This document shows positions 1 to 64,000 of a stretch of DNA of 64,000 nucleotides, one piece after another (within the stretch, counting starts at the first letter, position 1; each line of letters starts with the position of its first letter). Both the position numbers and the translations under genes were made by a program. The DNA is from Halodesulfovibrio aestuarii DSM 17919 = ATCC 29578 (GTDB lineage Bacteria; Desulfobacterota; Desulfovibrionia; Desulfovibrionales; Desulfovibrionaceae): assembly GCF_000384815.1 (NCBI RefSeq), contig NZ_ARQF01000019.1, positions 186,001 to 250,000 on the forward strand, given 5' to 3'. The notes beneath the pieces are model-generated. The model was not told where the DNA came from, did no database searches, and saw only the letters and a program-made list of their open reading frames with translations.

Positions 1-1
1 T

Positions 2-283
2 ACAGGCGGATCCTTAATGTTAGGTCTATACGCCGGGCATGACGCAGAAACAGAAGAAAAAGACGAACATCTCTCCCTCCTTCTAGAATCCTTCACAGAC
101 TGGTTTACGCAGAAAGCAACAGCGCAGTATGGTGGCATTACCTGTGGACAAATTCTGGGAGAAACCAGCGGCGCCCCCGTACCGGACACAAGCAAATGCG
201 GTTCTCTACTTGCTGAAACATTCACTTACATTGAATCTCTGCTCGCTGAATACGAGTACGAAATTTCCGCAGTAAAAGAGTAG
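2..283 (+). CDS. C_GCAxxG_C_C-family redox protein, C-terminal part
   Basis: The reading frame is open to the left edge, so only the last ~93 residues are visible and the start lies outside. The visible part carries two late cysteines, in ITCGQILGE and in KCGSLLAETF, followed by a helical end; this matches the last two Cys of the C_GCAxxG_C_C family (small putative redox or metal-binding proteins). The family's GCAxxG core would lie upstream; the first visible residues, TGGSLMLGLYAG, resemble the stretch after it. It stops 2 bp before the radical SAM gene, so the two are almost certainly co-transcribed. I recall such a protein (DVU_1555 type) beside the same partners in Desulfovibrio vulgaris. 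The substrate is unknown. Confidence 0.7.
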   Translation, partial: TGGSLMLGLYAGHDAETEEKDEHLSLLLESFTDWFTQKATAQYGGITCGQILGETSGAPVPDTSKCGSLLAETFTYIESLLAEYEYEISAVKE

Positions 284-285
284 TT

Positions 286-1644
286 ATGTCTGACCACGTT
301 TCCCATACAGAAAGTGTTTGTCCTGAATGTCTTCAACGCATTCCAGCCATGCGTGTTACCCACGGGGAAGAAACACGTCTTGTGAAACATTGCCCACAAC
401 ACGGCGCTTTCTCAACTCCTGTCTGGCGCTCTACACACACCGCAACAGTTTTTAAGGATTGGTTACGGCCTAAAACGCCATCAACACCGCCGACGATATC
501 CACATCTGTCGACAAAGGCTGCCCATTTGATTGCGGCCTGTGCGAAGAGCACCGTCAACACAGCTGCATGGCACTCATCGAGGTTACATGGAACTGCAAC
601 CTATCCTGCCCAGTCTGCTTTGCATCAGCTGAAAATAAAGCAACATCCCCCACTCCGAAAGAGCCTACAAAAGAAGAACTCATTCAACTGTTGGAAACCA
701 CCATGCGCAACACAGGCGGTTGCAATCTTCAATTTTCCGGTGGGGAGCCAACCATACGCGATGATCTTCCAGAGCTTGTCGCAGAAGCAAAACGCATCGG
801 TTTCCCGTTCGTTCAAATTAACACCAACGGAGTTCGTGCCGCACACGATCCTGAATATGTAACTGAACTTGCGGCCGCTGGTGTTGACTCCGTATTCCTA
901 CAATTTGACGGGTTACGTGAATCGACATGGAAAGCATTCCGCAATGCGGATCTTCGCGAAATAAAAGCAAGAGCAATCGAAGCCTTTGCAAAAGCAAAAA
1001 TAGGCATTGTTCTCGTACCGGTCATTTCGCCTCTCATTAACAAGGACGAAGTCGGCGACATTATCCGTTTTGCCATAGATCACGCACCAGCCGTACGCGG
1101 TGTTCATTTTCAGCCTATCAGCTATTTCGGACGATATCCTGTTGCCCCTGCCGACGCTGAACGCATCACACTGCCGGAACTGGCTGAAGAACTGGAACGA
1201 CAGACAGACAACCTTGTTGCTACAGGTGACTTTGTACCCCCGACATGCGAACACGCGCTCTGCTCATTCCACGCAAATTACATTATCAACGAGGACAACA
1301 CACTCCAGCTGCTGTCTGTTCCTAAAAAGACATGTAACTGCAAGCCGAAACCGGCAGCAGAAGGAGCAGAAAAAGCGCGCTCTTTTGTACGCAGCCAGTG
1401 GGCTGCGGCTGAATTAGAAAAGAAACCTCAATCTCTATCCAACGAACTTGATTCGTTCATTCAGCAAGCATCAATACGGCGCTTTGCCATCTCAGCCATG
1501 GCGTTTCAGGATGCATGGTCACTGGATATTGAACGACTGAAAGGATGCTGCATCCACGTAGTTGCACCGGACGGTAGACTCGTCCCATTCTGTGCCTACA
1601 ATCTCACTGCGGCAGATGGAACGACATTGTATCGCGGGAAGTAG
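286..1644 (+). CDS. Radical SAM enzyme with extra N-terminal Cys motifs (Tes/COG1964-like; TrsS-type)
   Basis: 452 residues. The radical SAM cluster motif C-x3-C-x2-C is CNLSCPVC (Cys104, 108, 111), followed by GGEP at 152-155. Ahead of it are CPEC (12-15), KHCPQHG (Cys36) and GCPFDCGLC (79-86), enough Cys for extra Fe-S clusters or a rubredoxin-like knuckle. This layout is shared with the COG1964/Tes-like radical SAM branch, and I recall a (seleno)protein group named TrsS in which one N-terminal Cys can be selenocysteine; here all are Cys. The C-terminal end is also Cys-containing (KGCC, FCAY). Context: 2 bp behind a C_GCAxxG_C_C protein and ahead of ligase, XdhC and NTP-transferase genes, which suggests cofactor or metalloenzyme maturation. 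The exact reaction is unknown. Confidence 0.8.
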   Translation: MSDHVSHTESVCPECLQRIPAMRVTHGEETRLVKHCPQHGAFSTPVWRSTHTATVFKDWLRPKTPSTPPTISTSVDKGCPFDCGLCEEHRQHSCMALIEVTWNCNLSCPVCFASAENKATSPTPKEPTKEELIQLLETTMRNTGGCNLQFSGGEPTIRDDLPELVAEAKRIGFPFVQINTNGVRAAHDPEYVTELAAAGVDSVFLQFDGLRESTWKAFRNADLREIKARAIEAFAKAKIGIVLVPVISPLINKDEVGDIIRFAIDHAPAVRGVHFQPISYFGRYPVAPADAERITLPELAEELERQTDNLVATGDFVPPTCEHALCSFHANYIINEDNTLQLLSVPKKTCNCKPKPAAEGAEKARSFVRSQWAAAELEKKPQSLSNELDSFIQQASIRRFAISAMAFQDAWSLDIERLKGCCIHVVAPDGRLVPFCAYNLTAADGTTLYRGK

Positions 1645-1888
1645 TTTTTTGATTTCGTCGCCTCCGGCGGGCAGGGTACCGTCCTTGCATTTCGAGAGAG
1701 AAACACCCTCTCGACTGCGAGTTATATTACCTGATTAACATCAGCCATTCTACACAAAGAATATATCGTCACTTATGAACATAAAATAGCCGAACGCAAA
1801 AACTCTTTACTAACAAAATATTACTGTCACCGATGATATATTAGCGCCAGCCATCAGAAACTACAGATGTCTCTCGAACAGGATAGAA

Positions 1889-3229
1889 ATGCTAAATTTG
1901 ATTGAAGAAAGTCCAAAGCAACAGCATGTTAACCGGATAAATCCGTTAGATGCACAGGCTCAGCAAGATATGCGAACTGAGGCTCCAATCTCTCAGGCTC
2001 AGATTGAAGCATGGCAACTTGGCAAACTCAAAAATGTTTGCAGCTATGCGCGGGAAAACGGAACTTTTTATGCTGAACATTTCCGCGGGCTGGATTTTCA
2101 ACATATTGCATCACGAGAAGATTTTTCAAAACTTCCACGAACTACAGCAGCGGATATAAGAGAAGCGCCCCTCAAGTTCCTTTGTACCTCGCAGGATGAC
2201 ATTGCGAGGATCGTAACGCTGGCAACTTCCGGTTCCACGGGAAATCCGAAGCGTATTTTTTTTACACAGGACGAGTTGGATGAAACAATCGCATTTTATA
2301 ACAACGGGATGCGGTGCCTTGTTGATGCTGGAGATACGGTTTTAGCCCTTCTTCCCGCTCCCAAACCCGATAGTGTCGGCACGTTACTGGCGGAAGGGTT
2401 ACGTTCACTGGGGGCCAAGCCCGTTCTAAACCAAGATCCTGATAATGTTTCTGCTTCACTTGCCCTGTTTAGCAAACATGCTCCTGACTGCGTTGTAGGA
2501 ACTCCAGCGCACGTTCTTGCCTTGATAAAGCTGTGGAAGCATGAAGGCGGTATGGATTCTCCAGTAAAAAGTGTTCTGCTGTGTTGGGATGCCAGCTCCC
2601 GCGCTGTTCGCAACTACATTGAAAAGGAATGGAACTGCCACGTTCATACCCATTGGGGAATGACTGAAACCGGACTTGGCGGTGCTGTCAGCTGTGCGCA
2701 CAGTAAAGGCATGCACCTGCGTGAAACAAATATATATGTTGAAATTACAAACCCGGAAACTGGATTAGTTCTACCGGATGGAGAACGAGGCGAAATAGTT
2801 GTCACGACCCTTACAAGAAAGGGCATGCCACTCATCCGATACCGAACCGGCGATGAATCGCATATTATGACAGAAGCCTGCCCGTGTGACTCACCGTTAC
2901 GCAGGCTCAGTCCGAATATCCGGAGAATGGCTCTGCCTGAAGGTACGCCGGACTGGTTCCGGTTTATTACCCCAACACTCATTGACGGGGTACTGACCGC
3001 TGTCCCATATTTTCTCGCCCAGCAAGCACAATACAGGGTGGCACCAAATACGCTGGAAGTAACTGTTGACATGAGCAATAACTCGTCCCAACAATTAACC
3101 TGCGTTAAGGAGCTATTATGCGATCTTGTTTCTCCGTTGTATAATGCTCCGGATATATTGTGTTTACCGGGCAACCATAACAAAAAAATATCTATTGGAT
3201 TCGCAAAACGCAAAATTTGCATCGTATAG
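1889..3229 (+). CDS. AMP-dependent CoA ligase-like protein (DVU_1553 type)
   Basis: 446 residues of the ANL adenylate-forming superfamily, closest in style to PaaK-type ligases. The phosphate-binding loop TSGSTGNPK is at 113-121, the adenine motif HWGMTETG at 255-262, and YRTGDES follows. These enzymes activate a carboxylate as acyl-AMP and pass it to CoA or another acceptor; the substrate is not evident. AGGATAG precedes ATG 1889 at normal spacing. A 244-bp gap separates it from the radical SAM gene and I see no convincing terminator there, so it may be the same or a second transcript. It ends 10 bp before xdhC. I recall the same ligase type beside an aldehyde oxidoreductase locus in D. vulgaris, where its role is not established. 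Confidence 0.8.
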   Translation: MLNLIEESPKQQHVNRINPLDAQAQQDMRTEAPISQAQIEAWQLGKLKNVCSYARENGTFYAEHFRGLDFQHIASREDFSKLPRTTAADIREAPLKFLCTSQDDIARIVTLATSGSTGNPKRIFFTQDELDETIAFYNNGMRCLVDAGDTVLALLPAPKPDSVGTLLAEGLRSLGAKPVLNQDPDNVSASLALFSKHAPDCVVGTPAHVLALIKLWKHEGGMDSPVKSVLLCWDASSRAVRNYIEKEWNCHVHTHWGMTETGLGGAVSCAHSKGMHLRETNIYVEITNPETGLVLPDGERGEIVVTTLTRKGMPLIRYRTGDESHIMTEACPCDSPLRRLSPNIRRMALPEGTPDWFRFITPTLIDGVLTAVPYFLAQQAQYRVAPNTLEVTVDMSNNSSQQLTCVKELLCDLVSPLYNAPDILCLPGNHNKKISIGFAKRKICIV

Positions 3230-3239
3230 CGAGGTTGCA

Positions 3240-4262
3240 ATGAATTCTATTCTCTCAGATATCACAAACAAACTTGCAACGCATAACTGCGTTCTTGCCA
3301 CAGTCATCTCCAGTACCGGTTCAACCCCCCGATCCTCCGGCGCACACATGCTTATCTGTCCGGAGGGCGAATTCTACGGAACAATCGGTGGAGGTCTTGT
3401 TGAAGCAAAAGTTCAGGAAACCGGCGCAAGGTTTCTCCCGGGTAAAACAGGCGCTGCGGCCCTGCACTTTTATGAATTAGACAACACAAAAGCTGGCGCT
3501 CTGGGTATGTCCTGTGGAGGCTCACTAACAGTATTGCTGGAACGCCTTACACCAGACCATTATACAGAATTTGTGCAGCTGAAGAATGATGTACTGAAAG
3601 GCAACGCAAGCTCACGTGAAGCTTACTACGTACAAAATAGCGACATATGGACTCGCATCACAGCCGACCAATTGGCAGACGCGAAATACGCTGATGCATT
3701 ACACTCCATCCGTGCTTCCAAAGAAGCTGCAACATCAGACACAGGGCCATTGCTTCTGAATGAACATTCTCTCCAATATTTTTCTGAAACATACCATCCG
3801 ACAGCTACTGTCATTATCGCCGGAGCAGGGCACGTTGCAAAACCTACGGCAGAAATAGCTCACATTGCCGGATTCTCCGTCATCGTACTGGACGACCGCG
3901 ACGACTTTGCCAATACAAAACGCTTCCCGAATGCACACGTCATGGTTGTGGACTCATTGGACGACATCCTCTCCGACGTCACCGTGCATAAAGACTGCTA
4001 CGTTGTCATAGTAACCCGCGGACACGAACACGACAAAACTGTGCTGCAACAAATACTCACAACTCCGGCAAAATACATTGGAATGATCGGCAGCAAAAGC
4101 AAACGTGACGGGTTATATGAACGTCTCCGCGAAGAAGGAGTCACAGATGAAGCTATTGCCCGTTGTCATTGTCCTATAGGGTTACCCCTTGGAGGAAGAA
4201 CTCCGGAAGAAATAGCAGTAAGTATTATTGCAGAGATTGTTCAAACAAAAGCACAAGGATAA
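3240..4262 (+). CDS. xdhC: XdhC/CoxI-family molybdenum hydroxylase maturation factor
   Basis: 340 residues. The N-terminal XdhC_CoxI domain contains STGSTPRSSGA (24-34), the glycine-rich GTIGGGLVE (47-55) and the conserved MSCGG with Cys92; the C-terminal domain is a Rossmann fold beginning with GAGHVA (195-200). XdhC proteins bind molybdenum cofactor, help insert the sulfido ligand and load it into xanthine dehydrogenase- or aldehyde-oxidase-type enzymes. I chose ATG 3240, not the upstream in-frame ATG 3126, because GAGG sits just before it and the family fold begins here; the longer form would overlap the ligase gene by about 100 bp. No molybdenum hydroxylase is visible in the window; it could lie left of the edge. 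Confidence 0.88.
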   Translation: MNSILSDITNKLATHNCVLATVISSTGSTPRSSGAHMLICPEGEFYGTIGGGLVEAKVQETGARFLPGKTGAAALHFYELDNTKAGALGMSCGGSLTVLLERLTPDHYTEFVQLKNDVLKGNASSREAYYVQNSDIWTRITADQLADAKYADALHSIRASKEAATSDTGPLLLNEHSLQYFSETYHPTATVIIAGAGHVAKPTAEIAHIAGFSVIVLDDRDDFANTKRFPNAHVMVVDSLDDILSDVTVHKDCYVVIVTRGHEHDKTVLQQILTTPAKYIGMIGSKSKRDGLYERLREEGVTDEAIARCHCPIGLPLGGRTPEEIAVSIIAEIVQTKAQG

Positions 4263-4266
4263 TCTG

Positions 4267-5427
4267 ATGCTCAGGGCATATGGAATACTTCTGGCGGCAG
4301 GGTACAGTTCCCGTATGGGCCGATGCAAACCGACCTTACATCTTGGGGATAAGACCACGCTGCAAACGCTTGCGGATGCGTTCATACAAGCAGGAGTCAC
4401 CCCCATTGTTGTTACAGGCTACGCCAGCGAAAAGATTGAACAGGAATGCAAGCGGCTTAACCTCCAAGCTGTGTATAATGCCAACTTTGATGACGGCATG
4501 TTTTCTTCTGTTCAAACCGGTTGCAATGCTCTCCCTGATGATGCTGATATTTTTTTCATCACTCCCGTAGATATCCCTCTTATCCGTTCCAGTACTATTA
4601 CTGCGCTTCTCAACCACGCCGCAAAGACTAAAGCAAACGTCATCCACCCTATTTTAGATGACAGTCTTCTTACCCCGCTTCCTGAATTCCTGCACAAGAC
4701 AGAAGGCAAGCGTGGACACCCCCCTTGTTTGCGGGCATCACTCAAATGCGAAATTCTGAAATACAATGGAGACGGCGGACTGGCCAAGTTATTAGACCAA
4801 TATACGGATACCACCCATTACCTACCGGTTCTGGATAGTGGAATGTTACTGGATATGGATACACCTGAGGATTACGAAAAGCTGTGCCGCATACAGACAC
4901 TCAGATCTGTTCCATCTGTTCAGGAGTGCTATGCTATATGGAATGCTGTTGCATTACCAACGCATATCCGAAATCACTCGCTTGCGGTAACAGAAGTTGC
5001 CCACCGTATTCTGGAGAAAATTCCCGACAATACTCCACTTTTTAAACAAACCGTCATCTCAGGGACACTGCTACACGATATTGCGAAGGGGGTACCGCAA
5101 CACGCTAATGCCGGAGCCCGTATGATTACCGAACTCGGTTTTCCGGCAGTTGCACCTTGCATCGCAACACACTCAAAACTTTCCGCAACAGAAGGCGCTG
5201 TGACAGAAGCTGAACTCGTTTTTTTAGCAGATAAATTTATAGACGGCACTAGCAGATGCACGCTGGAACGACGGTACGAAGAAAAAATGGCATGCTACGC
5301 AGCCTCTCCGGAAGTTGTGAAGGCTATTCAACAAAAATTACTACAAGCTCAAGCTATCCTGCACAAAGCGGAATTAGCAACAGGTACCGATTTAACCGCA
5401 TTACTCACCAAAGAAAAGCGGTCCTGA
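4267..5427 (+). CDS. MobA/MocA-like nucleotidyltransferase fused to an HD domain
   Basis: 386 residues in two domains. Residues 1 to ~205 form a MobA/MocA-type transferase: GILLAAGYSSRMG (6-18), Lys21, the DIFFITPVDIP metal segment (94-104). MocA transfers CMP to molybdopterin to make the cytosine dinucleotide cofactor of molybdenum hydroxylases. Residues ~215-386 form an HD phosphohydrolase-like domain (IRNHS with His237, LLHDIAKG with His270-Asp271). The start at 4267 has AAGGA at the right distance; an upstream ATG at 4228 would overlap xdhC. Pairing with XdhC argues for cofactor synthesis. What the HD domain hydrolyses is unknown. I recall the name DVU_1551 for this type. Confidence 0.85.
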   Translation: MLRAYGILLAAGYSSRMGRCKPTLHLGDKTTLQTLADAFIQAGVTPIVVTGYASEKIEQECKRLNLQAVYNANFDDGMFSSVQTGCNALPDDADIFFITPVDIPLIRSSTITALLNHAAKTKANVIHPILDDSLLTPLPEFLHKTEGKRGHPPCLRASLKCEILKYNGDGGLAKLLDQYTDTTHYLPVLDSGMLLDMDTPEDYEKLCRIQTLRSVPSVQECYAIWNAVALPTHIRNHSLAVTEVAHRILEKIPDNTPLFKQTVISGTLLHDIAKGVPQHANAGARMITELGFPAVAPCIATHSKLSATEGAVTEAELVFLADKFIDGTSRCTLERRYEEKMACYAASPEVVKAIQQKLLQAQAILHKAELATGTDLTALLTKEKRS

Positions 5428-5428
5428 A

Positions 5429-6010
5429 ATGCTTTACCTTATTCGTCACGGCGAAACAGTACTGCATAAAGGCACCTGTATAGGGCAAACAGACATCCCT
5501 CTGGCAGAAAATGGCATTACATACATATCCGAAAAAACACTCCCGCAATTGCTCGCCTTACGCCTTGAACAGCCGCGTATTGTTTCCAGTCCGTTACGCC
5601 GAACAATGCAGACCGCTGAAATTCTTGATAACAAACTGGAGACAGGAATTACTCAAGAGCCGTCCTTACGAGAAATAAACATGGGCACATGGGACGGACT
5701 TCCGTTCTCGGATATCAAAAAACGCTGGCCAGACGCATATGAGCAACGCGGTACAGACTTTGCCTATTTTCGGGCACCTATGGGTGAATCCTTTTTTGAT
5801 GTCCAGCGACGAGCTCTGGAAATAATTCTCCCACTATGCCGTGAACCAGAGCCTGTTATTCTTGTAACCCACGCCGGCGTTATCCGCACCTTACTCTGTG
5901 CAGTTAACCAGACTCCCTTGCAAAATCTTTTCTCTTATAAACCTGCAACAGGTTCCATAACCTTAATCAGCAAGCAAGCGTTTCTAACAAACGAACTATG
6001 TCTGGAATAA
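5429..6010 (+). CDS. Histidine phosphatase family protein (CobC/phosphoglycerate mutase fold)
   Basis: 193 residues. The catalytic RHGE is at 6-9, followed by GQTDIPLAENG; SSPLRRTMQTAEIL gives the second phosphate-binding arginine, and LVTHAGVIRTL the second catalytic His. The resemblance is to alpha-ribazole phosphatase (CobC) and small-molecule phosphatases. It begins 1 bp after the NTP-transferase/HD stop and is the last gene before a strong terminator, so it belongs to the accessory cluster. A role in removing a phosphate from a cofactor intermediate is a reasonable inference; a cobalamin role is not supported by any neighbour here. Confidence 0.82.
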   Translation: MLYLIRHGETVLHKGTCIGQTDIPLAENGITYISEKTLPQLLALRLEQPRIVSSPLRRTMQTAEILDNKLETGITQEPSLREINMGTWDGLPFSDIKKRWPDAYEQRGTDFAYFRAPMGESFFDVQRRALEIILPLCREPEPVILVTHAGVIRTLLCAVNQTPLQNLFSYKPATGSITLISKQAFLTNELCLE

Positions 6011-6020
6011 GTTTTCAAAC

Positions 6021-6061
6021 AAAAATCCCCCACCACAGAGAATATATGGCGGGGGATTTTT
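6021..6061. terminator. Bidirectional intrinsic terminator
   Basis: AAAAATCCCCC pairs with GGGGGATTTTT across an 18-nt loop. It serves the phosphatase gene (+) and the convergent lipase gene (-), whose stop codon overlaps the T-run. Confidence 0.85.
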
Positions 6062-6923
6062 ATACTGAAAGAAATTCCTGTAAGGCGGGTGTGCACTTTT
6101 GTGCCAGAGCATATCCTTCGTCATACAGTTCATATAACTGGCGCTGATTGCGGCAGACTCGTCCGACACCAAGAGTACTTTCAGGCCGAATCACAAAAAC
6201 ATCACCCCGTTTTTCCTTTGCTTCGATGGTTGCCAGTACATCGTTGTATTCTTCATGACGATGTTCCAGCACTCTGTTCAATTCAGGAAACTGTGGGTAC
6301 CGCCATTTGCACAACAAAACCGATTTACTTGCGCGCTTTCGGTAGCCTGCTGGCTGTGTCAAAATCAGAACAGGCTTTTCGCCATGCTCAAGACACTGCT
6401 GCAAAGGAATGGGGTTCGCGATTCCGCCATCCATATATAGTACACCATTGTACTCCACCGGCTTAGCAATAAGCGGAAGGCTCGCTGATGCCCGCATGAT
6501 TGTCAGTACATCATCTCTGCTTTCAAGCATGCTCTTCTCAAACATCACAGCATTGCCTGTATAACAGTCCGTTACACCTATCCAAAACTTAACGGAGTTA
6601 TTCTTAAACGTTTCATAATCGATCGGTACAATATGCAACGGGATGTCACGGAAAATAAAATCCATCCCGAATAAATCCCCGCCTTTTAGTAAACGGATAT
6701 AGCTAAGGTATCTGCTATCATTAACAAAACAAGTGTTTGTTATCCGGTTACGTTCCGGCTGCTTAGAAATAATATTTGCACCATTACAAGCTCCCATGGA
6801 CACGCCATACAAGGAAGAAAACACAAAACACATGTCTGTAAAATGCCGTAAAACACCAGCAGAAAAATTACCGCGCAGGCCTCCTCCTTCAAGAACAAGC
6901 CCTGCAGCTGCATCTGATTGCAC
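6060..6923 (-). CDS. Patatin-like phospholipase (YjjU-type)
   Basis: 287 residues from a GTG start. Patatin hallmarks: the oxyanion loop EGGGLRG near the N-terminus, nucleophile elbow GVSMG and the catalytic Asp in LYMDGG, about 120 residues later. Such Ser-Asp dyad enzymes hydrolyse acyl esters of phospholipids or lipids; this one has no signal peptide and should be cytosolic or membrane-associated. I preferred GTG 6923 over ATG 6950 because a perfect AGGAGG lies 9 bp before the GTG and inside the longer reading, and the family fold starts right after it. It is a single-gene unit, convergent with the accessory cluster. Confidence 0.82.
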   Translation of the reverse strand: MQSDAAAGLVLEGGGLRGNFSAGVLRHFTDMCFVFSSLYGVSMGACNGANIISKQPERNRITNTCFVNDSRYLSYIRLLKGGDLFGMDFIFRDIPLHIVPIDYETFKNNSVKFWIGVTDCYTGNAVMFEKSMLESRDDVLTIMRASASLPLIAKPVEYNGVLYMDGGIANPIPLQQCLEHGEKPVLILTQPAGYRKRASKSVLLCKWRYPQFPELNRVLEHRHEEYNDVLATIEAKEKRGDVFVIRPESTLGVGRVCRNQRQLYELYDEGYALAQKCTPALQEFLSV

Positions 6924-7097
6924 TAGCCATACCCTCCTAAGTAATCGCATCTACAACAACAAGATGTTGTCCGTCTCAAAGAAATATAGTCGAAAGTTCT
7001 TCAAGAGAATAGCAGCCAACGCTTATTTCTATCTCATAGAAATCATCTATACTTCTACAACTTTTTATCCACAACGTGACGAATGCAATAATTACAA

Positions 7098-7130
7098 AAA
7101 AAGCTCTTACATCTTCATGTAAGAGCTTTT
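7098..7130 (-). terminator. Terminator of panF
   Basis: AAAAGCTCTTACAT-CTTC-ATGTAAGAGCTTTT hairpin 84 bp beyond the panF stop. It has A/T tracts on both sides and can work both ways. One of five closely similar hairpins in the window. Confidence 0.8.
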
Positions 7131-7213
7131 CTACTTATAATGTTGAAATGACTTATATGTAGCTCACAGTTACGCCACCGTCCGCATCAACAAAGACAGT
7201 ACAAAATAATACA

Positions 7214-8698
7214 CTATCGTTGTTCACCCCAGAACAGTGCAATCACCTTTTCATTCGGGGCACGGCCAAGATACGATCCTGCAACGAAGGCACAAAGTGC
7301 TACTATCGTTGTAGGCACAATAGCATGGATACCGCCCATTGCCGGCTTCATAATACTAATTGTAATGAAGCTGGCAACACCAAACAGAATTGATGCTACA
7401 GCGCCCGTCGCGTTTGCACGTTTCCAGTAGAGTCCCAAAATGATCGGCCACAGGAATACAGCTTCCAGCCCGCCAAAGGCAAACAGGTTAATCCACACAA
7501 GCAAATCTGGTGGTTGAATAGCTGCCACAAAGACCAGCATTCCGATGACAGCAGTTGAAATCAAACTCATACGCTGAATGCTCACAGACGGCATCATAGA
7601 AGCATCGCCTTTAAGCCTGTAATGGACATACAAATCTTTAACAATCGCAGCGGAAACCAGCAAAAGCATAGAATCCACAGTGGACATAATTGCAGCAAGC
7701 GGTCCGGCAATAAAAACACCAGCCCAGAACGGTGAAAGTAACTCCATGATCAACGACGGCATGGCGAGGTCACCAGCCGGAAGATTTGGAAGAATAGCAC
7801 GCCCTAACGCGCCGGAAAGATGCGCACAGAGAATAATAAATCCAATAATCAGCGTACCGATAATCATGGCATCATGCATTGCTCGGGAATCTTTATACCC
7901 CATGCAACGTTGAGTTGTCTGCGGCAAGCCTAGAATCCCCAATCCAACAAGAATCCATAAGGACAAGGTAAACGGCTGTGGAACAGCATTGCCCGGTCCG
8001 GTCGGAGTGATCAGTCCGGAATCAATGCCTTTAAGTGTGGTTATGCACTGCTCCATTCCTCCACCGGCATTGACAATAGCCAGCAGAATAACAACAACAG
8101 CCACAACCATAATGATACCCTGAATGGCATCCGTAATAACAACCGCCCGAAAACCACCCACAGCAGTATACAGAATGACCGTAACGCCAAACAGTACCAG
8201 TCCGACTATATACGGGTATCCAGTTACCGCCTGAAAAAGTCGTGCTCCGCCGATAAACTGGGCGAGCATCGCTGCCATAAAAAATATGAGTAAGGCAACT
8301 GAGCAGAGAATAACAACGGCATCGCTTTTATAGCGTGCACGCAAGAAATCTGTGATAGTCATTGAATTAGTTTTGCGGGCAATAATGGCAAAACGCTTGC
8401 CGAGCACACCAAGTGTAAGGAACGTGGTCGGCACTTGAATCATGGCAAGAAATACCCAGCTCAACCCATAGCGGTATGCAACACCAGGGCCACCGACAAA
8501 ACTACTTGCGCTTGTGTAGCTCGCGATAATGGTCATAGCGAGAACAAAGCCTCCCATAGAGCGACCACCGATAAAATAGTCCTCCATGAACCCCTGAGAA
8601 GACTTAGATGCTGCTTTATTACGCGCCCAAAGGGCAACCGCAAATGAAAGTGCCAGATACAGCACTACAGGAATGATTGTAATCAACGCATTACTCAT
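7214..8698 (-). CDS. panF: Sodium/pantothenate symporter (SSS family)
   Basis: 494 residues with about 13 hydrophobic segments typical of the sodium:solute symporter family. The segments DYFIGGRSMGGFVLAMTI and the glycine-serine-rich ASYTSASSFVGGPG in the second helix, and the later sodium-site helix region, match PanF closely. It would import pantothenate with Na+ across the inner membrane. Its ATG overlaps the stop of the preceding small DUF997 gene by 4 bp (ATGA), the standard yhdT-panF arrangement, which supports PanF over other SSS members. Substrate identity is inferred from that pairing and sequence style. Confidence 0.85.
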   Translation of the reverse strand: MSNALITIIPVVLYLALSFAVALWARNKAASKSSQGFMEDYFIGGRSMGGFVLAMTIIASYTSASSFVGGPGVAYRYGLSWVFLAMIQVPTTFLTLGVLGKRFAIIARKTNSMTITDFLRARYKSDAVVILCSVALLIFFMAAMLAQFIGGARLFQAVTGYPYIVGLVLFGVTVILYTAVGGFRAVVITDAIQGIIMVVAVVVILLAIVNAGGGMEQCITTLKGIDSGLITPTGPGNAVPQPFTLSLWILVGLGILGLPQTTQRCMGYKDSRAMHDAMIIGTLIIGFIILCAHLSGALGRAILPNLPAGDLAMPSLIMELLSPFWAGVFIAGPLAAIMSTVDSMLLLVSAAIVKDLYVHYRLKGDASMMPSVSIQRMSLISTAVIGMLVFVAAIQPPDLLVWINLFAFGGLEAVFLWPIILGLYWKRANATGAVASILFGVASFITISIMKPAMGGIHAIVPTTIVALCAFVAGSYLGRAPNEKVIALFWGEQR

Positions 8699-9018
8699 GC
8701 GATATTTCCTTTATTAGAATCCACGGCGTGCTGTCCGCTGTCGTCAGTGCCAGAAATCTCATCGTCAAGCGGCACTTCTTTAAAAAAGAAACGGACTATT
8801 CCCCAAAGAAAAATCGTAATAAGAGGATACCCGACTATGCAGCTGTAAAAAAACCACGCAGGCATGCCCCATACATACGAGTACTGCTCCGGATCACCGT
8901 CACCCATTCCATATCCGAAAATGAACCACCAGATAAAATACAGTGCGTACGCTCCCAAAGAGAACAATGCCTCCTTGTTAGCCTGAGCAAAACGCCAGTC
9001 CTGTTTCTGTTTATTCAT
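8695..9018 (-). CDS. yhdT: YhdT/DUF997 small membrane protein
   Basis: 107 residues with two hydrophobic segments (LFSLGAYALYFIWWFIFGYG and WFFYSCIVGYPLITIFLWGI) and a charged C-terminal tail. DUF997 proteins are nearly always encoded directly before panF and may be a small subunit of that symporter. ATG 9018 is preferred over GTG 9027 because AGGTG stands 8 bp before it. It overlaps panF by 4 bp, so translation is probably coupled. Function is unproven. Confidence 0.8.
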   Translation of the reverse strand: MNKQKQDWRFAQANKEALFSLGAYALYFIWWFIFGYGMGDGDPEQYSYVWGMPAWFFYSCIVGYPLITIFLWGIVRFFFKEVPLDDEISGTDDSGQHAVDSNKGNIA

Positions 9019-9126
9019 ATAATACACCTGTACATTTTTTTACCCCGCAAGCAGCAAGGCTTTACAAAAAGCAATCAATACTAAAAAGCTCTCAACAACG
9101 CGTTACAACGCTGCCGCTTTCAATAA

Positions 9127-9174
9127 GTGAAGGCTCAAAAATGGCTTTACGGTTCTGTCCATTTTGAGCTTCAC
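9127..9174 (-). other. Long imperfect hairpin in the yhdT-panF leader
   Basis: GTGAA-GCTCAAAA-TGG on one side pairs with CCA-TTTTGAGC-TTCAC on the other, about 16 bp with two single-base bulges. No T-run follows on either strand, so it is not a simple terminator. It lies about 110 bp upstream of yhdT and may be part of a 5' leader. Confidence 0.4.
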
Positions 9175-9353
9175 ACATGCTCTTACAATATTCATTTAAG
9201 AGGTAGATAACATCCAATTGCTTGCTGCCTTCTGCCCTAAAGTACATAAGAAAACAAGTCATCGGGCAGTGTTTTCATCTCTTGGAACTAAGCAAGACTT
9301 CACAAGAGCATACCACAATAACTGCATCGCTTTTTTTCATTTCCCGACAACGC
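9175..9353. other. No gene seen
   Basis: I find no coding or RNA signal between the panF-side leader hairpin and the ablB terminator. A 16-mer here (AGCAAGACTTCACAAG, near 9292) recurs near 19890; this is probably chance. Confidence 0.4.
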
Positions 9354-9390
9354 AAAAAAGCTCCTGCGTGAATGTGCAGGAGCTTTTTAT
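9354..9390 (-). terminator. Terminator of ablAB
   Basis: AAAAAAGCTCCTGC pairs with GCAGGAGCTTTTT over an 8-nt loop, 82 bp beyond the ablB stop. Part of the AGCTC...GAGCT terminator group. Confidence 0.8.
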
Positions 9391-9471
9391 TCTATTTTTT
9401 TACATAACAGATGATTGAATCAGAAACATCAAATGCTGAAGATTTAGATCACATAACAGCTTTACATTATA

Positions 9472-10302
9472 TCAAAGCGCCTTACTCCAAACATTCATGC
9501 TTTCAATCCCTTCCGCAATACAAGTATTGTTCGGTAATCTTCCACAATACCTATATCCTGCTCTTGCAAACGTTATATTCATTCCCGGCGAGACAGCTCT
9601 AGCAATAGTATACGCAGTTTTAATACCCATAGTGCGCATGTAAGACTCCATCTCGGTCAATAAACAGGAAGCAAGGCCGTTGCCTCTATGGGGCGGAAGT
9701 GTCGCAAAATCTGTCATCTCAGCGTTCCCCATACTGGCATCTACTTCCGCAGATGATACCGCAACAAGCTGTTCCCTGAAATGTACTCCGAAGTAGTAAG
9801 TCTCTTCAAGCATAGTCTGTTCAATAAAAGCGGCATCATGTACCGGGAAAGGATACTTTTTAAAAACTTGCTGAAAAACATTTATCATCTCTGGAATGTC
9901 ATTCTTCTTCAATGTGGTTATTGTGTATCCTTCAGGTAACCTCTTGGATATATTGTTTGCTTTTTCCTCCGCTAGTGCACGCACGCTTTCAAACGTAGTC
10001 TCTAAAATTTCATTGCGTCTTTCTGGCTCGAAGTATCTGGCAACAAAAACTCCGTCACCTTTATGGGCATACATATCTGGAACACGGGCTTCCTCCTCAA
10101 AGCTCTGTGCTGTAAAAGCATCAAGCATTGTTTCAGGAACCTTTGCGATAACCTTTGAGTATCCTTCAGCTACAGCGATATCAGACAGACTTCGGGCAGC
10201 AATATCTGGCGAACCACCTAACTTAAGCAAGTAAGCTCTGTTGCTACTATGCCCATGCTGAATAGTATTACCCATTACTGACACCACTCTATCAAGCTGC
10301 AT
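9472..10302 (-). CDS. ablB: Beta-lysine N6-acetyltransferase
   Basis: 276 residues. The C-terminal half is a GNAT domain with the acetyl-CoA loop [14 protein letters not shown]; the N-terminal half matches AblB proteins ([17 protein letters not shown]). AblB acetylates beta-lysine to N6-acetyl-beta-lysine, a compatible solute, in the cytosol. It follows ablA directly, so the two-step pathway is complete here. ATG 10302 has AGGAG six bases upstream and overlaps the ablA stop by 11 bp; a farther ATG at 10326 would overlap by 35 bp and lacks such a site. High salt is the expected inducing condition. Confidence 0.88.
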
Positions 10303-11605
10303 CGTCTCTCCTGTCCATACGTTCATTTTCTTTCGGCGTCAGGCTCAATGTGTCATCCCAGTCGCACAAAAGCTTTTCAATACCGATAGCCTTTTCACAA
10401 CCATCATCTTCTTTAAGGGCAAGAGTGCAGTTGTTGCATTTTCTATCGCAATAATGAGAGTCATAACTTTCTGGCTCATTATATGTAGTGATTACACCTT
10501 CATAATTCCTGAGCACCACTTTGTGCGTTCCCCAGGAAACAATGTAGTTTGGCATAACAGGAATCTTACCGCCACCACCTGGAGCATCCACAACATACGT
10601 TGGTACAGAGAAGCCCGAGGTGTGTCCCCGCAAGCTTTCAATAATCTCAATTCCTTTACTGACAGGCGTACGGAAATGAGTAAGTCCTTCTGACAAATCG
10701 CACTGGTACAAATAATAAGGACGCACCCTGTTTTTAACCAACTTTTGATTCAAAGTGCGGATCAACCGCTGGCAATCGTTGACTCCTGCTAATAAAACAC
10801 TTTGGTTGCCCATAGGAATGCCCGCATCCGCCAACATTGCAAGTGCCTTTCGCGAAGAAGCAGTCATTTCTCTCGGGTGGTTGAAATGGGTATTTAACCA
10901 GAGAGGATGGTGAGTTTTCAGCATCTCAACAAGATCAGTCGTAATTCGCTGAGGAAGCACAACCGGCATTCGTGTTCCAATACGTACCACCTCTACGTGT
11001 TCAATGGCGTCCAGTTCTCCCAACAGCCAATCAAGTCTCTCATCCGATAGCATGAACGGATCACCGCCGGAGAGCAACACGTCCCGTACACGCGGTGTAT
11101 TACGAATGTATTCAAGTCCCATTTCCATTTGTTTACGATCAGGAATAAAATCCGTATCGCCAACTTTGCGCTTTCGCGTGCAATGTCTGCAATACATTGA
11201 ACAGAGGTTACTAACATGAAAGAGTACCCGATCAGGATACCTGTGTGTAATCCCCGGAACAGGGCTGTCTTTCTCCTCATGCAGAGGATCAGCCATATCG
11301 TGCTCAAAGACATCCAATTCACGTTCAGAAGGAAAACACTGCCTGAAAACAGGGTCATTTTCATAATCATCTGCTTCGATAAGGGACAGATAGTAAGGAG
11401 TAATAGAGATTGGGAACTGCTGTGCAGTCGCCTCGTAAGCCGCCCGCTGCTCATCTGTAAAAGTTATTCCAAGCAATCTTTCAAATGTCTTAACATCGCG
11501 AATACTGTGTTGAATATGCCATTTCCAGTCATGCCATCGCGAAGAGGGGCCTTTTTCATCAAGTCCATGAACAAAAGCTTTTTGCTGGGCATTAAGTGGA
11601 GTCAT
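10292..11605 (-). CDS. ablA: Lysine 2,3-aminomutase
   Basis: 437 residues. Radical SAM cluster motif CSMYCRHC (Cys135, 139, 142), then LLSGGDPF; the PLP-binding lysine is Lys347 in PGGGGK. Three late cysteines (CDRKCNNC) fit the family's zinc site. The enzyme converts L-lysine to L-beta-lysine with [4Fe-4S], SAM and PLP. With ablB downstream it makes N6-acetyl-beta-lysine, the osmolyte known from methanogens and some marine bacteria. An AAGGA site precedes ATG 11605. The length is that of bacterial enzymes. Confidence 0.93.
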
Positions 11606-11622
11606 GTATAATCCTTGTATTG

Positions 11623-11862
11623 TTAAATAGGGTAACTATAAAATCGAATGGTTACAACGTCAGTAAAAGAATATGGACTGCTATGAACTTTAAAAGCAAG
11701 ATATAGAAAAAGAGAAAAAGCAAAAAGTATCCATAGTACTAAGAACACAACATTGAAATTTGATAGCTTTGAGTTACTATCCACTTTCTTTATCCTCGCA
11801 TAAGATTCTTTTAAAACATGCAATCTGTGACGCATCACTGTAATCCGATACTCAACATACAT
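11623..11862 (-). CDS. Possible small one-helix membrane protein
   Basis: If real, this is a 79-residue protein with a basic N-terminal region and one strong hydrophobic segment ([20 protein letters not shown]). It ends 17 bp before ablA on the same strand. I see no good ribosome-binding site before ATG 11862 or the internal ATG at 11835, and I do not recognise a family. It could equally be an open frame in the ablA promoter region. Nothing else explains this 250-bp stretch. Confidence 0.22.
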
Positions 11863-11930
11863 TATGCAGAACAAAACAAAAGGGGACGGTTTGGGGACTT
11901 ATCGGGGATAAGCCCATACCTGAAATAAAA

Positions 11931-11958
11931 AAAGCTCTTACACGTACGCGCAAGAGCT
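11931..11958 (-). terminator. Terminator of the radical SAM/SPASM gene
   Basis: Read on the minus strand, GCUCUUGCGCG pairs with CGUGUAAGAGC (G-U pairs included) and is followed by seven U. G-U pairs form only in this direction, which fixes the orientation. Confidence 0.8.
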
Positions 11959-12059
11959 TAATTTACTTGACATATTAAAGAGAAAATTCCCCTTAGCTGT
12001 AAAAATTTGATGTAATCAACTGGGGACGGCTCTTCCTTTAACCGTCTAAGGGACAGACA

Positions 12060-13364
12060 TTACAAAAGACATCGGACGCCCCCCAAGCACCACAAGCAAT
12101 GTCCGCATGGAACAGTTGTGCCGTAACAATCCATTTCGAATGGATCATTGCGTCCAGTCACGTCAACACAAGGAACAACGGAACAATTTGTACAATATGG
12201 ATATTCATATTTCAAAACTTGCTCACGGAAGTTTCGGTACTCGTCACTATTCCAGATCTTGAGAATAGAAGAAGTCAAAACGTTACCGAACGTTCGAGGA
12301 GTCACCTTTTTAATATCACCATCCATAAAACATGAATATTCATGCCATAAGAAATAACATGGATGAACCTCTCCATCCGGAGTTATATGAGCAACACCTT
12401 GTTCGACAAAATCGCACTTTCTCTCATAGGCCGCCGAAATTGGTGGTAACGTAATATCCACATTATACTTTGCAGCAACGGCTCGCGCTTTCTCAAAAAT
12501 AGTTACAAGCCATTCCTGTTCAGTACGCTTTTCGTCTGTGGTCCATTGCATAAGATTGGACAAATGCATGGGAATCCCCTTAGCCAGAGCAGCCTTCACA
12601 TGCTCATTAACAAATGTAACAAGCCGTTTTTCATCTTCTGTCTTCTTAACCATCCAGAGCACTTCGAAATATCTTCCAAGATCAAGCCCACGCTCTTCTG
12701 CTTCTGCCAGCCAACGCTCATACTCTGCTAAGGACTGTTCGGTGTTCGGATTAAATAATTCCTGTTCTGCCATACTCTCACCATATGGAAGCATATGTGT
12801 AACCAGAGCAAATTCCGCCCCTTGTTCGGCTGCCCATTTCAAAGAGTATGGAAGTGAAGCGGCATTATCGCGCATTATAACAAACTCTACGCCAACCGAT
12901 ACATTGCGTTCCATAGCCTCGGAAGCACGCTGTATATATTCAAATGCATGTGTAATCCGCCCGACATCTTCACCACCATGAAATACACCCTGCTCGCCAA
13001 CCATATCAACAGATATACAAATTCGATCCAAGCCCGCCGCAACAAGCTTCTTTGCAAGCTCAAACGTTAACAACATGCCGTTTGTTTGAAAGCTAATAAC
13101 GGCATCCGGTGCCATCAATTCCCGAGCCCGCCTGATCATAGGAACAAGTTTTTTAGCCAGCAGAGGTTCACCAATACCATTCAAAAGTAGTGTCTTGAGG
13201 TATGGGAACGCAGGCTCCAGCTTATGAAAAACCTCCATGGACATATCCACTTCTGGAATTCGTGCTCCCTTAACCTGTTTTACACACATTGAGCACCGCA
13301 AATTGCATCTGGTGGTTGTCTCGACATACAGTTTTGAAGGATACATATCCTGTGAAATATTCAT
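12060..13364 (-). CDS. Radical SAM/SPASM protein, putative metalloenzyme maturase
   Basis: 434 residues. The radical SAM motif is CNLRCSMC (Cys20, 24, 27); GEPLL follows. The last ~110 residues form a Cys-rich SPASM-type region (CDFV, CYFLW, CTNCSVVPC, CYGTTVPCGHCLWC), enough for two auxiliary [4Fe-4S] clusters. The end VPCGHCLWCLGGVRC resembles the maturase group TIGR04311, which I recall as linked to tungsten or molybdenum aldehyde oxidoreductases in Geobacter and Desulfovibrio; this is from memory. It is a single-gene unit with its own terminator, and no target enzyme lies next to it. The modified substrate is unknown. Confidence 0.75.
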   Translation of the reverse strand: MNISQDMYPSKLYVETTTRCNLRCSMCVKQVKGARIPEVDMSMEVFHKLEPAFPYLKTLLLNGIGEPLLAKKLVPMIRRARELMAPDAVISFQTNGMLLTFELAKKLVAAGLDRICISVDMVGEQGVFHGGEDVGRITHAFEYIQRASEAMERNVSVGVEFVIMRDNAASLPYSLKWAAEQGAEFALVTHMLPYGESMAEQELFNPNTEQSLAEYERWLAEAEERGLDLGRYFEVLWMVKKTEDEKRLVTFVNEHVKAALAKGIPMHLSNLMQWTTDEKRTEQEWLVTIFEKARAVAAKYNVDITLPPISAAYERKCDFVEQGVAHITPDGEVHPCYFLWHEYSCFMDGDIKKVTPRTFGNVLTSSILKIWNSDEYRNFREQVLKYEYPYCTNCSVVPCVDVTGRNDPFEMDCYGTTVPCGHCLWCLGGVRCLL

Positions 13365-13887
13365 CTCTCTGCTCGCGCTTTTCTATTCGACCTTGCTTTA
13401 ACTATTTTTTTTCTGACAAACGTACCCCTGACACAAAATCGCGATTACTCGCCATGCATAAAGGCTTAAACATAGACTGGAAACGAGAAAAGCTCACATC
13501 TATCCCAATGACACTTCTCCATTCCATGAAATACCTCAGTAGCAGAAAAACTTCACACTTGCGACTATGCGCCTAACAACGTCAATCGAATTCAGCATCG
13601 TACAGCAAAGGCTGAACCACCACCTGCCTTCTCAATCCAACTACCAAACAAACCAAATAAATATAGCCTTCGGCAACTCCACATTGCAGTCTCAAAAGGT
13701 CATTATCGACAGGTACGACAACGAAAGCAGTATCCTTTTAAAAACGTTGTGACCTGCCCAAAAATACCGCACTGTACAATCATAAAAGTTTATCTTTTCA
13801 AAGTGTTATATCACATATACTATTATTCTCTCTAAGCAATCCCTTACCTTGCCATAGATCTACAACATAAAAATATCAGGAGGAGTC
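13365..13887. other. Gene-free divergent promoter region
   Basis: This 523-bp stretch separates the divergent radical SAM and HAD-phosphatase genes. Short open frames here lack ribosome-binding sites and read as random protein. The last ~100 bp are AT-rich and probably hold the promoter for the HAD gene. Confidence 0.6.
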
Positions 13888-14907
13888 ATGTATCCAATTC
13901 CACATCGTTCCAAAACACAACGTCATCTTCTAGCCGTCGGACTCTTAATGATTCTCATTCTGTGCATATCTTCCTTTGCACAGGCCTCCGATCCACTTCC
14001 ATCGTGGAACAACGGACTCGTAAAAACAAAAATTATTCAATTTGTTTGTGATGTCACAAATACGAACAGTGAAAACTATGTTGCTCCCAAAGAGCGTGTC
14101 GCTGTATTCGATAATGACGGAACGTTATGGGTTGAACAGCCAATATCTACACAGACCGTTTTCACCTATGACCAAATCAAAAAGCTGGCACCGCAACACC
14201 CTGAATGGAAGACCATGCAACCCTTCAAGGCTGTACTGGAAGGAAACATGTCAGCAGTAAGCTCTTTCGGTACAAAGGGTTTTATTAAAATGATAGTGAC
14301 AACACATTCCGGCATGACGGCCACGGAATTCACCAATGAGGTCAACGAATGGATATCAAAAGCAAAACATCCACGCTTTAAATGCTTGTACACAAACTTG
14401 GTTTACCAACCGCAATTAGAGCTGCTGACATTTCTGCGCGCTAACGGATTCAAAACATATATTATTTCCGGTAGCAGCATGGCGTTCATGCGCCCATGGA
14501 CTGAAAAAGCCTATGGTATCCCACCTGAGCAGGTTGTTGGATCAAGTGTTGTCACCGAATTCAGGATAGTTGATAACAAACCGGTTATCATCAGACTTCC
14601 CAAGAACAATTTCACCGACAATAGAGCCGGCAAACCTATTGGCATATATCAGCATATTGGAAGGCGCCCTATCTTTGCCTTTGGCAACGCAGACGCAGAT
14701 ATGCAGATGATCCAATACACTAAGGCCGGTAAAGGCAAGCGCTTAGGGTTGTTTATCCATCATACCGATGCCAAACGCGAGTATGCCTATGACCGCAAAA
14801 GCAACATAGGCAGATTGGACAAGGTGCTCGATATGGCATCCAGCAATGATTGGATCATTGTCGATATGAAAAAAGATTGGGGACAAATATTCCCCACCCC
14901 GAAATAA
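13888..14907 (+). CDS. Exported HAD-family phosphatase
   Basis: 339 residues. A signal peptide (basic start, hydrophobic core LLAVGLLMILILCISSF, then AQASD) predicts export to the periplasm. The HAD motif I is FDNDGTL with nucleophile Asp75 and Asp77; ISGSS gives motif II and FGNADADMQM motif III/IV. HAD phosphatases of this kind hydrolyse small phosphomonoesters. AGGAGGAG before ATG 13888 is a very strong ribosome-binding site. It is monocistronic, ending at a shared terminator. The substrate is unknown. Confidence 0.8.
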   Translation: MYPIPHRSKTQRHLLAVGLLMILILCISSFAQASDPLPSWNNGLVKTKIIQFVCDVTNTNSENYVAPKERVAVFDNDGTLWVEQPISTQTVFTYDQIKKLAPQHPEWKTMQPFKAVLEGNMSAVSSFGTKGFIKMIVTTHSGMTATEFTNEVNEWISKAKHPRFKCLYTNLVYQPQLELLTFLRANGFKTYIISGSSMAFMRPWTEKAYGIPPEQVVGSSVVTEFRIVDNKPVIIRLPKNNFTDNRAGKPIGIYQHIGRRPIFAFGNADADMQMIQYTKAGKGKRLGLFIHHTDAKREYAYDRKSNIGRLDKVLDMASSNDWIIVDMKKDWGQIFPTPK

Positions 14908-14984
14908 AACACGCCTAACCAACAGCACCTTTGAACAAGAGGCGTTGATGGCAACACACCATGCTCGGCTACTGAATAAAGAAA

Positions 14985-15020
14985 CAAAAAAGCTCTTACA
15001 CTTTCGTGTAAGAGCTTTTA
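14985..15020. terminator. Bidirectional terminator between HAD phosphatase and proX
   Basis: AAAAGCTCTTACAC-TTTC-GTGTAAGAGCTTTT, a perfect 14-bp stem with A and T tracts, between convergent genes. Nearly the same sequence as the panF terminator. Confidence 0.85.
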
Positions 15021-15136
15021 TTGCATAGTATTCTCAAAGGAATTGCCTGCAAGATCAGATACGCACTCCTCACAGAAAAGGAAGTACATAAACTAATATT
15101 AGTATTTCTCAAGCATTCAATTTCTTTTCACTTATG

Positions 15137-16162
15137 TTACTCAGCCGCTTTGCGTGCTTCGTTAAGCCAGCCTTCCCACGTCTCTTTGTGATTCGCTATC
15201 CATTCGTCTGCATGGCGCTGGATATCTTTAGCAGATTTCTCGCCACTGTTTAACAAGTTGTTTTGTTTGTTAATATCTTCAAGTGGAATAGTGAATACTT
15301 CGAAGAAACGTCTTGCTGCCGGATTTGCATCGGCAAACTTTTTATTTGCAATGACACGAATATCGGTAGCAGCAAAGCCCATTTTTAATGGATTAGTTAC
15401 CGCACCACACAGATTTTCAACAGTCATGCTATCAACAAAAGCTTTCTCGTCGTCTGACGGTATGTTTTCTGGAACATTAATCCAAACAACATCTTTGCCC
15501 GGCTGTAACTTAAAGACCGTCCAGTTTGGTGTCCAAGTATAGAAAAAGATTGGTTCACCAGCCTGATAGGCTCCAAGATTCGCAGCCATACTTGCTTCGT
15601 AAGCTGCTTTAATAGGCTTAATATACTTTTTAAGACCATAAATTTTCAGATGGCGGTCAATATCACGTTCACATCGCCAGCCCGGAGGGCATGCGGTCAA
15701 GTCAGCTTTGCCGTCGCCGTCCTTATCAAAGGCAGCAATAACTTCGGGGCGTTTAAAATCATCAAGGCTAGTAATATGAAGCTCATCTGCAGCTTTTTTA
15801 CTTACAAGGTACCCCTGCAAAGCGCCTGCTTTAACTACATAACCATATGCAGCTGCGTGTTCGAAGAAATCTCCTCCCATGTAGCTGTTATGGTTAGGAA
15901 GCCATGCACTTGGCCAGTAATCAACATCACCCATTGCCACAGATTTATAAAATAAAGCGTTAGGCAGATCCTTCGCTTTTTTTACTGTATAACCGAGCTC
16001 TTTAAGTCCTTTCTCTATTAATGCTGCATGAAAAAAGCTGGTATTCCAAGTAGCACGGGCAGGTTTAACCACAACCCCTTTTCCGGGCAGCATCGGATCA
16101 GCTAAAGCCTGACCTGAACATAAACAAAAAACTATTGTTAACAGCAATAAACGCTTAAACAC
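15137..16162 (-). CDS. proX: Glycine betaine/proline ABC transporter, substrate-binding protein
   Basis: 341 residues with a signal peptide (LLLLTIVFCLCSGQALA). The body matches ProX: ALIEKGLKELGYTVKKAKDL, the ligand-cage aromatic YWPSAWLP and FFYTWTPNW, and the CPPGWRCE disulphide-like pair also found in E. coli ProX. It binds betaine or proline betaine in the periplasm and delivers it to ProVW. The start is GTG 16162 with AGGAGG six bases upstream. It is the last gene of proV-proW-proX. Confidence 0.92.
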   Translation of the reverse strand: MFKRLLLLTIVFCLCSGQALADPMLPGKGVVVKPARATWNTSFFHAALIEKGLKELGYTVKKAKDLPNALFYKSVAMGDVDYWPSAWLPNHNSYMGGDFFEHAAAYGYVVKAGALQGYLVSKKAADELHITSLDDFKRPEVIAAFDKDGDGKADLTACPPGWRCERDIDRHLKIYGLKKYIKPIKAAYEASMAANLGAYQAGEPIFFYTWTPNWTVFKLQPGKDVVWINVPENIPSDDEKAFVDSMTVENLCGAVTNPLKMGFAATDIRVIANKKFADANPAARRFFEVFTIPLEDINKQNNLLNSGEKSAKDIQRHADEWIANHKETWEGWLNEARKAAE

Positions 16163-16192
16163 TACTATCCTCCTTTTAATAAGTTGCTGGCT

Positions 16193-17041
16193 CTATTTGT
16201 TCGCAATGGCTTGAGTTAATCTATCTAAGATCACCGCAAGCAAAACAATTGCAATACCACCGACTGCGGCTTGTCCTGTATCCAGTGTATTCAAACCAAG
16301 AACAACAGGAGAACCAAGCCCGCCTGCTCCAATCAATGCTGCAATTACAACCATCGAAAGAGCCATCATTATGGTTTGGTTTAATCCGGCAAGAATAGTA
16401 GGCAGCGCCAAAGGCAGCTGCACTTGCCACAGTACCTGGAACTCGCTTGCACCAAATGCCTGAGCAGCTTCCACCAATTCGGGATGCACTTGCCGTATCC
16501 CTAAACACGTCAGCCGAATAATTGGAGGTAATGCGAAGATAATGGTCGCAATAACACCCGCAGTATTGCCAATGGAAAACAACATTACGATCGGCACGAG
16601 ATAGACAAAAGCCGGAGTTGTCTGCATTGCATCAAGAACGGGGCGAAGGAACGCTTCGAAAAGTGAACTGCGTCCCGCCAACACCCCAAGAGGGATGCCG
16701 ATAACTGAACAAAAAAGAACTGAAGCAAGCACCATGGCAAGTGTTGTCATGGTAGCTTCCCACAAGCCCAGACAAGCGATCAAAGAAAACGAGAGTAGAG
16801 AGAAGAGAGCAAGCCGCTTACCTGCAAATTTCCATGCAAGCAGCGTAATACATAGAATTGGAATATAAAACGGAAGAGCATTCAACGCAGTAGACAATCC
16901 CGTCAAGGTAACTTCAACAGGGACTTTAATTACCTGAAAGACATCACGAAAATTATAAACAAGCCAGTCAATACCATCTGATATCCATTCGGAAAGGGGA
17001 ATGATACTTTCGTCCAATGGAATAAAGTTACCATTAAACAT
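16193..17041 (-). CDS. proW: Glycine betaine/proline ABC transporter, permease
   Basis: 282 residues, about seven transmembrane segments, with the permease EAA loop (EAAQAFGASEFQVLWQVQLP). The N-terminal domain is shorter than in E. coli ProW. It forms the inner-membrane channel with ProV. Its ATG overlaps the proV stop by 8 bp and a GAGGAGG site sits inside the end of proV, so translation is coupled. Confidence 0.92.
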   Translation of the reverse strand: MFNGNFIPLDESIIPLSEWISDGIDWLVYNFRDVFQVIKVPVEVTLTGLSTALNALPFYIPILCITLLAWKFAGKRLALFSLLSFSLIACLGLWEATMTTLAMVLASVLFCSVIGIPLGVLAGRSSLFEAFLRPVLDAMQTTPAFVYLVPIVMLFSIGNTAGVIATIIFALPPIIRLTCLGIRQVHPELVEAAQAFGASEFQVLWQVQLPLALPTILAGLNQTIMMALSMVVIAALIGAGGLGSPVVLGLNTLDTGQAAVGGIAIVLLAVILDRLTQAIANK

Positions 17042-18275
17042 GGATTTCCTCCTCTACTGAATTTAAAATCTGCTCTGGTTTGTGCAAGATCCGTAAAAAA
17101 CGACTTTTTGAAACAACGCCCATAAAGCGGCCGTCTTTATTCACAACAGGTACAGGACAAGGGCTACTGGCAACCACAGGTTGGATGTCCGTAAGCACAT
17201 CATCCGGGTCAATAGTTTTGACATCCGGCAAATATGCGTCTGCTAATGTTGAAGAATCACTTTCAAGTTCTGCAACATCCCGTAAACTTTCTGTGGAAAC
17301 CACGCCAAGCAGTTTTTTATCTGGTGTTAAGAGGTAGCAATAGTCGCGATCGCTGTTGCTGAGATAGGCTTGTGCAGCAGAAATATTTCGACCGTGGGTA
17401 ACTATAAGTGTTGGATGATTATTAAGAACTATGTCCCGAGTAGTAAGGATACTCGTCGGATCAACACTTTTAAAGAAAGACTTTACATAGTCATTGGCAG
17501 GTGCACGTAGAATCTCATCAGCCGAACCAACTTGGACAACAACACCATCCTGCATGATGGCAATCCGGTCACCGATTCGCAAAGCCTCATCAAGATCGTG
17601 TGAAATGAAAATAATGGTACGCTGATGACGCTGCTGCAGTTCTAGCAACTCATCCTGCATCTCAGCCCTGATGAGTGGGTCAAGGGCGGAGAAAGCTTCA
17701 TCCATCAACATAATCTCAGGATCGACAGCCAGAGCTCGAGCTAAACCGACACGCTGCTGCATCCCACCGCTAAGCTGAGATGGTGAAGCATCTTCCCATC
17801 CAGAAAGGCCAACTTGGTCGAGAGCTTCTTTTGCCCGGGTATTTCTTTGGTCCTCAGGGATTCCAGCAAGTTTAAGACCAAAGGCAGTATTTTCAAGAAC
17901 AGTGAGGTGAGGCATTAAGGCAAAAGACTGGAAAACCATGCTCATATTATGAAGGCGGAACTGAACAAGCTCATCGTGAGGCATTTTGGCAATATCTTTT
18001 CCCTCGACGATAACGCTTCCTGCAGTCGGGGTTATCAACCGGTTCAACATGCGCACCAACGTTGATTTCCCTGAGCCGGACAGCCCCATAATAACAAAAA
18101 TTTCACCTTCATAAACCGTAAACGATGCATCTTGTACACCGACGGTCAGACCGGTTTTCTGATAAATTTCTTCCTTTGAGAGTCCATTTTCAAGCATTGG
18201 TAATGCCTGACGCCCCTTCGGGCCAAAAATTTTAAATAGATTTTTTACAACAACTTTTTCTTGTTTCAAATGCAT
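17034..18275 (-). CDS. proV: Glycine betaine/proline ABC transporter, ATPase
   Basis: 413 residues. Walker A GLSGSGKST (64-72), signature LSGGMQQR, Walker B LMDEAFSALDPL, then two C-terminal CBS domains (from about residue 280) as in OpuA/ProV, where they sense ionic strength or cyclic dinucleotides. ATG 18275 follows GAGG; a farther TTG or ATG-like start at 18308 lacks a site. First gene of the uptake operon; three CGGGTAT boxes lie in the 113 bp upstream of it. Confidence 0.93.
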   Translation of the reverse strand: MHLKQEKVVVKNLFKIFGPKGRQALPMLENGLSKEEIYQKTGLTVGVQDASFTVYEGEIFVIMGLSGSGKSTLVRMLNRLITPTAGSVIVEGKDIAKMPHDELVQFRLHNMSMVFQSFALMPHLTVLENTAFGLKLAGIPEDQRNTRAKEALDQVGLSGWEDASPSQLSGGMQQRVGLARALAVDPEIMLMDEAFSALDPLIRAEMQDELLELQQRHQRTIIFISHDLDEALRIGDRIAIMQDGVVVQVGSADEILRAPANDYVKSFFKSVDPTSILTTRDIVLNNHPTLIVTHGRNISAAQAYLSNSDRDYCYLLTPDKKLLGVVSTESLRDVAELESDSSTLADAYLPDVKTIDPDDVLTDIQPVVASSPCPVPVVNKDGRFMGVVSKSRFLRILHKPEQILNSVEEEIHV

Positions 18276-18320
18276 TAAAACCTCATAGCTTTGATTGGTA
18301 AGAAGCAAGGCTATCGGTCA

Positions 18321-18388
18321 TCGGGTATAGCTACAAGGGGGGATAGCGGGGGCGGTTCGGGTATAAAAACTATACATTTCATACCCGA
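18321..18388 (-). promoter_or_regulatory. Three CGGGTAT boxes upstream of proV
   Basis: CGGGTAT occurs at 18322-18328 and 18358-18364 and its complement ATACCCG at 18381-18387. The last two form an inverted repeat TCGGGTAT...ATACCCGA with 16 bp between arms. The region lies between the regulator stop and proV and is a candidate operator; the inverted pair could also act as a weak RNA hairpin. Confidence 0.45.
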
Positions 18389-19603
18389 TTATTCAAAATC
18401 AAGATCTATTCGATTCGCTAAATAGGCTGCCAAAGATATCTTTGTCCCACATAATTTCAACTTCTTACGAATGTTCTTACGGTGACTCTGCAATGTCTCA
18501 AAAGATATATTCAAAAGTTCTGCAATCTCCTTGCCCTTCATTCCAACCTGAATAAGTTTGCAGATCTCCAGTTGTCTTGCTGATAACGACAGCATTTCAT
18601 CTGAGACCTCTGTGCCGTTTTCTGAAATATCTTCAATGTGCGATTTAAGAATTCCACTGTAACTTTTTCGTAAATCTTGTGAAGAGACTTCGGCTATTCG
18701 GTCAATTGTCGGCAGTAAGTACTGTTTAACTTGCCCTATTACTTCTTCACGAAACTCCTGCTTTTCTTCTTCAACCGACCGAATAACCGTTCGCAACGTA
18801 TTGTCCATTGAGTCCAACTCCTCTTCACGGTCTTTCAAATTTTCCTCAAGTTCAGCACGCCGACTTAAATCTTTGAGCATCACCTGAAAAAGAAGTTGGT
18901 CTGATAATCTTACCTGCTTTACAGTTATAGTAACAGGTATTTCTTCTCCGGAATGACCTACAGCGACAAGCTCCCCACACCATAGTCGGCCTCCGCTTAA
19001 ACTGGAAATCCCATTTAATACAATGTCCCTCAACGACTCCTTAATTATCGTAAGTAACGAAATGGAATCATTCTCTACATCAGAAAACGCAAACAGCCTC
19101 ATGGCCGTAGGGTTCGCACTGAGAATCGTTAGATCTTGGTCGACAAGAATTGTCGCATCTGGCGCAGCATCAAATAACGCCCCAAAAAGTTTAAATGAAT
19201 CTTTTCGTGCTATTATATTGTCATGCAAACATTCTTCATATGTTTCTTGCAGTTCAGCCAGTGGCGTCAAAGTAGCCACAAAGCCACCATTGGACGCAAG
19301 CAGTTGCGGAATGGGCATCACCCACAGGTTACACTTACCTTTCTTTGACAAAGAAATACGTGAAGTACGCCCTGCTGGATATCGAGAAAGCATTTCATTT
19401 ATATTGCCAACCGGTATTTCCATAAGAGACCATAAAGTTTTATGTGTCACTTCACATTCCCAAAATTTATTAGCACCTATGCTGCTTTTTATAACAACTC
19501 CATGATTGTTACAGAACAATACAACATCGTTGAATGAATCAGTTAGCTCTTGAAATAAATCTTTGTTCTCAGGTTCAATTAGATTACGTAACGTTTCTTT
19601 CAT
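18389..19603 (-). CDS. PAS-domain LuxR-type transcriptional regulator
   Basis: 404 residues. Residues ~15-125 look like a first PAS-like sensor, ~135-255 a second PAS domain (ALFDAAPDATILVDQDLTILSANP), ~255-310 a coiled-coil linker rich in Glu, and the last ~65 a LuxR/GerE helix-turn-helix (LSARQLEICKLIQVGMKGKEIAELLNIS). It has no transmembrane segment, so it should sense a cytosolic signal or partner. ATG 19603 has GGAG six bases upstream. It lies directly before proVWX on the same strand and divergently from the D-amino-acid operon; CGGGTAT boxes flank it on both sides, suggesting local control. The ligand is unknown. Confidence 0.82.
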   Translation of the reverse strand: MKETLRNLIEPENKDLFQELTDSFNDVVLFCNNHGVVIKSSIGANKFWECEVTHKTLWSLMEIPVGNINEMLSRYPAGRTSRISLSKKGKCNLWVMPIPQLLASNGGFVATLTPLAELQETYEECLHDNIIARKDSFKLFGALFDAAPDATILVDQDLTILSANPTAMRLFAFSDVENDSISLLTIIKESLRDIVLNGISSLSGGRLWCGELVAVGHSGEEIPVTITVKQVRLSDQLLFQVMLKDLSRRAELEENLKDREEELDSMDNTLRTVIRSVEEEKQEFREEVIGQVKQYLLPTIDRIAEVSSQDLRKSYSGILKSHIEDISENGTEVSDEMLSLSARQLEICKLIQVGMKGKEIAELLNISFETLQSHRKNIRKKLKLCGTKISLAAYLANRIDLDFE

Positions 19604-20389
19604 AGTTCTCTCCAAGTTGACTCCAATCTACACTTCATACACGTAAATCGGGTACAGCACCAATCTGGGCCTCCATATGATATTTTACGGAACCTAACGG
19701 TCTCGGCGCGGGTATAGTACATAAAAAAAAGAACAGATGTCTGCCTAACAAAATGCTTAGTGATACCGTTCTTTCCACAGGCAAAATAAATCCAAATCAT
19801 AAAAAAATAGCTTGAAAAAACGCAACGCACCGTCCTGCAATGCAGCACAGTATTTGAATAAGGTAACACCACATAACACGAGACAATGAAGCAAGACTTC
19901 ACAAGCGACGATGCTCCTCAGACAGTTTCTAAAAAGACAATTAACTCGCTTCTGAGCCTTTCAAAAACTGCTTTTTTTCCTTCCTTCACCATTTTCACCT
20001 TTGGTTCATCAAAAAGAACACCTAATTTTGATGCGTTCCTCACCCTCTGGCCTTTAAAGGTATCATACAGCCAACTTATACATAACGCTGTCTCTTTATC
20101 GCCGCATTAAACAGGATACCCGCATCCGCATGCACTTCTAAAACAAACAGTAATCACTCTCTTTTTTTCTTCACAAACCACCCTGCTCGTTTCAACAATC
20201 CTCACCATGCTTTTTGATTATTTGAATATTGCCAATTTTCGCAAAAAAGCGCAAAAATACACATAAAGAGCATTTTTTTACAATTATGTTCATTTCCACC
20301 TACAACAACTGACTATGGCTTACCCATATACCCGGTCTACGACCACAATATAAGAATGTATAAACCCAGCTAAATACGGAGATACACCC
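19604..20389. promoter_or_regulatory. Divergent intergenic region with CGGGTAT boxes
   Basis: No gene is supported in these 786 bp. CGGGTAT occurs at 19709-19715, and ATACCCG at 20117-20123 and 20328-20334; the last copy is 56 bp before the dgcN start. They match the boxes upstream of proV and may be operators of the adjacent regulator. Confidence 0.4.
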
Positions 20390-21391
20390 ATGTTTGAAGC
20401 ACCTTATTTACTGTTCCTTGGAGATGCCCCTGACAGTCTTGCTGCAAAGATGGCACAAGGCGTCTATGACTGGCGTCCAGAGTCCACTGTAGGCCAATTG
20501 CGCATGGAAGGCTGTAACGCCGACCTTGGTATTACAGATTTGTCAATTCAGGACGCAGTAGCTGCCGGAGCTAAAACATTAGTTATCGGCATTGCCAACC
20601 GTGGTGGTATCATTTCTGAAAGCTGGAAATCTCTCCTTATTGAAGCCCTCGAAGCTGGAATGGATATAGCTTCCGGCCTGCACAATCTACTCCGCGACGA
20701 ACCTGATCTGGTCGCTGCCGCCGAAAAAAACGGCTGCACTCTGCACGACGTCCGCATCCCGTCTGTTAACTACCCTGTTGCTAATGGAAAAAAACGCTCA
20801 GGCAAACGCTGTCTCGCTGTTGGAACCGACTGCTCTGTTGGCAAAATGTATACGGCTCTTGCCATACACCGTGAGATGCAAGAACGCGGCATGAAAGCGA
20901 CCTTCCGCGCCACTGGTCAAACCGGAATATTGATTGAAGGCAATGGAGTTCCTCTTGACGCTGTTGTCGCCGACTTCATGGCTGGTGCCATTGAGTGGCT
21001 TACACCTGATAACGACGCAGACCACTGGGATATCATCGAAGGCCAAGGCAGCCTGTTCCATGCTTCCTACTCCGGTGTAACTATGGCTCTTGTACATGGC
21101 GGCCAACCGGATGCCTTGATTCTCTGCCACGAACCCACTCGCAAACATATGCGCGGACTACCTGACTACCAACAGCCTTCACTCGAAGATCTGCGGGATG
21201 TTGCTTTACGTTTGGCCCAAGTGGTCAATCCTGACTGCAAAGTTGTGGGCGTTTCAGTAAACACTCAACACATGGAAGAAACCGCTGCACTCAACTACCT
21301 TAAGGAACTTGAAGCACAGTTGGGCATTCCAGCTGTCGATCCTTTCAAACAAGGTGCCGGTCGTCTTGTAGAGGCTCTTGAATGCGTGTAA
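20390..21391 (+). CDS. dgcN: DUF1611 protein, D-glutamate N-acetyltransferase type
   Basis: 333 residues. The N-terminal ~110 residues form a Rossmann-like domain; the C-terminal domain has a P-loop-like GTDCSVGKMYTA (~145-156) and EGQGSLFHASYSG. DUF1611 proteins of this kind are described as DgcN, acetylating D-glutamate as the first step of a marine D-glutamate catabolic route, with DgcA next. GGAG precedes ATG 20390. The stop overlaps the dgcA start by 10 bp. Its place in front of an enolase-fold racemase and a class IV aminotransferase supports D-amino-acid use; the exact substrate is inferred. Confidence 0.8.
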   Translation: MFEAPYLLFLGDAPDSLAAKMAQGVYDWRPESTVGQLRMEGCNADLGITDLSIQDAVAAGAKTLVIGIANRGGIISESWKSLLIEALEAGMDIASGLHNLLRDEPDLVAAAEKNGCTLHDVRIPSVNYPVANGKKRSGKRCLAVGTDCSVGKMYTALAIHREMQERGMKATFRATGQTGILIEGNGVPLDAVVADFMAGAIEWLTPDNDADHWDIIEGQGSLFHASYSGVTMALVHGGQPDALILCHEPTRKHMRGLPDYQQPSLEDLRDVALRLAQVVNPDCKVVGVSVNTQHMEETAALNYLKELEAQLGIPAVDPFKQGAGRLVEALECV

Positions 21392-22383
21392 CCATAAGTA
21401 AGGACATCTTTCCTCTCGCGAAAGTATTCACTATTTCACGCGGTTCCAGAACCGAAGCTGTTGTCGTTCGTGTTGAAATCGAACACGACGGGGTCATCGG
21501 GCGCGGAGAATGTGTACCGTACGCTCGGTACAACGAAACTGTTGAAAGCGTTATGGCGCAAATTGAAGCACTCACGTTGCCTGTTACACGCGAGACTCTC
21601 CAGTCGCTTCTACCTGCAGGCGCAGCTCGCAATGCAGTTGACTGCGCCCTATGGGATCTGGAAGCAAAGCTTTCCGGAAAGCCTGTATGGGAACTTGCAG
21701 GTCTAGATGATCCAACACCGGAAGTTACCGCGTACACCCTTTCGCTGGATACACCGGAAAATATGCTTGCTGAGGCCGCAAAAAATGCATCTCGCCCTCT
21801 TTTAAAAATTAAACTTGGCGGCAAGGGTGATATAGCCCGCATCGAAGCTGTGCGCAAAGGTGCTCCCGATGCCCGAATTATCGTCGATGCCAACGAAGGC
21901 TGGACCCCTGAACTTTATGAAGAAATTGCTCCGGTGCTGGTTAATCTCGGGGTAGAGATGGTCGAACAGCCTTTCCCTGCCGGTGCTGACGATGCCCTGC
22001 TTCATATAGAGCGCATCCTGCCAGTCTGTGCAGACGAATCCTGTCATGACCGCAATTCGTTACCTGCCTTGAAGGGCAAGTACGATATGGTCAACATTAA
22101 GCTCGATAAAACTGGTGGACTCACCGAAGCTCTGGCGTTACGGGAGCTTGCGATAAAAAACGGTTACCAGATTATGGTCGGTTGCATGGTAGGCTCTTCT
22201 CTTGCCATGGCTCCTGCGGTGCTTGTTGCTCAGAATGCGGCTGTGACCGATTTAGATGGTCCACTTCTTCTGGCCGAAGACAGACCCCACGGACTGACCT
22301 ATGACGCCAAACATGTGTACCCACCGCAACCGGAGTTATGGGGTGCCCCCGATAACTCCTCTACTCAGAAAGAACTATCGTAA
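21382..22383 (+). CDS. dgcA: Enolase-superfamily racemase/epimerase (DgcA type)
   Basis: 333 residues of the muconate-lactonizing/dipeptide-epimerase branch. The KxK motif LLKIKLGG carries one acid-base lysine, the metal ligands are in VDANEGW, VEQPFP and ADES, and NIKLDKTGG carries the opposite lysine. Dipeptide epimerases use the same layout; next to a DgcN protein an N-acetyl-D-glutamate racemase role is more likely. It overlaps dgcN by 10 bp and ends 16 bp before the aminotransferase start. Confidence 0.82.
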   Translation: MRVTISKDIFPLAKVFTISRGSRTEAVVVRVEIEHDGVIGRGECVPYARYNETVESVMAQIEALTLPVTRETLQSLLPAGAARNAVDCALWDLEAKLSGKPVWELAGLDDPTPEVTAYTLSLDTPENMLAEAAKNASRPLLKIKLGGKGDIARIEAVRKGAPDARIIVDANEGWTPELYEEIAPVLVNLGVEMVEQPFPAGADDALLHIERILPVCADESCHDRNSLPALKGKYDMVNIKLDKTGGLTEALALRELAIKNGYQIMVGCMVGSSLAMAPAVLVAQNAAVTDLDGPLLLAEDRPHGLTYDAKHVYPPQPELWGAPDNSSTQKELS

Positions 22384-22399
22384 AGATAAAAGGATAATC

Positions 22400-23245
22400 A
22401 TGAGTCGTACAGTTTATGTAAACGGCAGCTACATGCCTGAAGAAAATGCCACTGTCTCAATCTTTGACCGCGGTTTCTTGTTTGCCGACGGTGTATACGA
22501 AGTAACCGCTGTTCTTGACGGAAAGCTTGTGGATTACGCAGGCCACGTAACCCGCCTCGAACGTTCCCTTGGCGAACTCCAGATGGGAATGCCTATCAGC
22601 AGTGAAGAACTCCTTGAAGTTCATCGTGAACTGATCAAGCGGAACAACCTTGAAGAAGGTGCTATCTACCTGCAGATTACCCGCGGCGCTGAGGACAGAA
22701 ATTTCCTATTCCCTAAGGACGCCAAGCAGACAATTGTTCTCTTTACACAAGCCAAGTCACTTACAGCCGAAAAATCCGGACTTCGCGTAATCTCAGTTCC
22801 AGATATCCGTTGGGGTCGCCGCGATATTAAGACTGTACAGCTTCTTGCCCCTTCCATGGCAAAAATGATGGCAAAAGCAGCAGGAAAAGATGATTCATGG
22901 ATGGTTCAGGATGGCTTTGTTACAGAAGGTACATCCAACAATGCATACATTGTGACCAAAGAGGGCAAAATCATTACCCGCAACCTCTCCACATCTATTC
23001 TGCATGGCATTACCCGTGCCGCAGTGTTGAAGCTTGCAGCAGAACTGGACATGGAAGTCGAAGAACGCCCTTTCACCATTGAAGAAGCACAACAGGCAGT
23101 GGAAGCCTTTGTTACTGCCGCCACTTCCTTTGTGTGCCCTGTTGTTGAAATCGACAATGTTGAGCTTTCAGGCGGAAAGGTAGGTCCTGTGGCCACCCGT
23201 CTCAACCAGATCTATATTGAAGAAAGCCGCAAAGCTGCCATCTAA
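22400..23245 (+). CDS. dat: D-amino-acid aminotransferase (class IV)
   Basis: 281 residues of the fold-type IV PLP aminotransferases. FDRGFLFADGVYEV near the N-terminus, the PLP lysine in TVQLLAPSMAKMMAK or just before it, and VTEGTSNNAYIV are typical of D-alanine aminotransferase. It would exchange amino groups between D-amino acids and a keto acid such as 2-oxoglutarate, giving D-glutamate, which the two upstream genes could then process. AAAGGATAATC before ATG 22400 sets the start. Branched-chain aminotransferase is the alternative but the operon favours the D-specific enzyme. Confidence 0.82.
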   Translation: MSRTVYVNGSYMPEENATVSIFDRGFLFADGVYEVTAVLDGKLVDYAGHVTRLERSLGELQMGMPISSEELLEVHRELIKRNNLEEGAIYLQITRGAEDRNFLFPKDAKQTIVLFTQAKSLTAEKSGLRVISVPDIRWGRRDIKTVQLLAPSMAKMMAKAAGKDDSWMVQDGFVTEGTSNNAYIVTKEGKIITRNLSTSILHGITRAAVLKLAAELDMEVEERPFTIEEAQQAVEAFVTAATSFVCPVVEIDNVELSGGKVGPVATRLNQIYIEESRKAAI

Positions 23246-23293
23246 CGGCATGCTGCGTTACTGTCTGTAAACATAGACCTTCGCACATATGCA

Positions 23294-23330
23294 CAAAAAG
23301 GCTGGCAATATCTATTGCCGGCCTTTTTTG
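23294..23330 (+). terminator. Terminator of the dgcN operon
   Basis: AAAAAGGCTGGCAAT-ATCT-ATTGCCGGCCTTTTTT with one G-U pair, 50 bp after the aminotransferase stop. Confidence 0.85.
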
Positions 23331-23490
23331 ATTATCCGGCTGTTACCTGAAATCATATCTAACCAAGGCATATTGCCCCACACTGTTGCCTGTACCATCT
23401 TATACAGAATAACTTCAGCCTATTAAAACAATTTTCGTAATAAATGTTCTAATAAATCTAAGAAGAATTCCTGCTAGGCAACACACTCTT

Positions 23491-23898
23491 TTATGAATCA
23501 ACCATAGTTATGTGTACGATATTTTTTTCGTCTTCTCGAAGATAACTTAACTCTTTAGCCATCTGGCGAATAAGCATTATCCCCATACCACCTATGGCTC
23601 TGTCTTCCATATCTAATGTCGTATCCGGCTTATCTGCCTCTAAAAGGTTAAACGGAGCTCCATGATCTTCAATACGAATCCGCATTTCACCAGGAGCAGA
23701 TTCAACAGCGACCGACACGGGGCCAGATTCACTATCAGCATATGCATGATTAACAATATTCATGAAAACCTCTTCAAGAACAAGCTGAAGACTGAAGACC
23801 CCTTTAGAGGAGAAGCCAGTAAGCTCGGCTTCACGGATTACTGCTTCTTGGAAAACCTGCAAGTTCTCCATGACCGCAGGAAGCTCAATAGAAAGCAT
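23491..23898 (-). CDS. RsbW/SpoIIAB-like serine-kinase ATPase
   Basis: 135 residues of the GHKL ATPase fold: N-box LVLEEVFMNIVNHAY, G1 IRIEDHGAPFN and G2 GGMGIMLIRQMA. Proteins like this bind and phosphorylate a STAS antagonist and so control a partner. GGAGG precedes ATG 23898. It is the last gene of a three-gene unit whose upstream genes encode the STAS protein (3 bp away) and a SpoIIE-type phosphatase, a complete partner-switching set. The output target is not encoded nearby. Confidence 0.85.
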   Translation of the reverse strand: MLSIELPAVMENLQVFQEAVIREAELTGFSSKGVFSLQLVLEEVFMNIVNHAYADSESGPVSVAVESAPGEMRIRIEDHGAPFNLLEADKPDTTLDMEDRAIGGMGIMLIRQMAKELSYLREDEKNIVHITMVDS

Positions 23899-23901
23899 AT
23901 C

Positions 23902-24240
23902 TTAGCCTCCGAGTTGTACTAGCGCATCTTGTTGCGTCTCCACTACAGAAAACATGGTACTAAACCCTGAAACATCAAATACTTCCTTCACCATGCCAGA
24001 AAGACCGCAAATGACTTGTGTACCTGACTTGCTCGCAATAAGCTTACCGCCCATAAGAATGCTTCGAAGCCCCGCGCTGGATATGTACTGCAGCCCAGAC
24101 AAATCTACGGCAAATTTTGTAGCCCCGTCATTCAACAAGACTTCAATAGCTTCCTGATATTGTCCCGCATTAACCGCATCCATCTTTCCATTTACAGTTA
24201 CAATGGCAATATCCTCTTTGAAATCTTTCATTATATCCAT
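23902..24240 (-). CDS. STAS-domain anti-sigma-factor antagonist-like protein
   Basis: 112 residues covering one STAS domain. FAVDLSGLQYISSAGLRSIL contains the conserved DxSxxxxxSxGL signature whose second Ser (in YISSAG) is the usual phosphorylation site. AGGAG before ATG 24240. It would be phosphorylated by the kinase downstream and dephosphorylated by the phosphatase upstream. Confidence 0.87.
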   Translation of the reverse strand: MDIMKDFKEDIAIVTVNGKMDAVNAGQYQEAIEVLLNDGATKFAVDLSGLQYISSAGLRSILMGGKLIASKSGTQVICGLSGMVKEVFDVSGFSTMFSVVETQQDALVQLGG

Positions 24241-24269
24241 AGTTGCTCCTGTCTACTGTTTGTAAAAGT

Positions 24270-26210
24270 TCAATCGCGAGGGCGTCCATGCCAGTGCAGT
24301 GCTAACAAAGTAATATCATCCGACTGCAGAGCTTCCTCTGCATGAGACTGCACTGCGCTCATGACACAATCAGTCAACTCTTGAATAGGTTTGTCCGCGT
24401 TTTTAGAAGCGACTGCAGAAAGACGCTCCATTGAAAAAAGCTCCCCATCTGTCGACATTGCTTCCGTCACACCGTCTGTAAAAAGCAATAGTTTATCGTT
24501 AGCGGTTAATGTTATTCGCCTGTTTTGGTACAAAGCTCCCTGCATAGCCCCTAGTACTAGCCCCGGTGGGAGTTCAAGAGCACCAACTAGTTCATTTTCC
24601 CGAATCAGGAAAGGAGCATCATGCCCAGCGTTAGAATAGACAAGCTCGCCGGTATGCAAATCAAGAACGCCGCAAAACAATGTAACAAACATGCAGCTGT
24701 CGTTGTCGGATGCCAGTTCATCGTTTACCCGATAAAGTATTTGTGCAGGGTCACGCTCATGTTCCGCGATCCCCTTCATGAGAGTTTTCGTAACGGCCAT
24801 GAAGAGTGCTGCAGGCACCCCCTTGTCTGAAACGTCTCCTACAGAGAAAAACAAATGCCGATCATCGAGAATGAAAAAGTCGTAGAGATCCCCTCCAACT
24901 TCACGGGCAGGTATCAAAGTGGCAAAGATATCAAACTCACCCCGATCCGGAAACGGTGGAAAGCGCTTAGGGAGAAAGTTTGCCTGAATAGTTTTTGCAA
25001 TTTTCAGCTCACTCTCAATGCGCTCTTTTGCCGCCGTGGTGTTGGTTAAATCTTCGATATACTCTTTCAAGGCTGTACGCATTTCCTCAAACGAAAGTGC
25101 AAGCCTTCCTATTTCATCCATACGAGATACGGAAGGAAGTCCAACATCAAGATGACCTTCGGAAATTTCTGATGCACTAGCAGATAGTGCACGTAAGGGA
25201 CGTGTCGCGTTATACGCCACAAAGCAAACGAGCACAGCTATTCCAAGAATCCCGCTGATTGCCAAAACAAAAATGGTGATGCTCTGGGCATGTAGTTCGC
25301 TGAAAAGTTCGTCTTCAGGAATTACCACCCCAAGACTCCAGCCGTTTACAGTAATCGGCGTGTACAACACTTCAACAGCATTCTTTGTCTTTGGAGAAAG
25401 CATAGACATTATACCGCTTTTGCCTGCGGTCATACGATAGCCGAGAGTCTTCAGCTCTGGATTTTCAGCTTCAATTGCTAACTCATAGATAGTGTGGTCA
25501 GAACGCATAATGAAATCATCATTCTGATCCACAACAAACACAGCGTTTGAGGTAAGAATAAAGGCATAGCCGGTTTCATAGATCTTAATATCCTGAACAA
25601 TGCGCTTAAGCCAATCAATGGCTATATCAGCAGTGATAACAGCCAAAAACTTCTTTTTACCCTTAATGGTGCGGTATACAGGAACAGAAAATGTTGTCAT
25701 CGCCACATCTCCACCTCCTGTATCAAAATACGGTTCACTCCACACAGGTTTTCCAGCCTGCCTCGGGAACATATACCAATCCTGATACCAGTACTGATAC
25801 CCTTCGTTGCCCAACTGCACCATTTGCACCCCATTCCCTTTTTTATAGAAATACGGTGCGTAGGGTTTATCCACTTCAGGCAATCCCCCTTGAGCAAAAG
25901 CAACTGTAGCACCATAAACGTCGGGATTAGAGGACACAAAATCTTTAAGCGCAGTCTCAACTTCTTGCGGAGAGATATCGTTCGCAGTCAAACGAGCAGC
26001 AAGATAACGCGGTACCTGTTCGACGCGTTGTAAAACTTGCTCAATCCGTCCGACGGTTCCCGTAGCGAGATAGCGGGCACTTTCCCGACTTAATTCGCGG
26101 ATTGTCTGTTCTGTTCGAGTATAATTGTATCCAAAGACAAGTAAAAAAACTGATATAGTTGCAAATAGTATATAAATCGTAAGTCGTGCACCAAAACTTA
26201 GTCGTGACAC
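24270..26210 (-). CDS. Membrane SpoIIE-type phosphatase with Cache sensor and HAMP
   Basis: 646 residues. TM1 (~9-28), an extracytoplasmic double-Cache sensor (~30-300; FAQGG, WYQDWYMFPR, VWSEPYFDTGGG), TM2 (~310-335), HAMP (~335-390), a short coiled coil, then a PP2C/SpoIIE domain from ~420 (AREVGGDLYDFF, SVGDVSDKGVPAALFMA, FTDGVTEA, SDDITLLAL) with the metal-binding acids in place. It senses a small periplasmic molecule and should dephosphorylate the STAS protein encoded 29 bp downstream. The start is GTG 26210 with GGGAG upstream. Confidence 0.9.
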   Translation of the reverse strand: MSRLSFGARLTIYILFATISVFLLVFGYNYTRTEQTIRELSRESARYLATGTVGRIEQVLQRVEQVPRYLAARLTANDISPQEVETALKDFVSSNPDVYGATVAFAQGGLPEVDKPYAPYFYKKGNGVQMVQLGNEGYQYWYQDWYMFPRQAGKPVWSEPYFDTGGGDVAMTTFSVPVYRTIKGKKKFLAVITADIAIDWLKRIVQDIKIYETGYAFILTSNAVFVVDQNDDFIMRSDHTIYELAIEAENPELKTLGYRMTAGKSGIMSMLSPKTKNAVEVLYTPITVNGWSLGVVIPEDELFSELHAQSITIFVLAISGILGIAVLVCFVAYNATRPLRALSASASEISEGHLDVGLPSVSRMDEIGRLALSFEEMRTALKEYIEDLTNTTAAKERIESELKIAKTIQANFLPKRFPPFPDRGEFDIFATLIPAREVGGDLYDFFILDDRHLFFSVGDVSDKGVPAALFMAVTKTLMKGIAEHERDPAQILYRVNDELASDNDSCMFVTLFCGVLDLHTGELVYSNAGHDAPFLIRENELVGALELPPGLVLGAMQGALYQNRRITLTANDKLLLFTDGVTEAMSTDGELFSMERLSAVASKNADKPIQELTDCVMSAVQSHAEEALQSDDITLLALHWHGRPRD

Positions 26211-26872
26211 ATCTGCTCCCTAAAAAGTACTTACTGGGAAATTTTAATTGTAAACACAAAGTCAACCGACTCCTACAAAACCAGCCAACTTGAAAACAAA
26301 GGCGGTTAAGTTGGTACTCGTGACTTCACACCACTTAGCTTGAATCTATCACATCAGACTTATACGAAGGTAATAAGTAGACATGACTCAAGACGCCGCG
26401 CTGCTTTTTACTATCCCCTTTATGAGCATAAAGGGCATCCTACTAAGGGGAACAGATTACAATTTAATTGAATTAGATTAGGAAAAAGTTACATTCCTAT
26501 CACACTGAACGCAAGTAACATCTTTTACTTATAGAACTATTCTCTTAAACCAGATTCTCAATTTTTAGAAGCCATTCAACATAGCCATGGAACTCTCTGG
26601 CTTCACATTCAGGTTTCCTTATGAGGTGATCTTTTCATGTAGAATCTCCTATGGTTACCCTCGGAGATAATTCTACTTTCAGGGCATCTTATTTTTCGGG
26701 GAGGGGGGATTACTACCCATTTGGACAGTATGGCAGGCAACATGCTTAAGACCTTGGGTAAAGCATCCTAACGCATTCTTCGAGACATCTGGGAAAGGAA
26801 ACGACGATGATGACGCCACAACGCAGGAAAAAAATTACCCGGACGTGTTACCCGGATGGGCGCCAAAAACGA
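26211..26872. other. Gene-free region with small hairpins
   Basis: No gene is supported. CCCTTTATG-AG-CATAAAGGG forms a 9-bp inverted repeat at 26416-26435; GTAGAATCTCC pairs with GGAG/ATTCTAC around 26639-26677; TTACCCGGA is repeated at about 26836 and 26849. None has a clear role. Confidence 0.4.
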
Positions 26873-26903
26873 AAAAGCTCTCACAGCAAAGCTGTGAGAG
26901 CTT
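26873..26903 (-). terminator. Terminator of tRNA-Glu
   Basis: AAGCTCTCACAGC-TTT-GCTGTGAGAGCTTTTT on the minus strand, 10 bp after the tRNA CCA end. Confidence 0.85.
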
Positions 26904-26912
26904 GATATACGT

Positions 26913-26990
26913 TGGCGTCCCCAAGGGGATTTGAACCCCTGTCGCCTGCGTGAAAGGCAGGTGTCCTGGGCCAGGCTAGACGATGGGGAC
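26913..26990 (-). tRNA. tRNA-Glu (anticodon UUC)
   Basis: 78 nt including an encoded CCA. Acceptor GTCCCCA pairs with TGGGGAC; anticodon stem CCTGC/GCAGG encloses CTTTCAC with anticodon TTC; the T-arm loop is GTTCAAATC. It has its own promoter and terminator. Confidence 0.96.
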
Positions 26991-27030
26991 GCTTGTTCGT
27001 GCTTCGTGAGTTCCCTCACGTGCGAAGAGC

Positions 27031-27059
27031 TATTTATGGAAAACGGGCCATACTGTCAA
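27031..27059 (-). promoter_or_regulatory. Sigma-70 promoter of tRNA-Glu
   Basis: Minus strand TTGACA at 27059-27054, 17-bp spacer, TAAATA at 27036-27031; transcription would begin about 34 nt before the tRNA. Confidence 0.7.
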
Positions 27060-27101
27060 CTCAATTTTTAATTATTTTCTATAAAAATTCTTTTTCTCTA
27101 C

Positions 27102-27130
27102 TTGCCAGACTGCTCAGACGGTCTTATCTT
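27102..27130 (+). promoter_or_regulatory. Sigma-70 promoter of a structured RNA
   Basis: TTGCCA at 27102-27107, 17-bp spacer, TATCTT at 27125-27130, giving a start near 27137. It points away from the tRNA-Glu promoter and has no coding gene downstream. Confidence 0.55.
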
Positions 27131-27136
27131 AAAGGT

Positions 27137-27397
27137 GAGCTAAGGAAGCTTATATCGGTATATCTTCCATTACATATATCCATCAACCCTAACGGAGGAT
27201 AAGAAAGGCTAATGGGAACTAAGAACCACCAGACAGTGAGAGAGTCTACCGAATAAAAATTACCAGTTTCGGAGCCGATGCACAAAGTGCATGACAAGGC
27301 CGAAACAAGCAGCAATACGCTAACAGATTTTGTAGGTAGATTCTCTCTTCTTTTGTCCCATAACAATGTAGTCCACCATTTGGTGGTCTTTTTTTTT
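27137..27397 (+). ncRNA. Candidate structured small RNA, ~260 nt
   Basis: A promoter precedes it, and a terminator (CCACC-ATTT-GGTGG then nine T) ends it at 27397. Inside, GAGAGAGTCTACC (27238-27250) pairs with GGTAGATTCTCTC (27335-27347) over 13 bp with one G-U pair, which works only on this strand; GTTTCGG (27266) pairs with CCGAAAC (27300) and ATGCAC (27278) with GTGCAT (27287); ATGGGA (27212) pairs with TCCCAT (27356). The shape, a long helix with a large internal loop, is somewhat like 6S RNA, but I see no 6S, tmRNA, RNase P or SRP signature. No ribosome-binding site plus ORF fits. Confidence 0.6.
27373..27397 (+). terminator. Terminator of the structured RNA
   Basis: CCACC-ATTT-GGTGG followed by TC and nine T on the plus strand; no plus-strand gene ends here other than the candidate RNA. 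Confidence 0.75.
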
Positions 27398-27413
27398 GCC
27401 TTTTCATAATAAA

Positions 27414-27443
27414 AAACGCTGCGTCCCCTAGGGTTCGCAGCGT
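27414..27443 (-). terminator. Terminator of the FAD-dependent protein gene
   Basis: Minus strand AACGCTGCG-loop-CGCAGCGTT followed by TTTTA, 50 bp after the stop. Confidence 0.8.
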
Positions 27444-27495
27444 TATCATTATATATTCCAATCCCACGATGCTCTGTAGCAGGGTGAGTTCCTAG

Positions 27496-28884
27496 CTAGC
27501 TCTTTGCAATAATTGCCTTAGCCGGAACAATGCCGGTTGCAGCAGCGGATACAATATTACCTGCTACCCCAGGACCGTCACCAGCGACATAGAGGCCTTC
27601 AATTGCTGTCTCAAGATCATCGGAAGTTTCGACCTGAGTTGCAAAGAATTTAATCTCAGGGGCATACAAAAGAGTTCCGTCGTCAGCGATGCCCGGAATT
27701 ACAGAATTCAATTGATCAAGACCATCAACAAGGTTTGTCACAATACGCTCAGGGAGTGCCATTGCGATGTCACCCGGCACAACGTTTGTCATGGTTGGTG
27801 CAATGTGGCCATTGTTAATTCGAGTCCACGTGGAGCGTCTGCCACGGCGCAGGTCACCAAGACGCTGCAAAATCGGCTTACCGTCACCAATGATGGTAGC
27901 AAGTTTCCCTATAGCGGTTCCATACCCGGTGTTGTCAGAAACCGGATCAGTCAGCACTACTTTGGATAAGAACGCAAAGTTAGTGTTGTCTGATTTTTTA
28001 TCGCGGAAAGCGTGCCCGTTAACGCACACAAAGTCCTGATAATTTTCGAGTGCAATAAAACCGCCGGGATTTGTACAAAAAGTACGGGTCTGATCATCAT
28101 ATTTTGAAGTACGCACAAAGAACGTCGGATCGTACACAACATCTGTAATGTCAGACATTACGTCATTATGTGTTTCAACACGTACTCCAACTTCAATACC
28201 ACGCTGGGCAACCTTCAAATTATATTCGTTGCACACAGAGCTGATCCAATCTGCACCGACACGACCCGGAGCAAGAATTACCTGCTTGGCAGTGTAGGTG
28301 CCTTGGTTGGTTTCAACACCCCGTATTTTTCCATCTTCTGCGACAACACGCTTTACTTCTTCTTTGGTTTTTATTTCAACACCACGTTCAGAAATATAGT
28401 TGGACATATTGTCGATGTGATCAGGAAGGCAGTCAGAACCAAGATGCTTCTGTTTAATCAAAAGCAAATCAATACCGTTTTTGTTTGCTTCTTTACGAAT
28501 AGCTTTCGCTTTATCCATGTTCGAAGGATAGACAGGGCCATCCATGCCAAACTTATTGAAGATCACTTCTGTTTCATCGATCAGATCTTTCGCTTCCTGC
28601 AGTCCCATGAACTGGGTCAAGTCAGTCTTTCCAAGCTTATGGATATAGTTCAGCTTACCATCGGAAAAAAGCCCGCCCCCACCGATACCGGAAAGGATAT
28701 GGCAAGGTTTACACTTCACGCACTTCTGGGTTTTTCCAATTGGGCATGTTCGATTTTTCACCGCCGGGCCGCGGTCAATCATACATACAGAAAGATTAGA
28801 ATTTTCTGCAAGGTAGTAGGAAGCAAACAGCCCGGCAGGGCCGCCGCCAACAACAATAACATCAAAATCTGTCTTGTTAGACAT
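27496..28884 (-). CDS. FAD-dependent oxidoreductase of the COG2509 type
   Basis: 462 residues. N-terminal dinucleotide-binding motif VIVVGGGPAGLFASYYL; a Cys-rich stretch CPIGKTQKCVKCKPCHILSG with GIGGGGLFSDGKL follows, and the C-terminal LYVAGDGPGVAGNIVSAAATG is the second FAD-contact motif. This pattern defines an uncharacterised FAD-dependent dehydrogenase family common in anaerobes. The four Cys near residues 45-65 could hold a metal or Fe-S centre. ATG 28884 is preferred to TTG 28899 as GGAG is 9 bases upstream. Monocistronic. The substrate is unknown. Confidence 0.78.
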   Translation of the reverse strand: MSNKTDFDVIVVGGGPAGLFASYYLAENSNLSVCMIDRGPAVKNRTCPIGKTQKCVKCKPCHILSGIGGGGLFSDGKLNYIHKLGKTDLTQFMGLQEAKDLIDETEVIFNKFGMDGPVYPSNMDKAKAIRKEANKNGIDLLLIKQKHLGSDCLPDHIDNMSNYISERGVEIKTKEEVKRVVAEDGKIRGVETNQGTYTAKQVILAPGRVGADWISSVCNEYNLKVAQRGIEVGVRVETHNDVMSDITDVVYDPTFFVRTSKYDDQTRTFCTNPGGFIALENYQDFVCVNGHAFRDKKSDNTNFAFLSKVVLTDPVSDNTGYGTAIGKLATIIGDGKPILQRLGDLRRGRRSTWTRINNGHIAPTMTNVVPGDIAMALPERIVTNLVDGLDQLNSVIPGIADDGTLLYAPEIKFFATQVETSDDLETAIEGLYVAGDGPGVAGNIVSAAATGIVPAKAIIAKS

Positions 28885-29176
28885 AATAGCAATCTCCAAA
28901 CATTCTATTTGGCCTAGGCCGCACGTTCCCTAAAAACACAGGGAAAACAGCCTCAAGCGACGTGCGTTCCAAATCGCGCGCACAATGGCTTAGTATATCC
29001 TGTACTCAAATCCTGAACTGTGTCAACTCACATTTTTTCAAATTCAAAAAAAACCTGCTTCCTTCATTCTATAATATTGCGCTTCATTCTACCTGCAATA
29101 CACTCTTAGGGACGATGCGCCCGAGCGCATCGAAAAGAGTTTTGTATTAACCCCAAACTCCAGAACTGAGGTACTT

Positions 29177-30550
29177 ATGCCTACAGAACGTTCGACTTAC
29201 CGAAAGCATATTTACGGAAAGATCAAAGATCGCAAGATCGTTTGGGTCGGGAGTAGAGGGTGCGATGCTATCCCGCTTACCGACTTTAAAAATCACATTG
29301 TTTCAATCTGTTACGGAAGCCCCGCACAGCACGAAGCAATTACCGAGTATACCTATGAAGAGATGATGAATCATAGAGTAAACCCGTACAAGTACGACGC
29401 CTCTTCCGACACATCGGAAGGAATTAAGGAGTTACGCCGTATATTGATTAAGGAGTTAGAGGAACCATGCTGCCTTATTCCTTACAAACCTATGGCCTTC
29501 ATTGATACGGCATACTTCCTACATCACAAGCACACTAACCTCTTAGGATTGTTTTCAGAATTTCAGCATCCGTTTAACCATAAAACATGGATCGAAACAG
29601 CACTGCACGACAATGGCATACGTGTTATCCCTTGGAGATACCTTGAGATGGCAGAAGCTTCTAAACAAAAGATATACCGCGCTACTATGAAGCACCCTAT
29701 CATGCTACGCGTTAATGCTGCATCAGCAGGGCCGGGACTTGTGCGTGTTGATTCTAAAGAAAGTTTTGAAACCGCGTGGGACTGGCTTACCCAGCACCAC
29801 GCTGAACTTATTGCCTTCTCGCCTTATTTTTCCGGAGCATCATCTCTTTCTGTGTCTGCAACCGTATTTTCAGATGGGAGAGTTTCCTTACACCCGCTGA
29901 GTCTGCAATGTATTGGCGTACCGGAACTTACCCCACACAATGTAGGATATTCCGGTAACGATTTTGGAATAATTCACGAGCTGCAAGACAATACAATTAA
30001 CCAGTTAGAGGCAATGGTTCGTGATGTAGGACAATGGCTTGCGTCGAAAGGCTTTATTGGTGCCTTTGGTATGGATGCGTTACTTCATGATGAACAACTT
30101 TATTTTATCGAGGCCAACCCTCGTTTCCTTGAATCCTCAAGGATGTGCGCCAGCGTTGACCAAGCTCTAGATAGACCAGATGTATATATGACACACATGG
30201 CAGCATTTTTAGGCTTACCACCACCACCTCAGATTCCGCTTAGAGAGCTTACTAAGAAGCAGCCACAACTGGGACAGATGATCTTCCATAATACACAGCC
30301 TCACCTTGTAACTGTTCAAAAACTTGATGAATATCAAAAGCTCCCATTTGGTGTAATGCAGACTCCAAAAGAATCCGTCTCTGTTGACCCCGGAGGACAA
30401 ATCAGCACCCTAAACTGGACCGAGCCCCTATTGCATATAAATGGTTCATTCAACGAAACAGGATTATTCATTGCTGACACATTCCTGCGGAGTATCACAC
30501 TATATCCGCAAGGGTTAGCACCGGAACAACCAAAGCGAATTCTTAAATAG
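29177..30550 (+). CDS. Orphan ATP-grasp protein
   Basis: 457 residues. The ATP-grasp fold is supported by HPIMLRVNAASAGPGLVRV (lysine-poor substitute of the first ATP loop), FSPYFSGASSLSVSATVF and the metal/ATP motif GFIGAFGMDALL...YFIEANPRF. ATP-grasp enzymes join a carboxylate to an amine, thiol or similar via acyl phosphate. The N-terminal ~110 residues match nothing I know, and the C-terminal ~100 are proline-rich. Start ATG 29177 has GAGG upstream. It stands alone between two terminator-bounded units, so context gives no substrate. Confidence 0.65.
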   Translation: MPTERSTYRKHIYGKIKDRKIVWVGSRGCDAIPLTDFKNHIVSICYGSPAQHEAITEYTYEEMMNHRVNPYKYDASSDTSEGIKELRRILIKELEEPCCLIPYKPMAFIDTAYFLHHKHTNLLGLFSEFQHPFNHKTWIETALHDNGIRVIPWRYLEMAEASKQKIYRATMKHPIMLRVNAASAGPGLVRVDSKESFETAWDWLTQHHAELIAFSPYFSGASSLSVSATVFSDGRVSLHPLSLQCIGVPELTPHNVGYSGNDFGIIHELQDNTINQLEAMVRDVGQWLASKGFIGAFGMDALLHDEQLYFIEANPRFLESSRMCASVDQALDRPDVYMTHMAAFLGLPPPPQIPLRELTKKQPQLGQMIFHNTQPHLVTVQKLDEYQKLPFGVMQTPKESVSVDPGGQISTLNWTEPLLHINGSFNETGLFIADTFLRSITLYPQGLAPEQPKRILK

Positions 30551-30572
30551 GACGCCACACACAACAACGAAA

Positions 30573-30598
30573 CCCCGATGAACAAAAGTTCATCGGGG
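30573..30598 (+). terminator. Hairpin after the ATP-grasp gene
   Basis: CCCCGATGAAC-AAAA-GTTCATCGGGG, a perfect 11-bp stem 22 bp after the stop, without a T-run; probably terminator-like or an RNA 3' stabiliser. Confidence 0.5.
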
Positions 30599-30616
30599 CT
30601 TCCAACAACATGAATA

Positions 30617-30657
30617 TAAAAAAGACCGGTATGATATATCATACCGATCTTTTTTTG
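30617..30657. terminator. Bidirectional terminator between ATP-grasp and PBP genes
   Basis: AAAAAAGACCGGTATGAT pairs with ATCATACCGATCTTTTTTT around a 2-nt centre; A and T tracts flank both sides of convergent genes. Confidence 0.8.
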
Positions 30658-30663
30658 TATTTA

Positions 30664-33090
30664 TTAGAACATCTGTTTCAGCAAATCTTCTCCACTTTCA
30701 ACAGGGTCCTGCTGTTCACGGGTAAGACGCTCTCCCTGCATAATGGTAGGCTGTGTTCCCTGCTTAAACGGAAGGAAATAGCTCTTACCACTATATGCAC
30801 TTGCGACCCTACCGGAGCCAGCATCGATTCGTACCTGAATGACGCCTGCAGGCATCTCGAAATCTTCCTCAGGGTAATCATTAATAACCTGCTGAAGATA
30901 ATCACGCACAACAGGAGATGCGGCACGGGATCCTGTTTCCCACTTACCCATTGGAGTTAACTGGTCAAAGCCCACGTATGCGGTTGTAACAAGGTATGGA
31001 GTCACACCCACAAACCAAGCATCTTTCTCATCGTTTGTCGTACCGGTTTTACCACCAATAGGACGTTTAAGAACTTTTAGACGCCAACCTGTACCATCCT
31101 GAACTACTTCCTTAAGCAAAGTGGACATGATGTACGATGTTTCAGGCTCCATGCCCTGGGTACGCTTGGTCTCAATGGAGATAATATCATCGCCCCATGC
31201 ATCTTTTACAGACTTAATAAGTCGTCCTTTTACCCACTCCCCACCGTTTGCAAAGGTGGTGTAAGCTTCGGTCAGGTTAATCGGCGAAACCGCAACAGAA
31301 CCGAGTGAAACAGAAAGGTCATACGGGAACGGCCCTTCAAGCCCCATTGCTTTTGCACGTTCTACAACCTTTGGAATACCCAATGCTTTTGCAACGCGGA
31401 TAGTACAAAGGTTACGGGACTTAACAAGTGCCGTACGCAGCAATGTAGGTCCGTAAAAAATACCTTCAAAGTTTTCTGGACGCCACACTTTTGATGTGGA
31501 CTGATCAGTATATACAATTGGCGCATCCAGCACGATAGAAGCAGGCGTGTAGCCGTTATCTATAGCTGTTGAATATACAATCGGTTTAAATGCTGAGCCC
31601 GGTTGACGTTTTGCCTGTGTCGCACGGTTAAACTGACTTTCTGCAAAAGAATAGCCCCCCACCAGCGCAAGCACATCGCCTGTGTGCGGATCCATTGAAA
31701 CAACCGCACCCTGAACATTAGGATGCTGCTGTAACGCCAGCGGCACAACATCTTTTTCCGTTAACAGACTCGGTTCCCAAGTTTCTTTAAGACGTTCAGG
31801 TACGTCCACAGACGCCCATACAACATCTCCAACCTTCACAACTCTACGTGCATCTTTAATTGCAGGAACGTAATCTGTCGCCACCTTAGGGTTCGGCTTA
31901 CGACACCAATGCATGGTTGCTACAGGAATACGACCAATCATATCGCCGAATCGTACATCTGCACCGGATTTCTCAACTTTGGTTACTAAAACCTGAATCC
32001 ATTTTTTATCTGTAAGGAGTGCTGGAATAACTTCCTGCTGTTGCAGAAAATCTCCCATCATATCAGGTTCGATAGACTGGATAGGGCCTTGCCAACCTCG
32101 ACGCTTGGAAGACGCTTCCAGACCTGCGCGAAGTGATTCTTCAGCGGCATCCTGATAGTCCAGATCAACCGCTGTGTAGACCTGAAGACCAGCTTCGTAT
32201 ACGGCATCTTCCCCATAACGAGGAAGTTCAATACCAAGCTTACGCATATTGTCTTCGCTCAAGTACGAAATGAGTTGTCTGCGCACTTCTTCCAAATACC
32301 AAGCACCACGTTTCCAACTCGGATCTTCCATACTTTTGTATACAAGCGGAGCCTTAATCGCAGTGTCGTACTGTTCCTGAGTAATCCAGCCTAGTTCGTG
32401 CATACGTCCCAAAACGTAGCGCTGACGCGCCTTTGCGGAACCCGGGGCTCGCAACGGATTGTATTTAGAAGGTGCTTGTGGAAGACCTGCTAAAACAGCA
32501 GCTTCTGCAACAGACAATTCGCTTACATGCTTACCAAAATAAGTACGTGCAGCAGCTTCCACACCATAGGCACCTGCACCAAGGTAAATTTCGTTCAGAT
32601 AAATTGTAAGGATTTCGTCTTTTGTCAGATAACGCTCAAGACGGAAGGCAAGAATCGCCTCTTTTATCTTACGTTCGTAACTTTTTTCAGAAGAAAGGAG
32701 CAGACGTTTGATTATCTGCTGAGTGATGGTGGAACCACCTTGTCTGATAGACCCAGCACGCATGTTTTTAATAAATGCGCGGAAAATAGCTTTGGGATCA
32801 ACGCCATCGTGCTCATAAAAACTATCATCCTCTGCAGCGAGAAATGCCCGCTTAACGAGCTCCGGCATATCCTTATGGGAAACCAAAAAGCGCTTTTCGC
32901 GATAGAAATGTCCAAGCACTTGCCCATCACGTGCGTATACTGTTGTAACTAATGGAGGTTGATAGTCGTTAATGCGGGTAAAACTTGGCAAATCTTTGGA
33001 TGCCCACCAGTACAGACCAGAAGCAGCCAGCGTGCCCAAAGCAAGTCCTAGCGCACAGGTAACCAAAGTATATAGTAATATTTTTTTCAT
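30664..33090 (-). CDS. mrcA: Class A penicillin-binding protein 1A
   Basis: 808 residues. One N-terminal TM (~5-27), a GT51 glycosyltransferase domain (AEDDSFYEHDGVD with catalytic Glu, RQGGSTITQQ), an OB-like insert as in PBP1A, then the transpeptidase: SAFKP (Ser-x-x-Lys), SRN and KTGTT. It polymerises and cross-links peptidoglycan in the periplasm. Full length for the family. The upstream YkgJ-like gene ends 26 bp before its start, so the two may be co-transcribed. Confidence 0.93.
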   Translation of the reverse strand: MKKILLYTLVTCALGLALGTLAASGLYWWASKDLPSFTRINDYQPPLVTTVYARDGQVLGHFYREKRFLVSHKDMPELVKRAFLAAEDDSFYEHDGVDPKAIFRAFIKNMRAGSIRQGGSTITQQIIKRLLLSSEKSYERKIKEAILAFRLERYLTKDEILTIYLNEIYLGAGAYGVEAAARTYFGKHVSELSVAEAAVLAGLPQAPSKYNPLRAPGSAKARQRYVLGRMHELGWITQEQYDTAIKAPLVYKSMEDPSWKRGAWYLEEVRRQLISYLSEDNMRKLGIELPRYGEDAVYEAGLQVYTAVDLDYQDAAEESLRAGLEASSKRRGWQGPIQSIEPDMMGDFLQQQEVIPALLTDKKWIQVLVTKVEKSGADVRFGDMIGRIPVATMHWCRKPNPKVATDYVPAIKDARRVVKVGDVVWASVDVPERLKETWEPSLLTEKDVVPLALQQHPNVQGAVVSMDPHTGDVLALVGGYSFAESQFNRATQAKRQPGSAFKPIVYSTAIDNGYTPASIVLDAPIVYTDQSTSKVWRPENFEGIFYGPTLLRTALVKSRNLCTIRVAKALGIPKVVERAKAMGLEGPFPYDLSVSLGSVAVSPINLTEAYTTFANGGEWVKGRLIKSVKDAWGDDIISIETKRTQGMEPETSYIMSTLLKEVVQDGTGWRLKVLKRPIGGKTGTTNDEKDAWFVGVTPYLVTTAYVGFDQLTPMGKWETGSRAASPVVRDYLQQVINDYPEEDFEMPAGVIQVRIDAGSGRVASAYSGKSYFLPFKQGTQPTIMQGERLTREQQDPVESGEDLLKQMF

Positions 33091-33116
33091 AAAATTTAAT
33101 CTCGTTTGCAGGGTGG

Positions 33117-33659
33117 CTACTCGCCTTTATCGAAGCCCCAAGCGGAACGTAGTGATGCAAACAACTCCCTCACTTGAGGTTTGTCCATCCCCAACAGTTC
33201 CAGCGATTCTTCTACAGTGTCGGTTTCACGACAAACAAGACATCCTTGAGCCGTGAACATGGTCAACTCTTTGCCTCGCACCCAAAAAGGAAACAACAGG
33301 CAAAACCACGGGCGCACTTCTCGTGGAAGTCTGCACCCCTGCTCTGTCAGATAAACACAATATCCCTTTTCGTTGGATTGCAGAACCCTATGAGTCTCGT
33401 TTGCAGGGAATTGTATATCTATTTTTCTCCCATCATGCGGGAAAAGTCGTTTTAATGTCTTGATAAATTCAGGCGTATTGGCAACTTCATTTGCACCATT
33501 TATTTCAGGAGCACCAGCTTTGACCCTTTCCCACTCCGAGTCTGACAAAGGGAAACAAAGTTCAATATCCTGAGGCTCTGCATGACAACAGGTATGGTAT
33601 TTTTCTGCACAGCGTTCACAAACAGTCGGGTCAATTTGGGGCATAGTTGATGCTTTCAT
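33117..33659 (-). CDS. YkgJ-type cysteine cluster protein
   Basis: 180 residues with CERCAEKYHTCCHAEP near the N-terminus, then GYCVYLTEQGCRLP and RPWFCLLFPFW, the CxxCxxxCC and GxCxxL pattern of UPF0153/YkgJ proteins, which probably bind Zn or an Fe-S cluster. The start codon overlaps the stop of the upstream glycosyltransferase gene (TAATG), so translation is coupled; an ATG 15 bp later is possible. Function unknown. Confidence 0.75.
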   Translation of the reverse strand: MKASTMPQIDPTVCERCAEKYHTCCHAEPQDIELCFPLSDSEWERVKAGAPEINGANEVANTPEFIKTLKRLFPHDGRKIDIQFPANETHRVLQSNEKGYCVYLTEQGCRLPREVRPWFCLLFPFWVRGKELTMFTAQGCLVCRETDTVEESLELLGMDKPQVRELFASLRSAWGFDKGE

Positions 33660-35248
33660 TAGTAACTTCCGCTGTCACGCTTTGGCCATTCGCCGTTATA
33701 ATTTTTTAAGATGGCAATATAATATTTTGGGCCATAACCGTTTGTGTGGGTTGTTTGATACTCCATAACCTTGACGGATTCAAACAGCTTCTTAAGTGGC
33801 CGAACATCAATAGGTTTATGGCGAACAAAAATTGCGTCCCATCCCGTCTTATCTTCTGGAGTTTCCCAAAGATCATATTGCGCTTTTCGACGACCGAAAT
33901 CCGCGCAGAATGCCTGCGGCTGGCCTGGTGCATAGAATGAAAGGTTAGCAGTCACACCATAGCGGTCGGAAAAATAAAACACTTTATCAGGGTGCGGCAT
34001 ACTCTCAGTAAGCTCCTGAAGCTTACTGGACATATCCGTCCAACCCATCAAACGCATCGCAGGGTTAAAAGATCGGGTTCGAAACGGCAATTCTCCCAAA
34101 GAGTGCATTACCAAAAACAGCACAATCCCAATAACCACGCCTGTCTTACGAAGCGGAATTCGCTTACTGCGAATAACAAGTGCGTTTTTACCCCACACAT
34201 GCCCCTGCTCAACAGCTATTGCCGCAAGAATGATACCCGCTGCATAGCTCATGGCTGACCAGTTTGGATAAATTCTGGTATGGAAGCTCCAGAAAATAAA
34301 GAAGCCCCACAACATCCAGAACCCTGTACTTAACAAGATAGCCTGACGTACTTTGCTGTTATCGCCTAGTATTTCTGCACCTTTTTTGGTCCACCCTTGT
34401 TTCAAAGCAGTCCAACCGCCAAAAATGAGGAATGCAAACCACCAGGGAGTAATCAAACCGATCTGAGATCCAAAATATTCTGGAAACCGGTCAAAACGGA
34501 AAAACGGTTTTGCAACGGCATCTTTATTCACCCCTGCAAGCTTAGCTACATGACGGAAGCCTACCCAGTCGTTCTGCAAGTTCCAGATAAGAATCGGTAA
34601 AAAACCGACAACCGTGCCAACAGCCATCGCAATGGCGACACGCTTAACAAATATCTTGCTCAGCATTTGCCTGCGCCACAGCCCGATGCAATAGAAAAAG
34701 ACAACGCCGACCATAGCAAGCATCATGTACTTTGCCAGAATACCAAGAGCCATAACAGCACCAAGTAGCACATACGGCATCTTCCGTTCCGGATTTTCAC
34801 TGGCTGCATACACTGCAAATAAGGCTACAAGCCAACACACAAGCAGAGGGCTGTCTGTTGTCATCAACACGCCGGAAGCAAGGAATAATGGAATTGTATT
34901 GGCAAGAATAACCGCCCACAGGGCGGCTACAGGACGCTTCATCATGCGTCCGAGACCATACAGTAAAATACTTTGCGTTAGGAAAGAGTTAAAAACAGCA
35001 CCAAATCGTACACCAAACTGTGTATTTCCCAAGAGTGTTGTCCACCCTTTGATGATCCATGCAATCAGAGGTCCTTTCGAATAATAAGAAAGCTGCATGT
35101 GACGAGTCCAATCCCAGTACTGGGCTTCATCGTACACAAGATCAAGCTGGTTACTCCATAAAAATGCAATACGGATACATGTTGTGCAAACAATAATCGC
35201 AGCAGCCACTAGATATGGATGTCGCTGCCAAATAGCCGTGTTATTCAA
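33659..35248 (-). CDS. GT39-type membrane glycosyltransferase (ArnT-like)
   Basis: About 529 residues with about 11 transmembrane segments. DEAQYWDW near the N-terminus is the acidic catalytic motif of the first periplasmic loop in GT39/ArnT/PMT proteins, and SYYSKGPLIAW follows. Such enzymes move a sugar from a polyprenyl-phosphate carrier to lipid A, protein or another acceptor at the outer face of the inner membrane. The start is uncertain: TTG 35248 has GAGG at 6-bp spacing, while GTG 35281 gives 11 more residues without a clear site. Acceptor unknown. Confidence 0.75.
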   Translation of the reverse strand: MNNTAIWQRHPYLVAAAIIVCTTCIRIAFLWSNQLDLVYDEAQYWDWTRHMQLSYYSKGPLIAWIIKGWTTLLGNTQFGVRFGAVFNSFLTQSILLYGLGRMMKRPVAALWAVILANTIPLFLASGVLMTTDSPLLVCWLVALFAVYAASENPERKMPYVLLGAVMALGILAKYMMLAMVGVVFFYCIGLWRRQMLSKIFVKRVAIAMAVGTVVGFLPILIWNLQNDWVGFRHVAKLAGVNKDAVAKPFFRFDRFPEYFGSQIGLITPWWFAFLIFGGWTALKQGWTKKGAEILGDNSKVRQAILLSTGFWMLWGFFIFWSFHTRIYPNWSAMSYAAGIILAAIAVEQGHVWGKNALVIRSKRIPLRKTGVVIGIVLFLVMHSLGELPFRTRSFNPAMRLMGWTDMSSKLQELTESMPHPDKVFYFSDRYGVTANLSFYAPGQPQAFCADFGRRKAQYDLWETPEDKTGWDAIFVRHKPIDVRPLKKLFESVKVMEYQTTHTNGYGPKYYIAILKNYNGEWPKRDSGSY

Positions 35249-35281
35249 AATAGACCTCACAAAACAATATACAATGATCAC

Positions 35282-35609
35282 GCAAATTCAGAACTCAATA
35301 AAATTTGATGAGCACAAAAAAAGCGTATTATATCCTTAATACGTAACAGGCTCTCTAATTCATACCAGTTATCCCTAATTGTCAACTCTGAGACATTTCA
35401 GGTAACTATTTAAGATTTCAACCTATCTTATAATTAGACCGCATACCAAGTCTTTTTATTTAGGTTCATGGATATCATCTATCCCCCCTTAGCGTTACAA
35501 AAAAACTATGGTAACATGCCTTTCTGTCTGACATTTCGGCTACTCGTCAGCGCTCACTTTTTCCAACCAAAACGAAATCAGCAATTTTTGAGACTTACCC
35601 GGAGGCGGC
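35282..35609. promoter_or_regulatory. Intergenic promoter region of RND operon
   Basis: No gene is supported. CGTATTA-TATCC-TTAATACG (about 35324-35343) is a 7-bp inverted repeat that could be an operator. Confidence 0.35.
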
Positions 35610-37031
35610 ATGACTGCTTGTTACTATCAACGAATGCTTTCCTTAACCGTATGCTGTATGTGCTTGCTCATACTTACAGCCTGCTCCGGCAATGGAGAGC
35701 AGCAACAGCAACCGGCACCCGATGTGGATGTTGTTGCTGTTCATGAACTCCCCGTTGCCAACAAATGGGATGCTGTTGGTCGTGTTGATTCAAAAGATAT
35801 CGTGCAGATTAAGTCACGGGTGGAAGGTTTTTTATTAGAGCAGGGATTTGTTGAAGGCGATATCGTCGAAAAAGATCAAGTTCTTTTCAAAATTGACCCA
35901 AAACCATTTGAAGCAGAACTCCTGCTTGCAAAAGCCAATGTAGAAAAGACACAGGCAGCTCTTGTTGAAGCAAAACTCAACCTAATGCGCGGTACACAGT
36001 TATATGCTGGAAAAAACATCAGTAAATCTAAACTTGATGCCTACACCAGCACCGAGCGACAAGCTGCTGCAGAAGTGGATGCAGCCAAAGCACGTGTATA
36101 CTCAGCCACCATCAACCTTGGCTACACTACTATTTCAGCCCCGTTTAAGGGACGCATTAGCAAAATCACGTATTCTGTAGGCAACCTTATTTCGCCTTCC
36201 AGCGGCACACTTGCAACCATATATTCAATTGATCCTATTTACGTCTATTTCACTGTGGATGAAAAAGACGTTGTCACATACCGCTCCAAATGGGGGTACG
36301 GCCCACCACCAAACCTTAAATATATGCTTAAACTACCGAATGGAGAAAGATATAAGTTAGAAGGAAAACTCGATTTTGCGCAGCCGTTTATTAACAAAGA
36401 CACTGGCACAGTAGAGTTGCGCTGCATTTTCCCTAATCCGGACAACCTGCTTATTTCCGGAATGTATGTATCCGTTATTGTAGAAGATGCAGAGAAAAAA
36501 AATATGCCAGTCATTCCACAATCTGCGGTGCAACAGAATCAATCCGGTTATACAGTTATCGTGGTAGACAAAAATAACATCGCCACATCCCGTAAAGTTA
36601 CGCTTGGAATGCGTCTTGATGCAATGTGGGTTGTCACAAGCGGAGTAACAACAGGAGAACGGATTATTGTTGAAGGTCTACAAAAAGTCCAACAAGGTAA
36701 ACCTGTGACCCCTCATAATGTGACCATTGATTCCAAAACTGGTGTTATTACCAAACGTCCTAAAAAAGGCGTCAAAGGCGCAGTCTTTTTTTCTGGAAAA
36801 GAACCTGCCGGTTCTGTAGCCCCATCAGAAGATGACCCACAAAAAAACGGTTCACCAAAAACTTTTAAAAACAAAACGAGCTGGACAGATACTGCACCGA
36901 GAAAAGACCAGTTGTCCAATAACACACAAGAACCTGTACAGAAAACTCCGGTTCGAACAAAGAGTATTTCACGGCAAAGCAACACTTCCAATGAAATGCC
37001 GTCACCTTCCACTACAAATAGCGGGAGTTGA
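35610..37031 (+). CDS. RND efflux periplasmic adaptor lipoprotein
   Basis: 473 residues. Signal peptide with lipobox LTAC (cleavage before Cys25), then the lipoyl/hairpin adaptor fold (DSKDIVQIKSRVEGFLLEQGFVEGD..., split by a coiled-coil hairpin, then GYTTISAPFKGRIS) and beta-barrel domains as in MexA/AcrA. It links the inner-membrane pump to an outer-membrane channel. The last ~88 residues (from ITKRPKKG) are a hydrophilic Ser/Thr/Pro/Lys/Asn tail absent from typical MexA. GGAGG precedes ATG 35610. Followed at once by the RND pump. Confidence 0.88.
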   Translation: MTACYYQRMLSLTVCCMCLLILTACSGNGEQQQQPAPDVDVVAVHELPVANKWDAVGRVDSKDIVQIKSRVEGFLLEQGFVEGDIVEKDQVLFKIDPKPFEAELLLAKANVEKTQAALVEAKLNLMRGTQLYAGKNISKSKLDAYTSTERQAAAEVDAAKARVYSATINLGYTTISAPFKGRISKITYSVGNLISPSSGTLATIYSIDPIYVYFTVDEKDVVTYRSKWGYGPPPNLKYMLKLPNGERYKLEGKLDFAQPFINKDTGTVELRCIFPNPDNLLISGMYVSVIVEDAEKKNMPVIPQSAVQQNQSGYTVIVVDKNNIATSRKVTLGMRLDAMWVVTSGVTTGERIIVEGLQKVQQGKPVTPHNVTIDSKTGVITKRPKKGVKGAVFFSGKEPAGSVAPSEDDPQKNGSPKTFKNKTSWTDTAPRKDQLSNNTQEPVQKTPVRTKSISRQSNTSNEMPSPSTTNSGS

Positions 37032-37033
37032 GT

Positions 37034-40000
37034 ATGACAATCAGCCATTTCTTTATTGATAGGCCTAAGTTTGCCATTGTCATATCCATTGTCATTACTC
37101 TGGTGGGTATTTTGGCATTAATCACACTGCCTATTGCTCAATATCCCGACATTACGCCTCCAATTGTTACTGTAACTGCAACTTTTCCCGGCGCAAGCCC
37201 GGAAATTTTAGAACGCACAGTTATCAAGCCCCTTGAAGATAATATCAACGGCGTTGAAGACATGATTTACATTTCGTCTTCTGCCGACACCACAGGCACA
37301 GCAACAACATCAATCACCTTTGCCCCCGGGACAGACCCTGACATAGCTCAAGTTAACGTGCAAAACCGCGTCTCACAGGCTGAACCGAATCTACCGGAAC
37401 AGGTGCGCAGACTCGGTGTAAAAGTAAACAGACAGTCCACGACTATGCTACTCGGTGTCAGCCTCATATCGCCTGACAACAGTTTCTCCAGCTTATTCCT
37501 CAATAACTATGCCCAACAGTTTGTGGTGGATCCGCTCAAACGTATTAACGGGGTTTCCGATGTACAGATTTTCGGTTCCCCTTATTCAATGCGTATTTGG
37601 CTCGACCCGAGACTTATGGAATCATACCGTATGACTACGGCTGACGTACGGGACGCTCTGCAACAGCAAAATATTATTGTTGCAGCAGGCAATCTCGGCG
37701 GGGGGCCTAACATCCCGCAACAACAATTCAGATATACAGTTCAGGCTCAAGGTCGATTAATTACAGCAGAAGAATTTAACAATATTATCCTCAGGACATC
37801 GTCGAACGGAGCAATAGTACGCGTGAAAGATATCGGCCGCGCGGAACTCGGCGAAGAGTCCTACGACTTCCTCGCCAAACTGGACAACAAACCGCAGGCA
37901 TTTGTTGTCGCCTATCAAACCAGTGACGGCAACGCTCTGGATATTGCCCAGAATATTTACAAAGAGATGGAAATCCTTTCCAAACAATTTCCGAAAGGTG
38001 TTGACTACCTTATTCCGTATGACACAACAATTTTCATCAAACGCTCTATTGATGAAGTTGTTACCACACTTCTTCAAGCTGTTGCCCTTGTTATTCTGGT
38101 AGTCTTTCTCTTCCTTCAAAACGTGCGGGCAACGTTCATTCCGACGGTGGCTATTCCCGTATCCCTTATTGGCACCTTTGCAGTCATGCAGGCACTGGGC
38201 TATTCAATTAACACAATTTCCTTATTCGGGCTGGTGTTGGCCATCGGGGTAGTAGTTGATGATGCCATTGTTGTCATTGAAAACGTCGAACGACACATGA
38301 CAGAGTCCAAACTTCCCCCGAAAGAAGCTGCACGTATTGCCATGTCAGAAGTAACAAGTCCGGTTATCGCAACCACACTCGTTTTAATGGCGGTATTTGT
38401 TCCTGTTATGTTCATGCCCGGTATAACAGGCGGTCTGTATAAACAATTTGCTGTAACCATTACTGTATCTGTAATCATTTCATCTATTAACGCACTCACC
38501 CTCAGCCCTGCGTTATGTTCCCTCATTCTCAAGGAGGGACAACTGGAGCCAATTTCTTTCTTACGACCGATTGACCGTGCTATTAAATGGTCAACAGAAC
38601 GATATGGAACCATCATTACGACAGTTTTACGCAAAGGCTTTCTTACGACGGTGGCAGTCATCGCTATCTTCGGATCCACAGGCTACCTGTACAAAACTAC
38701 TCCAACCGCGTTTATTCCAAACGAAGATCAAGGATTCTTTTTTGTTGATGCACAGCTTCCCGAGGCTGCATCATTAAACAGAACCCAACGAGTACTGGGA
38801 GAAATAACAGACATTACAAAAAAGATTAGCGGTGTTGAACGGGTAATTACTGTTGCCGGACGTAGCTTTCTTTCCGGTAACTTATCTAATACCGGACTCA
38901 TTATTGTCATGCTTGAAGACTGGGATCACAGACCGGATAAAACTTTACGGGACATTATGTCAGAAGCTGACAACTTATATAGAAATTACCCAGATGCTTC
39001 ACTGAGATCATTCGAACTACCAGCCATTCCGGGAATCGGAACCACAAACGGTTTTGCATACCAGTTACAGGATACATTAAGCCGACCACCAGAAAATATT
39101 GCCAAGGTCGCACAACAGCTTGCCTTCAAAGCGACGCAAGATCCGGCAGTGCAGTTAGCGTATACAACATTCCGTACAGATGTTCCCCAGTATTTTTTGA
39201 ATGTGGACAGAAACAAAGCCATGGTACTAGGAATATCCCTCGGAGAAATTTACGCTACACTACAAGCACAGTTCGGTTCCCTGTACGTAAACGACTTTGT
39301 GCGCCAAGGACAAATTTATCAGGTAAATATCCAAGCGGATGCAAAATACCGCTCTATACCTGAAGACTTCCGGCTATTCTACGTACGTAACGGCAAAGGA
39401 GAAATGGTTCCCATCAGTTCTGTTGCGTCAATTTCCCCCATTCTCGGTCCTGCGCAGGTATTTCACTACAACCTGTACAGTACAGTCGCTATCAATGGCA
39501 GTGCTGCCCCCGGCTACAGTTCCGGCGATGCAATTACTACAATGGAAAGGCTTTCTAAAGAGTTACCGCCCGGCTATACCTTCGAATGGACGGCACTTTC
39601 ACTACAGGAAATCGAGGCAGGGAACCTTGCACCACTTATTTTCCTGCTATCCTTCACATTCGTGTACCTATTCCTTGTGGCACAGTACGAGAGCTGGATC
39701 ATGCCTCTCGCTATTGTAGGCTCGGTTCCATTAGCAATTTTTGGTGCAATTACCGGTATCCACTACTGGGCACCGCTATTTGAATTGAACAACAATATCT
39801 ACGCACAGGTCGGACTCGTTCTTCTGATCGGTATGGCTGCCAAGACGTCCATTCTTATTGTTGAATTCGCCATGGATAACTACAAAGAAGGAAAAACGGC
39901 TCAAGAAGCAGCCTTTACCGCAGCAAAATTACGTTTCCGTGCGGTACTTATGACAGCGTTATCCTTTGTGCTTGGCGTTTCCCCCCTAGTGGTGGCCTCC

Positions 40001-40189
40001 GGACCGGGCTCAGCGAGCAGACATTCCCTCGGTATCGCAGTAATGTGCGGCATGATTACCGCTACAGTCTTTGCACCGTTGCTCGTTCCGGGATTCTATT
40101 ATCATCTGCAACGCTGGCTCGAATTTTTTGCGAAAAAGATGAGAGCGGCACAAAAAAACTCTACAGAAAAACCAGAAAGCAGCTCTTAA
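37034..40189 (+). CDS. RND multidrug efflux pump, HAE1 family
   Basis: 1051 residues, 12 predicted TM segments and two large periplasmic loops. The family features are clear: FFIDRPKFAIVISIVITLVG at the N-terminus, LAIGVVVDDAIVVIENVERH with the proton-relay Asp pair in TM4, and LLIGMAAKTSILIVEF in TM10. It exports hydrophobic compounds by proton motive force. The start ATG 37034 follows GGGAG and lies 2 bp beyond the adaptor stop. No outer-membrane TolC-type gene follows, so the channel must be encoded elsewhere. Confidence 0.93.
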   Translation: MTISHFFIDRPKFAIVISIVITLVGILALITLPIAQYPDITPPIVTVTATFPGASPEILERTVIKPLEDNINGVEDMIYISSSADTTGTATTSITFAPGTDPDIAQVNVQNRVSQAEPNLPEQVRRLGVKVNRQSTTMLLGVSLISPDNSFSSLFLNNYAQQFVVDPLKRINGVSDVQIFGSPYSMRIWLDPRLMESYRMTTADVRDALQQQNIIVAAGNLGGGPNIPQQQFRYTVQAQGRLITAEEFNNIILRTSSNGAIVRVKDIGRAELGEESYDFLAKLDNKPQAFVVAYQTSDGNALDIAQNIYKEMEILSKQFPKGVDYLIPYDTTIFIKRSIDEVVTTLLQAVALVILVVFLFLQNVRATFIPTVAIPVSLIGTFAVMQALGYSINTISLFGLVLAIGVVVDDAIVVIENVERHMTESKLPPKEAARIAMSEVTSPVIATTLVLMAVFVPVMFMPGITGGLYKQFAVTITVSVIISSINALTLSPALCSLILKEGQLEPISFLRPIDRAIKWSTERYGTIITTVLRKGFLTTVAVIAIFGSTGYLYKTTPTAFIPNEDQGFFFVDAQLPEAASLNRTQRVLGEITDITKKISGVERVITVAGRSFLSGNLSNTGLIIVMLEDWDHRPDKTLRDIMSEADNLYRNYPDASLRSFELPAIPGIGTTNGFAYQLQDTLSRPPENIAKVAQQLAFKATQDPAVQLAYTTFRTDVPQYFLNVDRNKAMVLGISLGEIYATLQAQFGSLYVNDFVRQGQIYQVNIQADAKYRSIPEDFRLFYVRNGKGEMVPISSVASISPILGPAQVFHYNLYSTVAINGSAAPGYSSGDAITTMERLSKELPPGYTFEWTALSLQEIEAGNLAPLIFLLSFTFVYLFLVAQYESWIMPLAIVGSVPLAIFGAITGIHYWAPLFELNNNIYAQVGLVLLIGMAAKTSILIVEFAMDNYKEGKTAQEAAFTAAKLRFRAVLMTALSFVLGVSPLVVASGPGSASRHSLGIAVMCGMITATVFAPLLVPGFYYHLQRWLEFFAKKMRAAQKNSTEKPESSS

Positions 40190-40295
40190 TTTAATTTTTT
40201 TACGAGAAAAACATTTTTTTGTTGACGACGAAATGAGTTCAATATAAACACCCTTTTCGCAGCACGTCAGTCGTGCTTTCGACACAGCACTATTC

Positions 40296-40325
40296 GACCT
40301 TAACTACAGTTAAGGTCTTTATATA
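40296..40325 (+). terminator. Weak terminator hairpin before tRNA-Thr
   Basis: GACCTTAAC-TACA-GTTAAGGTC followed by TTTATATATA. It may end the RND transcript; the tRNA begins 14 bp further on, so it could also sit in the tRNA leader. Confidence 0.4.
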
Positions 40326-40330
40326 TAGAT

Positions 40331-40406
40331 GCTCTTGTAGCTCAGTCGGCAGAGCGCATCCTTGGTAAGGATGAGGTCAGCAGTTCAATCCTGCTCAAGA
40401 GCTCCA
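40331..40406 (+). tRNA. tRNA-Thr (anticodon GGU)
   Basis: 76 nt with encoded CCA. Acceptor GCTCTTG/CAAGAGC, D-arm GCTCAGTCGGCAGAGC, anticodon stem CATCC/GGATG enclosing TTGGTAA (anticodon GGT), T-arm GTTCAATCC. A TTGAC...TATAAA promoter-like pair lies at 40222-40248 with a short spacer. Confidence 0.96.
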
Positions 40407-40412
40407 CATTTT

Positions 40413-40449
40413 GCGGACAGCTTACTATGTAAGCTGTCCGCTTTTTTTT
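40413..40449 (+). terminator. Terminator of tRNA-Thr
   Basis: GCGGACAGCTTAC-TAT-GTAAGCTGTCCGC, a perfect 13-bp stem followed by eight T. Confidence 0.92.
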
Positions 40450-40815
40450 ACCCATAAAAAATTTAGGCAAACGTGCGTTCCAGCTACGTTGCTAACCACC
40501 TGCCCGCAACACGGAGCGGATTCTTCTGCTTGGTCATGTTCCCAACATCCCCTTCTTACAGATAAAACAAACAGAAGAAGGCGGCGCCATAACTTACCCA
40601 ACTATCCGGCTATGAACACACTAATGGTTCGCACAACTTTTACTGCGCTCATTCCTTATACATTTATCTTTGAAAAAAGTTTCTTCCCGCCCACGGCGGG
40701 GGGCGCTTAATTGTGGGAAGTTCAAACAACTTTCTTTTGTTTGCCACTTCTGCCATAATTGTCACAGAAAAAAACATCGGCATACATATGCCGATCTTAT
40801 AAAAATGAGGATTGT
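40450..40815. other. Gene-free leader of the PhnA-like gene
   Basis: No gene is supported. ATCGGCATA-CA-TATGCCGAT (about 40775-40794) is a 9-bp inverted repeat 22 bp before the PhnA-like start and may be an operator or leader hairpin. Confidence 0.4.
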
Positions 40816-41025
40816 ATGGAAACTAAAGATTCAAACGGCAACGTTCTTAACGACGGTGACAACGTTCAGGTGATTAAAGACCTTAAAGTAAAAGGTGCTT
40901 CCATGACTCTAAAACGCGGAACCACTATTAAAAAAATTCGACTAACTTCTAATCCGGAACACGTTGAGTGCCGAGTAGGTAAAGGACAGATTGTTCTTAA
41001 GACCTGCTTCCTGAAAAAGGTATAG
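40816..41025 (+). CDS. Short PhnA/YjdM-like protein (C-terminal domain only)
   Basis: 69 residues matching the C-terminal SH3-like domain of PhnA/YjdM: KDSNGNVLNDGDNVQVIKDL, VKGASMTLKRGTTIKKIRL and VECRVGKGQIVLKTCFLKK. Full-length YjdM (~110 aa) has an N-terminal zinc ribbon, which is missing here. GAGGATTGT before ATG 40816 makes the short form the natural product, so this is not a truncation artefact. Despite the name, the family has no proven phosphonate role. Monocistronic with its own terminator. Confidence 0.85.
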   Translation: METKDSNGNVLNDGDNVQVIKDLKVKGASMTLKRGTTIKKIRLTSNPEHVECRVGKGQIVLKTCFLKKV

Positions 41026-41044
41026 CGATTTTTCTACTCATATA

Positions 41045-41080
41045 GAAAAGACCGAACAACGAGTTGTCCGGTCTTTTTTC
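41045..41080 (+). terminator. Terminator of the PhnA-like gene
   Basis: AAAAGACCG-ACAAC-GA-GTTGT-CGGTCTTTTTT hairpin 20 bp after the stop. Confidence 0.85.
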
Positions 41081-41129
41081 TATTTCTTTCAAATTTTTTA
41101 GCATGGGGTTCGTTGATACAAAAGGTAAA

Positions 41130-41157
41130 GGAGCCGCTGAGAGATGCAACGGCTCCC
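41130..41157 (-). other. Isolated 10-bp hairpin
   Basis: On the minus strand GGAGCCGUUG pairs with CAGCGGCUCC (one U-G pair) around CAUCUCU, with only a broken T-run after it. It lies between genes and has no evident client. Confidence 0.35.
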
Positions 41158-41476
41158 CTGTTGATCCATTTTCCCTACATATATACACCATGTCACAAAA
41201 ACACCTGGCAGGTAAAAAACGCCATAACCTACCAAGGTTCTTAAAGGGGGCAATACTTCTTACAAAGTACTATAATGATGCGCACAGACTACTTTTATGG
41301 GCAAATGCTGGTATCACACGCCACATAATACTGTGCAGACATTTGTATATAAATGGACCGAACACTCTGTATTATATCTTAAAGCAGACAACCTACGAGA
41401 AAGCAACAAACTCGCTTACATGCGCTGCTACTCCGACAACGAATGCTGCATAATACATAATAATGTTGCTTAAACC

Positions 41477-41496
41477 ACCTCCCTAAACAGGGAGGT
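41477..41496 (+). promoter_or_regulatory. 20-bp inverted repeat, lux-box-like, upstream of the LuxR gene
   Basis: ACCTCCC-TAAACA-GGGAGGT. Length and ACCT...AGGT ends match those of lux boxes, though inner bases differ from the classical consensus. It is 36 bp before the start codon of a LuxR-type gene. Confidence 0.4.
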
Positions 41497-41532
41497 CACA
41501 CAGCCTTTCATATCCAGCAATGGGAGACTGAA

Positions 41533-42258
41533 ATGAACGAAACGCTGCATGGAATATTAAAGACAATTATTACAACAGAATCTCCTGACTACTTATGGGA
41601 GAAGTTTGTTAGTTACACAAAACACATGGGGGTAGCTCAAATACACACATGGTTCAGTAATTCCAATAAAAATATTACGTATTTTTCTACTCTGCCCGAC
41701 TGGTGCCAGAACCGTTATATTCAGCATGGTATGTTTGAATACGACCAAGTTCTGCCCCAACCGCTTACAGCCAATGGGCCATTATTGTATGGATGCAATA
41801 AAGAGATTCACAATCCTCTGCTTTGCAAAAAAGCACGAGAGCTTATCCAGATGGCCACGTCTGAATTCAACTATGGAAGCGGCATTACTATGCCGTCATT
41901 TTACAACAATAAATGTATAGGTGGTATTTGCATTTGCTTCCCAGAAACAGTCTCACAACTTAATGATGTACCGACTGACAAAGTATTAGAGCTACTCCTT
42001 GTGACATGTACTGCCCATGAACGGCTCTATGTTCTGACATCCAAAAATACGCACCCTATATCACTCACCCCACGTCAGCAGGAATGCCTCACGTGCCTTG
42101 CCTGTGGACTTAATCCGCAACAGATTGCAGATAAAATAGGTATAAGTCACCATACGGTAAAAATGCATATTGATTCTGCAAAAGAGCGCCTTGGCGCTAC
42201 TACACGAATTCAGGCAGTCGCCAAAGCACTTACAGCAGGGCTTATCACCATATCTTAA
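41533..42258 (+). CDS. LuxR-family regulator with autoinducer-binding-like domain
   Basis: 241 residues. The N-terminal ~165 residues resemble the acyl-homoserine-lactone-binding fold (LPDWCQNRYIQHGMFEYDQVL aligns with the W...Y...D motif region of LuxR). The C-terminal LuxR helix-turn-helix is clear: LTPRQQECLTCLACGLNPQQIADKIGISHHTVKMH. No luxI-type synthase is near, so it is a LuxR solo that may answer foreign or other signals. GGGAG precedes ATG 41533. Upstream is a lux-box-like palindrome; downstream a terminator isolates it. Confidence 0.82.
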   Translation: MNETLHGILKTIITTESPDYLWEKFVSYTKHMGVAQIHTWFSNSNKNITYFSTLPDWCQNRYIQHGMFEYDQVLPQPLTANGPLLYGCNKEIHNPLLCKKARELIQMATSEFNYGSGITMPSFYNNKCIGGICICFPETVSQLNDVPTDKVLELLLVTCTAHERLYVLTSKNTHPISLTPRQQECLTCLACGLNPQQIADKIGISHHTVKMHIDSAKERLGATTRIQAVAKALTAGLITIS

Positions 42259-42283
42259 AACAAATTAATCGTGATACGAATTT

Positions 42284-42328
42284 CAAAAAAAAAAGCCTGA
42301 ATGAAAAAACATTCAGGCTTTTTTTTGA
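42284..42328. terminator. Bidirectional terminator, LuxR gene and LysE gene
   Basis: AAAAAAGCCTGAATG-AAAAAA-CATTCAGGCTTTTTTTT between convergent genes. Confidence 0.9.
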
Positions 42329-42338
42329 AATTTCTGGA

Positions 42339-42953
42339 CTAAATAGTATACGCAACCCTTATAGCTAAGCCAATAAGGACTATTCCGGTTAATCGATCCA
42401 CAAGCACAGCGCGGGCTTTAATCTTTTCCAGTACACTTTGTCTGGTAAGTAAAAAACTGACTATAGTGTACCACACCCCATCAATCAGCATCGGGGTTGC
42501 AACAACAATTGCTCTGCTTTCAGATGCATGGCTAGCCGCTACAAACTGACTGAACAACGCTAAAAAAAACAGAGCCAGCTTGGGATTTAACATCGAAATC
42601 ATAGCGCCGTCACGTGCAGATTCAAATAATGAAGTCTGTCTTCCTGCTGTCAATTTCGCAGCAAAACCGCCTTTGGACTGTACTGCTTTAAAGCCCAACC
42701 AAAAAAGATAGGCAGCACCAAGATACGCAATCCCTCTGAACAAAGAAGGATTATGCTGCAAGACAATCGCCAGCCCCAATACAGACGCCAACGCATACAT
42801 ACCTACGCCCAACGCATGTGCCCATGCTGCAGCGACACCATTTTTCCAGCTGCCACCAAGACAATTTTTTGCAACAACCGCAAGACTTGGCCCAGGGGAC
42901 ATCGCTCCAAGAATACATATTAATGCCAAAGAAAACCAAACACTTAACGCCAT
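42339..42953 (-). CDS. LysE/RhtB-family amino-acid exporter
   Basis: 204 residues, six hydrophobic segments, with the family start motif GAMSPGPSLAVV and NPKLALFFLALFSQF. RhtB-type exporters release amino acids such as homoserine, threonine or lysine. GGAG precedes ATG 42953. Convergent with the LuxR gene and divergent from the flavodoxin-like gene; substrate not predictable. Confidence 0.87.
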   Translation of the reverse strand: MALSVWFSLALICILGAMSPGPSLAVVAKNCLGGSWKNGVAAAWAHALGVGMYALASVLGLAIVLQHNPSLFRGIAYLGAAYLFWLGFKAVQSKGGFAAKLTAGRQTSLFESARDGAMISMLNPKLALFFLALFSQFVAASHASESRAIVVATPMLIDGVWYTIVSFLLTRQSVLEKIKARAVLVDRLTGIVLIGLAIRVAYTI

Positions 42954-43177
42954 AATCTATCTCCAAAAGACTTAATATGTATACAATTTATTGTTTACCG
43001 GCACGTGCGCACAGGTAAGCTAATTTTCTATGTGGTGCATAAAAACTTTGCAAATGACAATTTGGAATTGTCAGTATTCTTTAACCACAATACACTGCGC
43101 CATATTGAATTTACAGCGCAATTTGCGCTATTACCATCTCTGAAAACAATCGACCATTCAAACTACAGGGAATTACA

Positions 43178-43744
43178 ATGAAAATAGTAACACTGCTCGG
43201 TAGCGCCAGAACAACCGGTAACACAGCAACAATACTCGGTTGGGTGGAAGATGAATTACGCACCTTGGGTCATGACGTAGAGCGCATTAATCTGACAAAA
43301 AAAAATATAAAACCATGCCTTGGCTGTGCCAAGTGCAAAGAATCTGAAACAGAAATCAATTGTGTTCAGAAAGATGATGCAGAAGAAATTTTGCAGAAAA
43401 TGATTGATGCAGATGTGACCGTATTCTCTTCTCCAACTTATTTCTGGGGCTATACTGCGTCGGTCAAAGCACTCATGGACAGAAGCTGGAGTCTTGTCAC
43501 TAACTACAAAAAGCCAAACCATGCTTCTTTGCTTGAAGGAAAACGTCAAGGCGTGATCCTTACCGGCGGAAGTGACTATGAGAATAATGCTGAAGGATTA
43601 GTTTTTGCGTTCAACAAACTTCAGGGATTCTACAAGACCCAGAATGCCGGCGAACTGTTTGCAGGTAAATGCACCATCGACGGCAACCGCCCTGAAGATG
43701 CAGAAAAACGCGCCATTACTTTTGCACGCAACCTTGTTTCCTAA
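43178..43744 (+). CDS. NADPH-dependent FMN reductase / iron-sulfur flavoprotein-like
   Basis: 188 residues with the flavodoxin fold: LLGSARTTGNT (FMN phosphate loop), SSPTYFWGYTASVKALMDR and a later GGSDYENN. CLGCAKCKESETEINC (about 47-62) has the Cys spacing used for a [4Fe-4S] cluster in iron-sulfur flavoproteins. It should carry FMN and shuttle electrons in the cytosol. GGGAA precedes ATG 43178. Monocistronic, followed by a terminator. Confidence 0.82.
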   Translation: MKIVTLLGSARTTGNTATILGWVEDELRTLGHDVERINLTKKNIKPCLGCAKCKESETEINCVQKDDAEEILQKMIDADVTVFSSPTYFWGYTASVKALMDRSWSLVTNYKKPNHASLLEGKRQGVILTGGSDYENNAEGLVFAFNKLQGFYKTQNAGELFAGKCTIDGNRPEDAEKRAITFARNLVS

Positions 43745-43855
43745 CTTACGATCCAGTCAATATAGAAAAAAACATTGAAATAAGAAAAAGATAACGAGAG
43801 ACAAACTAAAGGACGTTTTTTGTCTGTAGAAGCACTCTTGTTACTTCAAGTTAAT
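43745..43855. other. 3' UTR, nothing else seen
   Basis: No hairpin or gene is visible between the stop and the terminator. Confidence 0.3.
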
Positions 43856-43891
43856 AAAGCCCCCTCTGATAAATGTCAGAGGGGGCTTTTA
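43856..43891 (+). terminator. Terminator of the flavoprotein gene
   Basis: AAAGCCCCCTCTGA-TAAATG-TCAGAGGGGGCTTTT. Confidence 0.88.
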
Positions 43892-44198
43892 ATTCTTTTG
43901 CCAACCTTTCTTTTCGGACAAATACGTTAAAGACATTACATTGTGATCCAATTCACAAGTCTTTTTTATATTATTACTAAAAGTTGATCACTTTCCCAAA
44001 AAACAGCACCAGCTTGTTAATAAATTCACAATGCAAAAAAACTATTACAATATAACCATAACCTTCTAATAAACTTTGAGCTCCTAATGCAAAATTCTCT
44101 TCACAAGATATACACCGAAACATCACAATGTATTATCGAGCATGTACATGGGCACTACGTGTGCACCACAATAGAAGCACAGTGATGGAGGTCACACT
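43892..44198. other. Promoter region of the chemoreceptor gene
   Basis: AT-rich, no gene. I do not see a flagellar sigma-28 type promoter (TAAA...GCCGATAA). Confidence 0.35.
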
Positions 44199-46616
44199 AT
44201 GAAACTGTTTTGGAAACTTTCTCTTCCCCAAATAACACTGGTACCGATACTCGGTGTTATAAGTTACTACCTTATTAGCAACTGTTTTATAGCTATCGAA
44301 CAACAGAATTTAGATTATATTATTAACGATACATTTACTTCTATCGAAAAAAATATTGAGCAGGTAAGCATCACTGCACAAGAAGCTGCATCACTTTTTG
44401 CACATTCTCCAGAAGTCATCAGAGCTTACAAGATAGCTCACACAGGGGATATTGATGATGCGAACTCAGAAAAATCCCAGCAGGCTCGCGCAATGCTGCG
44501 AGAAGAACTTGCACCGCAGCTTAAAAGCTACAAAATGACTACCGGTCAAAAGTTAAAGCTCCACTTCCACCTTCCAAATGGCAGAAGTCTTGTCCGTCTC
44601 TGGCGTGCAAAACAAGCAAAAAAGAACGGCAAGTGGGTCGATATTTCAGATGATATTTCTTCATTCCGCCAAACAGTACTTGATGTAAACAGCACAGGCT
44701 CCCCAGTACATGGGATTGAGCTTGGACGCGGCGGATTTGTTATGCGTGGAATTGTTCCAGTCAGAGACAACAACGGTACAACACTTGGCTCTGCGGAAGT
44801 TCTTAAGAGCTTTTCTTCTGTCTTTACTATAGCAAAGCAAAAGAATATCCCCGTGATGCTCTTCATGGACAAAAAATTTCTCAACATAACAACACGCCTT
44901 AATGATTCTTCAAAATATCCTTCAGTCTACAACACAATCCTCGTAAACCCGACAGCAGAAAACCAGCCGCTTGTAAACATGGTTTCTGAACAATTTCTTA
45001 CCACAGCCTCACGTCAAAAGACGTCCATGTCCATGGGGAATTACACTCTTATCGGCTCTCCAATGCTTGACTACAAAGGGCAGCGCATCGGCACGCTTAT
45101 CGGTGCCATTGATTCTTCAGAAGCGCTCAGTCTCGCGAACAAGGCAAACATGTCACTGATAACCACACTTGCTGCTATCCTCCTGCTGCCACTTCTGGGC
45201 ATGATAGTTGTTCTCAAAAAATACATCACAACTCCACTAGGCAGCATCACAACAAAAATCCAGATGCTCGCAGAAGATAAAGCTGACCTTCAACAACGCA
45301 TAATCATTAATCAAAAAGATGAGGTTGGCGACCTTACCCTCTGGTTCAACAACCTAATGGAACGCCTCACAACCATGCTGAACGAAATGGAACAATTCAA
45401 AAACGTACTGAATACCGTTCCAGATCCAATTATAGCGGTTGATGATAATTTCAATTTACTGCTCGCCAACAAAGCAGTGGAAGACGCAGCAGGCACTGAC
45501 CAACAGGGGCTCATGTGTCTACGCTGTCATGATGTTTTCAATACCGAAGTTTGCTCGACATCCAACTGTCCTATTGAGCAGGCAAAACGTACACAAAAAC
45601 GGGTTGTAGCAGATATTATCAGCATACAGGGCAAAAACGGGCCTGAGTTCATTCAACCAGTCGCAGATATTTTGTATGATACTCAAGGAAATCGTGCTGG
45701 ATACGTTGAAATTGCCCGCAACGTTACTGACCTTGTTCTCTCTGAACGGAAAATCAACCAACAGCTTTCCAAAATTGAAATAGTTTACGAAGGCACAAAA
45801 GACGCTTCACACGCCCTGCTCGATTCCGTGGCATCGCTTGAAGCACAAATGACTGACGTTTCCGGTGCAATTGATTCACAGCAGATGCGCATTCGGGAAA
45901 CATCCACCGCTATGGAACAAATGAACGTTGCCGTTATCGAAGTCGCACGCGGTGCTTCGTTGGCTGCTCAGCAGGCAGAAGCCACTCGGACTCGTGCTGA
46001 ACAGGGTGCGGGCATTGTTTCAAACGCTATCGAATCTATTACAAGCCTGCATCAGCATGCCACCTCAATGAATACCGCTATGACCCAGCTGGGTACTCAA
46101 GCGGATGAAATTGGTACAGTTCTGAGTGTAATCTCAGATATTGCAGATCAGACTAACCTGCTTGCCTTAAATGCTGCAATCGAAGCCGCGCGTGCCGGGG
46201 AAGCAGGAAGGGGATTTGCCGTCGTTGCTGATGAAGTACGAAAACTTGCAGAAAAGACCATGCAGGCAACACAGGAAGTCAACACCGCCATTTCCGCAAT
46301 TCAGCAACATGCCGTCACATCAATGCAAACAACTCAGGATACTATGAAGCTTGTAGACACTGCTACATCTTTCGCAAACGAATCCGGCAATGCCCTTTCC
46401 GAAATTGTCGGTCTTGCAAATGAGTCTGCCAGTCAAATTGGAACCATTGCAACAGCTGCAGAAGAACAGTCCTCAACTTCTGAGCATGTTACCCGAGCAA
46501 TGGACGACATTAACATCCTTGTAGGAAGCGTTACAGCAGAAATGCAAGAGTCTGCTCAAAACGTTAAGGATCTATCAAGACTGGCTCAACAGCTGGATTC
46601 ACTATCCAGTCAGTAG
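44199..46616 (+). CDS. Methyl-accepting chemotaxis protein with dCache-like sensor and Cys-rich PAS
   Basis: 805 residues. TM1 ~10-30; a large periplasmic sensor (~32-310) of the double-Cache type; TM2 ~320-340; HAMP ~340-395; a PAS domain ~400-515 containing [13 protein letters not shown] (C440-x2-C443-H444) and SNCPIEQ; a signalling domain with the highly conserved hairpin tip [20 protein letters not shown]. It directs CheA/CheW motility signalling. The Cys pattern in the PAS is seen in other deltaproteobacterial PAS domains and could bind metal or Fe-S; CxxCH in the cytosol would not get haem c. GGAGG precedes ATG 44199. No other che gene is near. Confidence 0.92.
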
Positions 46617-46645
46617 CTCCCGAACTGCAAACGCAGTCACATTGA

Positions 46646-46678
46646 GAAGCCCCGCATAGTCTACTATGCGGGGCTTCG
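46646..46678 (+). terminator. Hairpin after the chemoreceptor gene
   Basis: GAAGCCCCGCATAGT-CT-ACTATGCGGGGCTTC, 15-bp stem with no T-run; terminator-like. Confidence 0.6.
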
Positions 46679-46749
46679 TGTATGTTAACACCCTGCGCGA
46701 CCTAAATTAGCCACTAGCCGCTTACATAAGGCAGGGTTCGGACACAGCC

Positions 46750-47127
46750 TTAATAAGGTTTTGTGCAGAGTATATATTCATTATAGTACTTGAATCCATA
46801 TGCAGTGTTTTGCAGGTCGGAACTCGTTGCATATTGTTTATGAGTCAGAACACGGCAGTTGCACGGCAATCTATGTCCATAACGCTTTACCATCATCCAC
46901 CTTCTGCACATTGGAACCGCCTGAGCTCTACAATATCCCGGAACCATTGGGCGGACAACAACAGCCCCGCAAGGGGCAACCCGGTACATACCGTAATCAA
47001 CCACCTGATATTCAACGGGAACATGCCTCCTCATTACTACAACTTTCTGGGCAAATGAGTACGTCACAGTTGAAAAAATCAATGCTGCAATTACAAATGC
47101 AATAGCAATAAGCTTTTCTTGTCGCAT
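46750..47127 (-). CDS. Small secreted Cys-containing protein
   Basis: 125 residues with a signal peptide (LIAIAFVIAALIFSTVTYSFA). The mature part is basic and has Cys in APCGAV, PGYCRAQ, VPMCRR, PCNCRV and ILCTKP (six in all), which could form disulphides in the periplasm. AGGAG before ATG 47127 supports it as real. I recognise no family. It has the same general build (signal peptide, short basic mature part, MRR/YQ repeats of bulky residues) as the protein encoded at 48259, on the other side of a 1.1-kb gap. Confidence 0.6.
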   Translation of the reverse strand: MRQEKLIAIAFVIAALIFSTVTYSFAQKVVVMRRHVPVEYQVVDYGMYRVAPCGAVVVRPMVPGYCRAQAVPMCRRWMMVKRYGHRLPCNCRVLTHKQYATSSDLQNTAYGFKYYNEYILCTKPY

Positions 47128-47605
47128 AATTTTCTCCTTTTATACCAACATTCCGAACTGTTGCAGCAGCTTAATACGATTATAGATAAAGGGACTTTCT
47201 ACAACGCTGCAAGTAACTAGTATTTTTAAATCTAGTAACCATTGCTACAACAAACAGAACGAACATGTCGCGCTCCACATAACAGTTTTCATCGCTATTG
47301 TAGCAAAGAGTCCAGCTTGCTCAATAGAATTTCGGCTGTTTTCTTCCCTGCAGTTAAAAGCTCATGAAATACTGACTCCTTTTGGCATTATATTTTTTTT
47401 TCAGTGTCGGAGTGCCCTCATCATTCACACAGAAATGAAAAATGCAACGTAACACCCTGTATTAAATAGAAAAATACAACAAAAAACATATTTATATCTA
47501 ACACAACATCCTAATTTATTTTTTGATTGTTTTCTTGGTTCACTGTTGCCTATTTTCCCAACCACGTTATTGCGTATCCCCCGCCATCCTATTTGCTAAG
47601 CAAAC

Positions 47606-47629
47606 AAAAAAAGCCCCCTCAGTGGGGGC
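47606..47629 (-). terminator. Orphan minus-strand terminator
   Basis: Minus strand GCCCCC-ACTGA-GGGGGC followed by seven T. No coding gene ends here. Confidence 0.75.
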
Positions 47630-47820
47630 ACCGTTGCAACTATGCCTGCACAATAACAGCCGACTATGCTTTTTCATAACTTCGAGAACGTGAATTTCGC
47701 TCCTTCCGCCACACGTGGGCTTATATCCACATTTTTCTGGATAAAAAAACTGTCGCTCTTTAGCCGGGTATTAGAAGGGATAAAAGTAAAGCTGTAAGAT
47801 CTACGTTATAATGAATCCAG
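47606..47820 (-). ncRNA. Possible small RNA ending at the orphan terminator
   Basis: On the minus strand TATCCA pairs with TGGATA and GCCCAC with GTGGC just upstream of the terminator. A TATAAC-like -10 is at about 47816-47821 but its -35 is weak, so the 5' end is a guess. No ORF with a good start fits. Confidence 0.3.
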
Positions 47821-48258
47821 CATATAACAACTATCGCTTATATACTTTGTATCTTTATACTCATCATAAAAACTTAATACTACGATAATATTACTTTTTT
47901 TATCACACTCCAAGATTATTCTAATACTTCTGTGCAGATCTTTTAGCATTTTATACAAAAAATACGAGCATATAAGATAAAAAGAAAAACCTACTACAGT
48001 GACCAGTTACAAGATCACATATATAGTAAATATTTCCTAAAAGTTACTTTCCCCATTGATAAAATTATATTCCAAGGTTGATTGAACGCCTTACTATGGT
48101 ACATTGACATAGTAGAAATCCACAAAAAAACAGTACGCAATGCACTATTACATTACATACTAAACAATTACTGCAATGATGATGCAGTAAAAATAGATGT
48201 TTTTAATGTTTTGTATACAGATTACATAGAGTTGCGTGCTGAACTAAGGAGATGAGAC

Positions 48259-48729
48259 ATGACAAGTAGAATTACCTTGCTCGCTTTTGCGCTCGTTTTG
48301 GTGACAGCTACTTTCGCAAGCGCAATGCCTACAACAACCGTCATTTGTCAAAAAACAACGACGGTTCAACCAATGATGATGGATTCAAAAACATCCTTCT
48401 TACACGCAATGCGTGGTACGGGATACCTCCCGCCAACCATGATGTTTACACATGTATATACCCCTCAGGGTGTGCGTGTAGTACAACTACCTCGTATGGG
48501 AATGCATCCGAGAATGTCAGGATGTTCAAAACTCAACATGCGTGCCCGCTATCAGCCGGCACCATATCAAGCCGTGTATACTCAAAAAGACGGCAGATTT
48601 GTCATGTACAGAGTACCTGCCAAAATGCGTACCGCACCGGTAATGACGCAGTTAGGCCCTAACATGCATCCTCAAATGATGAGTCCGCAACAAATGAGCC
48701 CAATGATTCGAGGCGTAATGATGCCATAA
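48259..48729 (+). CDS. Small secreted methionine-rich protein
   Basis: 156 residues with a signal peptide (LLAFALVLVTATFASA). The mature part is exceptionally Met-rich: VQPMMMDS, PPTMMF, PRMGMHPRM, NMHPQMMSPQQMSPM and VMMP, with several His and two Cys. Such Met/His clusters are known in copper- or silver-binding periplasmic proteins (CopC/PcoE/SilE types); metal binding is inferred, not shown by a family match. GGAG precedes ATG 48259 at 7 bp. Monocistronic with a terminator. Confidence 0.7.
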   Translation: MTSRITLLAFALVLVTATFASAMPTTTVICQKTTTVQPMMMDSKTSFLHAMRGTGYLPPTMMFTHVYTPQGVRVVQLPRMGMHPRMSGCSKLNMRARYQPAPYQAVYTQKDGRFVMYRVPAKMRTAPVMTQLGPNMHPQMMSPQQMSPMIRGVMMP

Positions 48730-48756
48730 CGTATTCGACAACATACCAGCAAAAAA

Positions 48757-48791
48757 GAAAGGGTTCCCTGCGCATGCAAGGAACCCTTTTT
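48757..48791. terminator. Bidirectional terminator, Met-rich gene and NhaC-like gene
   Basis: AAAGGGTTCC-CTGC-GCAT-GCA-GGAACCCTTTTT between convergent genes. Confidence 0.85.
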
Positions 48792-48817
48792 GTTATTTTT
48801 ATTACAGCTGACAGCTA

Positions 48818-50158
48818 TTAATCACGAGGCTTGCCAAGGTAAATGGCCATTGTGCCAGCAAAGGCAAGAATCAGACAGTACCAGTTGCTCACGGCGATAT
48901 CCACAGGAGATACCTTAGCAAGAGAACCGGCAAGCAGAACCTGCGCCGCGTATGGAACTAATCCCTGCACAACACAGGAGAAGATATCAAGCAAGCTTGC
49001 ACTGCGTTTAGCGGAAATACCGCTGCGCTTTGCAATTTCTTTTGCCATGCCACCAGAAAGGATAATTGCGACAGTGTTGTTCGCAATACATCCATCGGCA
49101 AGTGCAGCCAAAGCAGCAATACTAAATTCACCAGCTTTTTTGCTTTCTTCAGTTTTACTAAAACGCTTCGCAATACCACCAATCTTACGAACAAGCCATA
49201 TGAGGCCTCCGTTATGACGGATAAGCTCACCAAGGCCGCCCACAAGAATGGAAAGAACGAGAATTTCGTGCATCCCCACAAAGCCGCTGTAGATATCTTT
49301 ACTGAGTGTAAGCAGGGAGTAATCCGGCACAGAAACAAGCCCCACAGCACCCGCAAGAATGATACCTGTTGTAAGTACAATAAATACGTTCACGCCAGCC
49401 ACAGCTAATCCAAGAATGGCAAGATATGGAAGAACCTTAAAGAATTGCCACGTGCCAGCATCCGCAACAGCGCCAGTAGAACCGGAGATAGCGTAAAGAA
49501 TAATGGTCACGACCGCTGCGGGCAACGCAATCAGAAGGTTCATACGGAACTTATCACGCATATTACAGCCCTGAGTACGGGTAGCAGCAATAGTTGTGTC
49601 AGAAATCATAGAGAGGTTATCGCCAAACATCGCACCACCGACAACTGCACCCATAAGCAGAGCAATAGACATATCGGAATGTGCCGCAACACCGGCAGCA
49701 ATCGGACCGATAGCTGCGATGGTACCCATAGAAGTGCCCATTGCCGTAGCTACAAATGCGGCGATCACAAATAAGCCGGGCAGCACAAGAGAAGCAGGAA
49801 CTAAAGAAAGCCCCATGCTTACAGTTGCATCTACACCACCAACCGCTTTTGCTACAGCGGCAAAACCACCGGCAAGCAGGTAAATGACACACATGGTCAT
49901 AATGTTTACGTCACCAGCACCTTTAAGGAAGATAGTAATTTTTTCCTCAAAAGACTCTCTGCCCATCCACAATGCAACCATGATTCCAGGAATCACGGCT
50001 ACTGTTGCTGAAAGCTGGTAAAACGCCATAGATACGCCAGACATCATCAGAATAGAGCCTGTGCCGATAAAAAGCACCAGAAAAATTACAAGGGGGAGTA
50101 AGGCAACACCATTACCCTGCTGAGCCTCTGTTGTGTGCGTATTGTCTAACAAACTCAT
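48818..50158 (-). CDS. NhaC-family Na+/H+ (or amino-acid) antiporter
   Basis: 446 residues with about 12 hydrophobic segments. GTSMGTIAAIGPIAAG and GDNLSMISDTTIAAT are typical of the NhaC family (COG1757), which exchanges Na+ for H+ or organic ions; the close paralogues MleN and TyrP-like carriers show that substrate cannot be set from sequence. ATG 50158 is chosen because the hydrophobic family start follows it and AAGGAAA lies upstream; a farther start would add 29 residues of non-family sequence. Divergent from the glycine-riboswitch unit. Confidence 0.82.
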   Translation of the reverse strand: MSLLDNTHTTEAQQGNGVALLPLVIFLVLFIGTGSILMMSGVSMAFYQLSATVAVIPGIMVALWMGRESFEEKITIFLKGAGDVNIMTMCVIYLLAGGFAAVAKAVGGVDATVSMGLSLVPASLVLPGLFVIAAFVATAMGTSMGTIAAIGPIAAGVAAHSDMSIALLMGAVVGGAMFGDNLSMISDTTIAATRTQGCNMRDKFRMNLLIALPAAVVTIILYAISGSTGAVADAGTWQFFKVLPYLAILGLAVAGVNVFIVLTTGIILAGAVGLVSVPDYSLLTLSKDIYSGFVGMHEILVLSILVGGLGELIRHNGGLIWLVRKIGGIAKRFSKTEESKKAGEFSIAALAALADGCIANNTVAIILSGGMAKEIAKRSGISAKRSASLLDIFSCVVQGLVPYAAQVLLAGSLAKVSPVDIAVSNWYCLILAFAGTMAIYLGKPRD

Positions 50159-50504
50159 CTCTTCAATTTCCTTATTTCTACAACAATTTATCCATCTAAC
50201 GTCACCTGCCCTTACCGGAGCAAGCAACATTGGTTGTGCCTTCATTCATTACAATTAGAGCACTCTCGACAACTGATGAGCCAGTCTTAGACACACTTTG
50301 ATTTTCTGTCCACTTACAATATTGTCAAAAAAGACTTTTTTTGCATAGCAATATACTGTTTTTACACCTAATTCACTTAATTTGGATATAGTGAAATTAT
50401 TTTTTCGATTTATTTAGATTTCTTGAAATAGTGTACTCCCTCTGTTCCCACTTTTTTCTCCTTGCCAAATATTATTTGGTTATATAAACAGTTCCCCATA
50501 ATTT
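50159..50504. other. Divergent promoter region
   Basis: AT-rich, no gene. It must contain the promoters of the NhaC-like gene (-) and of the riboswitch transcript (+). Confidence 0.4.
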
Positions 50505-50673
50505 CGGATGACGGTTGCAGGAGAGTGTGTCGCAAGACACCGCCGAAGAAGTAAATCTTTCAGGCAAAAGGACTGCTTCCCGACGAGCCTCTGGAGAGAC
50601 TTCGCATGTTGCGGAGCACCGAAGGAGCAAACCTTGCTGTGCAGGGTGAAACTCTCAGGTACAAAGGACAGAG
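50505..50673 (+). promoter_or_regulatory. Tandem glycine riboswitch
   Basis: Two glycine aptamers in a row. The first (about 50506-50578) has GGTTGCAGGAGAGTG, CACCGCCGAAG, TCAGGCAAAAGGAC; the second (about 50586-50672) has CTCTGGAGAGAC, GCACCGAAGGAGCAA, CTCTCAGGTACAAAGGACAGAG. These are the conserved blocks of the glycine/gcvT motif. It lies 110 bp upstream of an AGCS symporter. An obvious expression-platform terminator is not visible, so control could be translational. Confidence 0.93.
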
Positions 50674-50782
50674 TTGTGTAGTAGCACAGGCATACTCAAT
50701 GCGTGTGGTCATGCATATCCAATCGCTTCCGCTCAGAGACTCATCTCATCCATCCTGATTAATTCATTTTTTAGGAGACGAG

Positions 50783-52174
50783 ATGCAAAACATCACAGAA
50801 CTGCTCAACACAATGGATTCCCTGGTATGGGGACCACCGCTTCTTATTCTGCTCGTAGGAACTGGACTTTTTCTTACCTTTCGCCTCGGCGCACTACAGG
50901 TTGTCCACCTACCAAAAGCATTAAAACTCGTTTTTTCCCCTTCTTCGCGTAAAACATCCAGCAACACTGGAGACGTTTCTCCATTTGCTGCATTATGCAC
51001 GGCTCTTTCCGCTACCATCGGTACTGGTAACATTGTCGGTGTAGCCACTGCGATCACTGCAGGCGGCCCGGGAGCACTTTTCTGGATGTGGGTTGCTGCA
51101 TTCTTCGGCATGGCAACCAAATATGCAGAAGCGCTGCTTGCCATTAAATACCGCGTCATAGATGAAAACGGCCAGATGGCCGGCGGTCCTATGTACTACC
51201 TTGAACGCGGCTTAAATAACAAACTGCTCGCACAAATGTTTGCACTCTTCGGCATTGGTGTTGCATTTTTCGGCATCGGAACCTTTGCACAGGTAAACGC
51301 CATTGCAGATGCTGCAATGCTTACCTTTGATGCACCAGTCTGGGTTACAGCAACAATACTTACCATCCTTGTTACTATCGTCACTCTCGGTGGAATTCGT
51401 TCTATCGCTGCTGTAGCCAGTCGAGTTGTTCCATTCATGGCCGTACTCTACATAATTACATCCATCTCAGTAATTTTGCTGAACCTTTCCGAAATTCCTG
51501 CTGTAATCAGTCTTATTATCGACAGCGCATTCAACCCGGCCGCGGCATTCGGTGGTGCAACAGGTATTACCGTACTCATGGTAATGCGCAATGGTGTTGC
51601 CCGCGGTGTATTCTCGAACGAATCCGGTCTCGGTTCAGCGCCTATCGCAGCAGCGGCAGCACAGACTGACTCCTGCGTACGTCAGGGACTTATCGCCATG
51701 ACAGGTACATTCTTCGACACCATCATCGTATGCACTATGACAGGTATTGTTATCGTTCTTACAGGCGCATGGAACACTCCAGGGCTTGCAGGTGCAGCCA
51801 TGACTAACTCTGCATTTGCAATGGGTCTAAACAGCGACGTTGGTAAATACGCTGTTACCATCGGCCTCATGTTCTTTGCATTTACCACCATCATCGGCTG
51901 GAACTACTACGGCGAACGTTGCACTGCGTACCTCTTCGGCGTTAAAGCTATCAAGCCGTACCGCTTTATCTACATTGCGCTTATTGCTTGCGGTGCTTTC
52001 CTCAAGCTCGAACTCATCTGGGTTCTTGCAGATATCGTGAATGGCCTTATGGCTATCCCGAACCTTATCGGTTTGCTCGGTCTGTCCGGCGTAGTAGTCA
52101 ATGAAACCCGTGAATTCTTTGCAAAAGAAAACGCTCAGAAAGCAACAGCCGGTGCTGTTCTTACCGAAATGTAA
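50783..52174 (+). CDS. Alanine/glycine:cation symporter (AGCS family)
   Basis: 463 residues, about 11 TM segments. GTGNIVGVATAITAGGPGALFWMW and NGVARGVFSNESGLGSAPIAAA are AGCS signatures. It imports alanine or glycine with Na+. The tandem glycine riboswitch in its leader points to glycine as the physiological substrate, or to export/import being tuned to glycine level. GGAG before ATG 50783. Monocistronic; a terminator follows. Confidence 0.92.
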   Translation: MQNITELLNTMDSLVWGPPLLILLVGTGLFLTFRLGALQVVHLPKALKLVFSPSSRKTSSNTGDVSPFAALCTALSATIGTGNIVGVATAITAGGPGALFWMWVAAFFGMATKYAEALLAIKYRVIDENGQMAGGPMYYLERGLNNKLLAQMFALFGIGVAFFGIGTFAQVNAIADAAMLTFDAPVWVTATILTILVTIVTLGGIRSIAAVASRVVPFMAVLYIITSISVILLNLSEIPAVISLIIDSAFNPAAAFGGATGITVLMVMRNGVARGVFSNESGLGSAPIAAAAAQTDSCVRQGLIAMTGTFFDTIIVCTMTGIVIVLTGAWNTPGLAGAAMTNSAFAMGLNSDVGKYAVTIGLMFFAFTTIIGWNYYGERCTAYLFGVKAIKPYRFIYIALIACGAFLKLELIWVLADIVNGLMAIPNLIGLLGLSGVVVNETREFFAKENAQKATAGAVLTEM

Positions 52175-52288
52175 TTACAACTTTTTTGAGACAGCACCTC
52201 ATACAGTTAGCACTGGTCTATCGTTCTCTACTCTTTTACTTTCCTGTTAGACTAGCAGTTTCATCCCAGATGCTGTTCTCAAAAATAC

Positions 52289-52330
52289 GACAGGGATGCA
52301 TTCGCATAAGCGAGTGCATCCCTGTTTTTG
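52289..52330 (+). terminator. Terminator of the AGCS symporter gene
   Basis: ACAGGGATGCA-TTCGC-ATAA-GCGA-G-TGCATCCCTGTTTTT, a long stem with one mismatch. Confidence 0.85.
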
Positions 52331-52399
52331 TCTTCGTCGACTCTCTGACCGAAAAAGGCTCTGCCCTACCCCCGTTAGGGGACGCCCCTTGACCGCGAA

Positions 52400-52636
52400 T
52401 TAATACACCTGCTGTTCTTTGGAAATAATAGGCCGCTCCCACACACAATTCATAAGTGCTTTTTTGAAAAAACGGCTACGGGGAACGTAATCTTCAAAAT
52501 GCTCACAGGTAAGATCGAATACTTTACGCATGTGTGCATCATCAAACCGATCACCGTACTTTTCAACCATAGCCGCCCGCACTTCTTTCCACAGATCAGA
52601 ATCTGTTTTATCAGGCCAAATTTTTTCTTCAGACAT
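52400..52636 (-). CDS. Conserved-looking small protein, unknown
   Basis: 78 residues, acidic N-terminal half and basic C-terminal half, no TM: DLWKEVRAAMVEKYGDRFDDAHMRKVFDLTCEHFEDYVPRSRFFKKALMNC is rich in alternating aromatic and charged helices. GGAGGGG before ATG 52636 supports translation. It follows the methyltransferase gene by 23 bp on the same strand and is probably its operon partner. No family recognised. Confidence 0.6.
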   Translation of the reverse strand: MSEEKIWPDKTDSDLWKEVRAAMVEKYGDRFDDAHMRKVFDLTCEHFEDYVPRSRFFKKALMNCVWERPIISKEQQVY

Positions 52637-52659
52637 ATCCAGCCCCTCCTATATAAATT

Positions 52660-53253
52660 TTAAAGCTTCTCGATAACGAGTAAGTGTTCTTTGTTTAATT
52701 CTTTATTCGGAAAATCATATCGTCCCACACGGAAATCTTTCCACGATAACGTCGCCGCCCACGCCTGAATCTCATCACCTTCGGCGCTGCCGCCTTCATG
52801 CCCTGTATATATATGTACTGTGACCACACCGTTTGCCGCCAACATAGGGAGCAACGCCTGCAGAGAAGCAATCGTCGTATGGGCACGGGTAATGACAGCA
52901 TGGTCACTCCCCGGAAGGTAGCCCAAGTTGTACATAGCGCCTGCAACGACGGTTTCTTCCGGAAGTCTTTCCGCTACCTTTTCGTGTCCATCGTGGAACA
53001 GCGTAACGCGCTCTGCCATCGATGCACTTTCAAGCCGTTCCTGAGCATTCGCAAGTCCAGACGCCTGCACGTCGAAACCGTACACGTGACCTTTTTCACC
53101 GACAAGTTCCGCAAGAAACAATGTATCGTGACCATTACCAACAGTTCCGTCGACAGCCACAGCTACGGTTTCCGTGTCGTTCCAGCTTGCAGCAACCTGC
53201 TGCCAAATTAATTTTGTAAACTGTAATATAGAAGGAATGTGCCTAGGCCGCAT
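52660..53253 (-). CDS. Class I SAM methyltransferase, MnmM/YtqB type
   Basis: 197 residues. Motif I VDGTVGNGHDTLFLAELVG, motif II VYGFDVQASG and MYNLGYLPGSDH match the YtqB/MnmM group, which methylates nm5s2U34 in tRNA in Bacillus. Function here is inferred by that likeness. ATG 53253 has AGGAG five bases upstream; an upstream TTG is disfavoured. Confidence 0.75.
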   Translation of the reverse strand: MRPRHIPSILQFTKLIWQQVAASWNDTETVAVAVDGTVGNGHDTLFLAELVGEKGHVYGFDVQASGLANAQERLESASMAERVTLFHDGHEKVAERLPEETVVAGAMYNLGYLPGSDHAVITRAHTTIASLQALLPMLAANGVVTVHIYTGHEGGSAEGDEIQAWAATLSWKDFRVGRYDFPNKELNKEHLLVIEKL

Positions 53254-53387
53254 AGTTTCTCCTGCGTGCTGCAATCGAGCTAATCTTTTCCTGTAAATTA
53301 TCTCCTCAAACTACGTGAACTTAAAAATAATCACAATATAGCCATCCGGCTGCTCAAAAAAAGTACACACTTTAAAATATGTGCTCT

Positions 53388-53438
53388 TTGTGCAAAAACT
53401 GCAACTTGTGCACACCACTTATTGCACAAGTTGCACAA
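53388..53438 (+). promoter_or_regulatory. Upstream activator palindrome for a sigma-54 promoter
   Basis: TGCAACTTGTGCA (53400-53412) and TGCACAAGTTGCA (53423-53435) are a perfect 13-bp inverted repeat with a 10-bp spacer. The half-site TTGTGCA also occurs at 53388-53394 and its complement TGCACAA at 53432-53438. It ends 53 bp before the -24 element, a usual distance for an enhancer-binding protein. Confidence 0.6.
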
Positions 53439-53490
53439 TCAATGAATTACAAAAAGAGTACAATCAATTGATTTTACACACTTATTTTTT

Positions 53491-53506
53491 TGGCACACTC
53501 CATGCT
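53491..53506 (+). promoter_or_regulatory. Sigma-54 promoter
   Basis: TGGCACACTCCATGCT has GG and GC at the -24/-12 spacing of the consensus TGGCAC-N5-TTGCW (14 of the key positions fit except the first T). Start expected near 53517. Confidence 0.65.
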
Positions 53507-53516
53507 ATAAAGAAAA

Positions 53517-53828
53517 TAACAAACGAAACCAATCACACACACTCCGTGGTTGTTAATATAAAGAGCAATAAAAGTATCCATCTAACGATCCAGCATCGTT
53601 AACACTAAGAATGTGTTAAAGCACACCTCTTTAAAGTAGACGACTGAAACACCTACTCCCGTTGGGGGCGGCAGGCATGCCGCCCCCCTTAGAAAAAAAA
53701 CGCCCACACGTTACATATAAAATTTCACCATCTTCCCTTTTAGCTCCAGCACTGTTTTGAGCAGGAACAGTAGACCGGAGGGGAATAAAAAAACGAGAAG
53801 TGCAGAGCAGGCACTTCTCGTTTTTTTT
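53517..53828 (+). ncRNA. Candidate sigma-54-driven structured RNA, ~310 nt
   Basis: From the sigma-54 start to a strong terminator there is no credible ORF; the longest ATG frame is 27 codons without a site. Five hairpins are readable: AACGAT-CCAGC-ATCGTT (53584), TTAACAC...GTGTTAA (53599-53619), GGGGGCGGCA-GGCA-TGCCGCCCCC (53664-53687), ACTGTT...AACAGT (53751-53771), then the terminator. I know no family with this layout. If the terminator leaks, the transcript would be the leader of the methyltransferase gene at 54016. Confidence 0.5.
53787..53828. terminator. Strong terminator with no coding gene before it
   Basis: AAAAAAACGAGAAGTGC-AGAGCAG-GCACTTCTCGTTTTTTTT. It can work both ways, but no gene on either strand ends here. 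Confidence 0.88.
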
Positions 53829-54015
53829 ATGCGTGTCGGGTAAAATCCTATAGAAAGGATCAACATTGTAACTACGGAATGTTATACAAAGATACTTTTG
53901 TTATATAATGCTCACATCGCGTTCTCGTTCTTGCCCTACCCAGTATCATTAAGGTACACCTCATTTCGTTCTGGCTATACGCCACAAAAATTGCAGAAAA
54001 CGGTACTTGGATACA

Positions 54016-54927
54016 ATGAATAACACTACGCTATATCTTGCCCCTCGGGGATTTGAAAAAGAGCTTGAAAAAGAGCTTACAAATATTGTTGCACACAAGG
54101 GTCGCCTGTTCATCGCTAAAGGCGGCGTGCAGAAAGCCATATGGGCACAAAACATTTGGCTGAACCCAGTCGAAATCCCTATTGCTTCAATCGGGGACGC
54201 TGCAAAACAGCTAAAAGCCATCCAACGAAACTGGTGGCTGCACAGCGTGGATAACCACCGCAGAGCAAAACTTATTCAAGCCAAGTTGCCGCATGTATCT
54301 GGAAAACGCATTGAATATGGTGCACCAAAGCCAACCGCTCCATTAGGCTCATGGACTCTCTGGGAACCTGACACCATTATCGCGGCAAGTCGTTGCACCA
54401 GCCCATACCCTGATGGCGAATTAAATTTTGTAGAAGATAAGGAAACCTCTCCAACGCGAGCCTATCTCAAGCTATGGGAACTTTTCACCATACTTGAGCG
54501 CAGCCCGAAAAAAGGCGAACTCTGTCTTGATCTCGGAAGCTGTCCCGGAGGCTGGACGTGGGTTATTGCAAACACAGGTGCCCATGTTTTCAGCATTGAT
54601 AAAGCAGAAATTCATCCTCGAATCGGCTCTATGCCCAATGTAAATTTCTGCACCGGCAGCGCATTCGGGCTTGATCCACGCCATGCAGGGGAAATAGACT
54701 GGCTCTTCAGTGACGTTATCTGCTATCCGGAACGCCTGTACACTCTTGTTGAACGCTGGCTCGAACACGGTGAATGCCGTAACTTTGCCTGCACCATCAA
54801 GTTTCAGGCCGAAACAGATTATGAAACATTAGAAAAATTCAAACAAATTCCGAACTCAAAAATTATCCATCTCTCATGCAACAAGCATGAAGTAACATGG
54901 GTTAAGCTTGAAGAATGGGATAAGTAG
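54016..54927 (+). CDS. RlmM-like rRNA 2'-O-ribose methyltransferase
   Basis: 303 residues. Motif I DLGSCPGGWTWVI, and the K-D-K-E type catalytic residues appear in AYLKLWELF, WLFSDVICYPERL, CTIKFQ and KHEVTWVKL, as in the RrmJ/RlmM group that methylates rRNA ribose. The N-terminal part resembles a RlmM-type RNA-binding region. ATG 54016 is used; a TTG nine bases earlier is less likely. A TATAAT at 53904-53909 may be its -10 element. Confidence 0.8.
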   Translation: MNNTTLYLAPRGFEKELEKELTNIVAHKGRLFIAKGGVQKAIWAQNIWLNPVEIPIASIGDAAKQLKAIQRNWWLHSVDNHRRAKLIQAKLPHVSGKRIEYGAPKPTAPLGSWTLWEPDTIIAASRCTSPYPDGELNFVEDKETSPTRAYLKLWELFTILERSPKKGELCLDLGSCPGGWTWVIANTGAHVFSIDKAEIHPRIGSMPNVNFCTGSAFGLDPRHAGEIDWLFSDVICYPERLYTLVERWLEHGECRNFACTIKFQAETDYETLEKFKQIPNSKIIHLSCNKHEVTWVKLEEWDK

Positions 54928-54968
54928 CGGACGTTGCTACAAGCTAACAGCCAGCTATTGGACTAATG

Positions 54969-55011
54969 AAAAAAATCCGTTGCAGCGTATAAGCGCTGCA
55001 ACGGATTTTTT
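54969..55011 (+). terminator. Terminator of the rRNA methyltransferase gene
   Basis: AAAAATCCGTTGCAGCG-TATAAG-CGCTGCAACGGATTTTTT, a 17-bp stem with T-run. Confidence 0.92.
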
Positions 55012-55210
55012 ATTTTTATACTTTTTTGATAGCTGTCAAATAGTGCAAAACGGTTGCATGATGCTGTAGAAAACTTTACTCAAAAAAGACAGACTGGCTA
55101 AACAAGACGCAACGGGACAGGTGTTTCGCTTAGCTTTTACGTAACCATATCGGTATATAAAAAAGAAAACGGGCATACAAGACAACCCTCTGTGATAATA
55201 GGAGACGTGC

Positions 55211-55654
55211 ATGCATGTTTTCACCCTGCCACAAACGTTACTAATTCTTATCGTTGCAGGATTCATTACTGTTGTAATCCTCTCTCGGCTTACCCCCGAT
55301 GACCAAAGTCTTTCAGGGGCGGCAGACATATTGCGTATGCACATTCGTCATGCCCAAACATTTTCCCAGTCCTACAAGCACATATATGGCCTGCAAAGCA
55401 TCCAGAATATCGGTTACGTTCTATTCGAAACTTCTCCTGAAAATATTTCGAAGCTCCCCGGAACAGAAGATATCTATCGACTCAAGGGCAGCATTACCAT
55501 TTCGAGTTTTACCCTCTACTTCAATAAAGAGGGAACTCCATGTACCGACCTTACCGGAAGTACACCACTTCCGCACGATCTGACCATTACCTTGCAAGAC
55601 GGTATCAAATCTGAAACGATCACCGTCATGCCGCATAACGGGTTTATAGCTTAA
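55211..55654 (+). CDS. Orphan pseudopilin-like protein (GspH/MshC style)
   Basis: 147 residues. The N-terminal FTLPQTLLILIVAGFITVVIL aligns with the type IV prepilin helix (FTLIELLIVLVI), and DILRMHIRHAQTFSQS with the segment after it in GspH/MshC proteins. Residue -1 is Val instead of the Gly needed by prepilin peptidase, and position +5 is Gln, not Glu. GGAG precedes ATG 55211 and an in-frame TAG lies just upstream, so no longer leader exists. No pilus gene is near. It may be an anchored, unprocessed pilin-like protein. Confidence 0.6.
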   Translation: MHVFTLPQTLLILIVAGFITVVILSRLTPDDQSLSGAADILRMHIRHAQTFSQSYKHIYGLQSIQNIGYVLFETSPENISKLPGTEDIYRLKGSITISSFTLYFNKEGTPCTDLTGSTPLPHDLTITLQDGIKSETITVMPHNGFIA

Positions 55655-55726
55655 AAAAAGTACTTACGAGTCGAGTTTATGGTTTAGATAACTTCGCAGG
55701 TTATGCTTCATTCTATTCAAAAAAAG

Positions 55727-55764
55727 AAAAAGGGCTGTCCTATTTAATTAGGACAGCCCTTTTA
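55727..55764. terminator. Bidirectional terminator, pilin-like gene and fdh operon
   Basis: AAAAGGGCTGTCCTA-TTTAA-TTAGGACAGCCCTTTTATT (convergent genes). Confidence 0.88.
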
Positions 55765-55809
55765 TTATTATTCAAACAAGAGAACCTATTGCTGTTTCTT
55801 ATTTAAGAA

Positions 55810-56253
55810 TTAGTGAAGCCCGTCAGGATGGCAAGCGGATTCATAGCAACCAGTCATTTCTTTGTCGTTACCAAACTCTTCGATATGACAGGAAAGACAG
55901 GAAGGGTGAACTCCTTTCTTGTGCATGGCACGGAAGTAGGAACGCCAGTTATTACTTTTCTCCACTGTAGTATTGTTATGACATGATACGCAGCCTTTTG
56001 GCGGTTTGGAATCTTTTACCGGTGCGCTAAACTTAGGTTTTGCTTCCGGATCCTTCCACTTATGGTGACATGTATTACACGAATACCCTTCATGGCTGGA
56101 GTGATTAAAGGTCACGGACAAGTCACGGTCACTATTACCTTTAACACGGTTGATAACGATATCGTCCGGCCCTGATGTTACTGCTTCTTCTGCAAACGCA
56201 ACACTCGCGACTGCACAGATACAAAGCAGACAAATGATAGATAATTTTCTCAT
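55810..56253 (-). CDS. Tetrahaem cytochrome c3 (formate dehydrogenase-associated)
   Basis: 147 residues with a signal peptide (IICLLCICAVASVAFA). Four haem motifs: CNTCH, CVSCH, CLSCH and CYESACH, the last in the CX4CH spacing usual for cytochrome c3; FNHSSHEGY and other His supply axial ligands. It sits 15 bp behind fdhB, so it should be the electron acceptor of the periplasmic formate dehydrogenase (FdhABC3-type complex), passing electrons on to the type I c3 pool or membrane complexes. Confidence 0.92.
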   Translation of the reverse strand: MRKLSIICLLCICAVASVAFAEEAVTSGPDDIVINRVKGNSDRDLSVTFNHSSHEGYSCNTCHHKWKDPEAKPKFSAPVKDSKPPKGCVSCHNNTTVEKSNNWRSYFRAMHKKGVHPSCLSCHIEEFGNDKEMTGCYESACHPDGLH

Positions 56254-56268
56254 GTTATCTCCCTTGTA

Positions 56269-57021
56269 TTAGGCATTTTCGTTTCCGCCCAACACGCTTT
56301 TAAACATGCCGCGACGGGTTACGGTTTTCGGTTTAGGCGCTGCTGCTACCAGATTTTCACGCTGCGCTGTGGAAGCAACAAGCCTGTTATGGTAGTTTTC
56401 CGGTGCAGATTCACAAAGATAAATCACACGAACATGCTCAGGATCTGCGAGATACGCGTCCGGATTAGTCTTTTGCACTTCAGCAAGACGTGCATTAGCT
56501 AATGCAAGCATTTCATCACGGTCACCAAAATTCATAGTGCCGGTGGGACAGCTTTTCACACAGGCTGGAAGCATCCCCTTGCTTATACGGTTAATGCACA
56601 TATCACATTTATTCCAGATGCCGCTTTCTTCATCACGACGCGGAACGTTGTACGGGCACATTTCCCAGCTTTCAAGGCGGGTAATACCTTTTGTTTTGTC
56701 TGTCATAATGACAGCCCCTGTGACGGGATCCTGTTTTACAGCACCATCTGCATACATGTTACCGATATATTTACACGGCGGCTCAATGCAATGACGACAT
56801 TGTTCCGGAAAGAAAAGCCACTTGAGTTTACCGTCTTCTTTTACTTCGTTAAAACGAACAAGACGGATAGTTTTTGCAGACAAATCCTGCGGATTCTGGT
56901 GAGAGCCCACGTTACGGGTTTCTTCTGCCGGAAGATCTTTCCACTGTTTACAAGCAACCTGACAACCGCGACATGCAGTACAGAGGGTAAGGTCGACAAA
57001 AAAAGCTTTACCTTTAATCAT
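56269..57021 (-). CDS. fdhB: Formate dehydrogenase, iron-sulfur beta subunit
   Basis: 250 residues with four ferredoxin-type [4Fe-4S] motifs: CTACRGCQVACK, CRHCIEPPC, CPY and CDMCINR...CVKSCP. It has no signal peptide and no C-terminal TM anchor, so it is probably co-exported with FdhA's Tat signal and stays soluble in the periplasm. The start overlaps the fdhA stop (TAATG). It carries electrons from the active site to cytochrome c3. Confidence 0.93.
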   Translation of the reverse strand: MIKGKAFFVDLTLCTACRGCQVACKQWKDLPAEETRNVGSHQNPQDLSAKTIRLVRFNEVKEDGKLKWLFFPEQCRHCIEPPCKYIGNMYADGAVKQDPVTGAVIMTDKTKGITRLESWEMCPYNVPRRDEESGIWNKCDMCINRISKGMLPACVKSCPTGTMNFGDRDEMLALANARLAEVQKTNPDAYLADPEHVRVIYLCESAPENYHNRLVASTAQRENLVAAAPKPKTVTRRGMFKSVLGGNENA

Positions 57022-60000
57022 TATGCATCACCCTCCTTCCATTTGCGCACATTGACCATAAAGGCTTTGTACTCTGGAATACCGGTGTTCGGGTCACCGA
57101 CGTTAGGGGTAACCAAGTTTGCAGAATCACCACCGTCTTTCGGTGTTACCCAGCCGTAATGCCATGGCATACCAACCATATGCACGTCTTTACCGGCAAT
57201 TTTAAACGGCTGTATGCGATCAGTAACCATCGCGATTGCCCACAGGGAACCACGCACGCTTTCTACAATAACTTTTTCACCATTTTCAAAACCGCGCAGC
57301 TTTGCAAGCTGTGGACTGATTTCGACAAACATCTGCGGTTCTGCTTCCACAAGCCAACTCATCCAGCGAGTCATGGAACCAGTCTGCCAGTGTTCTGTCA
57401 CACGGTACGTGGATGCAACAAACGGGTAACGCTCGTCCGCAACAGCTTTCTTTTCATCTTCAAAATGAACAGCCGTCGGGGTATTCAACTGCTTTGAGAA
57501 TGCATGGGAGTCAATAGGACATTCCAACGGCTCGTAGTATTCAGGAAGAGGGCCATCTGCACGCCCGGGACCAAAGAGCTGTCCCATACCATGCTTAAGC
57601 ATGATGAATGGATGCTTGGTACCAGGTGCCCAGCCGCCGTCCGGCACATCACCAACCCACTTTTCGCCGTTCCATTTAATTACAGCTTTCTCTGGATTCC
57701 ACGGGTTACCCTTTGGATCACAGGAGGCTCTGTTGTAAATGATACGACGGTTAACAGGCCAACACCAAGTCCAGTTCGGGTACAGGCCGATACGTGCCTG
57801 TTCGGCAGTCTGAGTGCTGTCGTGACGCTCTGCCTTGTTCCCTTCATCTGTATAGGAGTTACAATAGAGCCAGTTACCGGAAGTGGTGGAACCATCATCT
57901 TGAAGGTATGCGAAGCTGGGAACCTGTTGTCCCTTTGTAAACTTTTTGCCCTTTACTTCTACATCACGGGTGAACCAGCCGTTACACAGACGTGCAGTCT
58001 GCTGGGCGCTGAAGTGATAGTGACCGTCTTCATCCGCTTCACACATATTATTGAAAGTAAGATGGGTGATTGGCTCCGGATATGCCCCGCTCTCTTCATT
58101 ATAAAGATGCACAAGCTCTTCCCACAGTTCATGGAAGTAGTGACCATCGGTCAATACGCCGTCCTGCGGTTCCTGCGCTTTATAACGCCACTGCATCCAG
58201 CGGCCGGAGTTGGAAACCGATCCCTCTTTTTCGATTGCAGATGCACACGGCAGATAGAATGTCTCGGTTTTAACAGACTTAGGATCCATGCCGGGCCCTT
58301 TCCAGAAGTCACTGGTCTCACAGGTAAACAAGTTAACGTTTACCATCCAGTCCAACTCACTGAGAGCCTTACGGGTTTTCTCAGAGTCAGAACCGGAACA
58401 CGCAGGGTTCATACCCCAGATAAGTGCACCGGAAAATTTCCCGTCTGCCATACGGTCGATAAGAGGCAGCCAGGAGTATTCACTGGCTTTATGAGAATCA
58501 AGGCGCGGTAGATAGTTATAAGCATCTTTCGGGTCGTCATTTTCGTACATCGCCTTAATAAGGCTTGCAGAATACTTAGGATAGTTGCTCCACCAGTTTG
58601 CACTTTTCGGATCATTGGAAACCGGAGTAAATGCCTTGTTGTACTGTTCAAGAGTATCCTGACCAGCTAACGGTGTTTTAAGATAACCGGGAAGAATGTG
58701 ATATAACAACGCATAGTCTGTTGACCCCTGTACGTTACATTCACCACGCAGCGCGTTAACACCACCGCCGGCAATGCCCATGTTACCCAACAAAAGCTGG
58801 ATCATCGCCATTGAACGAATGTTTTGTACACCGACAGAATGCTGAGTCCAGCCCATTGCATACATAATGGTACCAGCTTTTTTAGCGGTACCGGTTTCAG
58901 TATACAACGTATAAATCTGCTTCAAATCTTCAACAGAAACACCGGACATGGAAGAAACGTTATCGAGAGTGTAGCGCTCATAATGTTTCTTCATAATCTG
59001 GAATACACAACGTGGGTGTGCAAGAGATTTATCCCGTTTAGGATTACCCTTACTATCCATTTCAAATGTCCACTTGGACTTATCATAGGAACGAGTAACA
59101 GGATCAAAACCGGTAAATAAACCATCTTTAAATCCGTAATCTTCACCTACAATAAAGGAGGCGTTGGTGTATTCCACCATGTACTCTTTGAAGTACCGTT
59201 TCTCTTGCAGAATGTAATTAATCATACCGCCAAGCACAGCGATATCAGTGCCGGAACGAAGCGCGGCATGCATATCTGAACGTGCAGAGGTACGGGTAAA
59301 TCGAGGATCGACATGGATTACTTTGGCACCAGCACGCTGAGCTTTAAGTACCCATTTAAAAGAAATTGGATGATTTTCGGCAGGGTTACTACCCATAATC
59401 AAAATGCAATCACTGTTCTGTAAATCATTCCAGTGGTTGGTCATGGCACCGCGTCCGAACGACTCTCCCAGAGCCGCTACTGTTGCGCTGTGTCAGATTC
59501 GTGCCTGGTGTTCCACATACACCAGACCAAGGGAACGCATAAAAGAATGCATTGCATAACATTCTTCGTTATCAAGAGCGGCAGACCCCAGAGAAGCAAT
59601 TCCCATAGTACGGTTAACCACTTTCCCTGCTGCGTTTTTCTCTTCAAAAGACTCATCACGAGATTTTTTTATGAGCTTTGCAATACGTTTTTTACACCAA
59701 TCCCAATCTTTAACTTCAAACGCATCACTATACGGTGCACGGTACATGCATTTAGTTGGCCTATCTGCATTTACAGTCATCTGGATAGAACTAGCCCCTT
59801 TAGCACAAAGAGAGCCACAGTTAATCGGATGATCGCTGTTACCTTCCACGTTTACAACGCGTCCGGTTGATTTGTTGGTGTGAACCAACAAACCACAGCC
59901 GACAGAACAGAACGCACAGATAGATGTGGTCTGTTTACTCCACTGAATTTTATTCTCTCCAGCTTCTTTCACTACATTGTCCAAAGCAAATGCAGGCCCC

Positions 60001-60065
60001 AATCCTGTAAATGCGGTGACAGTTACTGCTGTTGCAGTCGTCTTCAAAAACGTCCTTCTTTGCAT
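57021..60065 (-). CDS. fdhA: Formate dehydrogenase, selenocysteine alpha subunit
   Basis: About 1014 residues when TGA at 59493-59495 is read as selenocysteine (residue 191), joining two frames that standard tools would split. Tat signal QRRTFLK; a [4Fe-4S] site CAFCSVGC...CAKGAS; the active-site context VEHQARI-U-HSATVAALGESFGRGAMTNHW; then the molybdopterin domains. It oxidises formate to CO2 with a Mo- or W-bis-MGD centre. ATG 60065 has GGGAG six bases before it; a TTG at 60071 is less likely. Operon: fdhA-fdhB-cytochrome c3. Confidence 0.95.
59459..59477 (-). promoter_or_regulatory. Bacterial SECIS hairpin for fdhA
   Basis: Minus strand GCGGCUCU-GGG-AGAGUCGU forms an 8-bp stem (two G-U) with a 3-nt G loop, beginning 15 nt after the UGA, the usual SECIS distance. 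The small loop differs from the E. coli GU-containing loop. Confidence 0.6.
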
Positions 60066-60071
60066 TCGCAA

Positions 60072-60611
60072 CTCCCTAACAACTCAAATATAAAGAAAAC
60101 CAGTACATTCACTACGACACAAGCATTTCCACACATGCTTGAGAAGGTTCATGCAGACGCAATTTGAATATATTGTCACTCGTTATAACTATCTTCTCTT
60201 TCTGTTACAGTTAACCATGCTGCAAATCATATATGCGTAGGTCTTATCACACCGCAAAGCACTTTTGATTCTGCGCAGGCTTCTCGCTTGTAACAAAAAA
60301 AGAGTCATTCAACACTATTCTATTGATGATCAAACAACAGAACATCTTCCACATGAAGTAATAACAATTCATATTGCATTATCTATGCATTCTACAAGGA
60401 ATGTACGTAGTTTATCTGTAGAGCAGAAAAAATATTACTGTGTCAACACAGTCACTTTTTACAAAAAAGTTATTTTTTTATTCACTTTTTCTTACTTTTT
60501 CACTTTTTTCAGACATTGATTAACTTTTTCATTTTTTTAAATCGGTTAGTTACAAACAAACAATATATTTGTGTCATACTACAACTAAGAATAATTTCAG
60601 AGGTAAAAAAG
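60072..60611. other. Gene-free region, T-rich
   Basis: The fdhA promoter should be in the first ~200 bp (minus strand). Between 60450 and 60545 the DNA is strongly T-rich with CACTTTTT or ACTTTTT repeated about four times. No gene is supported. Confidence 0.5.
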
Positions 60612-60645
60612 AAGAGCACAAAATAAAATTTGTGCTCTTTTTTTA
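60612..60645. terminator. Terminator without an adjacent gene
   Basis: GAGCACAAA-ATAAAA-TTTGTGCTC then seven T on the plus strand; A-rich sequence before it lets it work on the minus strand too. No coding gene ends here. Confidence 0.7.
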
Positions 60646-60917
60646 CAAAAAAAGACATTTTTACTTAGACATAAATACGATAGTACCTGCTCCATCTGAT
60701 AACAAATGACCAAAGTCACCGTATTCCACTTATGTGCAAAATATGTCGTAAAATCTATATATTGTCCCAACATAAGAAATTCAAAACAACCTTATTATGC
60801 ATACGCACCCATCCCAAAAACTGATTATTGCTCCTGCAATGCCTACAATAAATGTCGCTCAACAATAAAACAATCTGACGACCGCATCACATATGTTTTT
60901 AATAACTACCTCCAAAG

Positions 60918-61235
60918 ATGTCTGCTTTAATCATATTTGAAGACGAAACCGTAGTATGCCGCTGTAAAACGTAACTGTGGGTAAACATCCACGAAGTCAT
61001 CATTCAGGTTGCACACGACCCTAACAAAATATAGATCATCACCCGTTCCGGCATGGAACCATGTCAGGGCAGAATGAGTGAGTCAGCCATTAACAAAATT
61101 CTTACTAATGAGCTTGATTCCACACAGGATGAAGTAGGTTACTTAACCATTCGGCCTCCACTGAAAGAAGTTCAGCTTAGTAAAAGTGCCAGAATGAAAT
61201 TTACTGAAGCTTCCGGCCCTGCAGATTTATTTTAG
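60918..61235 (+). pseudogene. Decayed C-terminus of an HcnB/OoxA-like FAD oxidoreductase
   Basis: Read in one frame, this stretch gives VVCRCKT-stop-LWVNIHEVIIQVAHDPNKI-stop-IITRSGMEPCQGRM and then VGYLTIRPPLK. The pattern is the C-terminal BFD-like [2Fe-2S] domain of HcnB/OoxA/LhpB-type oxidoreductases (VCRCEE..., TRCGMGPCQGRMC, GYxxIRPPxKP). TAA at 60972 and TAG at 61032 interrupt it, and two cluster Cys have become Ser (TRSG, RMSES). The FAD domain is missing. The last 60 codons (61053-61235) could still be read but lack a good start. It precedes ridA by 20 bp. Confidence 0.7.
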
Positions 61236-61255
61236 AACCAAAAGTAAAGGAAATT

Positions 61256-61615
61256 ATGTCTAATATTACTCGTATTACCCCTGGTGTCCGTATGAGCAAG
61301 GCGACCATTTTTAACGGTGTAGCCTACCTTTGTGGACAAGTACCTGACAACACAGAATGCGGCATCAGCGATCAGGCACGTAACATGCTTGAAAAAGTAG
61401 ATGCTCTTTTGAAGGAAGTAGGCAGCGATAGAAAACATGTTCTTTCTGTAATGGTATATCTCAGAGACATGAAAGACTTTGCAGGATTCAACGCAGTTTG
61501 GGACACATGGTTTGAAGAAGGCTATGCTCCAGCCAGAGCTTGCATCGAAGCCCGACTCGCCAGACCGGAACTCCTCTGTGAAGTTTCTGTAACAGCAGCA
61601 GTTATTGCCAACTAG
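61256..61615 (+). CDS. ridA: RidA-family enamine/imine deaminase
   Basis: 119 residues, the normal YjgF/RidA length. [36 protein letters not shown] and [22 protein letters not shown] match, with the catalytic-pocket Arg in the last motif. RidA hydrolyses reactive enamines such as 2-aminoacrylate. AAAGGA precedes ATG 61256. RidA genes often accompany D-amino-acid or hydroxyproline oxidases, which fits the oxidoreductase relic just upstream. Confidence 0.9.
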
Positions 61616-61658
61616 GCACCACACGGGCTTACCCACCTCCCCCCTCTTCCGCATACAA

Positions 61659-61708
61659 AAAAAGCAGTGTGTTTCCTGTCGTTAACGACAGGAAACACAC
61701 TGCTTTTT
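61659..61708. terminator. Terminator: a perfect 50-bp palindrome
   Basis: Positions 61659-61683 and 61684-61708 are exact reverse complements (centre GTT|AAC), with A5 at the left and T5 at the right end. It serves ridA and possibly the convergent MscS gene. Confidence 0.85.
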
Positions 61709-61849
61709 ATTTTCAAGCCTCCAACGAGCCGCAATTAATAGCAAAGGTACAAACTGGCCTACGCCAATTGCCCCTATAATCTTGTACAAAATGATAGTGC
61801 GACCATCGTACACAGATTTATCGCAGGCTCAAGGTAACGCTGAACTGAC
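61709..61849. other. 3' region of the MscS gene
   Basis: No feature seen in this 141-bp stretch. Confidence 0.3.
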
Positions 61850-64000
61850 TTACTTTTGCAATCCTTCAGCAGAACGAATATGCAAATCCATTTGCGGAAA
61901 TGCTATTTCAATATTCCGCTCTCTGAATGCCTTGTCGATTTGAAAACGCAACTCAGAAATAGTTTTTAGCGAATAGTCAATATCATCAATCCATATACGA
62001 AGGATAAAATCAAGACTACTCGCTCCAAAGTCATTGAACAGAACCCAGGGAGCCGGACTTTTCAGAACATGCGGGTGCGCATCGGCAAGTTCAAGCAGCG
62101 TTTTTTCTACAAGCTCTGTGTCTGACCCATAAGCTACTCCAATAAGGACATCACGGCGTAACGTCGGATTATCTTTAGTCCAGTTCGTCACCTGATTAGA
62201 AATCAGATCAGAGTTAGGAATTATGAGCGTGGCATTTTCAAAAGTTTCAACAACGGTGGTTCGAATATTAATTTTTTTCACCGTGCACCAGAGCTCTCCA
62301 ACTTGAATAATATCTCCCTGCTGAATAGACCGACCGAAAAGCAAAATGAGACCGCTCATAAAGTTAGTAAAGATAGTCTGCATACCAAAGCCGATCCCCA
62401 CAGAGAGACCACCTGCGATTACCGTCAGGCTAGTCAAATTCACCCCAAGCACATTTAACGCCAACAGGCCGAACAATCCCCATAAGATATAAGACGAAAT
62501 CGTCTTAAGCGAGTGCATGGTGCCACGCTTGCCTCTCGGCCACCCCATGCCCATGCGACCAATATACGTATCGGTTACGGCAATAGCTGCGCGAGTGAGG
62601 AAAAACAACGCAACAACGATGACTATATTTAATAACTGTAGAGAAAAACCTTGCCAACCAAGCTTCATAGCTGCGGTAGCTTTGAGCACTCCAGCACCAA
62701 AGAACTGGTATATCCAAAGCCCTCCGAGGCCGAGTGAGGCCGTCCAAATCAACGGAGATGAAATACCTAGCGCTAACGCCCGGACGAATGGATACAAACC
62801 TGTTTCAGGCAGGCGGGAAACGCAGTGAGCAACAACGTGCATACCTGCCATCCCCATAGTGAACATGAAATAAACGAGGAAGAGTATCATGCCTGTAAAT
62901 GCTGCCAAACGGCCATAGCCCATTACGGCCATAAGTACAGACAGGACGAGAACCCAGAACCAAGGATGACGGCTCAATCCTCCGGAGTAACTGACCAATC
63001 TCATTTTCATCACACAAATTACACTTGCGGCCAAAAGAAGCCAAAGAGGGATAGCAAGCTGTTCAGGCATACCAAGAACAAGGATGAGACCGCCTCCGGC
63101 AAAAAGCCAAGTCAAGGGGGTTCGAGATGGTTTGGCATAGTCACTAAAGGTACGACGAATTATGTTTCCACCCCACATTGCACCAAAACTAAATACACTC
63201 GCTCCGATAATTGATGTCACACCTGTAGTTTGTGGAAAAAAATGATACTCCGTAAAAATGATTGATATACCAGCAGATAACACTGCCCATGCGCCGCAAA
63301 GCTTACGCATTTCAACTTTATGTTTGCTTTTTGGAAAAATGCGTTTTCCTGCAAACAAGCCCAAACCTCCAAACAAGGCAAAAAGCATTGTAAAAAAGAG
63401 AGCTTTACTCGGCCACTCATCAAAGGCTGAGGCTAATCGTCCCTGCCATATTGGAAGTCTTAAAGAAAACCAGTTGGTCGAAGAAAAGTGCTTTTGCCAA
63501 AAATATTGTGAAAAAGGTGGATTTTTCCCAGCAAGAAAATAGTTTTTCCACTTAAGAGGGAGTTCCTGCTCCATGCGCGCAAGCAGGGTTGATGTTCTTT
63601 TTACAAGTTTATTAACGGAAGCAAGTTCTCTTTTAATTCTGGAGAGCTGTTTTTTAAGCACCCGCTCCAATTTTCCCAGTCGACCAATATAGCTTTTAAA
63701 ATCTCCGACATTATCCGAAGACAGCTCCTTCAAGGCCTTGGTATTAAGCTCTCCCGTGGCGCTGTTAAGGCTTTCAACCCGCGCCTCAATTTGATTTTGG
63801 AGGTCTTTCAACGATTCAGCAATTCCCACCAGTTTTTTATTCAGGCTGGCAAGACGTGCGTAGAGTTCCCGAAGCCCCATAGGGGTAGCTCCGGCTATCC
63901 CCTGACTGAGAACAATCTGCTGGTATGAGGAGTGATAGGTAAATAAATCCGCTCTAATTTTATCAAGCTGAGCTGCAGCCGCTTCCCGCAGAGCGTTCTC
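61850..64000 (-). CDS. MscS-family mechanosensitive channel, 5' end cut by the window
   Basis: At least 716 residues; the frame runs without a stop through the right edge, so the start is outside. The visible N-terminal part is a long coiled coil, followed by about 11 TM segments (MscK/MscM-like) and the C-terminal MscS core: GLSVGIGFGMQTIFTNFMSGLILL is the pore helix TM3 region, GDIIQVGELWCTVKKINIRTT the beta domain, and VAYGSDTELVEKTLLELA the vestibule. Such large channels release solutes on hypo-osmotic shock. No other gene fits here. Confidence 0.88.
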   Translation of the reverse strand, partial: ENALREAAAAQLDKIRADLFTYHSSYQQIVLSQGIAGATPMGLRELYARLASLNKKLVGIAESLKDLQNQIEARVESLNSATGELNTKALKELSSDNVGDFKSYIGRLGKLERVLKKQLSRIKRELASVNKLVKRTSTLLARMEQELPLKWKNYFLAGKNPPFSQYFWQKHFSSTNWFSLRLPIWQGRLASAFDEWPSKALFFTMLFALFGGLGLFAGKRIFPKSKHKVEMRKLCGAWAVLSAGISIIFTEYHFFPQTTGVTSIIGASVFSFGAMWGGNIIRRTFSDYAKPSRTPLTWLFAGGGLILVLGMPEQLAIPLWLLLAASVICVMKMRLVSYSGGLSRHPWFWVLVLSVLMAVMGYGRLAAFTGMILFLVYFMFTMGMAGMHVVAHCVSRLPETGLYPFVRALALGISSPLIWTASLGLGGLWIYQFFGAGVLKATAAMKLGWQGFSLQLLNIVIVVALFFLTRAAIAVTDTYIGRMGMGWPRGKRGTMHSLKTISSYILWGLFGLLALNVLGVNLTSLTVIAGGLSVGIGFGMQTIFTNFMSGLILLFGRSIQQGDIIQVGELWCTVKKINIRTTVVETFENATLIIPNSDLISNQVTNWTKDNPTLRRDVLIGVAYGSDTELVEKTLLELADAHPHVLKSPAPWVLFNDFGASSLDFILRIWIDDIDYSLKTISELRFQIDKAFRERNIEIAFPQMDLHIRSAEGLQK

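Follow-up and report, generated by a model that had tools for sequence, protein, structure and literature searches.

The window analysed here is a 64,000-nt stretch of the Halodesulfovibrio aestuarii genome (G000:C19:186001-250000), and all plain positions refer to it. On its forward strand, positions 53388-53828 carry activator half-sites, a predicted sigma-54 promoter and a predicted RNA of approximately 312 nt (53517-53828) that has no conserved ORF and ends at an intrinsic terminator. The next gene downstream (54007-54927) encodes an FtsJ-family methyltransferase, which we take to be RlmM. Elsewhere, the window contains tandem glycine riboswitch aptamers (50508-50673) that precede a gene of the sodium:alanine symporter family (50783-52174), as well as a minus-strand gene (57021-60071), presumably of the formate dehydrogenase type judging from its sequence, which is split by an in-frame TGA (VEHQARI-U-HSAT) that most likely encodes selenocysteine.

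The upstream activator half-sites (UAS) are centered on an inverted repeat (53400-53435) with the core TTGTGCA-N9-TTGCACAA, in which TTGTGCA starts at 53406 and TTGCACAA at 53422. An outer half-site TTGTGCA (53388-53394) and an additional half-site TTGCACAA (53431-53438) flank this core, both on the plus strand. An earlier reading made from the sequence alone (hereafter the sequence-only reading) described a perfect 13-bp inverted repeat with extra half-sites, and direct reading finds it as placed, with arms TGCAACTTGTGCA (53400-53412) and TGCACAAGTTGCA (53423-53435) separated by a 10-bp spacer; all other positions given in that reading check out as well. The window has a single TTGTGCA-N8-14-TGCACAA arrangement and none of 100 shuffled sequences has any, which puts it beyond chance. 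The perfect 13-bp arms belong to this genome alone (1/10 genomes of the genus Halodesulfovibrio); the conserved feature is the half-sites, three or four of which are kept 60-105 bp before the promoter in the six genomes that carry the RNA. The core half-sites, whose conservation in relatives the sequence-only reading had proposed to check, are present in all six, the left one reading ATGTGCA in G002. The outer half-site is TTGTGCA in four of the six and ATGTGCA in the other two, and the additional half-site contains TTGCACA in five. Two more TTGTGCA/TGCACAA palindromes in the same genome (C19:185646 and C19:392992) have no promoter nearby according to a regular-expression search.

The -24/-12 element TGGCACACTCCATGCT (TGGCAC-N5-ATGCT, 53491-53506, plus strand) shows the GG-N10-GC spacing, and the predicted transcription start (53517) is placed from its -12 part. 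The sequence-only reading had proposed this element, which direct reading confirms. The pattern TGGCACN5WTGCW occurs once in the window versus 0.22 times expected, and 22 of 100 shuffled sequences contain one; the element alone is therefore not significant, and the case for it rests on conservation. A GG-N10-GC element is found in all six RNA-bearing genomes and at the syntenic place in four further genomes, and the promoter block is 0.92 identical among the six. We infer that this promoter is used by sigma-54.

The RNA at 53517-53828 folds strongly (-90.1 kcal/mol, z = -5.9), and none of 100 shuffled sequences reaches as low an energy. Its predicted parts, all on the plus strand, are hairpin 1 (53530-53552), the loop of which exposes CACACUCC (53538-53545) and whose stem has a counterpart in the ORF-bearing relatives described below; a helix (53559-53633) that closes a branched domain, inside which are two hairpins (UAACGAU/AUCGUUA and UGUG/CACA); a GC-rich hairpin (53664-53688), in which a compensatory change of one pair is seen in a relative; a variable linker (53691-53728) between the 5' and 3' domains; a 3' domain (53729-53783) in which a nested hairpin, CUCC.../...GGAG, surrounds ACUGUU/GAACAGU; and the terminator (53787-53828), consisting of a stem and a T-run. 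The hairpin-rich character claimed by the sequence-only reading thus holds, but its count of five hairpins does not, as the RNA contains more than five helices and the 5' part alone has seven. The strong terminator that it placed at these positions is nearly invariant across the six genomes, and its judgement that no credible ORF is present agrees with the finding that no full-length frame is conserved in the six sequences. Candidate start codons recur (GTG in 5/6, with frames of 12-59 codons; ATG in 4/6, with frames of 10-27 codons) and have no clear Shine-Dalgarno sequence, and a 73-codon ORF has its start at 53381, before the predicted transcript begins. Consistent with the earlier failure to match a named RNA family, Rfam models at gathering level identify none at the RNA locus when run on the window, and a loose search of 53200-54050 returns no credible family, the best match (E = 0.078) falling well short of its gathering score. 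No phage matched the region by blastn, nor was the terminator pattern found in viral contigs.

Comparison of the six genomes resolves the locus into blocks of contrasting identity: 0.56 upstream, 0.79 in the UAS, 0.58 in the spacer between UAS and promoter, 0.89 in the 5' part of the RNA, 0.54 in the linker, 0.88 in the 3' part and 0.42 downstream. Of 59 genomes searched by blastn, 6 have the region, corresponding to 6/10 within the genus and 0/49 outside it. A model of the 5' part yields one strong match in each of 6/10 genus genomes, in addition to two marginal matches (E 0.06 and 0.10), and with stricter filters it matches 6/199 family genomes, all of them Halodesulfovibrio; a 26-base pattern from the RNA is present in H. 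spirochaetisodalis JC271 and Halodesulfovibrio sp. N3. The alignment of relatives suggested by the sequence-only reading therefore bears out conservation of the blocks but gives little sign of the covarying helices looked for. Only 1/42 pairs of the 5' part is changed on both sides, with 81/500 shuffles doing as well, and the whole alignment has 4/79 such pairs (covariation term +0.2), which is attributable to the sequences within the clade being too alike. For hairpin 1, compared across all 10 genus genomes (6 distinct sequences), two pairs are changed on both sides and 14/500 shuffles reach the covariation score.

In 6/6 RNA-bearing genomes the FtsJ-family gene lies downstream of the RNA in the same orientation, so that the transcript might be an ordinary leader or attenuator of that gene. 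This is very improbable: the strong conserved terminator lies approximately 180 bp before the ORF, so that the locus does not look like a leader, the stretch between RNA and gene is only 42% identical, and the FtsJ-family gene is unmatched in the stretches retrieved from G003-G006 and G010, where the syntenic promoter persists. The sequence-only reading had named a continuous mRNA, which would make the RNA a mere leader, as the outcome that would speak against it, and the terminator and the divergent intervening sequence point the other way. Its main proposal, a sigma-54-controlled small RNA locus, is supported by a UAS, -24/-12 element, RNA and terminator that are conserved apart from their flanks. 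A sigma-54-controlled RNA gene, with both promoter and RNA predicted, is well supported by comparison.

The same promoter type is widespread. The sequence-only reading had suggested searching genomes for other such palindromes before -24/-12 elements, and the pattern of two half-sites plus promoter occurs in 73/288 family genomes from 16/44 genera; a reversed control pattern is absent from the matches listed. Inspection covered 30 of these loci, 10 of them from Halodesulfovibrio. Several have an apparent secreted small protein, judged by eye, directly behind the promoter, and both of the two proteins tested from behind such promoters match Metal_resist (PF13801), which we take to be the family of ZraP. 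At other loci (genus g50, G060, G031 and G010), the promoter is not closely followed by any credible ORF. Genus g50 has a conserved short transcript with a shared GC-rich hairpin core in 8 genomes (L115-L121, L158), and the transcripts of G060, G031 and G010 are short and C-rich. A simple terminator scan finds none for G031, G060 and genus g50, where hairpin ends were judged by eye; in some of the GC-rich loci, a naive frame scan lists long overlapping frames (for example, 448 codons in L119) that were judged not conserved.

The neighbors of these promoters point to a candidate activator. The window contains no gene for an enhancer-binding protein (EBP) in its 64 kb, and 8 of 19 stretches (approximately 9-18 kb) around UAS promoters contain one. 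In 8/8 cases, the best match of this neighboring EBP among 24 EBPs of H. aestuarii is L025 (G000:C21:984952-986571; 51-65% identity, next best 44-46%), a regulator with receiver, AAA+ and Fis-type domains that adjoins a PAS-domain histidine kinase. In G011, G031 and G100, the UAS-neighboring EBP is also the genome's own best match to L025, while G060 and G091 have the L025 ortholog away from their UAS matches. L025 orthologs are set off by a bit-score gap (>=492 versus <=402) in 20/21 genomes searched and are present in G010 as well as throughout the genus, and the 27-residue C-terminal helix-turn-helix is identical in G000 and G100. G029 has the regulator and no match to the UAS/promoter pattern. 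In G011, a Metal_resist gene is followed by the PAS-domain kinase and then by the EBP. Half-sites also lie upstream of the kinase-EBP operon of H. aestuarii itself, but the -12 element there matches poorly, and the ORF in front of the operon (1066 codons) does not resemble a Metal_resist gene. The half-sites of the window locus could instead be used by another EBP, since the H. aestuarii genome has 34 Sigma54_activat matches (24 of which were extracted as the queries above), paralogs may use related half-sites, and most UAS loci (11/19) are without a neighboring EBP. This is a rather unlikely alternative, as all eight neighboring EBPs fall into one ortholog group that is present in 10/10 Halodesulfovibrio genomes. 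From these sequence comparisons, it is a good inference that a ZraR-type protein activates the window RNA.

Four Halodesulfovibrio genomes (G003-G006) have no match to the RNA model, and their loci were identified by a half-site and promoter pattern search of the genus. As this pattern also gives chance matches, some apparently in coding DNA, syntenic neighbors were required. In all four, a -24/-12 element adjoins the ortholog of the methyltransferase neighboring the window locus (PF06962; 53-55% identity). Their UAS is reduced to one or two exact half-sites: relative to the promoter, an exact TTGCACAA is located at -58 to -60 in G004-G006 and at -70 in G003, and only G006 has a second exact half-site. 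The transcript behind this promoter carries a 59-64-codon ORF with the Shine-Dalgarno sequence GGAG and is also strongly folded (z -3.8 to -7.0). One syntenic promoter is thus followed by an ORF-less RNA in six species and by a coding transcript in four. The small-protein ORF has dN/dS values of approximately 0.20-0.38 in 6/6 pairs by a simple Nei-Gojobori calculation over 53 codons, with dS >1 in five of them, and apparently is under purifying selection; its frame stays open further upstream in G004, G005 and G006. None of the four proteins (L087, L088, L089, L090) matches a Pfam family, and this orphan is found in 4/199 family genomes, all within the genus. Two further matches (E 9e-4 and 0.007) were rejected as weak, partial and inside longer frames, and a single plasmid match was rejected as weak and partial.

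The coding transcripts raise the possibility that the window RNA is the relic of a small-protein mRNA, that is, that an ancestor encoded the 59-64 aa protein and the window lineage lost the Shine-Dalgarno sequence, the start and the first codons, leaving a decaying transcript. The promoter and methyltransferase neighbor shared with G003-G006 are compatible with this scenario, as is the ORF that looks selected there. The distance between the anchors ACAACAAACG and ACCAATCA is 44 nt in G006 versus 2 nt in G002, a member of the window clade, and the start and the larger part of the ribosome-binding site fall within the 44 nt of G006. However, an RNA body 88-89% identical between flanks of 42-56%, with a nearly invariant terminator, is unlike decay. 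Moreover, half-sites and a promoter also adjoin the methyltransferase ortholog in G010, which belongs to a different genus and is the only one of 12 methyltransferase loci outside Halodesulfovibrio to be arranged in this way; the G010 transcript is strongly folded (z -7.2), contains CUCUCCUCCUCCUU and a terminator, and has no Shine-Dalgarno-led ORF. Although the RNAs cannot be aligned between genera, this transcript and the other ORF-less ones (G031, G060 and genus g50) make a gain of the ORF in G003-G006 no less parsimonious than its loss from the window clade. Decay from an mRNA is thus an unlikely origin of the window RNA.

H. aestuarii contains a second RNA of this kind (L077, G000:C20:850161-850680), in which half-sites and promoter precede a folded RNA of approximately 425 nt (z -5.7) with no evident ORF and a terminator identified by eye. 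It is also found in five sister genomes (L059, L081, L064, L065 and L072), and a divergent version in G003-G006 (L130, L132, L138 and L071) is recognizable by the GUGGCAGA hairpin, so that GUGGCAGA is present in 10/10 genus genomes. Rfam models at gathering level match neither L077 nor L130. One hairpin of the second RNA has a CCUCCUC loop in all ten genomes on stems that differ, although the ten stretches were picked by expressions already containing CCTCCTC, after the motif had been read; the stems were judged by folding each sequence because MAFFT misplaced the 5' stem. Near the second RNA, G000 and G008 have a gene for a small, apparently secreted protein, and G007 has a His-rich small protein with its own promoter-like site.

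C/U-rich segments recur among these transcripts. The excess of CUCC/CCUC over shuffled sequences has values of 0.004 for the second RNA, 0.004 for the G010 transcript and 0.056, 0.000, 0.012 and 0.004 for the four ORF-bearing transcripts, all being single-test values for a motif chosen after seeing the sequences; the window RNA shows no significant excess (0.094). Among its four CUCC/CCUC sites, CACACUCC is predicted to be unpaired at 0.99, ACUCCC at 0.56 and the two others at 0.34 and 0.22. A UACUCC(U)CGUU-like stretch is common to the window RNA (53654-53663) and L077. That RNAs of this regulon may pair with Shine-Dalgarno sequences is best suggested by the invariant CCUCCUC loop; for the window RNA, the hint is weaker. 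A long, structured RNA with several stem-loops could also serve as a protein sponge of the CsrA/RsmA type rather than pair with mRNAs. GGA occurs only three times in the window RNA, each time in the 3' domain, unlike the many GGA-containing loops of CsrB/RsmZ, and no Rfam family matches at gathering level; a sponge is accordingly very improbable.

Sigma-54-driven RNAs are a known kind in this group. In Kazakov et al. 2015 (PMC4641369), four ncRNAs are among the sigma-54 targets of Desulfovibrio vulgaris; those of strain Hildenborough are described as targets of DVU0653, DVU0679 (Dv_sRNA2), DVU1419 and DVU2359 (PMC4641369, PMC3333781), the control of Dv_sRNA2 by DVU0679 being given in Rajeev et al. 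2011 (PMC3333781). DVU1419 and DVU3381 appear in Kazakov et al. as envelope-stress EBPs, DVU1419 with an ncRNA (PMC4641369). Compared by description only, these loci share with the window locus the wider bacterial group, a sigma-54 promoter with an EBP site and a non-coding transcript, whereas the model of the window RNA matches Halodesulfovibrio alone (6/199 family genomes). By analogy, the locus would also resemble Vibrio Qrr/LuxO and GlmY/GlrR, in which an EBP and sigma-54 drive a regulatory RNA and a regulon has more than one RNA, but the activator is different, the window RNA has no Rfam relation to these RNAs and the Qrr covariance model of Rfam does not match it. The window RNA is presumably about three times as long as Qrr. 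We could not find an earlier description of the window RNA in the literature or in Rfam: a search combining Halodesulfovibrio and sRNA found no paper, and the available part of PMC11124144 holds nothing on this RNA.

The candidate activator recalls the ZraSR/HydHG-ZraP system. Relatives of H. aestuarii have a comparable set comprising a response-regulator EBP, a histidine kinase encoded next to it and, under a sigma-54 promoter, a small protein for metal resistance; the contrasts are that RNAs are apparent targets here and that no ZraP-like gene precedes the kinase-EBP operon in H. aestuarii. In the sigma-54 regulon of Salmonella, ZraR is listed with zraP and hydHG, and GlmY is under GlrR (PMC3844500). 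The likely signal would be metal or envelope stress. However, PMC8836040 reports strong down-regulation of zraP by D. alaskensis G20 exposed to copper; this argues against simple metal induction there and makes the signal uncertain.

Taken together, 53388-53828 is probably a gene for a sigma-54-dependent small RNA activated by a ZraR-type regulator, with C/U-rich segments that perhaps pair with ribosome-binding sites. A ZraR/HydG-type two-component EBP (L025) would bind the TTGTGCA/TTGCACAA half-sites and drive the structured RNA up to its own terminator. The RNA would act in trans, exposing the C/U-rich CACACUCC in the loop of hairpin 1 and ACUCCC before the GC-rich hairpin, and we hypothesize that these segments pair with the Shine-Dalgarno regions of target mRNAs during metal or envelope stress.

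More tentatively, the ZraR-type metal/envelope-stress regulator of Desulfovibrionaceae might use anti-Shine-Dalgarno RNAs as a main output, with at least two in Halodesulfovibrio. The window locus would then represent a transition between an RNA gene and a small-protein gene, and the orphan 59-64 aa protein possibly arose within a regulatory RNA. For this conserved RNA, found in marine sulfate reducers, the comparison supplies a named candidate activator and a second RNA with a like promoter. As the syntenic promoter is followed by either a non-coding or a coding transcript among 10 related genomes, whether a small protein arose in an RNA gene or was lost from it becomes directly testable in this genus.
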